Assembly: GCF_024692365.1 (NCBI RefSeq)
Contig: NZ_JAILMR010000099.1
Location: 1 to 33,222, forward strand
Source of the DNA: Ruminococcus sp.
GTDB lineage: Bacteria > Bacillota > Clostridia > Oscillospirales > Ruminococcaceae
Direction: 5' to 3'
DNA length: 33,222 nucleotides
In this document: positions 1-33,222 of the stretch, one piece after another
Numbering within the stretch: the stretch's first letter is position 1
Layout of the letters: the number at the start of each line of letters is the position of its first letter
Position numbers and translations under genes: made by a program
Notes under the pieces: generated by a model
Databases searched by the model: none
The model's input: only the letters and a program-made list of their open reading frames with translations
What the model was told of the DNA's origin: nothing

Positions 1-318
1 ATACCACTTTGAAAGGTTGTTTAAGCTATAATTCCACAGATACAAATCGACATCGTATGGGGCAGTAATATGAGTTTCTGCATCTTCTTCATGAGTAGAG
101 AAGTATTTTGCGACATAGGTCGAATTACCGCTCTCCACCAATATATTTGATGCGAACATTTTACCCTGATCAGATGTGGAAGCCACTACTTTTTTCATCG
201 TGCTGGACGAAATCGAGTACTCTGCTGCCGCATATAGTCCGAAAAACGATAAGGCAGATAAAACGCACCACAAAGGCAGCCAGTATTTTTTCAGAAAAGT
301 CATGATTCTTTCTCTCAT
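1..318 (-). CDS. Envelope protein, N-terminal 106 residues (truncated by window edge)
   Basis: The reading frame starts at ATG 318 and stays open for 106 codons to base 1, so the C-terminus lies outside the window. An AGGAGG sits 8 nt before the ATG. The protein has a basic start (MRERIMTFLKK), one membrane segment at about residues 13-32 (WLPLWCVLSALSFFGLYAAA), then a polar outside part with KVVASTSDQGKMF and DVDLYLWNYSL. It follows the 271-aa gene by 31 nt on the same strand and is the last visible gene of the envelope operon. I do not recognise a named family. Like its neighbours it looks like a single-pass surface protein, possibly a minor subunit of the same structure. The existence of the gene is well supported; the function is unknown. 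Confidence 0.75.
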   Translation of the reverse strand, partial: MRERIMTFLKKYWLPLWCVLSALSFFGLYAAAEYSISSSTMKKVVASTSDQGKMFASNILVESGNSTYVAKYFSTHEEDAETHITAPYDVDLYLWNYSLNNLSKWY

Positions 319-349
319 ATAAGCTGCCTCCTTTCATCGTGTTTTATTA

Positions 350-1165
350 TCAGCTCTTTCGCGTTACCGAAAAATAAACCAAATCGGTTTCTTTCGCCGT
401 TTGAGTTGCCTGAACTGTATTATTCCAAGTCACTTCAAGAATAAAATACTTACAAAATTGCTTATTTGCACCCTGATCTGCATTTATTGTTGCCTGCCAA
501 TAAGAGGGAACAGCGTGAGATTCAACGTTTGTATTATCCCCATAAGTCTTATAATAGTGTGTGTCGCTCGTTCCGCTATTGGCTACACTCGCACCAGAAC
601 CCATATTCAAGTAACCGCCTGAAACTTCATCGCCCTTAACATAGTAAAGAACATCATCTTTACTTACTGTATCACCTGTGAACACCATTGTATTTTCTGT
701 GTGTTCTCCTGTAGCCTTATATTCAACATAAGTTCCGGATTCCGGCTCTGTAGTCTGCTCGGTTGCGGCGTAGATTTTGTAGGTAAACAGGTTGTTATTT
801 GTATGTGCCATTTGAAGTATAAACTGATTTGTATTTGAGCCTGAAACAGAAAAGACATACCGTTCTTCTGTGATTTTGACAGGAGTATCATTTACCGTTT
901 TGATAGTTCCATCGGCATTCAGCTGATACTCATTCACATTGATGCCGTCCAATGCGAGATTCACCTGATCTTCTCGGTGAGCCGCATTGATATACAAGGC
1001 ATTAGGATATTCAACCTTGAACATCTCGGCAGCCTTTTTCTGATTGGTAAACCATGCGTACACCGGTATCGTGACAAGCAAGGCAATAGTGAATATCATT
1101 GCGGCAATGATTTGGATTTTTTTAGAGACGGTCAGTCCCTTGAACTTTTCTATCATGTTTTTCAT
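350..1165 (-). CDS. Single-pass envelope protein with AWFTN motif (TasA/SipW-substrate-like)
   Basis: 271 aa. AGGAGG lies 9 nt before ATG 1165. Residues 1-17 are basic, about 18-38 form a membrane or signal segment (IQIIAAMIFTIALLVTIPVY), directly followed by AWFTNQ. A hydrophobic helix ending in A-(W/Y)-F-T is the hallmark of SipW-type signal peptides of TasA/camelysin-like proteins of Firmicutes. The remaining 230 residues are Thr/Asn/Tyr-rich and beta-strand-like, with no catalytic motif I can see. It lies 25 nt downstream of the 410-aa gene and 31 nt upstream of the partial gene, so the three are surely co-transcribed. Assignment to the TasA-like class is inference from the N-terminus; a pilin-like or adhesin role is an alternative. 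No signal peptidase gene is visible in the window. Confidence 0.72.
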   Translation of the reverse strand: MKNMIEKFKGLTVSKKIQIIAAMIFTIALLVTIPVYAWFTNQKKAAEMFKVEYPNALYINAAHREDQVNLALDGINVNEYQLNADGTIKTVNDTPVKITEERYVFSVSGSNTNQFILQMAHTNNNLFTYKIYAATEQTTEPESGTYVEYKATGEHTENTMVFTGDTVSKDDVLYYVKGDEVSGGYLNMGSGASVANSGTSDTHYYKTYGDNTNVESHAVPSYWQATINADQGANKQFCKYFILEVTWNNTVQATQTAKETDLVYFSVTRKS

Positions 1166-1190
1166 TCAGACTGACCTCCTTTCATTGTGC

Positions 1191-2423
1191 TTATGAATCC
1201 GATTCTACTGTGACCTCTATCATGAAATAGGCAATTCTTGTTCCTATCTCATAATCAGCGGCGTTATATTGCTTACTTAGGGTTTCAAAATTTGCCAATG
1301 CGTCTGCATTATAAATCATATCCTGGGTGATGGTTTCCGTAACTGTAAAAACACTTGATTTATTAGTATTTAGATATGCAAGCAGAAGCTCCTTGTCGGT
1401 ATCTGTATCGTCAGTTAAATTTATAACAGATTCCTCAACAACAGGGATACCGCTTCTAAGATTATTGGTGTTCGTCTGCAAAGCAATCTGTCCGAGGGTA
1501 TTCGTCCACATCCAGTATATAGGCACTTGAACGGCTTTTCCTTCATTTCCTGATGCTATCTTCTGATTGATAATTCTTGATGTATACGGAGTAGTATAAT
1601 AATATTCCCAAACAGTTTCACTGCCGGAGCTTCCTGAATTAGTTGTTGTTTCTCCCAATCCACCAAAGAACAATATATGCCCCTTCAGGTAATCAGCAGC
1701 CGCTATATATTTCGCAGCTTCACTTGCGGCAGTACTGTTGTTTACAGCATTTGCTGCTGTGGTAAAATCCGCTAAACTTGTAATTTCAACTATTTGCGTT
1801 CCATTATTTGTATAAACGGTTTCCTCCTCATTTGTCTCTGCATTTGTTACAGTTGATACATCGTATTTATCTATCTCAGCAAATGCAACAACATTCAGTG
1901 AGACCTTAACTTTCATTGAGCTATCCGTCTTAGGGATAACATAAAGGCTTAATTCACCACTACTTCCAGGGCTGATATCAGGTGTGATACTCTCATCTAC
2001 ATCGGTGGTATTAGGATCATCGACCTCTGGCGTATATCTTAACAGCAAGCTGTCATCGGTATAATATGTCCCTGATGTCCCGCTTGGATTTGAATAAGGT
2101 CCTGACGAACCTTCAACATACTCAGAGCGCTTAGAGTTGATAACACTTTGATTTCTAACGTTTGCACCCTTAGTTGCAATATCAAACGGTAGTGTAGCAG
2201 TTTTTATCTGCATATCGCCAACGGAAGTTTCACGGTTTTGTGTGAACCAGGAAAGCGAGGAAAAAATTAACAAAATCAACGTTAAAACTCCCATAACCCC
2301 CATCTTGATAAGCGACTTCTTCTGATTTTTCTTCTTCTCGGCAAGTTCATCAACTTTCGGACTGCTCGATGAAGCAGACTGTGCCAGTTCACCGATAGGA
2401 AATTTAGATTTATTATCATTCAT
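1191..2423 (-). CDS. Large envelope protein with SWFTQN motif (TasA/camelysin-like)
   Basis: 410 aa from ATG 2423. An upstream in-frame GTG at 2432 lies only 2 nt from AGGAGG, while ATG 2423 lies 8 nt from it, so the ATG is chosen. About 40 polar cytoplasmic residues (EKKKNQKKSLIK at the membrane border) precede a membrane segment near residues 42-58 that runs into SWFTQNRETSVGDMQI. The outside part has a PG-type strand signature (ISPGSSGELSLYVI followed by KVKVSLNV), typical of the beta-sandwich of TasA/camelysin proteins, and a Ser/Gly/Thr-rich insert near residues 90-130. The first 56 codons lie inside copy A of a 246-bp tandem duplication and match the start of the adjacent 69-aa gene. 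Probable major surface or matrix subunit of this operon (inference). Confidence 0.72.
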   Translation of the reverse strand: MNDNKSKFPIGELAQSASSSSPKVDELAEKKKNQKKSLIKMGVMGVLTLILLIFSSLSWFTQNRETSVGDMQIKTATLPFDIATKGANVRNQSVINSKRSEYVEGSSGPYSNPSGTSGTYYTDDSLLLRYTPEVDDPNTTDVDESITPDISPGSSGELSLYVIPKTDSSMKVKVSLNVVAFAEIDKYDVSTVTNAETNEEETVYTNNGTQIVEITSLADFTTAANAVNNSTAASEAAKYIAAADYLKGHILFFGGLGETTTNSGSSGSETVWEYYYTTPYTSRIINQKIASGNEGKAVQVPIYWMWTNTLGQIALQTNTNNLRSGIPVVEESVINLTDDTDTDKELLLAYLNTNKSSVFTVTETITQDMIYNADALANFETLSKQYNAADYEIGTRIAYFMIEVTVESDS

Positions 2424-2746
2424 CTGCTCCACCTCCTCAATTATCGAAAAGCAACGTATTTACGCCGTTTCAGCGGTCATCTGTTTTGTTATCATATGCA
2501 GCGAGGAAAAAATTAACAAAATTAACGTTAATATCCCCATAGCCCCCATCTTGATGAGCGACTTCTTCTGATTTTTCTTTTTTTCAGCTATCTCGTCAAC
2601 AATTGGACTACTCAGCGAAGCAGACTGTGCCAGCTCGCCGATAGGAAATTTGGATTTGTTATCATTCATCTGCTCCACCTCCTCAATTATCGAAAAGCAA
2701 CGTATTTACGCCGTTTTAGCAGTCATCTGTTTTGTTATCATATGCA
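2255..2746. repeat. 246-bp tandem direct duplication (two copies)
   Basis: Copy A is 2255-2500 and copy B 2501-2746. They align end to end without gaps, offset exactly 246, and differ at about two dozen positions (roughly 90 % identity by eye). Each copy holds, read on the minus strand, the last 41 bases of a small-protein gene (HMITKQMTA.TA stop), a 36-base intergenic part with the AGGAGG, and the first 56 codons of the next gene. Because 246 is 82 codons, the junction is in frame and creates the 69-aa gene. The 36-nt spacer with the ribosome site is almost identical in both copies, while changes cluster in the head-coding part. Confidence 0.9.
2460..2669 (-). CDS. Small membrane protein, chimera made by tandem duplication
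   Basis: 69 aa from ATG 2669 (AGGAGG 8 nt upstream; the in-frame GTG at 2678 is too close to it). Residues 1-36 are a polar head almost identical to the head of the 410-aa protein (MNDNKSKFPIGELAQSAS), followed by a membrane helix (GAMGILTLILLIFSSL). It then switches to HMITKQMTAETA and stops, the tail of the 81-aa protein. It therefore has no outside domain. The switch coincides with the repeat boundary at 2500/2501, so the gene is explained as the junction of the duplication. The reading frame is intact and its differences from the 410-aa head are mostly conservative (V/I, V/A, L/I), which suggests it is still under selection. Function unknown; it may compete with or regulate the large protein (inference). 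Confidence 0.65.
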   Translation of the reverse strand: MNDNKSKFPIGELAQSASLSSPIVDEIAEKKKNQKKSLIKMGAMGILTLILLIFSSLHMITKQMTAETA

Positions 2747-2951
2747 TAGAAGCAAATACCAGAATACCAACAGTGAGCACACCCATGACGCTTAGTTTTA
2801 TCAGCGATTTTTTGCGCTTGTTATGTTCCTCGCGCAGTTCTTCTAGCTGCTGGTCGGCGTGGGATCTTGCGGCTTCCATCAGCTTGTCGGAGGCACCGGC
2901 TTTTGCTATTTCGCCTGTCTGGATAAGGTTATTTATCTCTTTTTCGCTCAC
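2706..2951 (-). CDS. Small single-pass membrane protein, first gene of envelope operon
   Basis: 81 aa from GTG 2951, preceded by AGAGG at 8 nt; an upstream GTG at 2960 would overlap the ribosome site and is not used. Residues 1-45 are charged and likely alpha-helical or coiled-coil (SHADQQLEELREEHNKRKKS). A membrane helix follows at about 46-66 (LIKLSVMGVLTVGILVFASM), and the protein stops after HMITKQMTAKTA. The border and membrane part (KKSLIK..VMGVLT) is clearly related to the same region of the 410-aa protein, but the outside domain is missing. No ATG alternative with a ribosome site is seen. It is the promoter-proximal gene after a long leader. Function unknown; a membrane adaptor, or a regulator of export or assembly of the larger surface proteins, is possible. 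Confidence 0.65.
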   Translation of the reverse strand: MSEKEINNLIQTGEIAKAGASDKLMEAARSHADQQLEELREEHNKRKKSLIKLSVMGVLTVGILVFASMHMITKQMTAKTA

Positions 2952-3267
2952 TGTTCTCACCTCTTTTCATTTGTTGATCGTGATCTCAGTTCAACTGCTG
3001 ACCGCACGCCTCGGGTGATATACTATTATAATATAAGAATACTTTACACAGCATTATCGCCTTTGCGAACGATAGCCAAGCCTCGGACAGCTCGGCTACG
3101 GTCATTTTGTTGTAATTGTTATCGGCAGAATTTTGTTTTACGGGTCAGTTATCGAAACTCTCCGATGACGTTTGCGTTGTTTATATTTATAGTTTATGAT
3201 GAGAAATGTTAATTATTGATTAAACATTTTAATATAATGCTTTCAAAATCGCAATACTACGCTCATT
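2952..3267 (-). promoter_or_regulatory. Long 5' leader of the envelope operon with a foldable GC-rich core
   Basis: From the predicted transcription start (about 3267) to GTG 2951 there are about 315 nt without a credible gene. The flanks are AT-rich, but 2999-3104 is GC-rich. On the minus strand this core is closed by TGACCG (3099-3104) pairing with CGGTCA (2999-3004). It holds a strong hairpin, TAGCCGAG (3091-3098) with CTTGGCTA (3073-3080) around a 10-nt loop, and a possible short stem ATCG/CGAT (3070-3073 with 3056-3059). This is what a cis-regulatory RNA looks like. I compared it from memory with c-di-GMP-I, TPP, SAM, cobalamin, T-box, glycine and fluoride consensus motifs and found no convincing match. 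Identity unknown. Confidence 0.4.
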
Positions 3268-3273
3268 TTAATC

Positions 3274-3302
3274 AGTATAGCACATATTACACCGTTTGTC
3301 AA
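3274..3302 (-). promoter_or_regulatory. Sigma-A promoter of the envelope operon
   Basis: On the minus strand: TTGACA (3297-3302), 17 nt, TATACT (3274-3279), with TGC just before the -10 (extended -10). It is near consensus and faces the 81-aa gene about 315 nt downstream. Confidence 0.8.
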
Positions 3303-3365
3303 CATTACACCATTAAGGAAAATTAATTAACTTAATTTTAGGTGTTATACACAACCAAAAATAAA

Positions 3366-3408
3366 GAGAGTGCCATTCATATTTTAGTGAATGACACTCT
3401 CGTTTTTT
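3366..3408 (-). terminator. Bidirectional hairpin terminator between sigma/anti-sigma operon and envelope operon
   Basis: GAGAGTGCCATTCA (3366-3379) pairs with TGAATGACACTCTC (3388-3401) with one wobble. T runs flank both sides (TTTTTT at 3403-3408 on plus, TTTATTTTT on minus). It lies about 100 nt after the anti-sigma stop, so on the minus strand it ends that operon before the envelope promoter. Confidence 0.85.
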
Positions 3409-3505
3409 GGATTTTATCGGAAATTTATCGTTTTAGGGATACTTTCCCATTCGGAACTGTTACAGAATAACTCAGCTGTCGTTTTATAAAGTTTATAAAA
3501 ACAAA

Positions 3506-5224
3506 TCAATTCACACTTTCAAGCAGTTCCTTGGTGTTGAGTTCACCGATCAGTGTCCATTTTTCTGATGCATAATCGAACTCATAGGTTGCATAACGTA
3601 TCAGGTTTTCTTCCGCCGAACCATTTTTCTTTGCATAGACAGCGAACCTTTCTTTGTCTTCTGCTTGAATGTCGAAAGTGACGCTTTTATCGCCATTTGT
3701 ACTGTCATAGGTATCAGTGTACATAACATATCCACCATAGTAGATATCAAAAGTATACGAACCGCTCAAACCCTCGGGGACAGGCACTTCCAGCTTGATT
3801 TCCTTTGTCGGATAACCGCCCGTTCCGAATTCGACGTTCAGTGCTTCGTTTGGTCCATCATACTCTCCCAGTGAAACGAGGATCGGGATAACGGTACCCT
3901 TTTCTACAAAACCGTCAGTATTTTCACTCATATCGTACCAAGAAAAGACACGACCTTTTTCAGTGTTGTAAAAACGGTATTCCACAGCGCCGTACAGACC
4001 CAATTCTTTAAGGGCTTCAACAGCCTGTTCTTCTGTCATATCAAAGAGTTCGGGTATCTCCACTTTTTCAGTTTCTTCATCGAGCGATTCTCCCGACCAC
4101 CAATTTGATTCGGGCAAATCTTTGAATGAATCAAATACCTCTTTAAATTGTGCTGTCCAATTCTGAGTATCTTTATACAGCAGATAATGAGTCTTACGGT
4201 CATGCCAATCGTATTCATCAATAGCGATCTGATTGGGATCAGAATAAATTGAAACATCGTAGTAGCATCCATCAAGCTCACAACTGCACGTAAAGCGGAC
4301 ATTTTCCCAAGCCGGTGTCAGGTCAGAATTTTTCCATTCCGCATAATCATCTGTATTTAATTGCGGCGTTCCGTTCTCACGGATATCTTTGATAATATCA
4401 AGCAGTATATGTGCAGTTGTTTCGTCATCGTATTCTTCATAGAAACTATCTTCATCATTCCATCCCTGAAATCCTATGCAACCGCCCTTACCGGTAGTCC
4501 AGTCCAGTTCAGATAAAGGTTCATCAGGAGACAACTCGCATAAAGCGTATGATATTCCGTCAACCGTTACAACTTTACAAAGCTCAGCGTGCCTATCCTC
4601 CCAAGTATGAGTTTCGGCAAGAGAATCCGTAAGTACTTGTTCTTCACTGATCTTGACTGTTCGCTTTTTTCCGTCAATAACATACTCTAAAATTCGGTTG
4701 GTCGGTGCTTTTCCTCCATCCCATACCTGGCAGGTTTTTGCCTTTTCTACCAGTGAGTCTATGACTGCTATCCTATCTTTATCTGTAATGGTATAAGTGC
4801 CGTATTTCGCATCGGTAACTGTCATCACATCTTCGGATATGCTGTCATCATCTTTAGCAGAAGTCTGATCATCTGTAGTCTGATCGTCTGTGGTGAGACT
4901 GTCTGTAGATGTCATCGGGATAGTTTTATGTTTTTTCTCGTTCATATTTACTGCTGCTATACCGATAACGATAGCCGCACAAGCTGCCACCGATATAACT
5001 GCAATGGGGAAATGGCTTTTTACTTTAATTTTCTCATTAGTATTGTATGCATTCATTTTTATCTGCTCCTTATTGTTCTCTTTGTTATCCGATGTTGTCA
5101 TCTCAATACCGAAGGTCTTTCTGCCCGCTTCAAGTTTTGCCGCACGCTCCATCACGCGGTTTTTCAGCTCAGAAGAGGGTTCAAGTCTTTTACGAATTGA
5201 TAAGATATTCTTGTTCTCTTTCAT
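3506..5224 (-). CDS. Membrane anti-sigma-factor-like protein with PASTA-like outside domain
   Basis: 572 aa. Residues 1-70 form a cytoplasmic, charged, helical head (RKRLEPSSELKNRVMERAAK); about 72-92 is one membrane helix (FPIAVISVAACAAIVIGIAA). A short acidic linker (LTTDDQTTDDQTS) and a long outside part follow. Residues 388-453 fit a PASTA repeat: VEIPELFDMTEEQAVEAL, later KGTVIPILVSLG, the usual P..G/M..EEA...L pattern ending in V.V..S.G. The head lacks the HxxxCxxC motif of zinc anti-sigma factors. The gene starts 35 nt inside the sigma gene, which argues for translational coupling and a direct partnership. PASTA domains bind muropeptides or beta-lactams in Ser/Thr kinases and PBPs, so a cell-wall signal is a reasonable but unproven input. 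Two regions (about 130-370) match no family I recognise. Confidence 0.75.
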   Translation of the reverse strand: MKENKNILSIRKRLEPSSELKNRVMERAAKLEAGRKTFGIEMTTSDNKENNKEQIKMNAYNTNEKIKVKSHFPIAVISVAACAAIVIGIAAVNMNEKKHKTIPMTSTDSLTTDDQTTDDQTSAKDDDSISEDVMTVTDAKYGTYTITDKDRIAVIDSLVEKAKTCQVWDGGKAPTNRILEYVIDGKKRTVKISEEQVLTDSLAETHTWEDRHAELCKVVTVDGISYALCELSPDEPLSELDWTTGKGGCIGFQGWNDEDSFYEEYDDETTAHILLDIIKDIRENGTPQLNTDDYAEWKNSDLTPAWENVRFTCSCELDGCYYDVSIYSDPNQIAIDEYDWHDRKTHYLLYKDTQNWTAQFKEVFDSFKDLPESNWWSGESLDEETEKVEIPELFDMTEEQAVEALKELGLYGAVEYRFYNTEKGRVFSWYDMSENTDGFVEKGTVIPILVSLGEYDGPNEALNVEFGTGGYPTKEIKLEVPVPEGLSGSYTFDIYYGGYVMYTDTYDSTNGDKSVTFDIQAEDKERFAVYAKKNGSAEENLIRYATYEFDYASEKWTLIGELNTKELLESVN

Positions 5225-5735
5225 GAGCTTCCGCCTCCGTTTCTGTTTCGTTCTTGCCGCTCTCGAGTTCGATTTTCAGCTTTTCTCGCGCCCGCTTGAG
5301 CCGCATTTTTACTGCGCCTTCGCTTAGTTTCATCACCCGAGCGATCTCCAGAATGGGTATCTCCTCAAAGTAATGCAGATATAGTGGAAGGCGGTACTTT
5401 TCTTTCAGCCTGCACAACGCCTGCCAGAGTTCGCTGTCACCTGAACTTTCTTCGGGTGACAAAAGCGCATCCGCGTCGAACTCCTCTCCGCTTCTTAATT
5501 TGAACCATGGTGCTCGGTTTGCTGACCTACACAGGTTTATCGCTGTTCGTATCAGCCATGACCGCCTCGCACCCTCGTCCTCGAAATGGAGTTCCTTGGT
5601 GTAGTACAGCAGGAAGACCTCCTGAAAGATGTCATCGCGCTCCGATGGGGAGCCGAGCATCGAGGCTATCAGACCGTTGATCGTTCTACCGTATTTCTCC
5701 ATTACGTATTCAAGATCTTTTTGTTCTTCGGTCAT
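5190..5735 (-). CDS. ECF-type RNA polymerase sigma factor
   Basis: 181 aa from ATG 5735; GTG 5744 has no usable ribosome site. Region 2 spans about residues 10-75 (SERDDIFQEVFLLYYTK, then SWLIRTAINLCRSANR). Region 4 spans about 105-155 and has a helix-turn-helix (IPILEIARVMKLSEGAVKM, then RLKRAREKLK). There is no region 1 or 3, as in sigma-70 family ECF factors. The C-terminal tail is rich in Glu and Thr and overlaps the anti-sigma start. It would direct RNA polymerase to a small regulon when released from the membrane partner. The target promoters are not recognisable here. Confidence 0.92.
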   Translation of the reverse strand: MTEEQKDLEYVMEKYGRTINGLIASMLGSPSERDDIFQEVFLLYYTKELHFEDEGARRSWLIRTAINLCRSANRAPWFKLRSGEEFDADALLSPEESSGDSELWQALCRLKEKYRLPLYLHYFEEIPILEIARVMKLSEGAVKMRLKRAREKLKIELESGKNETETEAEAHEREQEYLINS

Positions 5736-5787
5736 TTGCCTCACCGCCTTTCACTTTGTTATTGAATGCATTCATATACTAATGCTG

Positions 5788-5816
5788 ATTTTAGCACAGA
5801 AGTAACGCTTTTTGAA
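5788..5816 (-). promoter_or_regulatory. Promoter of the sigma/anti-sigma operon
   Basis: On the minus strand: TTCAAA (5811-5816), 17 nt, TAAAAT (5788-5793), preceded by TGC (extended -10). The -35 is moderate. It leaves a leader of about 45 nt to ATG 5735. Confidence 0.5.
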
Positions 5817-5830
5817 GAATATATTTTGGG

Positions 5831-5850
5831 GTTTGTATGAATATACAAAC
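5831..5850. promoter_or_regulatory. Perfect 8-bp inverted repeat, operator-like
   Basis: GTTTGTAT-GAAT-ATACAAAC, 20 bp, lies 15 bp upstream of the -35 of the sigma-factor promoter. No T run follows and it is not near a gene end, so a protein-binding site is more likely than a terminator. The binder is unknown. Confidence 0.4.
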
Positions 5851-5966
5851 TGATAATTCTATGCTCATATCCAGTTAGCATTTATCCACAATTCTTGCAT
5901 TAGAACAATAATATAGATAGCATAATAATCAGTAATATACTCCGCCCACCGCGGACGGATACATAA

Positions 5967-5997
5967 AGCCGTGCAAGTCTCCACGACCTGCACGGCT
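5967..5997 (-). terminator. Hairpin terminator after GH9 gene
   Basis: AGCCGTGCA (5967-5975) pairs perfectly with TGCACGGCT (5989-5997), 30 nt after the GH9 stop on the minus strand. The following T tract is poor (TTTATG), so the strength is uncertain. A weaker TCCGC/GCGGA hairpin lies next to it at 5941-5955. Confidence 0.55.
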
Positions 5998-6026
5998 GAT
6001 CTTTTATAATAGTATACTATAATATA

Positions 6027-7667
6027 TCACTTCAAAAACGCCAGTACAAACACCGCAGGCGAATTCCAGTATATGGTTATCTCGTTCAGTGAATAGCTCG
6101 CAGGCAGATCCGCAAAGCATTTCATGGGCGGAGTGTCAGATGGTATGACCGCCTGAGCGAAGGGATCGCTGAGCCCCTTGTTCGGACCGCCCGATACCAT
6201 ACCGGGCATACATTCGTCTATGCCGTCAGCAAAGGCAGGGCGAAGATGCAGTTCGTTCACTCGGAATTCTCCGATTCCGGATACATAGCTGATACCCAGG
6301 GCATTTTTGCCCATCAGATAATCAAGCTGATTAGCCGCATACTCCTTTGCGGCTTCATCACCGTTTAGCAGATAGTTAACCGCGAACGCCATGCCGTTTT
6401 TCATAACGCTCATATTGCTGCCCCAATGATAGCCTGCACGGTCAAGTGCCAGACCGTAGCCGCTATTTTCCGAAAGCTTTTTAAGTCTCTCCGCATGATC
6501 TCCAAAAGCCTTTTTCAGCATATCCGCGGTTTCATCGGAACTTCCATTTTCCGCCAGCAGATACGCCAGCGAACCCAGTCCGCCTACCTCGCCGTAGCCG
6601 AATTCCGTCAGCGGGAAATTCTTTGCCATCTGCGCCAACATCTTGTCTTTATATAATGTATCCCCAGTCAGCGAGTACATCTCGGCATAAGCCCAGTATC
6701 TGTTGGAAAAATCATCGCGCTCATAATAGCCGCCCGTATTGCAGCCATCGGGATTTTTGAAGTCGATAAACTCGGGGTGTGCTTCCAGCCATTCAGCAGA
6801 CTTTTTCGCCGCTTTGCACAGAACTTCAGCGAAACTATTGTCGAACTTTTTATAGATACCGCTTGCCAGCGCCGTTACAGCCGTGAAGTCAGCCACTGCC
6901 ATCGACGACACAGGGAAAACCACCAGCGGTGCGGTGTCATCCTCGGGCATAACGAAAGGAGCGTGCTGCATGGTCGTGACCTTGTGATACACCCCGCCGT
7001 CCTCACGCTGCATTTTCAGCAGCCATTCAAGTTCGTAACGTATCTCGGTGAGAATATCGGGCATAGCGCCATCGGGGATATCAAGCTTCAGATCATCAAA
7101 GGCTTTCGGAAAAAGTCTGTATGCATAAAGCAGATGTGCCGCCGCCACTGCCCCAGCAGTAACGTATCTGCCATAATCTCCCGCATCATGCCAGCCACCT
7201 GAAACATCAAGGGTTATGCTGTCATCTTCATACAGTGAGGCTGCCGAACAATGGCATGGTTTATGCTGGTATACGCCCGCATATTTCGGTTCAAGTGCGC
7301 ATCCGCATCGAAGATAGTAGTATGCTTTTGAGGTATCATACAACAGCTTGTCATAAACATCGCCGCCTATCCTGAAAACCGCAGAAGTCCTGCCGCCTGC
7401 GTGAACGCGGTAGCTGCCCTCAGTTTTCAGTTCGGAAAAATCAGCCGTGCATACAGTATCGCCCGAATCCTCATCATAGCCGAAATGTACGGTCTTGCCT
7501 GTAAATACGACATTGCCGTTCTCGTCACATACCGTGAAGTCATCAGCTTCAAAGGGCATAACACCTATCTTTCGGCGTTCGGGAGTATATCCCGCCTGAT
7601 CTACGAATATGCCGAAAGGTGTGTATCTCACCTTCGGGGCAGAACTGTCAAAATATTCCTTATCCAT
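6027..7667 (-). CDS. GH9 glycoside hydrolase (cellodextrinase/endoglucanase type), cytoplasmic
   Basis: 546 aa; AAGGAG 7 nt before ATG 7667. Residues 15-100 are an Ig-like CelD_N domain (FGIFVDQAGYTPERRKIGVM). The (alpha/alpha)6 catalytic domain follows: GGWHDAGDYGRYVTAG holds the catalytic Asp pair (D161, D164), and LNEITIYWNSPAVF near the end holds the acid Glu (E529). A Cys/His cluster (RCGCALEPKYAGVYQHKPCHC region, 120-140) resembles the zinc site of CelD-type enzymes. There is no signal peptide, dockerin or carbohydrate-binding module, so it should act inside the cell on imported cellodextrins or related beta-glucans (inference; family GH9 also includes exo-glucosaminidases). It is monocistronic, with its own promoter and terminator. 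Confidence 0.92.
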   Translation of the reverse strand: MDKEYFDSSAPKVRYTPFGIFVDQAGYTPERRKIGVMPFEADDFTVCDENGNVVFTGKTVHFGYDEDSGDTVCTADFSELKTEGSYRVHAGGRTSAVFRIGGDVYDKLLYDTSKAYYYLRCGCALEPKYAGVYQHKPCHCSAASLYEDDSITLDVSGGWHDAGDYGRYVTAGAVAAAHLLYAYRLFPKAFDDLKLDIPDGAMPDILTEIRYELEWLLKMQREDGGVYHKVTTMQHAPFVMPEDDTAPLVVFPVSSMAVADFTAVTALASGIYKKFDNSFAEVLCKAAKKSAEWLEAHPEFIDFKNPDGCNTGGYYERDDFSNRYWAYAEMYSLTGDTLYKDKMLAQMAKNFPLTEFGYGEVGGLGSLAYLLAENGSSDETADMLKKAFGDHAERLKKLSENSGYGLALDRAGYHWGSNMSVMKNGMAFAVNYLLNGDEAAKEYAANQLDYLMGKNALGISYVSGIGEFRVNELHLRPAFADGIDECMPGMVSGGPNKGLSDPFAQAVIPSDTPPMKCFADLPASYSLNEITIYWNSPAVFVLAFLK

Positions 7668-7705
7668 AGCATATCTCCTTTCGGGGAAGCAAACTTTTAT
7701 ACTAT

Positions 7706-7733
7706 ATTATAACATCTCAAACGAAAATGTCAA
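7706..7733 (-). promoter_or_regulatory. Promoter of GH9 gene
   Basis: On the minus strand: TTGACA (7728-7733), 16 nt, TATAAT (7706-7711), preceded by TGT (extended -10). The leader is about 30 nt. The rest of the 310-bp divergent region to 7977 holds only the GGDEF promoter and AT-rich DNA. Confidence 0.8.
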
Positions 7734-7856
7734 TCGGATAAAAAATCAAAAAATAGAACAAACCTATAATTTTTTCATAGCACCGCCTAATACACGCCGT
7801 TATCTGTCGTTATACCATTTAATATATTTATATTCCAAAATCATTTATGATATATA

Positions 7857-7885
7857 TTGATTTTTTTGACAATATGTGATATAAT
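7857..7885 (+). promoter_or_regulatory. Promoter of GGDEF gene 1
   Basis: TTGATT (7857-7862), 17 nt, TATAAT (7880-7885), preceded by TGA (extended -10). The leader of about 85 nt contains a small hairpin, CAGGC (7906-7910) with GCCTG (7920-7924), and AAGGTGAT at 6 nt before the ATG. Confidence 0.65.
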
Positions 7886-7977
7886 AAATCAAACATAACC
7901 AATTTCAGGCGTATGGTATGCCTGTTTATGCACTTACCTCTGTAACGTTGTAAATTAATGTAAGAAGGTGATCTGCT

Positions 7978-9396
7978 ATGAGCAATACCAAAGATCCATC
8001 ATCATCTGCTAAAACACGGCTTTCAGTTTCCATACGATTGCCGATACTTATTATCACGAGCTTTCTGCTGATAATCGTTACCGTAATAATTCTTGTTTAT
8101 ATGCGGTTTGAAAAACGAACTGTCGAAGAATATACCGCCATGGGAAAAAGTGCTACACAACTTATGGCGAACACTTTCGACGCAGATAAGATACCTCTGT
8201 ACCTTGAAAAAAATTTCGAGCTTGAAGAATACAACGAGATACGCGAAGATCTCATACAGCTAAAAACCAACTATCCTGACGTTATGTATATGTATATATA
8301 CCACTTTATCCCCGAGGGCGGCGAGGTCATATTCGATCTTGACAGTGATTTCAGCCTTGATGCCGACCCACCGGGAACGCTGTACGAGCCCGATCCGTCT
8401 GTACTTGAATACATGGACGATCTCTGCACAGGCAAGGATATCCCAGTACTGACAGGTGATACCACCGACGGATATATGTTGACCTATATGCGCCCCGTAT
8501 TCAACAGCAAAGGCGAGTACGCCTGCCATGTATGCGTCGATTTCTCGATGGAAGATCTTCACAAGCAGGATCTCCGTTTCGTGTTGGGTCTGCTTATAGC
8601 CCTGATAATCGTCATGATAATCATCACGGTCATGGATATCATTTATATGCGGTGGAATATCACAGGTCCCATCGACCGAATGAAAAATGCCACTGATAAA
8701 TTCTCCTATGAAAAAGAATCCGATTACGAGGAAAATATCCGCATAATGGAAGATCTGAATATTCGTACAGGCGATGAGATCGAGGTCATATATCAGCTGT
8801 TCGTGGCATTCATGAAAAACAACCTGAAATATATGCATAACCTCAGCGAAGCCGAAAACGACATCAAGTCAAAAGATGCCCAGATAGGTCAGATAAGCGA
8901 AGAAGCTTACCGCGATACTCTCACAAGTGTCGGCAGCAAGACCGCCTACACCAAGAAAGTCAAGGAACTCAATGAGGCTATACACAACGGTCAGTGCGAT
9001 TTCGCTATCGTCATGGTGGATATGAACGATCTCAAAAAGATAAACGATGTTCACGGTCACAAGGCGGGCGATATGTACATAAAAGGCTGCTGCCATCTGA
9101 TATGCGAAACATTCAAGCACTCCCCTGTTTACCGAATAGGCGGTGATGAATTTGTGGCGATACTACAAGGACAGGATCTGGAAAACAGGCAAAGCCTTGT
9201 TGAGGGTCTAAGGAATGACCTCAGCGAAGCCTATTCCAACGAAGACCTCGACCCATGGCTGCGCTACTCAGCCGCTGTCGGCATGGCGGATTACGCTTCC
9301 GATGACAACACCTTTGAACTGGTATTCAAACGCGCCGATCAGGCAATGTACGAAGATAAAAAGCGATTCAAAGAACAGCACGGCAGCTACCGCTGA
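7978..9396 (+). CDS. Membrane-bound diguanylate cyclase (GGDEF)
   Basis: 472 aa. Membrane helices lie at about residues 20-43 and 201-223 and enclose an outside domain of about 155 residues, an extracellular PAS/Cache-like sensor by position and size. A HAMP-like linker (NITGPIDRMKNATDKFSYE) and a helical stretch lead to the GGDEF domain (about 305-465). The catalytic motif is intact: YRIGGDEFVAIL with GGDEF at 388-392, and MVDMNDLKKINDVHGH upstream for Mg/GTP binding. The product should be cyclic di-GMP made from two GTP. The inhibitory-site RxxD normally just before GGDEF is absent (FKHSPVYR), so product feedback is probably weak. The ligand is unknown. It is monocistronic between its own promoter and a strong terminator. 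Confidence 0.93.
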   Translation: MSNTKDPSSSAKTRLSVSIRLPILIITSFLLIIVTVIILVYMRFEKRTVEEYTAMGKSATQLMANTFDADKIPLYLEKNFELEEYNEIREDLIQLKTNYPDVMYMYIYHFIPEGGEVIFDLDSDFSLDADPPGTLYEPDPSVLEYMDDLCTGKDIPVLTGDTTDGYMLTYMRPVFNSKGEYACHVCVDFSMEDLHKQDLRFVLGLLIALIIVMIIITVMDIIYMRWNITGPIDRMKNATDKFSYEKESDYEENIRIMEDLNIRTGDEIEVIYQLFVAFMKNNLKYMHNLSEAENDIKSKDAQIGQISEEAYRDTLTSVGSKTAYTKKVKELNEAIHNGQCDFAIVMVDMNDLKKINDVHGHKAGDMYIKGCCHLICETFKHSPVYRIGGDEFVAILQGQDLENRQSLVEGLRNDLSEAYSNEDLDPWLRYSAAVGMADYASDDNTFELVFKRADQAMYEDKKRFKEQHGSYR

Positions 9397-9411
9397 TATC
9401 CACAAGAAAAC

Positions 9412-9451
9412 AAGGCACTTCTGTTACCAAAATTACAGAAGTGCCTTTTAC
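9412..9451 (+). terminator. Intrinsic terminator of GGDEF gene 1
   Basis: AAGGCACTTCTGT (9412-9424) pairs perfectly with ACAGAAGTGCCTT (9435-9447), followed by TTTAC, 15 nt after the stop codon. Confidence 0.9.
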
Positions 9452-9464
9452 ATATTACATACAA

Positions 9465-9492
9465 AAAAGAGACTGCCGAAGCAGTCTCTTTT
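9465..9492 (-). terminator. Bidirectional terminator between convergent genes
   Basis: AAAAGAGACTGC (9465-9476), CGAA tetraloop, GCAGTCTCTTTT (9481-9492). The arms themselves give A/T tracts on both sides. It lies 22 nt after the stop of the minus-strand cell-wall hydrolase. Confidence 0.85.
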
Positions 9493-9513
9493 AAATATAT
9501 AGGAATAGGAAAT

Positions 9514-10428
9514 TTATATAGAATAGAAATGGTTCATGCTGCCATCGCCCCAGAAACCAAGATAACCATGGTTGAAATCCTCGGGGTGTTCAAGATACAT
9601 ATCAACAGCTGCCTTAACACTGGGTGTTACCTGATAGGAATAAGTACCAAGGTAAAGTGTCCACTCAAGACCTGAGAACTGGTTGGGCTGAGTAAGTACG
9701 CCCCAAATTGTGTTGGGGAATCTGGAGTCGTTAACACGGTTCATAACGACCTCAACGACCTTAGCCTTTTCGTACTCGCTTATCCAGTTAGCGCCGTACT
9801 CATGGCCTACAACGTTGCACAGCCAGATGTATTCTTCATCTGTTACCTGTATCTTTCTGCCGTTGTCCTGCTGTTCCTCTGCCTGAGTTTCCTCAGCAGG
9901 TTCTTCGGAAGAAGTCTCCTCAGCAGGCTGCTCCTCATAAACAGGCTCGCTCTCAACATACTCGGGTTCCTCATATACGGGAACTTCCTCGTAAACGGGT
10001 TCTTCGTAATACTGTTCACTTACTGTCTCGGGAACTTCCTCAACAACAGGAACAGTAGTAACTGCGGGTGCAGAAGCTGCCTTCTTCTCAACCTTCTTTT
10101 CTTCTGCGGAAGTCTTGGTAGTCTTCTTGGAATCCTTTGTGGTTTCAGTCTTCTTTTCAGCCTTCTTAGTAGTAACTGCTGTTGTCACAACAGTGATCTT
10201 GTCCTCAACTGCTTCTTCAGAGGTAGTTTCCTCATCGGTAACAGTTTCATCTGAGGTAGTCTCATCATCGGTGGTATCCTCGTCATCTGTGGTCAGTTCA
10301 GAGAATGTCTTGACAGTTACATTTTCATTTGCGCTGCCGCTATTGTTTGCCGCCTGATAAGTAAATCCTGCGAAAGCTCCTGTAGCAACCATACATACTA
10401 CAACGGCTGCGATCTTAAGTTTAGTCAT
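9514..10428 (-). CDS. Secreted SleB-type cell-wall hydrolase with acidic/Lys linker
   Basis: 304 aa from ATG 10428, which has AAAGGA 7 nt upstream; the in-frame ATG at 10446 has none. The signal peptide is about residues 1-21 (MTKLKIAAVVVCMVATGAFA). About 170 residues of low complexity follow: an acidic Thr/Asp/Glu block (TTDDEDTTDDETTSDE), a Lys/Thr block, and repeats of EEPVYEEVPVYEEP type. The C-terminal 105 residues are a Hydrolase_2 (SleB) domain: VVGHEYGANW carries the conserved first Glu, then VVEVVMNRVNDSRFPNTI and QPNQFSG. SleB-family enzymes are lytic transglycosylases of peptidoglycan. The usual EAxGE is changed here to EYGAN, so the second Glu is missing. The long linker suggests reach through the wall. 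It has its own promoter and terminator; a role in sporulation is not implied by context. Confidence 0.85.
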   Translation of the reverse strand: MTKLKIAAVVVCMVATGAFAGFTYQAANNSGSANENVTVKTFSELTTDDEDTTDDETTSDETVTDEETTSEEAVEDKITVVTTAVTTKKAEKKTETTKDSKKTTKTSAEEKKVEKKAASAPAVTTVPVVEEVPETVSEQYYEEPVYEEVPVYEEPEYVESEPVYEEQPAEETSSEEPAEETQAEEQQDNGRKIQVTDEEYIWLCNVVGHEYGANWISEYEKAKVVEVVMNRVNDSRFPNTIWGVLTQPNQFSGLEWTLYLGTYSYQVTPSVKAAVDMYLEHPEDFNHGYLGFWGDGSMNHFYSI

Positions 10429-10488
10429 ATTATAATCCTTTCTCATTTATCTGTGGTTATTAATCTCTGTCTTTTGTTCACGTTGACT

Positions 10489-10517
10489 ATAATAGCATAT
10501 TTCACGAAAGATTACAA
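10489..10517 (-). promoter_or_regulatory. Promoter of SleB-type hydrolase gene
   Basis: On the minus strand: TTGTAA (10512-10517), 17 nt, TATTAT (10489-10494), preceded by TGC (extended -10). Confidence 0.6.
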
Positions 10518-10769
10518 GAAGGTTACAATGGTTTTCCATTTTGTAAACACTTCCAAGCTTACAAAAGACTTAAATTTTATTAACTTTGCACAACAAAATC
10601 ACCCATCATTTTACCATATCTTGAACTTAATTATATGTTTTAATCATTAATCAAAAGAGAAATTCCCCGAAAAATATGTATTTTCGCCCTATTGCGAGCC
10701 GTTTTTTTACCCGATTTCGCAGTATCAAAAATCATTTTTTTGAGGTTGCTTTAGTCATATAGTACAAGT
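10518..10769. other. Intergenic region without recognisable gene
   Basis: This 250-bp AT-rich part lies between the divergent SleB and GH95 promoters. I see no start codon with a ribosome site, no strong hairpin and no repeat. A run GAGCCGTTTTTTTACCCGATTTCG near 10695 is not part of any structure I can support. Confidence 0.5.
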
Positions 10770-10783
10770 TGTAAGCGATTACA
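10770..10783. promoter_or_regulatory. cre-like operator (CcpA/LacI family) upstream of GH95 gene
   Basis: TGTAAGCGATTACA fits the catabolite-response consensus TGWAANCGNTNWCA at every position and is a near-perfect palindrome with a central CG. It lies 67 bp upstream of the -35 of the GH95 promoter. Binding by CcpA or another LacI-family regulator is inferred from the family consensus; no such regulator gene is in the window. Confidence 0.6.
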
Positions 10784-10850
10784 TTTTTGAAACATTAACC
10801 AGCTGAAATGGGAATGTTAAAGCTCTCCTCTTTGGCATTCTTCACGGGTC

Positions 10851-10879
10851 TTTACTTTTCAACTCAAATATGTTATAAT
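10851..10879 (+). promoter_or_regulatory. Promoter of GH95 gene
   Basis: TTTACT (10851-10856), 17 nt, TATAAT (10874-10879), preceded by TGT (extended -10). The start point near 10886 would leave only about 4 nt before the ATG at 10890, which supports the downstream ATG 10920 as the true start. Confidence 0.65.
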
Positions 10880-10919
10880 ATTTATATATATGTCTTTTCA
10901 ACAGAATGGCGGTGTGCTT

Positions 10920-13211
10920 ATGGTCAACAAAAGGATATGGTTCAAGACTCCCGCAGAAGACTGGAATGTTGCTCTGCCTGTCGGTAACGGCAGGATAGGC
11001 GGTATGTGTTTTGGCAAGCCCCTTTGCGAGACCATACAGCTCAACGAGGATTCCATATGGTCGGGCGGATACCGCAAGCGGAATAACGCTTCCGCTCTCC
11101 CGAATCTTGAAAAGGTCAGGCAGCTGCTTTGCGAGGAAAAGATATCCGAAGCCGAAAAGATAGTTGATGAAGCTTTCTGCGGCACTCCAGAAAGTCAGCG
11201 GCATTATATGCCCCTCGGCGACCTCACGATATACCATTATAAAGAGGACACCTGCGAATACATTGAACGCTCACTTGACCTTGTGAATGCTGTCTGTGAA
11301 ACACGCTATTCAATAAACGGCACAAACTTCACAAGACGTGTGATATGTTCCGAACCTGCGCAGGTCATGGCGGTGTGCATTGAAGCCGACAAGCCCGCAT
11401 CTGTATCGGTAAAGGTCGGCATCGGCGGCAGAGATGATTATTTCGATGATAACACCCCTATCAACGATACCGACATCCTTTACTACGGCGGAAGCGGTTC
11501 CGAGGACGGCATACGTTTTGCCGCTTATATCCGCGTTATCGGCGAAGGCGGTACCGTTGGCAGACTTGGCAGCAATATCGTGACCGATGACTGCGACCGA
11601 GTGACCATAATACTCGGCGCACAGACAGATTTCCGTGTGACCGATTATAAAAAGGCAGCCGAACTTGATGTTCTCACAGCTGCCGAAAAGACATTCGACG
11701 AACTTCTGAAAGAACACACCGAGGATTATCGCAGTTACTTTGACAGGGCTTCGATAACCTTTGAAGATAATGCAGACAGCACTCTCCCCACCGATGAAAG
11801 GCTTGCCGCTGTAAAGGCAGGCAAGGTGGATAACGGGCTTGTTACGCTGTATTTCGATTTCGGCAGATACCTGATGATATCGGGCAGCCGCGAGGGTACA
11901 CTTCCGCTGAATCTTCAAGGGATATGGAACAAAGATATGTGGCCTGCATGGGGCAGTAAGTTCACGGTGAATATCAACACCGAGATGAATTACTGGTGTG
12001 CAGAACCCTGCGGTCTTGGCGATTTGCATATGCCGCTGTTTGACCTTATCGAGCGTATGCGCCCGAATGGCAGAGAAACAGCCCGCGAGATGTACGGATG
12101 CGGCGGATTCGTCTGTCACCACAATACCGATATCTGGGGTGACACTGCACCGCAGGATCACTGGATACCCGGTACTCAGTGGGTCACAGGTGCTGCGTGG
12201 CTGTGTACCCATATATGGGAACACTGGCTGTTCACCCGCGATAAAGACTTCCTTGCACAGAAATACGATACCATGAAAGAGGCTGCAAAGTTCTTCGTGG
12301 ATTTCCTTATAGACGACGGCTGCGGCAGACTTGTCACCGCGCCATCGGTATCCCCCGAAAACACCTATATTACCGCAAGCGGTGCGAAGGGGTCTGTATG
12401 TATTGGACCTTCCATGGACAGCCAGATAATCCATCAGCTTTTCTCCGCCGTGATAGAAGCGGGAAAGATTCTTGACACCGATAAAGATTTCGGCGAAAAA
12501 CTGCGCACCATGCGCGATAAACTGCCCAAGCCCGAGATTGGTAAGTACGGGCAGATAAAAGAATGGGCTGTGGACTACGACGAAGCCGAACCGGGTCACA
12601 GGCACATCAGCCAGCTTTACGCACTGTATCCTGCGGATATGATATCCGTAAGGCACACCCCAGAACTCGCCAAGGCGGCAAAAGCGACAATCGAGCGCAG
12701 ACTTTCCCACGGCGGAGGTCACACAGGCTGGTCAAGGGCGTGGATAATCAACCACTGGGCAAGACTTCATGACGGTGTAAAGGTCAAGGAGAATATCGAG
12801 GCACTGCTGGCGAATTCGACTTCGGACAATCTGTTCGATATGCATCCGCCTTTCCAGATAGACGGCAATTTCGGTGCGGCGGCAGGTATAGCCGAGTCAC
12901 TTCTGCAAAGCCAGAACGGTGAGATACAGCTTCTCCCAGCCATTAGCCCCGACTGGAAAAACGGCAGTTTCAGGGGACTTCACGCAAGGGGCGGATATGT
13001 CATAGACTGTAAATGGCAGAACTGCCGACCCACCGGATGCACCGTCACTCCGAAACAAGACGGCAGATGCACCATAGTTATACCTAAGGACTGCAAAGTG
13101 CAAAACGTCAGCGCTGAATTTGAATACCACGACGACCGCATAGTGGTCAGCGCAAAGGCGGGCAATAGCTTTGAGATAGTCTTTGAACCGATGAACGGTA
13201 AAAAACAATGA
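10920..13211 (+). CDS. GH95 alpha-L-fucosidase-type glycoside hydrolase, cytoplasmic
   Basis: 763 aa from ATG 10920 (GGCGG 7 nt upstream). The protein begins KRIWFKTPAEDWNVALPVGNGR, the usual start of the family N-terminal beta domain. Catalytic residues expected for GH95 (from Bifidobacterium AfcA) are present: the Asn pair in VNINTEMNYW (N351, N353), the acid Glu in GQIKEW (E548) and Asp in FQIDGNFG (D648). Family members hydrolyse alpha-1,2-fucosyl links of xyloglucan or mucin glycans by inversion, and some are alpha-L-galactosidases. There is no signal peptide, so the substrate must be imported oligosaccharide. It is probably the first gene of a unit that also holds the small pseudogene (ATGA overlap) and the GH26 lipoprotein, since no terminator is seen between them. 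The cre-like site upstream suggests sugar repression. Confidence 0.93.
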   Translation: MVNKRIWFKTPAEDWNVALPVGNGRIGGMCFGKPLCETIQLNEDSIWSGGYRKRNNASALPNLEKVRQLLCEEKISEAEKIVDEAFCGTPESQRHYMPLGDLTIYHYKEDTCEYIERSLDLVNAVCETRYSINGTNFTRRVICSEPAQVMAVCIEADKPASVSVKVGIGGRDDYFDDNTPINDTDILYYGGSGSEDGIRFAAYIRVIGEGGTVGRLGSNIVTDDCDRVTIILGAQTDFRVTDYKKAAELDVLTAAEKTFDELLKEHTEDYRSYFDRASITFEDNADSTLPTDERLAAVKAGKVDNGLVTLYFDFGRYLMISGSREGTLPLNLQGIWNKDMWPAWGSKFTVNINTEMNYWCAEPCGLGDLHMPLFDLIERMRPNGRETAREMYGCGGFVCHHNTDIWGDTAPQDHWIPGTQWVTGAAWLCTHIWEHWLFTRDKDFLAQKYDTMKEAAKFFVDFLIDDGCGRLVTAPSVSPENTYITASGAKGSVCIGPSMDSQIIHQLFSAVIEAGKILDTDKDFGEKLRTMRDKLPKPEIGKYGQIKEWAVDYDEAEPGHRHISQLYALYPADMISVRHTPELAKAAKATIERRLSHGGGHTGWSRAWIINHWARLHDGVKVKENIEALLANSTSDNLFDMHPPFQIDGNFGAAAGIAESLLQSQNGEIQLLPAISPDWKNGSFRGLHARGGYVIDCKWQNCRPTGCTVTPKQDGRCTIVIPKDCKVQNVSAEFEYHDDRIVVSAKAGNSFEIVFEPMNGKKQ

Positions 13212-13495
13212 TATACTATGTTATGGCAGAGGTAATCCCCGCTGATAACAATAATGAAAAAGAGTTTTAAAGCGGCGCTTACCTCAACTGCTTCATAGAA
13301 GCTGAAAATGAGAGCGCGGCTTTAAAAGGCACAAAAGAATACGCAGATGAACAAGGCTGGATATTCAAATGCCTTAAAGAAATATCCGCAGCAAAGAGAG
13401 ATACTTACTCCGATGAAGATATGATTGAGATATACGATGAAGCTTGCGAGTACGGCGTTTCGGGTATATTTTATACATGGTCTGAACAGCAGTGA
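13208..13495 (+). pseudogene. Small unknown protein gene with one internal stop codon
   Basis: ATG 13208 overlaps the GH95 stop (ATGA). The frame runs 95 codons to TGA 13493-13495 but is broken once by TAA at 13268-13270 (codon 21). Both sides read as protein: MIYYVMAEVIPADNNNEKEF before, and SGAYLNCFIEAENESAAL, ADEQGWIFKCLKEI, DEACEYGVSGIFYTWSE after. The acidic composition and smooth frame after the stop argue for a recent single-base loss of a small soluble protein. Stop readthrough or a sequencing error cannot be excluded. The family is not recognised. Confidence 0.6.
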
Positions 13496-13526
13496 GGTGC
13501 GGAAGGAGAGGAAAGTAAACAGTAAA

Positions 13527-15269
13527 ATGAAGATGAGATTTTTATCAGCCGTTATCGCGGCAGTGCTGATGTCAGGCTGTCTGGCGGCGTGCGGTAATGA
13601 GATTCAAGAAAACAAGGATGTCTCCGCTGAACTTGAACTTCTGACGGCAGACGAGGATGCGACCGACGCGGAAACTACCGCGGAAGAGGAAGTTACTCCC
13701 GTGCCTGAAGAGGAAGAGACCAAAGATGAGGTCAAAAGCTTCAAAGAGATCAAGATAAAGGCGGCTGAACTGAAATATAAAAAGCATGAGAAGACCTATC
13801 AGGCTGAAAAAGGCAAGCTGAACGGTACTGCCGCAGAAGCTACAAAGCGCAAGGGCTACGAAGGCAGCGGCTACGTTTCGGGCATATCACAGGAAAGCGA
13901 CTGGGAGCTTGAATTTGAAGTTCCCGCAAACCAGTTCTATAATATAGTACTGACAGTGGGTTCTGACGAAGCGGCAAGCGGCGGATTCAGCCTTGACGGC
14001 AGCAAGTACAGCCAGTTCACCGTTATTAACGAGGATAACGAGGGCAGGTTCGAGAATATCTCATTCAAGAATGTTAAGCTGAAAAAAGGCAAGCACAAAG
14101 TCGCATTCATACCCGATACAGGTATTGTCGATATCGACCAGATAAAGGTCATCGCCAGCGATGAGATAAGCAAGCTCAGCCTTAATGCCACAGGTTCGGC
14201 ACTCTCCGATAAGGAAGCCGAATACAATGCCAAGGCGCTGTACAAACTTCTCTGCAACAACTACGGCACAAGGGTACTGCTCGCCCAGAACGATACCGCA
14301 GGCACAAATTACGAGAGCGAACTGATATATAAAGTTACGGGCAAATACCCCGCTATACGTCTGGGTGACATGATGTACGTAACAAGTACCAAGCACGCTG
14401 ACCAGTCCGCAGCCGAGACAGCAGAAGCCCTCACATGGCATAAGGACGGCGGTCTTGTCGGATATATGTGGAACTGGACTTCCCCCAGCAAGCCCGATGA
14501 CAGCGAAAGCGTTTATGCCGAGAATGCTGATTTCGATATCACCAAGGCGGTCACAAACGAGGATATAGCCCTCCTTGACCCCAAGACAATTGCACAGATG
14601 GCTGAGGACGGCACTATATCAGATGAATGCCTTAAAATCATAACCGATATAGATAAGGTATCCGAACAGCTGATAAAACTACGAAATGATGGTGTACCTG
14701 TGCTGTGGCGACCTTTGCAGGAAGCATCAAACGGTCTGTACTGGTGGGGCAAAGATGCCGATTCCTACATATGGCTCTGGCAGACGATGTACGCCCGCAT
14801 GACAGGCTACCACGGTCTGCACAATCTGGTATGGGTATGGTCTGCACAGAACGTCAACTGGTATGTTGGCGGAGATTACTGTGATGTCCTCTCTGCGGAC
14901 GTATACGGCAGCGATAAGAGCGGTCAGGTAAACGCACTGCTTTATCTGCAAAGCGTTGCCAGCGGCAAGCCGATAGCTATGAGCGAATGTGACCGTATGC
15001 CGCTTATACAGAACGTCGCCGATGAACACGCTATGTGGGCATATATCGGACAGTGGGGCGGAAGCTGTATGGTCAACGAGGAAGGCGGTCTGTCGGAAGA
15101 ATTCAACACCGAGCAAGACCTTATAACAATGTATAACAACGACCTCACCATCACCCGCGAAAAGCTCCCCGACCTTATGACGATGGCGACCATGATAAAG
15201 AAAGAGGAAGAAAAAGCCTCTAAGGACAAGTCAAAGAAAGCCAAAGCCAAAAAGGACACTGAGGACTGA
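13527..15269 (+). CDS. Lipoprotein CBM35-GH26 beta-mannanase
   Basis: 580 aa from ATG 13527. The frame is open further upstream, but that part overlaps the pseudogene; the ribosome site AAGGAG is about 16 nt away and thus weak. A lipoprotein signal ends in LAAC (Cys 22). An acidic linker (30-70) leads to a CBM35-like module at about 90-210 (YQAEKGKLNG, YEGSGYVSGI). The GH26 domain spans about 235-545. The acid/base Glu is E399 in WRPLQEASNGLYWWG and the nucleophile E487 in IAMSECDRMP, both in the expected family motifs. The tail is Lys-rich. The enzyme should cut beta-1,4-mannan or glucomannan at the cell surface, anchored to the membrane by its lipid. It may be transcribed with the GH95 gene. 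Acidic linkers of the same style occur in the SleB-type protein and the anti-sigma protein. Confidence 0.9.
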   Translation: MKMRFLSAVIAAVLMSGCLAACGNEIQENKDVSAELELLTADEDATDAETTAEEEVTPVPEEEETKDEVKSFKEIKIKAAELKYKKHEKTYQAEKGKLNGTAAEATKRKGYEGSGYVSGISQESDWELEFEVPANQFYNIVLTVGSDEAASGGFSLDGSKYSQFTVINEDNEGRFENISFKNVKLKKGKHKVAFIPDTGIVDIDQIKVIASDEISKLSLNATGSALSDKEAEYNAKALYKLLCNNYGTRVLLAQNDTAGTNYESELIYKVTGKYPAIRLGDMMYVTSTKHADQSAAETAEALTWHKDGGLVGYMWNWTSPSKPDDSESVYAENADFDITKAVTNEDIALLDPKTIAQMAEDGTISDECLKIITDIDKVSEQLIKLRNDGVPVLWRPLQEASNGLYWWGKDADSYIWLWQTMYARMTGYHGLHNLVWVWSAQNVNWYVGGDYCDVLSADVYGSDKSGQVNALLYLQSVASGKPIAMSECDRMPLIQNVADEHAMWAYIGQWGGSCMVNEEGGLSEEFNTEQDLITMYNNDLTITREKLPDLMTMATMIKKEEEKASKDKSKKAKAKKDTED

Positions 15270-15280
15270 TAATATAAGCA

Positions 15281-15315
15281 AAAGGCACTCCTGCGCGGGA
15301 GTGCCTTTGTTTTTT
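15281..15315 (+). terminator. Intrinsic terminator of GH26 gene
   Basis: AAAGGCACTCC (15281-15291) pairs with GGAGTGCCTTT (15298-15308), followed by GTTTTTT, 11 nt after the stop. Confidence 0.92.
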
Positions 15316-15333
15316 ATAATGCGTACAAAATAA

Positions 15334-15357
15334 AAAAGCCCGCATATGCGGACTTTT
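15334..15357 (-). terminator. Intrinsic terminator of the fatty-acid operon
   Basis: On the minus strand: AAAAGTCCGCATATGCGGGCTTTT, a hairpin around CCGCATATGCGG, followed by a T-rich tract; it begins 14 nt after the acpP stop. Confidence 0.8.
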
Positions 15358-15371
15358 ATAAATTCCGGAAA

Positions 15372-15605
15372 TTACTCCTCGGTCTTAGCCTCGATGAACT
15401 TAACGATATCACCAACAGTCTTGATGTTCTCAACTTCCTCATCGGGGATCTCAAGATCAAAGCTCTCTTCAATATTCATGACCAGATCAACAACGTCCAG
15501 AGAGTCAGCACCCAGATCTTCAGTGATAGAAGCGTCTGTAGTTACCTTGTCCTCGTCAACGTCGAGCTGTTCAACAATGATCTCACGAATCTTGTCAAAT
15601 ACCAT
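15372..15605 (-). CDS. acpP: Acyl carrier protein
   Basis: 77 aa from ATG 15605 (GGAGG 9 nt upstream); an ATG at 15611 in the same frame is only 3 nt from the GGAGG and would add MN. It is a four-helix acidic protein with the phosphopantetheine attachment Ser in [12 protein letters not shown] (S35). It carries the growing acyl chain between FabD, FabF, FabH, FabG, FabZ and FabK. It is the last gene of the operon, 17 nt after accA, with its own GGAGG and followed by the operon terminator. In many Clostridia acpP instead sits near fabH/fabK, so the position is unusual. Confidence 0.96.
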
Positions 15606-15622
15606 GTTCATTTCCCTCCATT

Positions 15623-16495
15623 CTATACATTACTGGAATTCTCAGCAAGGCATTCACCCTGCGTCGTATCAGAATGCGGAAACTCTTCAAAGTCTCCGAC
15701 AACCCTAAACTTATTATAGCGACTATTTATCATTTCGTCAAGCCCTTTTTGAAATTTTCTTTGTAAATTTTGCAGACTTTCTGAAATAAACGCTGAAATA
15801 TTTTCTGCGGTCTGAGTCGGGTCGTTATGTGCCCCTCCGTCAGCCTCGGGAATGATGTGATCGCACACCTTTAATCTTACCAGATCTTCCGCAGTTATCT
15901 TCATGATATCGCAGGCTTCACGCTCGCGGGAAGCGTCTTTCCAGAGGATACTTGCGAATCCCTTTGGCGATATTACGGAGTACAGAGCGTTTTCAAGCAT
16001 AGCCAGTTCATCGCATACAGCCAGCGCCAGAGCGCCGCCCGAACCACCTTCGCCCAGTATTATGGATATAACAGGGGTCTTCAGCGTCATGAACTCCATT
16101 ATATTACGGGCGATAGCTTCGCCCTGACCGCGCTTTTCAGCCTCAACACCCGGGTAAGCACCGGGGGTGTCAACAAGACATATAACAGGTCTGTGGAATT
16201 TTTCAGCCTGACGCGCCAGTCTTAACGCCTTGCGGTAGCCCTCCGGGTGGGGCATACCGAAGTTGCATTCCTGATTTTCTTCAAGGTCGCGTCCCTTGAC
16301 CTCTGCAATGACAGTAACAGGTGTGCCCATAAAAGAAGCCACACCGCCGATTATCGCTCTGTCATCGCCGCACAGCCTGTCGCCGTGCATCTCAAAGAAC
16401 TCGTCGAATATCATGGGTATGTAATCGAGGGCGGTAGGTCTGCCCTTGTGCCTGATTATATCAAGCCTGCGGCTTGCCGAAAGCTGTTCATTCAT
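15623..16495 (-). CDS. accA: Acetyl-CoA carboxylase carboxyltransferase subunit alpha
   Basis: 290 aa, close to the length of AccA proteins that lack the long C-terminal extension. It carries crotonase-fold motifs of the biotin-binding half of the carboxyltransferase: [59 protein letters not shown] and [13 protein letters not shown]. With AccD it moves CO2 from carboxybiotin (on AccB) to acetyl-CoA to give malonyl-CoA. Its start overlaps the accD stop by 8 nt (ATGAATGA), so the two subunits are translationally coupled, as expected for an alpha2beta2 complex. Confidence 0.96.
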
Positions 16496-17381
16496 TTTCA
16501 GCGACCTCCTTTACCTCGGGACTTTTATGGAGCTTGATAAGGTGAGCAAGAACTCTTCTCATCTTATTGCGCTCGACTATCATATCAACAAAGCCGTTTT
16601 CAAGCATGAATTCAGCCGACTGGAAATCATCGGGGAGCTTCTGCTTGATAGTACCCTCGATGACACGTCTGCCCGCAAAGCCGATAAGCACCTTGGGCTC
16701 GGCGATTATGATATCGCCCAGCGAAGCAAAGCTTGCCGTAACGCCGCCTGTGGTGGGGTCGGTCATAACGGAGATATAAAGTCCGCCCGCCTCGTTGTGC
16801 CTTGCAACAGCACCCGAAGTCTTAGCCATCTGCATAAGGGATACTATTCCCTCCTGCATTCTGGCACCGCCGGAAGCCGTAAATGCGATAACAGGCAGTT
16901 TGTGAGCAGTAGCGTACTCGATTGCGCGGGTTATCCTCTCGCCGACAACGCTGCCCATAGAAGCCATCATGTAGTTTGAATCCATAACTATTATAACAAT
17001 ATCCTCGCCGCGTATCTTAGCCCTGCCTGTCAGCACAGCATCGTTAAGCCCCGTTTTATCGCGGAGTTGCTGCTGTTTGCTGTCGTAGCCGGGGAAGTTA
17101 ATTGGGTTCTTGGATATCATCTTTCTGTCGAACTCACGGAAGCTTCCGTCATCAACAGTTATCTTCAGCCTTTCCTTGGCTGTAAGACGCGCATGATAAT
17201 TGCAGTTGGGACATACCTTGCCGTTCTGATTGAATTCCTCAATGAACGTCACATTCCTGCATCTGGGACATTTGAAAAGCAGTCCTGTGGGTATATCGGT
17301 CTTTTTCCTTGAAGAACCGTCCTCGCCTTTGTCGCTGCCAAGACGTTCTCTTACAACTGCGAAAAAGTCCTCAAACTGCAT
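16488..17381 (-). CDS. accD: Acetyl-CoA carboxylase carboxyltransferase subunit beta
   Basis: 297 aa. The N-terminal zinc ribbon is present with four Cys (FKCPRCRNVTF, KVCPNCNYHARL, residues about 37-61). The crotonase-type domain follows with DSNYMMASMGSVVGE and FTASGGARMQEG (oxyanion-hole region). It pairs with AccA. It overlaps accC by 1 nt (TGATG) and accA by 8 nt. Residues 15-30 carry a short charged insert (SDKGEDGSSRKKTD) before the ribbon. Typical in all key residues. Confidence 0.96.
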   Translation of the reverse strand: MQFEDFFAVVRERLGSDKGEDGSSRKKTDIPTGLLFKCPRCRNVTFIEEFNQNGKVCPNCNYHARLTAKERLKITVDDGSFREFDRKMISKNPINFPGYDSKQQQLRDKTGLNDAVLTGRAKIRGEDIVIIVMDSNYMMASMGSVVGERITRAIEYATAHKLPVIAFTASGGARMQEGIVSLMQMAKTSGAVARHNEAGGLYISVMTDPTTGGVTASFASLGDIIIAEPKVLIGFAGRRVIEGTIKQKLPDDFQSAEFMLENGFVDMIVERNKMRRVLAHLIKLHKSPEVKEVAENE

Positions 17382-18751
17382 CAGCCTTCACCTCTTTCAT
17401 CGGCTAAGATGTCTGTGCGGTTAAGAAAACCGTTGTCATAATCGCCCGCAATAAATTCGGGGCGGCGTATAAGTTTCAGCTGGAAATCCACGTTGGTGGA
17501 AACACCGTCAACGATGAACTCTGCCAGTGCCCAGTTCATCTTTGCGATAGCTTCCTCTCTGTCCTTGCCGTGAACTATCAGCTTGCCTATCATTGAATCG
17601 TAATAAGGCGGTATCTCGTAGCCAACATATGCCGCCGTATCCACTCTCACACCAAATCCGCCGGGTATGAACATTGAGTTTATCTTTCCGGGGGAAGGTC
17701 TGAAATCCTTGGTGGGGTCTTCGGCATTTATACGGCACTCGATAGCGTGACCTGTGAGTTTCACATCTTCCTGCTTTATGGAAAGTCTTTCGCCCGAAGC
17801 TATCAGCAGCTGCTGCTTAACAAGGTCGATGCCTGTTACAGCTTCGGTGATGGGGTGTTCGACCTGTATACGGGTGTTCATTTCCATAAAGTAGAAATCG
17901 CCGTTCTTGTCTACCAGAAATTCGATAGTACCAGCATTCCTGTATCCGCATACTCTTGCCGCGGTAACAGCCGCCTTGCCCATTCTCTCACGAAGTTCCT
18001 GTGTCATGAAAGGCGCAGGAGAGGGCGCTTCTTCAAGCACTTTCTGATTTCTTCTCTGCATCGAGCAGTCTCTCTCGCCGAGATAGATAACATCGCCGTA
18101 ATCGTCAGCCAGTATCTGTATCTCGATATGCTTGGGATTCTCGATGAACTTCTCGATGTATACCTCGTCATTGCCGAAGCAGGCAAGAGCTTCCTGCTTT
18201 GCAGCTTTCATCTGAGCTTCAAGCTCTTCCTCGCAGCGTACTATCCTTATGCCGCGTCCGCCGCCGCCTGCCGAAGCCTTTACAAGCACGGGGTAGCCAA
18301 GGTCGCGTGAAAGGGTCTTAGCGGCGTGGATATTGGATATCGCACCGTCACTGCCCATTATTACAGGAACATCGTTCTCTTTCATGGTTTCCTTAGCCTG
18401 AGCCTTGTCACCCAGCATCTCAATGGAAGTAGCACGAGGTCCGATGAATACTATACCGCACTTTTCACACATACGTGCAAATGCCGCATTTTCCGACAAA
18501 AATCCGAAACCCGGGTGTATAGCCTCAGCACCTGTTATCTCGCAGGCGGAAATTATCGCGCGTACATTAAGATAGCTGTCCTTGCTCTGAGGACCGCCGA
18601 TGCATACAGCTTCATCTGCAAGCATGGCATGGAGAGCGTTTTTATCAGCAGTTGAATAAACTGCCACAGTCTTTATGCCAAGTTCACGGGCAGCACGGAT
18701 AACGCGCACCGCTATCTCGCCGCGGTTGGCAATAAGGATCTTCTTAAACAT
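17381..18751 (-). CDS. accC: Biotin carboxylase subunit of acetyl-CoA carboxylase
   Basis: 456 aa; AAGGAG 7 nt before ATG 18751. ATP-grasp enzyme: N-terminal MFKKILIANRGEIAVRVIRA, glycine-rich ATP loop KASAGGGGRGIRIV, YIEKFIENPKHIEIQ, FMEMNTRIQVEHPITE with the catalytic Glu/Asn/Arg, and the C-terminal GHAIECRINAED. It carboxylates biotin on AccB using ATP and bicarbonate. Full family length with no missing motif. It starts 23 nt after fabZ. Confidence 0.97.
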   Translation of the reverse strand: MFKKILIANRGEIAVRVIRAARELGIKTVAVYSTADKNALHAMLADEAVCIGGPQSKDSYLNVRAIISACEITGAEAIHPGFGFLSENAAFARMCEKCGIVFIGPRATSIEMLGDKAQAKETMKENDVPVIMGSDGAISNIHAAKTLSRDLGYPVLVKASAGGGGRGIRIVRCEEELEAQMKAAKQEALACFGNDEVYIEKFIENPKHIEIQILADDYGDVIYLGERDCSMQRRNQKVLEEAPSPAPFMTQELRERMGKAAVTAARVCGYRNAGTIEFLVDKNGDFYFMEMNTRIQVEHPITEAVTGIDLVKQQLLIASGERLSIKQEDVKLTGHAIECRINAEDPTKDFRPSPGKINSMFIPGGFGVRVDTAAYVGYEIPPYYDSMIGKLIVHGKDREEAIAKMNWALAEFIVDGVSTNVDFQLKLIRRPEFIAGDYDNGFLNRTDILADERGEG

Positions 18752-18774
18752 ATTTATGCTCCTTCAAAGACTAT

Positions 18775-19206
18775 TTATTTTATGGCAAAAGTTATCTCGC
18801 AGGATACAGCCTTCTTGCCGCCCACGGTAGCCAGCGCCTTGCCCACGCCGATAGGACCTTTTACCTTGATTATCTCAACTTCGATTTCCAGCGTATCGCC
18901 CGGTACTACCTGCTGACGGAATTTACAGTCGTTGATACCGCCGAAAAATCCTATCTTGCCCTTATTCTCGGGAAGTGCCAGCAGTGCCACCGCACCAGCC
19001 TGAGCGCACATCTCCACCATCAGTACGCCTGGTGTTACGGGGTACTGGGGAAAATGTCCCTTGAACCAGAAATCATCTTCCTTTATGTACTTTGTAGCCT
19101 TAACCCTCTTGCCGACTTCCAGCTCGTTTATCTCATCGATGAGCAGAAAAGGGTCGCGGTGAGGGATAACTTCCATTATCTGTTCTTTGTTCATAAGAAC
19201 TGCCAT
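18775..19206 (-). CDS. fabZ: 3-hydroxyacyl-ACP dehydratase FabZ
   Basis: 143 aa; GGAGG 8 nt before ATG 19206. Hot-dog fold with the catalytic His of WFKGHFPQYP (H51) and Glu of GVLMVEMCAQAG (E65), and the start NKEQIMEVIPHRDPFLLID typical of FabZ. It removes water from 3-hydroxyacyl-ACP to give trans-2-enoyl-ACP. There is no FabA or FabM in the window, so how double bonds for unsaturated fatty acids are made is not shown here. Confidence 0.96.
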   Translation of the reverse strand: MAVLMNKEQIMEVIPHRDPFLLIDEINELEVGKRVKATKYIKEDDFWFKGHFPQYPVTPGVLMVEMCAQAGAVALLALPENKGKIGFFGGINDCKFRQQVVPGDTLEIEVEIIKVKGPIGVGKALATVGGKKAVSCEITFAIK

Positions 19207-19271
19207 TATCTATTCCTCCGATTTATTATTTGTTTGACATTTTAAGGTCATCAGTAAAATTTCTCACTTCT

Positions 19272-19739
19272 CTATTGTTTTTGGAGCTCTGCTTCTTTTT
19301 CAAAGTCTGGTTCAAGGTTTTTGATACGGTTACTCAAAAGAATATACAGGATCAACAAATACACTAATTGGTATAACACTGTCGGAATATCCACTTTATC
19401 GATGATCCAACCAAATAAGGCTGTATTAATATCATCGTCATCTTTGACAAAAGATGGAGCAAAGTAATTTCTGTTAACAAAAGCTATATTAAATCCAATA
19501 ACAGCACCGACAATAAATGAACTATAAATAGTTTTGGCGTGGTGTCTTCGGCAGTGCAAAAACTTGATGACCAACGAGATCATCAAATATACGATAGCTC
19601 CCGATACAACACCAAATATTCCAGTACTATATAACACAATATATTTAGGAGGTAAATCAAAATTAATATTAAAGAATATAAATCCTCCCAGAGTGTTTGC
19701 CAGTACGGAGAAAAGAAGTAGTATTATAAATTTTTTCAT
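19272..19739 (-). CDS. Unknown four-helix membrane protein inside fatty-acid operon
   Basis: 155 aa from ATG 19739, with GAGGTG 8 nt upstream. Four hydrophobic segments: about residues 3-22, 33-58, 70-88 and 118-137. A short basic loop (HCRRHHAK) lies between the second and third, an acidic loop (KDDDDIN) between the third and fourth, and a charged tail (KNLEPDFEKEAELQKQ) ends the protein. I recognise no family. The gene lies between accB (28 nt) and fabZ (66 nt) on the same strand. Its DNA is clearly more AT-rich than its neighbours, with many ATA, AAT and TTT codons, which suggests later insertion. It may be a recent passenger, or a membrane protein linked to lipid state; there is no direct evidence for either. 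Confidence 0.75.
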   Translation of the reverse strand: MKKFIILLLFSVLANTLGGFIFFNINFDLPPKYIVLYSTGIFGVVSGAIVYLMISLVIKFLHCRRHHAKTIYSSFIVGAVIGFNIAFVNRNYFAPSFVKDDDDINTALFGWIIDKVDIPTVLYQLVYLLILYILLSNRIKNLEPDFEKEAELQKQ

Positions 19740-19767
19740 TCCCTGTCACCTCATAAAAAGGCAGCAA

Positions 19768-20256
19768 TTACTCCAGTATCATCACGGTCTGTCCGAATTC
19801 AACAGCATCACCGTTGTTTACACATATCTCCTTGACTACGCCATCGAATTCGCTGGGCACTTCGCTCATGACCTTCATGGATTCGATGATAAATATAACG
19901 TCGCCCTTCTTTATTCTGTCGCCTACCTTAACAAAAGGCTTGCTGTCGGGTGATGGTGCAGCGTAGAATGTACCAACTATTGGTGCAGTCACCTTAGTGC
20001 CGCTGACTGCCGCAGGTGCAGCCGCGGGAGCTTCACTCATCGGAGGAACGTTCATAGGAGGCATACCTCCCATAGGCGCACCCATAGGGGGCATCATAGG
20101 CATGGGCACAGGTGCGGGAACACATCTTTTGCCCTTTATGGTGATAGTCTTGTCGCCGTCAGCCAGTGTAAGCTCGGAGAGCTCTTTATTATTAACGATG
20201 TCTGCCAGCTTTTCTATTGTTTCAAGGTCAAACTGACCGTATATCTTTTCACTCAT
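19768..20256 (-). CDS. accB: Biotin carboxyl carrier protein of acetyl-CoA carboxylase
   Basis: 162 aa. A short N-terminal helical part is followed by a Pro/Met/Gly/Ala linker (residues about 50-85, MPPMGAPMGG type repeats). A biotinyl domain (about 90-162) carries the modification site ESMKVMSEV; the Lys (K128) is 35 residues from the C-terminus, as in E. coli BCCP. The motif is ESMKV instead of the more frequent EAMKM, a variant seen in other bacteria. The linker is the swinging arm that moves biotin between AccC and AccAD. AGGAGG is 11 nt upstream of ATG 20256. Confidence 0.96.
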   Translation of the reverse strand: MSEKIYGQFDLETIEKLADIVNNKELSELTLADGDKTITIKGKRCVPAPVPMPMMPPMGAPMGGMPPMNVPPMSEAPAAAPAAVSGTKVTAPIVGTFYAAPSPDSKPFVKVGDRIKKGDVIFIIESMKVMSEVPSEFDGVVKEICVNNGDAVEFGQTVMILE

Positions 20257-20277
20257 CAGCGAATTCTCCTCCTATGA

Positions 20278-21513
20278 TCAATCGCATTTCTTTATGCATA
20301 TTGTGGCATTGTGTCCGCCGAATCCCAGCGAGTTTGAAAGTGCTGCATTCACTGTCATCTCGCGGTTGCCCTCGGTAACATAATCAAGGTCGCACTCGGG
20401 GTCGGGGGTGGTATAACCAACTGTCTTGTGAACGAAGTCGTTCTTTACTGACAGTGCTGTGATTATAGCTTCAACGCCGCCCGCAGCACCCAGCAGGTGT
20501 CCTATCATGGACTTTGTAGAATTTATAACAGTCTTTCTTGCAGCGTCCTCACCCAGTGCCAGCTTGACAGCCTTGGTCTCGTACTTGTCGTTAAGACCTG
20601 TGGAAGTACCGTGTGCGTTGATGTAAGTAACTTCCTCGGGTGCAAGACCTGCTTCGGTGTATGCCATCTTCATTGCGTGTGCCGCAGCATCACCCTCGGG
20701 AGAGGGGCTTGTCATGTGGAAAGCATCGCCCGAAGCGCCGTAGCCTGCTATCTCAGCAATGATGTTAGCTCCTCTGCTCTTTGCGTGCTCATACTCTTCC
20801 AGCACCAGCATACCTGCGCCCTCACCGAGAACGAAACCCTGTCTGTTGGCATCAAAAGGTGTTGAAGCCTTATCAAGCTCGGTAGCCTGTGAAAGTGCCT
20901 TCATGTTGTTGAAGCCGCTGAGTGAGAATCTGGAGATACAAGCCTCTGAACCGCCGCATATGCAGGCATCCAGATAGCCGTCCTTGATCTTGCGGAAAGC
21001 TTCGCCGATAGCGTGTGTTGCCGATGCACAGGCTGTTGTGGTACAGTAGTTGTCACCCTTGAAGCCTGTCTTCATAGCAACGGTACCTGCTGCCATATTG
21101 CCTATCATCATGGGGATAAAGAATACCGATACCTTGTCGGGCTTCTCATTGAACTTTGTTACCTCAGCTTCGGTCATGTTAAGTCCGCCGATGCCTACGC
21201 CGATTATAACGCCTACACGGTAAGGATCGAGATCCTTGAGGTCGCTGCCTGCATTCTCAAGCGCCTGCTTTGCAGAATACAGAGCAAACTGTGTGAATCT
21301 GTCCATTCTGCGGGATTCTTTTTTGTCTATGTAAGCCGAAGGATCGAAATCCTTTACTGCGCCTACTATCTTAACGGGGAAATCGCTGGCATCGAACTGG
21401 TCTACATAGCTGAGACCGATCTTGTTAGCCTTGATATTCTCCCAGAACTCATCTACATTCTTGCCGAGAGGGTTAACAGTACCCATACCCGTTATTACTA
21501 CTCTTCTGCTCAA
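20278..21513 (-). CDS. fabF: 3-oxoacyl-ACP synthase II FabF
   Basis: 411 aa from TTG 21513. AGGAG is 8 nt before this TTG, while the longer frame from GTG 21522 would touch the ribosome site; the start MSRRVVITGMGTVNPLG also fits the family. Thiolase fold with the Cys-His-His triad: Cys of TTTACASATHAIG (C162), His of NAHGTSTGLND and His of KSMIGHLLGAAG. It condenses malonyl-ACP with acyl-ACP for chain elongation. It follows fabG by 27 nt and precedes accB by 21 nt. Confidence 0.95.
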   Translation of the reverse strand: MSRRVVITGMGTVNPLGKNVDEFWENIKANKIGLSYVDQFDASDFPVKIVGAVKDFDPSAYIDKKESRRMDRFTQFALYSAKQALENAGSDLKDLDPYRVGVIIGVGIGGLNMTEAEVTKFNEKPDKVSVFFIPMMIGNMAAGTVAMKTGFKGDNYCTTTACASATHAIGEAFRKIKDGYLDACICGGSEACISRFSLSGFNNMKALSQATELDKASTPFDANRQGFVLGEGAGMLVLEEYEHAKSRGANIIAEIAGYGASGDAFHMTSPSPEGDAAAHAMKMAYTEAGLAPEEVTYINAHGTSTGLNDKYETKAVKLALGEDAARKTVINSTKSMIGHLLGAAGGVEAIITALSVKNDFVHKTVGYTTPDPECDLDYVTEGNREMTVNAALSNSLGFGGHNATICIKKCD

Positions 21514-21540
21514 TTCAAACACTCCTCGCTTTATGTCCTG

Positions 21541-22275
21541 TTACATCATTATGCCGCCGCTTATCTCGATGACCTGACCCGTAACATAAGCCGCATCCTT
21601 GGAAGCTAAGAACGATACCACGCCTGCGATATCCTCAACTTCGCCAAAACGCTTCATAGCTATCTGTCCCAGCATAGCGTTCTTCTGGTCATCAGTCAGC
21701 TTATCTGTCATAGGTGTCTTAATAAATCCGGGAGCTACCGCATTGCAGGTGATGCCGCGGGAACCCAGCTCCTTGGCAACGGTCTTGGTCATACCTATGA
21801 TAGCTGCCTTTGTAGCCGAATAGTTTATCTGTCCGGGATTGCCGTAAACACCAGCCACGGAAGCCAGATTGATTATCCTACCCGACTTCTGTCTCATCAT
21901 AACGTTGCCCACGAACTTGGACATATTGAATACGCTCTTCTGATTTACAGCAACTACCAGATCGTACTGCTCCTCGCTCATTCTTGCCATCAGACCGTCG
22001 CGGGTGATGCCTGCGTTGTTTACCAGTACATCGATAGAACCGAATTCAGCCTTGATAGCCTTTACAGTCTCCTCAGCCTGAGCATAATTGGATACATCGC
22101 ATATGAACTTCTGTACCTTAACGCCCTCAGCCGCTATCTTTTCCATTATGTCGTTATCCTCGAACATAGCCTCGCTGATATCATTGAGAGCTATATCAAA
22201 TCCGTCCTTTGCAAGTCTCAGCGCGATAGCCGCACCGATACCTCTTGCCGAACCGGTTATAAATGCTGTTGCCAT
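21541..22275 (-). CDS. fabG: 3-oxoacyl-ACP reductase FabG
   Basis: 244 aa; GGAGG 8 nt before ATG 22275. Short-chain dehydrogenase: TGSARGIGAAIA cofactor loop, VLVNNAGIT, catalytic Ser in NLASVAGVYG, Tyr and Lys in YSATKAAI. The C-terminus (YVTGQVIEISGGIMM) matches FabG. It reduces 3-oxoacyl-ACP with NADPH. Full family length. Confidence 0.95.
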   Translation of the reverse strand: MATAFITGSARGIGAAIALRLAKDGFDIALNDISEAMFEDNDIMEKIAAEGVKVQKFICDVSNYAQAEETVKAIKAEFGSIDVLVNNAGITRDGLMARMSEEQYDLVVAVNQKSVFNMSKFVGNVMMRQKSGRIINLASVAGVYGNPGQINYSATKAAIIGMTKTVAKELGSRGITCNAVAPGFIKTPMTDKLTDDQKNAMLGQIAMKRFGEVEDIAGVVSFLASKDAAYVTGQVIEISGGIMM

Positions 22276-22311
22276 TTTATTTTCCTCCGTTTTTATCGTT
22301 TCAAAATCGGG

Positions 22312-22647
22312 TCATCTTTTTTTATATACATCAAACTCTGCAAATATCTTATTGCAGTTTTTGCAGTATTTTGCGAGTGCAGGGTATTTATCTCTGACAT
22401 CCAGATAACAATATCTGTCCGCACGCGCGGGTAGCAGCTTTGATAAAAAACTCTTATTACGGTGATTCCTGATAGTTTTGTTGGAATACCACCGTATTTC
22501 CGAAGTTTCCCGAAGAAGTACCTTCGTCGGTCCAAAAGTCGCATAATTTTTGTCCGTCGGAACAGATATGCGTCCGCTTCTGAGTTTTCCACCGCACCGC
22601 GGGCATATCCTGAACGAACGCTCTTCCAGGTATTTCTTATCTTCCAT
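22312..22647 (-). CDS. Unknown zinc-ribbon protein between fabK and fabG
   Basis: 111 aa. Two Cys pairs, RICPRCGGKLRSG near the N-terminus and KYCKNCNKIFAEF near the C-terminus, form a likely zinc ribbon around a basic middle with a Trp. The layout (CPxCG, basic middle, CxxCxK) is common in small Firmicutes zinc-ribbon proteins of unknown function. The ATG at 22647 is 1 nt after the fabK stop (TAATATG) with no good ribosome site, so translation probably depends on fabK. It may bind nucleic acid or protein; no catalytic motif is seen. A 99-aa frame on the same DNA is rejected because it lacks the Cys pattern. Confidence 0.72.
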   Translation of the reverse strand: MEDKKYLEERSFRICPRCGGKLRSGRISVPTDKNYATFGPTKVLLRETSEIRWYSNKTIRNHRNKSFLSKLLPARADRYCYLDVRDKYPALAKYCKNCNKIFAEFDVYKKR

Positions 22648-22648
22648 A

Positions 22649-23587
22649 TTATCTGCTCAGTATCTCTTCTGCCTGTGCGAACATTTCCTCGATTATATCC
22701 TTTGCAGGCTTTACTTCGTTCACCATGCCTGCGATAGCGCCGCAGAGGAATGAACCCTCATCGAGATTGCCGTCCTGAACAGCCTTTCTCAGTGCGCCGA
22801 GGGTTATCTTCTCGAACTCGTCGGGGTCGATACCGCCCTCCATCTCACGCTTAGCCAGCTGTTTCAAGAACTTGGTCTTTACGTTTCTGCAAGGATGACC
22901 TGTTGTACGTCCCGTAACTACGCTGTCAGTGTCCTTTGCCTTGATGACCAGTTCTTTGTATGTGGGGTGTATCTGACACTCCTCAGCCGCAAGGAAACGT
23001 GTACCTACCTGTACGCCCTCAGCACCCAGCATAAAGCTTGCGCAGATACCTCTGCCGTCAGCTATGCCGCCTGCCGCGATAACAGGTATCTCAACAGCAT
23101 CGACTACCTGAGGCACCAGGCACATGGTGGTGTTCTCGCCAATGTGTCCGCCTGATTCTGTACCCTCAGCGATAACTGCGTCAGCACCGCTTCTCTCCAT
23201 TCTCTTTGCAAGAGCAACGCTGGGAACAACTGGTATTACCTTTATACCTGCATTCTTCCAGCCCTCCATGAACTTTCCGGGATTGCCCGCACCTGTTGTT
23301 ACAAAAGGTACGCCCTCTTCAATAACGAGCTTAGCAAGGTCTTCCGCATTGGGGCTCATCAGCATGATGTTCACGCCGAAAGGCTTGTCGCCAACAGCTT
23401 CCTTTGTAAGCCTTATCTGCTCACGAAGATAATCTATCGGCGCAGAACCGCCTGCGATTATACCTGCACCGCCTGCATTTGTCACGGCACTTGCAAGGGT
23501 ATGCTCTGCTATCCATGCCATGCCGCCCTGAAGTATGGGGTACTTTACACCGAGAAGCTCGGTTATTCTTGTTTTTGTGGTAGTCAT
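22649..23587 (-). CDS. fabK: Enoyl-ACP reductase II FabK (FMN-dependent)
   Basis: 312 aa. TIM-barrel of the nitronate monooxygenase/FabK family: TELLGVKYPILQGGMAWI start, GGAGIIAGG, PFGVNIMLMSP, AEGTESGGHIGE with the active-site His, IPVIAAGGIADGRG and GAEGVQVGTRFLAAEE for FMN phosphate binding. The continuation HPTYKELVIKAKDTDSVVTG separates FabK from plain monooxygenases. It does the last reduction of the elongation cycle and is insensitive to triclosan in known cases. No FabI or FabL is in the window. It is preceded by GAGAGG at 9 nt. Confidence 0.95.
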   Translation of the reverse strand: MTTTKTRITELLGVKYPILQGGMAWIAEHTLASAVTNAGGAGIIAGGSAPIDYLREQIRLTKEAVGDKPFGVNIMLMSPNAEDLAKLVIEEGVPFVTTGAGNPGKFMEGWKNAGIKVIPVVPSVALAKRMERSGADAVIAEGTESGGHIGENTTMCLVPQVVDAVEIPVIAAGGIADGRGICASFMLGAEGVQVGTRFLAAEECQIHPTYKELVIKAKDTDSVVTGRTTGHPCRNVKTKFLKQLAKREMEGGIDPDEFEKITLGALRKAVQDGNLDEGSFLCGAIAGMVNEVKPAKDIIEEMFAQAEEILSR

Positions 23588-23622
23588 TGTGCTTACCTCT
23601 CTTTTTATTTTATGATTTCGGG

Positions 23623-24033
23623 TCAGTTCGCGCTGCCCGACTGATATTCAAAAAATTCCTTCGCCTTGTCCCTTACGGCGACATCAGCATTTTCATTATT
23701 GACAACGCTTTCAAGCACGGACAGCAGTTCGCTTTTGTCCGATGCCCCGTTTATGCACCTGTTCAGCATCCATACCGTGTGAAGTGACGGTGCACGCTTT
23801 ACCGAATCGATAAGCAGCGGAACGAACTGCGGATAGAAACACTCGATAAAATGTACCATCGCCCCGGGCATACCAAAGTCCGCCAGCGGGTGACGCTCCA
23901 TAATACCCAGCAGAGCCTCAACAGTCTCAAAGCCCGCTCCTTCTGCTTCCATCTCCGATATTATATCTTCCGAATCGTACTCAAAATCGTCCGAGCCCAC
24001 AAGGCTCTCCAATTTTTCAAGCAAAGTATCCAT
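23623..24033 (-). CDS. Unknown small helical acidic protein
   Basis: 136 aa; AGGGAAG lies about 5 nt before ATG 24033. The start is strongly acidic (DDFEYDSEDIISEMEAEGAG). The middle has DFGMPGAMVHFIECFYP and HTVWMLNRCIN, and the end is helical and charged. It looks soluble and all-helical, perhaps HEAT-like. Proteins of this size and style occur as immunity-type or adaptor proteins in Firmicutes, but I cannot name a family. It lies 15 nt after the HAD gene and 35 nt before fabK, on the operon strand. Confidence 0.68.
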   Translation of the reverse strand: MDTLLEKLESLVGSDDFEYDSEDIISEMEAEGAGFETVEALLGIMERHPLADFGMPGAMVHFIECFYPQFVPLLIDSVKRAPSLHTVWMLNRCINGASDKSELLSVLESVVNNENADVAVRDKAKEFFEYQSGSAN

Positions 24034-24048
24034 AATATCTTCCCTGCT

Positions 24049-24693
24049 TTACAGTAAAGTCTTAACTATCTCGGGGAGCTTTCTTATATCATCAAGAACT
24101 GCCGCACAGCTGTCCGCCTTTCCGAAGCCGTAAGCGGCGTGTATAAAGGGAACTCCTGCTTCATTTGCGGCATTGGCATCACCCTGAGTATCGCCAACGT
24201 ACACACATTCATCTATACCCTGTCTTTCCATCACAAGACGAATGTTCTTTCCCTTTGAAAGACCTGTATTGCCCTCACATTCGATATCCGAAAAACATTC
24301 CGCAAAATCTATCTGTGAAAGGTATACCTCGATATACCCGCCCTGACAGTTGCTGACTATGCCAAGGGTATATTCCTTTGCAAGAGCCTTTATTATCTCG
24401 CATTCCTCGGGATAAAGGGTCGGAAGACCCTCTTTCAGACCGTTCAGATAATCAAGTTCATCATCAGAACACATCTTCAATATCCGCAGTCTCTCGGTTT
24501 CCTCCATATCGGGGAATATGAGCGCCGCTATCTCGGGCAGGGTCTTTCCCATGCACTGCGACCGCATGAACTCGGAGGTTATCTGTTCACTCCTGTCTGA
24601 CTTTTCGCGTATGCATTTGTTCCAAGCCTTGACGACCTGTTCGGAAGAATCCCAAAGTGTACCATCAAGGTCAAAGAGTATGCCTTTTTTCAT
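24049..24693 (-). CDS. HAD-superfamily hydrolase (phosphoglycolate-phosphatase-like)
   Basis: 214 aa; AAGGAG 10 nt before ATG 24693. All HAD motifs are present: I, ILFDLDGTLWD (nucleophile D8, D10); II, GIVSNCQGG; III, Lys in GLSKGKNI; IV, VYVGDTQGDANAANEAG. A helical cap sits between motifs I and II (about residues 16-85), as in subfamily IA. The substrate is unknown; phosphoglycolate or a sugar phosphate would be usual. It sits 13 nt after the Zn-PLC-like gene; a link to phospholipid or phosphatidate turnover is only suggested by context. Confidence 0.88.
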   Translation of the reverse strand: MKKGILFDLDGTLWDSSEQVVKAWNKCIREKSDRSEQITSEFMRSQCMGKTLPEIAALIFPDMEETERLRILKMCSDDELDYLNGLKEGLPTLYPEECEIIKALAKEYTLGIVSNCQGGYIEVYLSQIDFAECFSDIECEGNTGLSKGKNIRLVMERQGIDECVYVGDTQGDANAANEAGVPFIHAAYGFGKADSCAAVLDDIRKLPEIVKTLL

Positions 24694-24706
24694 TTAGCTT
24701 AACTCC

Positions 24707-25375
24707 TTATTTTTTATCCGAATAATGGTTCTCTATCGCCATTTCGTATTTATCGTAGACGTGCTCGCCATTTTTCATGGCTTCAAGTTCTTTTAAACAG
24801 AGTTCCGAACTTTCATCAACAAAACGCCTTACGATATCCATATCAAAGTGCATCGGCTCGCCCTCATAGTGTGAGTCGATATCGCCGTATATATCATTTA
24901 TCAAAGCTTCGGGTTCAAAACCGTACCGCTTGAACAGTGCCGTATCTCTCAGCCTTTCAGGAACCCTCAGTTCCTTTCCCAGCCGATAGAATCCTGCTAT
25001 CTGACGGTTAAGGATATTATAATCACGGTAGAATTCCTGAAACAGGCTTTTCTCGCCGCGGCGTTTTATCAGCCCAAGGTCGATATAGAATATCTTCCTG
25101 AAAACATTATCGGATATGAGGTGGAAATAATAGCCCAGATATATCGCATCGGACTTTATCTCGTTCTCGTATTCGCTGTAAAACTGCAAACTGTCGAACC
25201 ATTTGTATCCGCCGTCATCGAAGACGGTTATATAATGACTGTTGCTATCACGCTTTTTATCTGGGGCAAGCGCATCGGGAAGAATACTTCCCAATATGAA
25301 GCCCTCTTTGTTCTCCGTGCAAAGTCTGTCTGCCAGCACCTTGCCCAGAGCGTAATGCATCATTCTGGAACCCAT
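24707..25375 (-). CDS. Zinc-dependent phospholipase C-like protein
   Basis: 222 aa. Its ATG shares one base with the fabH stop (TGATG), so it is translationally coupled to fabH. Features that fit the Zn-dependent phospholipase C-like family are MMHYALGKVLADRL, FILGSILPDALAPD, NSHYIT and YLGYYFHLISDNVF; these His and Asp residues are the expected metal ligands. There is no signal peptide, so it is cytoplasmic, unlike the secreted alpha-toxin type. The exact reaction is unknown; many cytoplasmic members are annotated only as hydrolases. Confidence 0.7.
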   Translation of the reverse strand: MGSRMMHYALGKVLADRLCTENKEGFILGSILPDALAPDKKRDSNSHYITVFDDGGYKWFDSLQFYSEYENEIKSDAIYLGYYFHLISDNVFRKIFYIDLGLIKRRGEKSLFQEFYRDYNILNRQIAGFYRLGKELRVPERLRDTALFKRYGFEPEALINDIYGDIDSHYEGEPMHFDMDIVRRFVDESSELCLKELEAMKNGEHVYDKYEMAIENHYSDKK

Positions 25376-26388
25376 CAGTACTCAAATATTATGCCTGCGT
25401 AAGTCAGACCTCCGCCGAAACCAACAAAGCATATCTTGTCGCCGCGCTTGATGCGACCCTCAGCTACTGCGTCGCAGAAAGCTATCGGTATCGAAGCAGA
25501 AGATGTATTGCCGTAGCGGTCTATGTATACCACCATCTTGTCCATAGATACGCCGAGATTCTTAGCAGCAGTCTCTATGATCCTCACATTTGCCTGATGG
25601 GGTACTATTGCATCAAGCTCCTCGGGAGTGATGCCTGCTTTTTCGCAAGCCTTGGATACTGCCATGGGCAGAGCCTTTGTTGCGAATTTGTATACTTCCT
25701 TGCCATCCTGAGTGAAGTAGTGAAGCTTGGTCTCGGGCATACCCATGTCGAAGTCTTCCTTGTTCTTGCGGAATACGTTCTCCGACTTCATAGCCCTTGA
25801 TACTAGGAACTTCGCACCGTTTCCGTCAGCACCGAGGAAAGATGACCACAGCGTTTCGGGCTTTCTCTCCAGCACGAATGCCGCAGCGCCGTCACCGAAG
25901 AGTATGCAGCTCGATCTGTCGGTATAATCAGTGAACTTTGAAAGTTCCTCAGCCGATACCAGAAGGACCCTGTTCACATCGTCCTCAGCCACAAGATATC
26001 TTCTAGCCATATCCAGACCATAGTCAAAACCTGTGCAGGCACAGTTGATATCCATTGCCATACAGCCGATAGCACCAATCTCGCGCTGTATAAGGCAAGC
26101 GGTTGAGGGAGTATAATAATCGGGAGTAACTGTACAGCAGATGATAAGATCAATGTCCTCCGCTTTAAGACCAGCATCCTCCAGTGCCTTTTCCGCAGCC
26201 TTTGCGCCTATCCAGTAGGTAGGCTCACCATTGGTGATGTGGCGTGTCTTTATGCCTGTGCGCTGAGTTATCCACTCATCGCTGGTATCCACTATCTTTG
26301 CGAAATCCTCATTATCAGCTATCATCTCGGGCACATACTTGCCTATGCCCAGCACCTTTACTCCCGTGACCTTTTTCATTTGTGACAA
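25375..26388 (-). CDS. fabH: 3-oxoacyl-ACP synthase III FabH
   Basis: 337 aa from TTG 26388. AGGAGG is 8 nt before this TTG, the ideal distance; ATG 26379 would be 17 nt away, and the frame up to 26466 has no ribosome site. MSQMKKVTGVKVLGIGKYVP fits the family start. Triad: Cys of INCACTGF (C118), His of VPHQANVRI, Asn of YGNTSSASIPIA. The substrate signature DEWITQRTGIKTRHI is present. It starts fatty-acid synthesis by joining acetyl-CoA (or a branched acyl-CoA) to malonyl-ACP and is the first gene of the operon. Confidence 0.95.
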   Translation of the reverse strand: MSQMKKVTGVKVLGIGKYVPEMIADNEDFAKIVDTSDEWITQRTGIKTRHITNGEPTYWIGAKAAEKALEDAGLKAEDIDLIICCTVTPDYYTPSTACLIQREIGAIGCMAMDINCACTGFDYGLDMARRYLVAEDDVNRVLLVSAEELSKFTDYTDRSSCILFGDGAAAFVLERKPETLWSSFLGADGNGAKFLVSRAMKSENVFRKNKEDFDMGMPETKLHYFTQDGKEVYKFATKALPMAVSKACEKAGITPEELDAIVPHQANVRIIETAAKNLGVSMDKMVVYIDRYGNTSSASIPIAFCDAVAEGRIKRGDKICFVGFGGGLTYAGIIFEY

Positions 26389-26652
26389 TTTGATATCCTC
26401 CTTGAAAAAACTATATCTGTCTGTATCATATATCCCCGCAGCAGAGCCTCTGGCATTTTCACCCAAAAGCCCGTAAAATACACCGTCTGCGGATATCTGT
26501 ATCCTTTGTTACGTTATGTACGCCCGCGATATCTGAATAATCCGTTACTATATTGAAAAAACATACAAAAGCCTTGCAATATCGCTGAAACTGTGTTATA
26601 ATTATATTTCGGTACTGCCACGAGGGCATTATATCCCTATAACGCAGCCTAC
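26389..26652 (-). promoter_or_regulatory. Long 5' leader of the fatty-acid operon
   Basis: About 264 nt separate the predicted start point from the fabH TTG. There are short self-complementary parts (AGGG/CCCT at about 26625-26640, CAGAG/CTCTG near 26450) but no riboswitch I recognise. An open frame of 66 codons (26459-26659) has no good ribosome site and looks random. No FabT-type or FapR-type palindrome is recognisable. Confidence 0.35.
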
Positions 26653-26658
26653 CTTTCA

Positions 26659-26687
26659 ATTATAACCTTTTTTTACTGCCAATTCAA
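26659..26687 (-). promoter_or_regulatory. Promoter of the fatty-acid operon
   Basis: On the minus strand: TTGAAT (26682-26687), 17 nt, TATAAT (26659-26664). No TGn before the -10. Confidence 0.65.
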
Positions 26688-26921
26688 TTAACAAATTATG
26701 AACAACTGGATCGCTTTCTGAAAATTCAAGGAATTTTTCATAGAATCTCGGGGATTAGTTAATATTTTGTGACCGTTTTTGAAATTTATTTGCAAAAGTT
26801 TTTTCATTTAATTAAAGTCACTTCGCACAAGTTAATCCGCCGTAAATTATACGCAGTGAACATATACCATTGATGAATGACAGTACAGCATACAAACATA
26901 TAATGTATAGGAGGAACAATT
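26688..26921. other. AT-rich region upstream of fabD
   Basis: The fabD promoter is not clear. TTGCAA, 17 nt, TAAAGT near 26790-26820 is a weak candidate. The TATAAT at 26899-26904 would start transcription inside the AGGAGG and cannot serve. I see no other feature. Confidence 0.35.
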
Positions 26922-27848
26922 ATGGCAAAGAATGTATTTTTATTCTCGGGACAGGGCTCCCAGTACACAGGCATGGCTAAGGAGCTTTGCGAGAAGTATC
27001 CCGCCGCAAAGGCAGTATTCGATAAGGCAAACGAAGTGCTCGGCTACGATATAGCCGATATCGCTTTCAACGGTCCCGATGAGGAACTCAACAAGACCAT
27101 CAATTCTCAGCCAGCTATAATGGCTTGCTCTCTTGCAGCCTTTGAAGCCGCAAAAGCCGAGGGCATCACCTTTGACGGCGTTGCAGGTCATTCTCTGGGT
27201 GAATATGCCGCAATGGTCGCAGCAGGTGTTGTATCCACCGAAGACGGCTTCAAGCTGATAAAGGCAAGAGCTTCCGCTATGCAGAAAGCAGCCGAGAGCT
27301 CAAGCGGCTCGATGTACGCTATAATCGGTCTTGAGGCTTCCGAAGTCGAGAAAGTTTGCGAGGAGACCGAGGGCTATGTAGTTCCCGTAAACTATAACTC
27401 GTCTGTACAGACAGTTATCGCGGGCGATACCGCAGCCTGCGAAGCCGCAGCCGCAAAGTTCGCCGAGATGAAGAAAAAAGCCATCAAGCTGAACGTTGCC
27501 AGCGCATTCCACTCCAAGCTGATGCAGCCTGCAGCCGATGAATTCATCACTGCCGCAAAGGACATCACATTCAAGCCCGCCGAAAAGGAATTCTATTCCA
27601 ACGTACTGGGCACCAAGCTCACCGATTTCTCAAATATGCCCGAACTTCTGGCAAAGCACATAGTTTCACCCGTTAAGTTCACATCAGAACTCTCTGAGAT
27701 GGAAAATGCAGGCTACGAGAATTTCATCGAGCTGGGACCCAACAAGGTACTTACAGGTCTTGTCAAGAAGACCCTCAAAGGTAAAAACGCTGTAAATATC
27801 GAGAATGAAGCTACTCTGGCTAAGGCACTTGAAAGTCTGAACGGCTAA
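26922..27848 (+). CDS. fabD: Malonyl-CoA:ACP transacylase FabD
   Basis: 308 aa; AGGAGG 7 nt before ATG 26922. Motifs: FLFSGQGSQYTGM, nucleophile Ser in VAGHSLGEYAAMVAAG (S91), QKAAESSSGSMYAIIG (substrate Arg/Gln region; the preceding KARASAMQ is conserved), catalytic His in VASAFHSKLM, and ELGPNKVLTGLVKK. It transfers malonyl from CoA to ACP. It is the only fatty-acid gene not in the operon and reads away from fabH; it is alone between its leader and a terminator. Confidence 0.96.
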   Translation: MAKNVFLFSGQGSQYTGMAKELCEKYPAAKAVFDKANEVLGYDIADIAFNGPDEELNKTINSQPAIMACSLAAFEAAKAEGITFDGVAGHSLGEYAAMVAAGVVSTEDGFKLIKARASAMQKAAESSSGSMYAIIGLEASEVEKVCEETEGYVVPVNYNSSVQTVIAGDTAACEAAAAKFAEMKKKAIKLNVASAFHSKLMQPAADEFITAAKDITFKPAEKEFYSNVLGTKLTDFSNMPELLAKHIVSPVKFTSELSEMENAGYENFIELGPNKVLTGLVKKTLKGKNAVNIENEATLAKALESLNG

Positions 27849-27857
27849 GATCATCTT

Positions 27858-27884
27858 CCCCTCGCTTACGGCGAGGGGATTTTT
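27858..27884 (+). terminator. Intrinsic terminator of fabD
   Basis: CCCCTCGC (27858-27865) pairs with GCGAGGGG (27871-27878), followed by ATTTTTA, 10 nt after the stop. Confidence 0.9.
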
Positions 27885-27897
27885 ATATACCAAGCAC

Positions 27898-27910
27898 TGA
27901 CCAATGGTCA
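27898..27910. promoter_or_regulatory. Palindrome before symporter gene
   Basis: TGACCA-A-TGGTCA, a perfect 6-bp inverted repeat, directly abuts TAATAT 30 nt before the ATG at 27940. It is a possible operator; no good -35 is seen, so the gene may also be read from fabD. Confidence 0.35.
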
Positions 27911-27939
27911 TAATATTTAAGTTAAGATAGGGGATTTTT

Positions 27940-29358
27940 ATGGAAAAATTCAACGAGATCGTAAGCGAGATAGACGGCTACGTCTGGGGTATCCCGCTTA
28001 TCGTAATGATCATGTTCTGCGGACTTCTGCTGACGATCCGCGTAGGTCTGCTGCAGATCAGAAAACTCGGTCTTGCACTGAAATATATGTTCAAGGACGA
28101 AGAGGGCGGCAGCGGCGAAGTTTCGGGATTTCAGGCACTTTGTACTGCGCTTTCCGCAACTGTCGGCACTGGTAATATCGTAGGTGTCGCAACAGCCCTT
28201 TGTGCAGGCGGTCCCGGTGCGCTTCTCTGGATGGAGATAGCCGCATTCCTAGGCATGGCTACAAAGTACGCCGAGGGCCTGCTTGCTATAAAGTATCGCC
28301 GCAAGGATCAAAACGGCAATATGCTTGGCGGACCTTTCTACTACATAGAAAGCGGCATGGGTGCAAAATGGAAATGGCTGGCAAAACTCTTCGCGCTGTT
28401 CGGTGTTCTCGCAGGACTTATGGGCATAGGCACCATAACCCAGATAAACGGCATAACCTCAGCCGCCAACGGTTTCTTCGACCCAGACAGCACACATATC
28501 GTGAACATTTTCGGCACTGATTATACATATACCACCATCATCGCGGGTATAATAATAACAGTATTCGCAGCACTGATAATCATCGGCGGCATCAAGAGGA
28601 TAGCCACCGTGTCCGAAGTCGTAGTTCCCGCAATGATAATAATTTACGTGGGAAGCTGTCTGCTGATAATCTTCACCCATCTGTCTGATATACCCGATGC
28701 AGTATCCCAGATAGTCAAGGGCGCATTCGGCGTAAGACCTCTCGCAGGCGGACTTACAGGATTCGCCGTCATGAAAGTTTCTATGCGAAGCGGCGTTGCA
28801 AGAGGTATCTTCTCCAACGAAGCAGGACTCGGTTCAGCACCTATCGCTGCCGCAGCAGCAAGAACAAGTGAACCTGTCCGTCAGGGACTTGTTACAATGA
28901 CAGGCACTTTCATCGATACTATCCTCGTCTGCACCATGACAGGACTTTCCATCGTTATGGCAGGCAGCCACGAAAAAGGTCTTGAGGGCGTAGCAGTCAC
29001 CACAGACGCATTCCGCTGCGGTCTGCCATTCCCCGAAAGAGTATCCGCATTCATGCTGATGTGCTGTCTGGCAGTATTCGCATTCACGACTATCCTCGGC
29101 TGGAATTACTACTCCGAACGCTGCCTTTCCTACCTCACAGGTTCCAAAAAGTCTGTGACAGCAGTGTATAAATGGGTTTACATCGCATTCGTTTTCATAG
29201 GACCCTACCTCACAGTTGAAGCAGTATGGAATCTGGCAGATATCTTCAACGGACTCATGGCACTCCCAAATATCATAGCGATAGTATTCCTCTCGGGTAC
29301 TGTAAGCAAAGAGACCAAGGACTACTTCAAGCGCCTGAAAGAGAAAAAATCCGCATAA
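27940..29358 (+). CDS. Sodium:alanine (AGCS family) symporter
   Basis: 472 aa with about 10-11 membrane helices. Family signatures: ALSATVGTGNIVGVATALCAGGPGALLWMEIAAFLGMATKYAEG (the GTGN and GGPGA motifs), FSNEAGLGSAPIAAAAA, and FAFTTILGWNYYSERCLSYL. It imports alanine and/or glycine with Na+ (or H+). The start ATG 27940 has GGGGA 5 nt upstream. The C-terminus is short and charged (RLKEKKSA). It lies 91 nt after fabD and is separated from it by a terminator. Confidence 0.93.
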   Translation: MEKFNEIVSEIDGYVWGIPLIVMIMFCGLLLTIRVGLLQIRKLGLALKYMFKDEEGGSGEVSGFQALCTALSATVGTGNIVGVATALCAGGPGALLWMEIAAFLGMATKYAEGLLAIKYRRKDQNGNMLGGPFYYIESGMGAKWKWLAKLFALFGVLAGLMGIGTITQINGITSAANGFFDPDSTHIVNIFGTDYTYTTIIAGIIITVFAALIIIGGIKRIATVSEVVVPAMIIIYVGSCLLIIFTHLSDIPDAVSQIVKGAFGVRPLAGGLTGFAVMKVSMRSGVARGIFSNEAGLGSAPIAAAAARTSEPVRQGLVTMTGTFIDTILVCTMTGLSIVMAGSHEKGLEGVAVTTDAFRCGLPFPERVSAFMLMCCLAVFAFTTILGWNYYSERCLSYLTGSKKSVTAVYKWVYIAFVFIGPYLTVEAVWNLADIFNGLMALPNIIAIVFLSGTVSKETKDYFKRLKEKKSA

Positions 29359-29704
29359 AACGACAACCGCCGCAGTCGAAAGTTAACCGACAGCGGCGAT
29401 CGCGATATTATGAAAGGATAGAGTAAGGCGACTAAACTAATAGTTATCCGAATACTATGTCCAAATTTTCCATGTTATTATTTTAACATTCACGAGATCA
29501 GGGCACAACATCATAAAGTGTAATAAAAACTTCACAAATATCAGCATATTACTTTGTTAGAATCTACCAACTCTGTATTTTAATTAAGCGTTTGTGAACA
29601 AACACGCGTTTTTACGCACTTATTATACCGCGCAGCTACGCCATCTCAAATTTAATTTGATGACTTTCACGAAAAAGTATGAATAAATTTGTGGAATTAT
29701 AACC
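29359..29704. other. Intergenic region after the symporter gene
   Basis: An imperfect hairpin follows the stop: CGCCGC..TCG (29368-29378) with CGA..GCGGCG (29388-29398). It lacks a T run and is at best a weak terminator. Further on there is only AT-rich DNA, with a small palindrome GTTTGT-GA-ACAAAC at 29590-29603. I see no gene. Confidence 0.4.
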
Positions 29705-29733
29705 TTGAAAATACTTTCTTAATATTTTATAAT
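29705..29733 (+). promoter_or_regulatory. Promoter of GGDEF gene 2
   Basis: TTGAAA (29705-29710), 17 nt, TATAAT (29728-29733); leader of about 50 nt. No TGn before the -10. Confidence 0.75.
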
Positions 29734-29790
29734 AAGTATATAAACAATCGACAATTAATTATTCAAATATAACGAAAGGGGTGCAGCTAT

Positions 29791-30879
29791 TTGAGGACAA
29801 GAAAAAAATCAGGCATAAATATCATGCGATTTGATAATCTTAACGAACACACTGTCTACGCCATCGGCGGCGTGTCCCTGCTAGTGTCACACATCGCGTA
29901 TCTGGCTATTTTCTCCATATTGTCCGTCAAGCCTATGATATACTATAATATATTCAGCGTTGCGTTTTATATAGGTATGCTCGTACTCCTCTACAAAAGA
30001 CCTTACAGAAAGCGTCTTGTGCTGATAACCCTGGTGGAAGTAATGATACACTCCTGTCTGGGCTGCTTAACAATGGGCTGGGGCATGGGCTTCGGGACGA
30101 TGCTGCTGTTCCTGATGCCGATACCATTTTATCTGCCGCTGAGAAGGCTGATAACACCCTATCTTTTCTCCCTTGTACCTTTCGGGATATATGTCACTAT
30201 AGCCGTTCGGGTCAAGTTCCACACCCCATCGAAGGATATCTACACTTTCAGCGACCCCACAATAAACAACATCGTATACTTTATTAATATATCCTTTGCG
30301 GCGCTGATACTGCTGTATATCTCGTCGATATATATGTTCAGCCGCGAACTAATGCAGTTCAAGCTCTCCAACAAAAACGAGAGCCTGAAAAAACTGGCGA
30401 CAATCGACCCTCTGACACAGCTTTTCAACCGCCGTGCCATGAACGAGTATCTGAAACTCGTTCAGCACAACTGCGAACGTTCAGGCAAAGGATATGCAGT
30501 CTGTATCGGTGATATCGATGATTTCAAAAAGGTCAACGATAAGCACGGTCATCTGGTGGGCGATGAAGTTCTCAGGCAGATAGCCGCTGTGATAGCGCAA
30601 ACGGTTCCCGCCGAAGGCTATGCCGCAAGATGGGGCGGCGAAGAGTTCCTGTTCATAATCCCAAACGCCGACGCTTCATGCGGTGCAGAACTCTCAGAAA
30701 AGATACGCGAAGATATCTACAAAAAGAATTTCAAATCAGATAACGGAAACTTCCGCGTGACCATGACCATAGGCATCTGCCGCGGCAACCCCGGCGACGA
30801 TATCGAAAAAATAATATCCATCGCCGACCAGCGTCTTTACGAAGGCAAGCAAACAGGCAAAAATAAGACAGTGATATGA
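29791..30879 (+). CDS. Multi-pass membrane diguanylate cyclase (GGDEF)
   Basis: 362 aa from TTG 29791, with AAAGGGG 8-9 nt upstream; the next ATG (29824) has no ribosome site. Six membrane helices fill residues about 24-184 (for example SLLVSHIAYLAIFSIL, MLVLLY, FINISFAALILLYISS), a MASE-like integral sensor with no outside domain. The GGDEF domain spans about 200-360: LATIDPLTQLFNRRAMNEY, IGDIDDFKKVNDKHGH, RWGGEEFLFII (GGEEF 282-286), ISIADQRLYEGKQTGKN. The active site is intact. The RxxD inhibitory site before GGEEF is absent. It makes c-di-GMP; the signal is unknown. Confidence 0.92.
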   Translation: MRTRKKSGINIMRFDNLNEHTVYAIGGVSLLVSHIAYLAIFSILSVKPMIYYNIFSVAFYIGMLVLLYKRPYRKRLVLITLVEVMIHSCLGCLTMGWGMGFGTMLLFLMPIPFYLPLRRLITPYLFSLVPFGIYVTIAVRVKFHTPSKDIYTFSDPTINNIVYFINISFAALILLYISSIYMFSRELMQFKLSNKNESLKKLATIDPLTQLFNRRAMNEYLKLVQHNCERSGKGYAVCIGDIDDFKKVNDKHGHLVGDEVLRQIAAVIAQTVPAEGYAARWGGEEFLFIIPNADASCGAELSEKIREDIYKKNFKSDNGNFRVTMTIGICRGNPGDDIEKIISIADQRLYEGKQTGKNKTVI

Positions 30880-31158
30880 CCCGCAAACGGCGGAAACTGG
30901 ATAATTTTTCTGAGCCAAACTTTTGCAACAAAATGATTGAGGGATAACCTTTCTGATATAGGCTTCTCGCTGCGTACACAGGACAGCCAAATCAATCATT
31001 TCTTCCCTACTTTTCAAACTGATATGAATGGATATTTATCATAGATTCCCGACGATGAAGTCGATAAACTGAAAAACGCTGTAATAGCGTAGAGTTTTGA
31101 CTCTAAAAGTCGATATTTGTGACCGAAATGTCGAGGATACGTTTTATATGAAATAATG
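30880..31158. other. Intergenic region with an inverted repeat and a possible gene remnant
   Basis: AAATGATTGA (30931-30940) and TCAATCATTT (30992-31001) are perfect 10-bp inverted arms 51 nt apart. From about 31045 a short plus-strand stretch reads IPDDEVDKLKNAVIA before a stop and continues in frame between stops, perhaps the remains of a gene. Neither is strong. No intact gene is seen. Confidence 0.3.
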
Positions 31159-31200
31159 AATCCCGAAGTTGACTTATGAGGTTGGCTTCGGGATTATTTT
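31159..31200 (-). terminator. Bidirectional terminator between GGDEF gene 2 and LysR gene
   Basis: AATCCCGAAG (31159-31168) pairs with CTTCGGGATT (31186-31195), extended by wobble pairs, followed by ATTTTC on plus and CATTATTTC on minus. It directly follows the LysR stop. Confidence 0.7.
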
Positions 31201-32120
31201 CAAATATTCATTATATTCTTACTTAGATCACGACTCGTTAAGGATATCAAGTCTTTTCTGAATTGCTCTAAAAATGTGCTTGCAGCCTTTGTGAATACAG
31301 GATAGCGTTTCCAGATGAAATAGCTGACTGCCTCCATGCGCGGTTCAAAAGGTCGGAAGCACAGGCGGCTGTCACCGCTGACATTGATCAGCTTATCAAG
31401 CGCGATCGCACAGCCGATACCTTCGTTTACCATGACGGAGGCATTATAGATCAGATTATATTCAGCTACAATATTAGCATCAGGTGCCTGTTCTGCGATC
31501 AGTTCAGATAGCATTGTACTGTGATTCGGTTGGCGTGGAATGATCAGATCAAGTCCTGCAATATCTGCAACTGTAACTGTTTCCTTCTTCGCAAGCGGCT
31601 CGTCACGGCGCATCAGTACGCCCCATGTATCGTGCAAAGGTATCTCAATGGCTTCGTATTTGGTTCGGTCTACATTCCCGAAAATCAGCCCGAAATCCAT
31701 CAGCCCATGTTCGAGCTTTTCCATGACATCAGTGCCGTTGCCGCTGAAAAAGCTGTAATGAATATTGGGATAATCTTTTCTCAGCTTGTGTGCGGTATCT
31801 GCAATCAGTTTGACCGCATAGGTCTCGCCTGCGCCGATATACACTGTGCTGGACACATTATCATTGCTCTGCCTGACCTCCTGCTCGGTCTTATCCATAA
31901 GCTCCACGATCTCCTCCGCACGCTTGCGGAGTATCATGCCCTCCTCGGTCAGTGTAACGCCTTTGTTTGAACGGATCAGGAGAGGCTTTCCAAGCTCATC
32001 TTCCAATTCCTTCAACTGACGGGACAGCGTCGGCTGTGAAAGATAAAGCCGTTCTGCCGCAATAGAAAAGCTCTGTTCTCTTGCAACCGCAAGAAAATAT
32101 CTGAGTACACGAATATCCAT
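31200..32120 (-). CDS. LysR-family transcriptional regulator
   Basis: 306 aa from ATG 32120, with GGAGG 8 nt upstream; the in-frame extension to 32174 would cross the promoter. Residues 1-60 are the winged helix-turn-helix (MDIRVLRYFLAVAREQSFSI, AAERLYLSQPTLSRQLKELE, GVTLTEEG). A linker helix and the periplasmic-binding-protein-like effector domain (about 90-295) follow. It reads away from the three-gene unit starting at 32257, the standard layout for a LysR protein that controls its neighbour and itself. A nested inverted repeat lies between the two promoters. The effector is unknown; a redox or electrophile signal would suit an oxidoreductase target (inference). Confidence 0.94.
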   Translation of the reverse strand: MDIRVLRYFLAVAREQSFSIAAERLYLSQPTLSRQLKELEDELGKPLLIRSNKGVTLTEEGMILRKRAEEIVELMDKTEQEVRQSNDNVSSTVYIGAGETYAVKLIADTAHKLRKDYPNIHYSFFSGNGTDVMEKLEHGLMDFGLIFGNVDRTKYEAIEIPLHDTWGVLMRRDEPLAKKETVTVADIAGLDLIIPRQPNHSTMLSELIAEQAPDANIVAEYNLIYNASVMVNEGIGCAIALDKLINVSGDSRLCFRPFEPRMEAVSYFIWKRYPVFTKAASTFLEQFRKDLISLTSRDLSKNIMNI

Positions 32121-32141
32121 ACACTCCGCCTCCTTTTCTAT

Positions 32142-32170
32142 ATCATACCACATATCACTATAACTGTCAA
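32142..32170 (-). promoter_or_regulatory. Promoter of LysR gene
   Basis: On the minus strand: TTGACA (32165-32170), 17 nt, TATGAT (32142-32147), preceded by TGG (extended -10). Very short leader. Confidence 0.75.
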
Positions 32171-32172
32171 GC

Positions 32173-32204
32173 ATAGCAGCCTATCCAATATAGGTATTTG
32201 CTAT
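32173..32204. promoter_or_regulatory. Nested inverted repeat, likely LysR operator
   Basis: The inner repeat CCTAT-CCAAT-ATAGG (32180-32194) lies within outer arms ATAGC (32173-32177) and GCTAT (32200-32204). It sits between the divergent -35 boxes and overlaps the plus-strand -35, as expected for LysR-type sites (ATAG-N7-CTAT-like dyads). Confidence 0.55.
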
Positions 32205-32226
32205 TTTCAGATGACCATGTTATAAT
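32198..32226 (+). promoter_or_regulatory. Promoter of the oxidoreductase unit
   Basis: TTGCTA (32198-32203), 17 nt, TATAAT (32221-32226), preceded by TGT (extended -10). Confidence 0.7.
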
Positions 32227-32256
32227 GAATACAACAAGAAAGTCGGGGGTGAGCAT

Positions 32257-32469
32257 ATGAAAGAAAGTATCAGGCAAAATCTGATCGATGCCGGTTGTGA
32301 TGATGTATTTATCGAGCAATTCGATACCTGTTCAGGTGACATAAAACTATGCGAGAAAATGCTTGCCGCTCACAGAAGAGAGCTGCTCGATGAGATACAT
32401 AATAAGGAACGGTGCATAAGCTGCCTTGATTATCTGGTGTTCATGATGAAAAAGGAGGACTTCCTATGA
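32257..32469 (+). CDS. Small unknown cytoplasmic protein
   Basis: 70 aa; GGGGGTGAG 3-11 nt before ATG 32257. It is helical and charged: KESIRQNLIDAGCDDVFIEQ, then LAAHRRELLDEIHNKERCI and SCLDYLVFMMKKEDFL. Small proteins of this form are often found beside flavodoxin-like oxidoreductases in Firmicutes, but no function is known to me. Its stop overlaps the next start (ATGA), so it is coupled to the cyclophilin-like gene. Two Cys in the CISC pattern could be redox-active or bind metal. Confidence 0.8.
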   Translation: MKESIRQNLIDAGCDDVFIEQFDTCSGDIKLCEKMLAAHRRELLDEIHNKERCISCLDYLVFMMKKEDFL

Positions 32470-32936
32470 AACTGATAGAGATCATTATTTCAATATTGAT
32501 AGGGTTAATGAGTTCCGCTTGCGGAGCTCCTGTATCAAGCGGCTCGGGATCAAATACCTCAGATGTAATGGAGGTTTCACAAATGGAGATCATAATAGAT
32601 GTAAACGATAATAAACTGACAGCCGCACTTGCAGACAGTACCGCCGCAAAAGAACTCGCCGAAAAGCTGAAAGCAGAGCCTGTCACCGTTACGCTGAACG
32701 AATACGGCGGATTTGAAAAGGTCGGAGACCTTCCGTGGTCTCTCACTAAAACCGATGAACAACTATCAACAGAGCCTTGTGACATAATGCTCTATCAGGG
32801 TAATCAGATGACGATATTCTATAATTCCAATTCGTGGAGCTACACAAAGCTTGGACATATTGAGAATACGACACAGGAAGAATTAAAGGCATTATTCGGT
32901 GAGGGCGATGTGACAGTCACGCTTTCCCTGAAATAA
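32466..32936 (+). CDS. Cyclophilin-like fold lipoprotein or secreted protein
   Basis: 156 aa; AAAGGAGG 7 nt before ATG 32466, which overlaps the previous stop. The N-terminal hydrophobic segment (LIEIIISILIGLMSSAC) ends in a Cys, a plausible but not ideal lipobox, followed by a Ser/Gly linker. From about residue 40, MEIIIDVNDNKLTAALADST, then AEPVTVTLNEYGGFEKVGDLPW and GDIMLYQGNQ-like strands and FGEGDVTVTLSLK match the cyclophilin-like family (about 110 aa) often found with flavodoxins and oxidoreductases. Isomerase activity is not shown for this family. It is exported, unlike many members, which start at the MEIII part. Confidence 0.82.
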   Translation: MKLIEIIISILIGLMSSACGAPVSSGSGSNTSDVMEVSQMEIIIDVNDNKLTAALADSTAAKELAEKLKAEPVTVTLNEYGGFEKVGDLPWSLTKTDEQLSTEPCDIMLYQGNQMTIFYNSNSWSYTKLGHIENTTQEELKALFGEGDVTVTLSLK

Positions 32937-32949
32937 AGGAGGATACACC

Positions 32950-33222
32950 ATGAAGAAGGTACTCGTTATATCATCAAGTCTGCGAAATAACTCAAACTCC
33001 GAACAGCTTGCGGTTTCTTTTGCAGAGGGCGCAAAGTCAGCAGGACATGAGGTGGAGCTTGTATCTCTGCGAGACAAGGAGATCAGGTTCTGTGTAGGCT
33101 GTCTTGCCTGTCAGAAAACACAGCGGTGCTTTATGCACGATGATGCAGATGCGATCCGTGAGAAGATGCTTCACGCCGATGTGCTTGTGTTTGCAACGCC
33201 GATCTATTACTACGAAATGAGC
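32950..33222 (+). CDS. Flavodoxin-fold NAD(P)H-dependent oxidoreductase, N-terminal 91 residues (truncated by window edge)
   Basis: GGAGG lies 7 nt before ATG 32950; the frame is open to the last base. The start MKKVLVISSSLRNNSNSEQLA is the FMN phosphate loop of the NADPH-dependent FMN reductase family. CVGCLACQKTQRCFMHDD is the Cys-rich segment seen in many clostridial members, and VLVFATPIYYYEMS is the second FMN-binding loop. It probably reduces quinones, flavin or an electrophile with NAD(P)H. It is the third gene of the unit facing LysR. Confidence 0.92.
   Translation, partial: MKKVLVISSSLRNNSNSEQLAVSFAEGAKSAGHEVELVSLRDKEIRFCVGCLACQKTQRCFMHDDADAIREKMLHADVLVFATPIYYYEMS

Follow-up and report, generated by a model that had tools for sequence, protein, structure and literature searches.

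How a gene for a 69-residue chimeric membrane protein came to lie directly beside the gene for a 410-residue surface protein is the question raised by a 33,222-nt stretch of DNA (the window), which is contig C140 of a genome of the Ruminococcus group (G000; 3.68 Mb in 140 contigs). A first-pass annotation had read the locus as the birth of a gene by a tandem duplication across a gene boundary. Read along the minus strand, the locus opens with a promoter-like site, after which come the genes for the 81-aa, 69-aa, 410-aa, and 271-aa proteins and one more gene, which the contig end truncates; upstream of the locus lie genes for an ECF-type sigma factor and a 572-aa protein. The features are listed in the order of transcription.

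3274..3302, minus strand: promoter-like TTGACA-17-TATACT with TG, upstream of the 81-aa gene (11/12 consensus matches, a consensus match only)
2706..2951, minus strand: gene for an 81-aa small membrane protein with a different head type and a HMITKQMTAKTA tail
2745..2746, minus strand: first joint, CTTCTAT/GCATATG, within the 81-aa gene
2500..2745, minus strand: winU, upstream 246-bp unit (from the tail of the 81-aa gene through spacer and ribosome site to the head and helix of the 69-aa gene)
2460..2669, minus strand: gene for the 69-aa chimeric small membrane protein (open reading frame; dN/dS 0.055 against the 410-aa head)
2499..2500, minus strand: internal tandem joint, CTCGCT/GCATATG, within the 69-aa gene
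2254..2499, minus strand: winD, downstream 246-bp unit (from the tail of the 69-aa gene through spacer and ribosome site to the head and helix of the 410-aa gene)
1191..2423, minus strand: gene for the 410-aa surface protein (N-tail, helix, SWFT joint, ectodomain)
2253..2254, minus strand: head/ectodomain joint TCGCT/TTCCTGG, at which homologues switch ectodomain and to which element ends map in relatives
350..1165, minus strand: gene for a 271-aa operon partner, with a homologue 3' of the surface gene in relatives
1..318, minus strand: next gene of the operon, 341-aa type in relatives; the contig end leaves only its 5' part

The two tandem copies in the window

The 81-aa, 69-aa, and 410-aa genes are similar through the helix (KKSLIK..MG.LT...IFSS). 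The breakpoint lies at the same codon position in all three, right after the helix, where the surface protein goes on with SWFT; this codon junction between membrane helix and ectodomain is termed the joint. The ectodomain was modeled with many strands at low confidence. The fold of the 410-aa protein predicted from a five-sequence alignment (mean pLDDT 57.4) had no PDB match at E <= 0.001, and a sequence search of the PDB with the same protein gave none at E <= 0.1. The head of the 81-aa protein is 49% identical to the heads of intact surface genes in genomes G027 and G023.

Two repeat finders, one of them TRF, and an alignment confirmed that the copies form a gapless direct repeat of 246 bp (2254-2499 and 2500-2745, or 2746) with 89% identity. 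The offset of one base relative to the earlier coordinates is due to the base before the repeat, which is T in both copies. winU and winD are identical at 220 of 246 positions, and 24 of the 26 differences fall in the coding head, 18 of these 24 at codon position 3. Chance is excluded as the source of a repeat of such size and identity. Inspection of the reading frames also bore out that the edges of the unit lie inside two different genes and that the junction is in-frame. The 69-aa gene is exactly what had been described: the tail of the 81-aa protein, HMITKQMTAETA, attached in the frame of the head and helix of the 410-aa protein. Its ribosome site is present in the same GAGGAGGTGGAGCAG leader that precedes the 410-aa gene.

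Over the 56 codons of the two window heads, 18.0 synonymous differences at 35.3 sites were counted along with 6.0 nonsynonymous differences at 132.7 sites, which corresponded to the dN/dS of 0.055 given above. Other head pairs with differences yielded values of 0.03-0.59. In the relative L075, the small-gene head adjoining the surface gene gave 0.085 against the surface head, and the small genes of the relatives L076 and L078 gave 0.138 (dS 1.19). These ratios point to constraint on the heads, although conversion from surface genes could copy such a signal into the small genes.

The divergence of about 10% between the copies is real (26/246), but it does not serve as a clock of divergence in place. 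winU and winD do not differ in the last 43 nt, which run from the end of the tail across the spacer up to the start codon, whereas 18 of 56 third positions of the head differ (Fisher p 9e-6). Thus, the divergence is that of a mosaic. The 36-nt spacer taken alone is likewise identical, and the first 76 nt of the unit (tail, stop, spacer) contain 2 differing sites. Moreover, the 81-aa gene is not a plain parent, because it consists itself of a head and the same tail.

Further small genes were seen elsewhere. A separate 59-aa small membrane protein with distant likeness to the 81-aa protein is encoded at L087, L090 (contig C41 of the window's own genome), L093, and L096; its gene is located 5' of the gene for a 300-aa protein in L090, L093, and L096 and 3' of one for a 471-473-aa protein in L087, L093, and L096. 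Another head-only small protein (62 aa, ending AWLSMK) is encoded at L085:2463-2651; the 5-kb L085 stretch gave no surface-operon match at E <= 1e-3.

Distribution of the unit among genomes

A contig scan with the 410-aa protein yielded six relatives, L074-L079. In L076 (strain YAD2003), L077, L078, and L079, one small gene ending MHMITK or MHMTIK was found directly 5' of the surface gene. L075 contained two 69-aa-type genes at 246-bp spacing plus a frameshifted small gene upstream, and in L074 (strain Y1) no such small gene was seen before the surface gene. In the relatives, the unit was accordingly present once in four other genomes and three times in one. When cut between joints, it measured exactly 246 bp in all eight complete copies (two in the window, three in L075, and one each in L076, L077, and L078), and the unit of L079 was cut at 199 by the contig end. 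The unit therefore occurs in six genomes with constant length and sharp edges, and its flanks are unlike on both sides: the surface-gene-adjacent units had a mean identity of 88.3% (15 genome pairs), compared with 53.1% for the 60 nt on the left (15 pairs) and 60.1% for the 60 nt on the right (10 pairs). The first small gene of the three-unit array, L075:5741-5944, is frameshifted at an A-run, and its protein may be dispensable or the gene misassembled.

A DNA search detected the full unit in 3 of 396 family genomes, namely G000, where two units occupy one locus, and the genomes of L077 and L075. The latter two belong to another genus, g137 (as G248 and G351, with the same coordinates and scores), and they are the two of the seven g137 genomes that contain the full unit. 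In the genus of L076 it was found in 1 of 125 genomes, and one more had a 127-nt partial match. The tail of five units (L075_1, L076, L077, L078, and L079) contains a TAG stop. CAG replaces it in four units, all in arrays (winU, winD, L075_2, and L075_3); L075_1, the first unit of its array, keeps TAG.

The 20-mer GCTGAAACGGCGTAAATACG, which falls in the end of the tail and the spacer, is located at 2455-2474 (winD) and, with one mismatch, at 2701-2720 (winU). With at most one mismatch it occurred in 5 of 125 genomes; a control pattern occurred in 0 of 125. By reading, three of the sites are located at the 3' end of guaA, and the other two are next to a guaA-end-like fragment. The guaA-side sites adjoin palindromes and GGCAAC repeats and look like an integration site. 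The flank of guaA in the window's own genome is different, and convergence could explain the palindromic core, so an attachment sequence common to the unit and guaA was set aside as a lead. A search of viral contigs gave 26 pattern matches, none of which was confirmed as a relative, and two DNA patterns were without match.

In the other genomes, the units were 80-93% identical to winD. The fatty-acid genes of these genomes were 66-78% identical to those of the window in DNA matches of at least 200 nt and 54-78% identical when compared codon by codon, with synonymous sites near saturation (dS 1.37 to infinite); L078 and L079 were the most distant in these genes (49-56% at the amino acid level). 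In the heads, exact shared stretches reached 91 nt between the window and L077, 85 nt between the window and L076, 77 nt between the window and L075, and 92 nt between L076 and L077, and the match between the window and L078 was just 35 nt. A 128-nt identity of L079 was dropped as proof, since the match stops at the end of the L079 contig.

A sister relationship of the two window heads was rejected (p-AU 0.0385, delta logL 29.1, heads only), and so was a tree that kept the g137 copies together (p-AU 0.0085); a tree with the three L075 heads together was not rejected (p-AU 0.158). With moderate support, the 69-aa head was placed with units of a genome from another genus and the 410-aa head with other genomes. 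A constraint grouping three small-position heads was discarded on account of inconsistent p-values (KH 0.167, AU 8.7e-9, at equal likelihood). Inside the unit, winD and L076 are 92% identical in the head and 65% in the spacer region, compared with 86 and 100% for winU and winD. Spacer and head types have thus been re-paired, implying that homologous exchange occurred within the unit too and that the 10% divergence is not a clock. Judged from these comparisons, the unit has moved between lineages. A single local duplication followed by divergence, as originally proposed, does not account for heads that are not sisters or for a unit that is present elsewhere singly or in threes. What stood of the proposed gene birth is a chimeric, in-frame, and apparently constrained small gene.

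The joint, orphan heads, and recombinase genes

Twenty-five surface proteins were compared (win410, L074-L078, and 19 from genus genomes; L075, L078, and L082 are cut by contig ends), the ectodomains over their first 250 residues. Head identity and ectodomain identity correlated weakly (Spearman 0.19, 300 non-independent pairs). The window and L076 are 91% identical in the head and 34% in the ectodomain; the corresponding values are 49 and 83% for L076 and L102 and 29 and 55% for L077 and L104. Between L074 and L078, nucleotide identity jumps from 30-70% to 100% at the joint (75 nt available). Among the unit carriers window, L075, L076, and L077 (six pairs), the ectodomains have 25-41% amino acid identity, and a span of some 12-24 nt at the joint is enough for identity to drop from above 90% to about 50%. 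A 271-aa-type partner was found 3' of the surface gene in 13 of the 17 loci listed, the remaining four being cut by the contig end. Heads and ectodomains, as compared here, have separate histories.

Orphan heads without an ectodomain were present in genomes G006 (L089/L166) and G509 (L146/L164). Behind the joint, their tails continue for five codons (QSRTI in G006 and DSHTF in G509) followed by TAG ATGAC, and the units with TAG similarly read HMITK and then TAG ATGACC. The stop motif TAGATGAC is common to the orphan-head tails and the five TAG units at the same codon offset; the two window copies read CAGATGAC in its place and are without the TAG stop. The two orphan heads have homologous DNA on the element side (51/72, E 6e-8). 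In G006, the stub lies about 690 bp from a cluster of three recombinase-family ORFs, two of which have Resolvase, Recombinase, and zinc-ribbon domains and the short middle one a Recombinase domain only. In G509, about 260 bp separate the stub from a 90-aa remnant, which is 52% identical to the C-terminus of a G006 recombinase and was not recognized by Pfam alone.

Three clustered recombinase genes occur in G006, in G022, and on contig C78 of G000, and G063, the genome of L076, has one full recombinase at the element end. All three domains were found in 7 of the 10 recombinase-cluster proteins scanned (two each from G006, G022, and G000-C78 and one from G063), and the middle ORFs of the three clusters (288-314 aa) have the Recombinase domain without Resolvase. 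A relaxase-like ORF was seen by eye on G000-C78. When the 547-aa G006 recombinase was used as a query (E <= 1e-10), all 12 genomes searched gave matches, several each, which a large family would lead one to expect. Judged by coordinates, recombinase genes or remnants with at least 45% identity to the G006 protein lay within 16 kb of surface-type sequence in 6 of the 12 (G000-C45, G006, G022, G063, G064, and G509). In G063 the unit and the recombinase (60% identity) share a contig, the recombinase 15.7 kb beyond the unit; in G064, the genome of L077, a partial one (51%) lies 14.5 kb past the unit. G022 has one of 62% identity a few kb away from surface-type genes and additional copies at a distance of about 30 kb from other surface genes. 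The window's own genome has a recombinase of 57% identity in the C78 cluster of three, unlinked to the window contig, and a C-terminal remnant of 45% identity on C45. G022:C2 and G022:C5 have the same neighborhood of surface gene and recombinase with equal scores, representing either a large repeat or a redundant contig.

In G063, the joint is located at about 11469, the recombinase gene at 27159-28790, and a second ectodomain gene at about 30135, 18.7 kb on. The DNA between the joint and this second ectodomain contains the ectodomain gene that has a head, a pair of partner genes, an ORF of 3582 residues, and the recombinase gene, and the second ectodomain lies behind a short pseudo-head, VKWIVIRFVLMT, with no normal head. 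The right end on C45 reads in a similar order: recombinase C-terminus, end sequence, and then a different headless ectodomain and two partner-type ORFs (by reading). From position -180 to -60 the two right ends match at 119 of 120 positions and in the last 60 nt at 50 of 60, so that identity falls from 99 to 83%. In the right ends, the TAGATGAC motif is inverted and 108 nt from the joint rather than 15-16, and they are therefore not exact partners of the stub tails. A conserved TGGTTyAC at the joints could serve as the short direct repeat of attL/attR; it also encodes a conserved motif.

The C45 locus (L193, 3212-4102, minus strand) is a second surface operon without a normal head, lying behind the recombinase C-terminal remnant. 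It is probably silent, and we read it as a displaced resident operon. On G006:C5, the L097 head (about 17.1 kb, plus strand) and the stub (about 43.2 kb, minus strand) are copies of promoter region plus head, with 83% identity over 374 nt. They point toward each other across about 26 kb that contains the recombinase cluster and could bound an invertible segment.

The alignments identify the joint as a point at which integrative DNA with large serine recombinases ends. Collinearity and common ends are seen directly in these sequences; from them we infer direction, an att core, excision, and activity.

Origin of the unit and related systems

Several processes could have produced this arrangement. 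A tandem duplication across the boundary of the 81-aa and 410-aa genes, with the copies diverging in place, would account for a contiguous 246-bp unit whose junction lies within the new gene and for the near identity of the first 76 nt; because the three genes are similar through the helix, unequal crossing-over would keep the frame. Given that sister heads were rejected, that the 69-aa head is nearer to units of another genus, and that the same unit occurs in five other genomes with different flanks, we regard this as unlikely, even though a local duplication with later import of one head allele would still fit. An assembly artefact would be suggested by the several copies near contig ends and by the 128-nt L079 match, which stops at a contig end as a shared assembly k-mer would. 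It is highly improbable, since the local copies differ at 26 sites, arrays occur in independent assemblies (window and L075), and in both L077 and the strain record L076 the unit has a mid-contig position.

It is rather unlikely that the operon is simply hypervariable and was reshuffled solely by homologous recombination between strains, with the recombinase links incidental. Conservation of the head and of the downstream genes would then set the breakpoint at the joint, and both the mosaic of spacer and head types inside the unit and the abundance of serine recombinases in these genomes agree with such a process. However, the ectodomains of the unit carriers are too unlike to provide homology at the right edge, yet identity falls sharply at the joint. 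Recombinase genes or remnants near surface-type sequence in half of the genomes searched and a second ectodomain directly behind the element end in two genomes also speak against it.

We consider it somewhat probable that the 246-bp unit is a module (capping tail, spacer, ribosome site, and replacement head) of a surface locus that is cut and rejoined at the joint, where integration swaps ectodomains. An element would integrate site-specifically at the helix/ectodomain joint, and its otherwise headless ectodomain gene would be fused in frame to the resident promoter, ribosome site, and anchor head. The previous ectodomain would be displaced behind the right end of the element and silenced. Heads facing an element end would be capped by its first codons and become small membrane proteins, the 81-aa and 69-aa proteins among them. 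The unit itself would be an element-end fragment fused to a ribosome site and head, and tandem units would be extra capped heads, kept as head plus helix under purifying selection. Because the small proteins are the anchor of the full-length protein without its ectodomain, one may guess that they act as its membrane partners or competitors.

No element was seen on the window contig, as this contig ends inside the operon. Several observations count against integration at the joint: the recombinase triplet of the window's own genome is unlinked to the surface gene, being located on C78; the TAG stop is missing from the window's units; in the right ends the motif is too far from the joint and identity declines over the last 60 nt; G063 has a single full recombinase at the element end instead of a triplet; every one of the 12 genomes searched has several large serine recombinases, which are thus common; the first small gene of L075 is frameshifted; and ordinary recombination within the unit also occurs. 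The idea that the 81-aa head is an old head left by an insertion is only partly supported, since this head best matches the G027 and G023 operons, whose ectodomains are not the closest. In a variant that seems improbable to us, the unit would be a mobilisable att cassette moved in trans by serine-recombinase elements and the array a record of past integrations; each insertion at the joint would cap the old anchor and give the ectodomain a new promoter-proximal anchor.

Integration of a module at the joint would resemble known systems in part. Shufflons have a constant N-terminus and an exchangeable C-terminus joined at a fixed point. Here too, one fixed point links a constant head with outer parts that vary, but the exchange appears to proceed by integration rather than through an array of inverted segments, with one possible inversion in G006. 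Secreted fiber proteins of the SipW/TasA type have an AWFT signal, and in the surface family the helix is similarly followed by (A/S)WFT. An ORF located downstream in L190 gave a weak, below-cutoff match to signal peptidase (Peptidase_S26, E 3e-4), and no match to SipW or TasA family models was obtained (NCBIfam, Pfam).

Streptococcal integrative and conjugative elements with serine-integrase triplets integrate within genes, where 2-8-bp repeats are involved; disruption of the target gene is reported, as is a catalytic Resolvase domain in all of the integrases (Ambroset et al. 2016, PMC4701971). The three clustered genes of the large-serine-recombinase family in G006, G022, and G000-C78 and the proposed site-specific insertion within a gene are similar to these elements; unlike there, the joint appears to rebuild a complete surface gene, and the middle ORF of our clusters has a Recombinase domain without the catalytic Resolvase. 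Rickettsia palindromic elements and other MITEs lie in frame in genes and make new proteins (PMC10969869, PMC2229807, PMC2759123). They share with the unit that a small conserved DNA in coding sequence is open in frame and yields new small proteins. They are repeats of about 100-200 bp dispersed in unrelated genes, whereas the unit occupies a single locus in the window's genome and brings with it a tail, a ribosome site, a start, and a membrane anchor. No inverted repeat of at least 25 nt was found at the unit ends. The unit as a free MITE was rejected, because it has a single locus in the window's genome.

In our searches of openly licensed literature we recognized no report on this surface family or on the birth of small genes in this way in Ruminococcus, and none of the exchange of surface ectodomains by integration at a helix joint. 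The feature noticed in the first-pass annotation is true and unusual, yet it is better described as one state of a recurrent module, shared horizontally and located at a recombination joint, than as a single birth event. If integration works as proposed, an integrative element would change what the cell displays: an ectodomain gene without a usable start would be switched on by in-frame fusion to an anchor, and the old ectodomain would be shelved, so that surface variation in rumen and gut bacteria would be driven by horizontal transfer. It would also provide a concrete route, testable in strains of Ruminococcus flavefaciens, for the repeated birth of small membrane-protein genes from larger ones.
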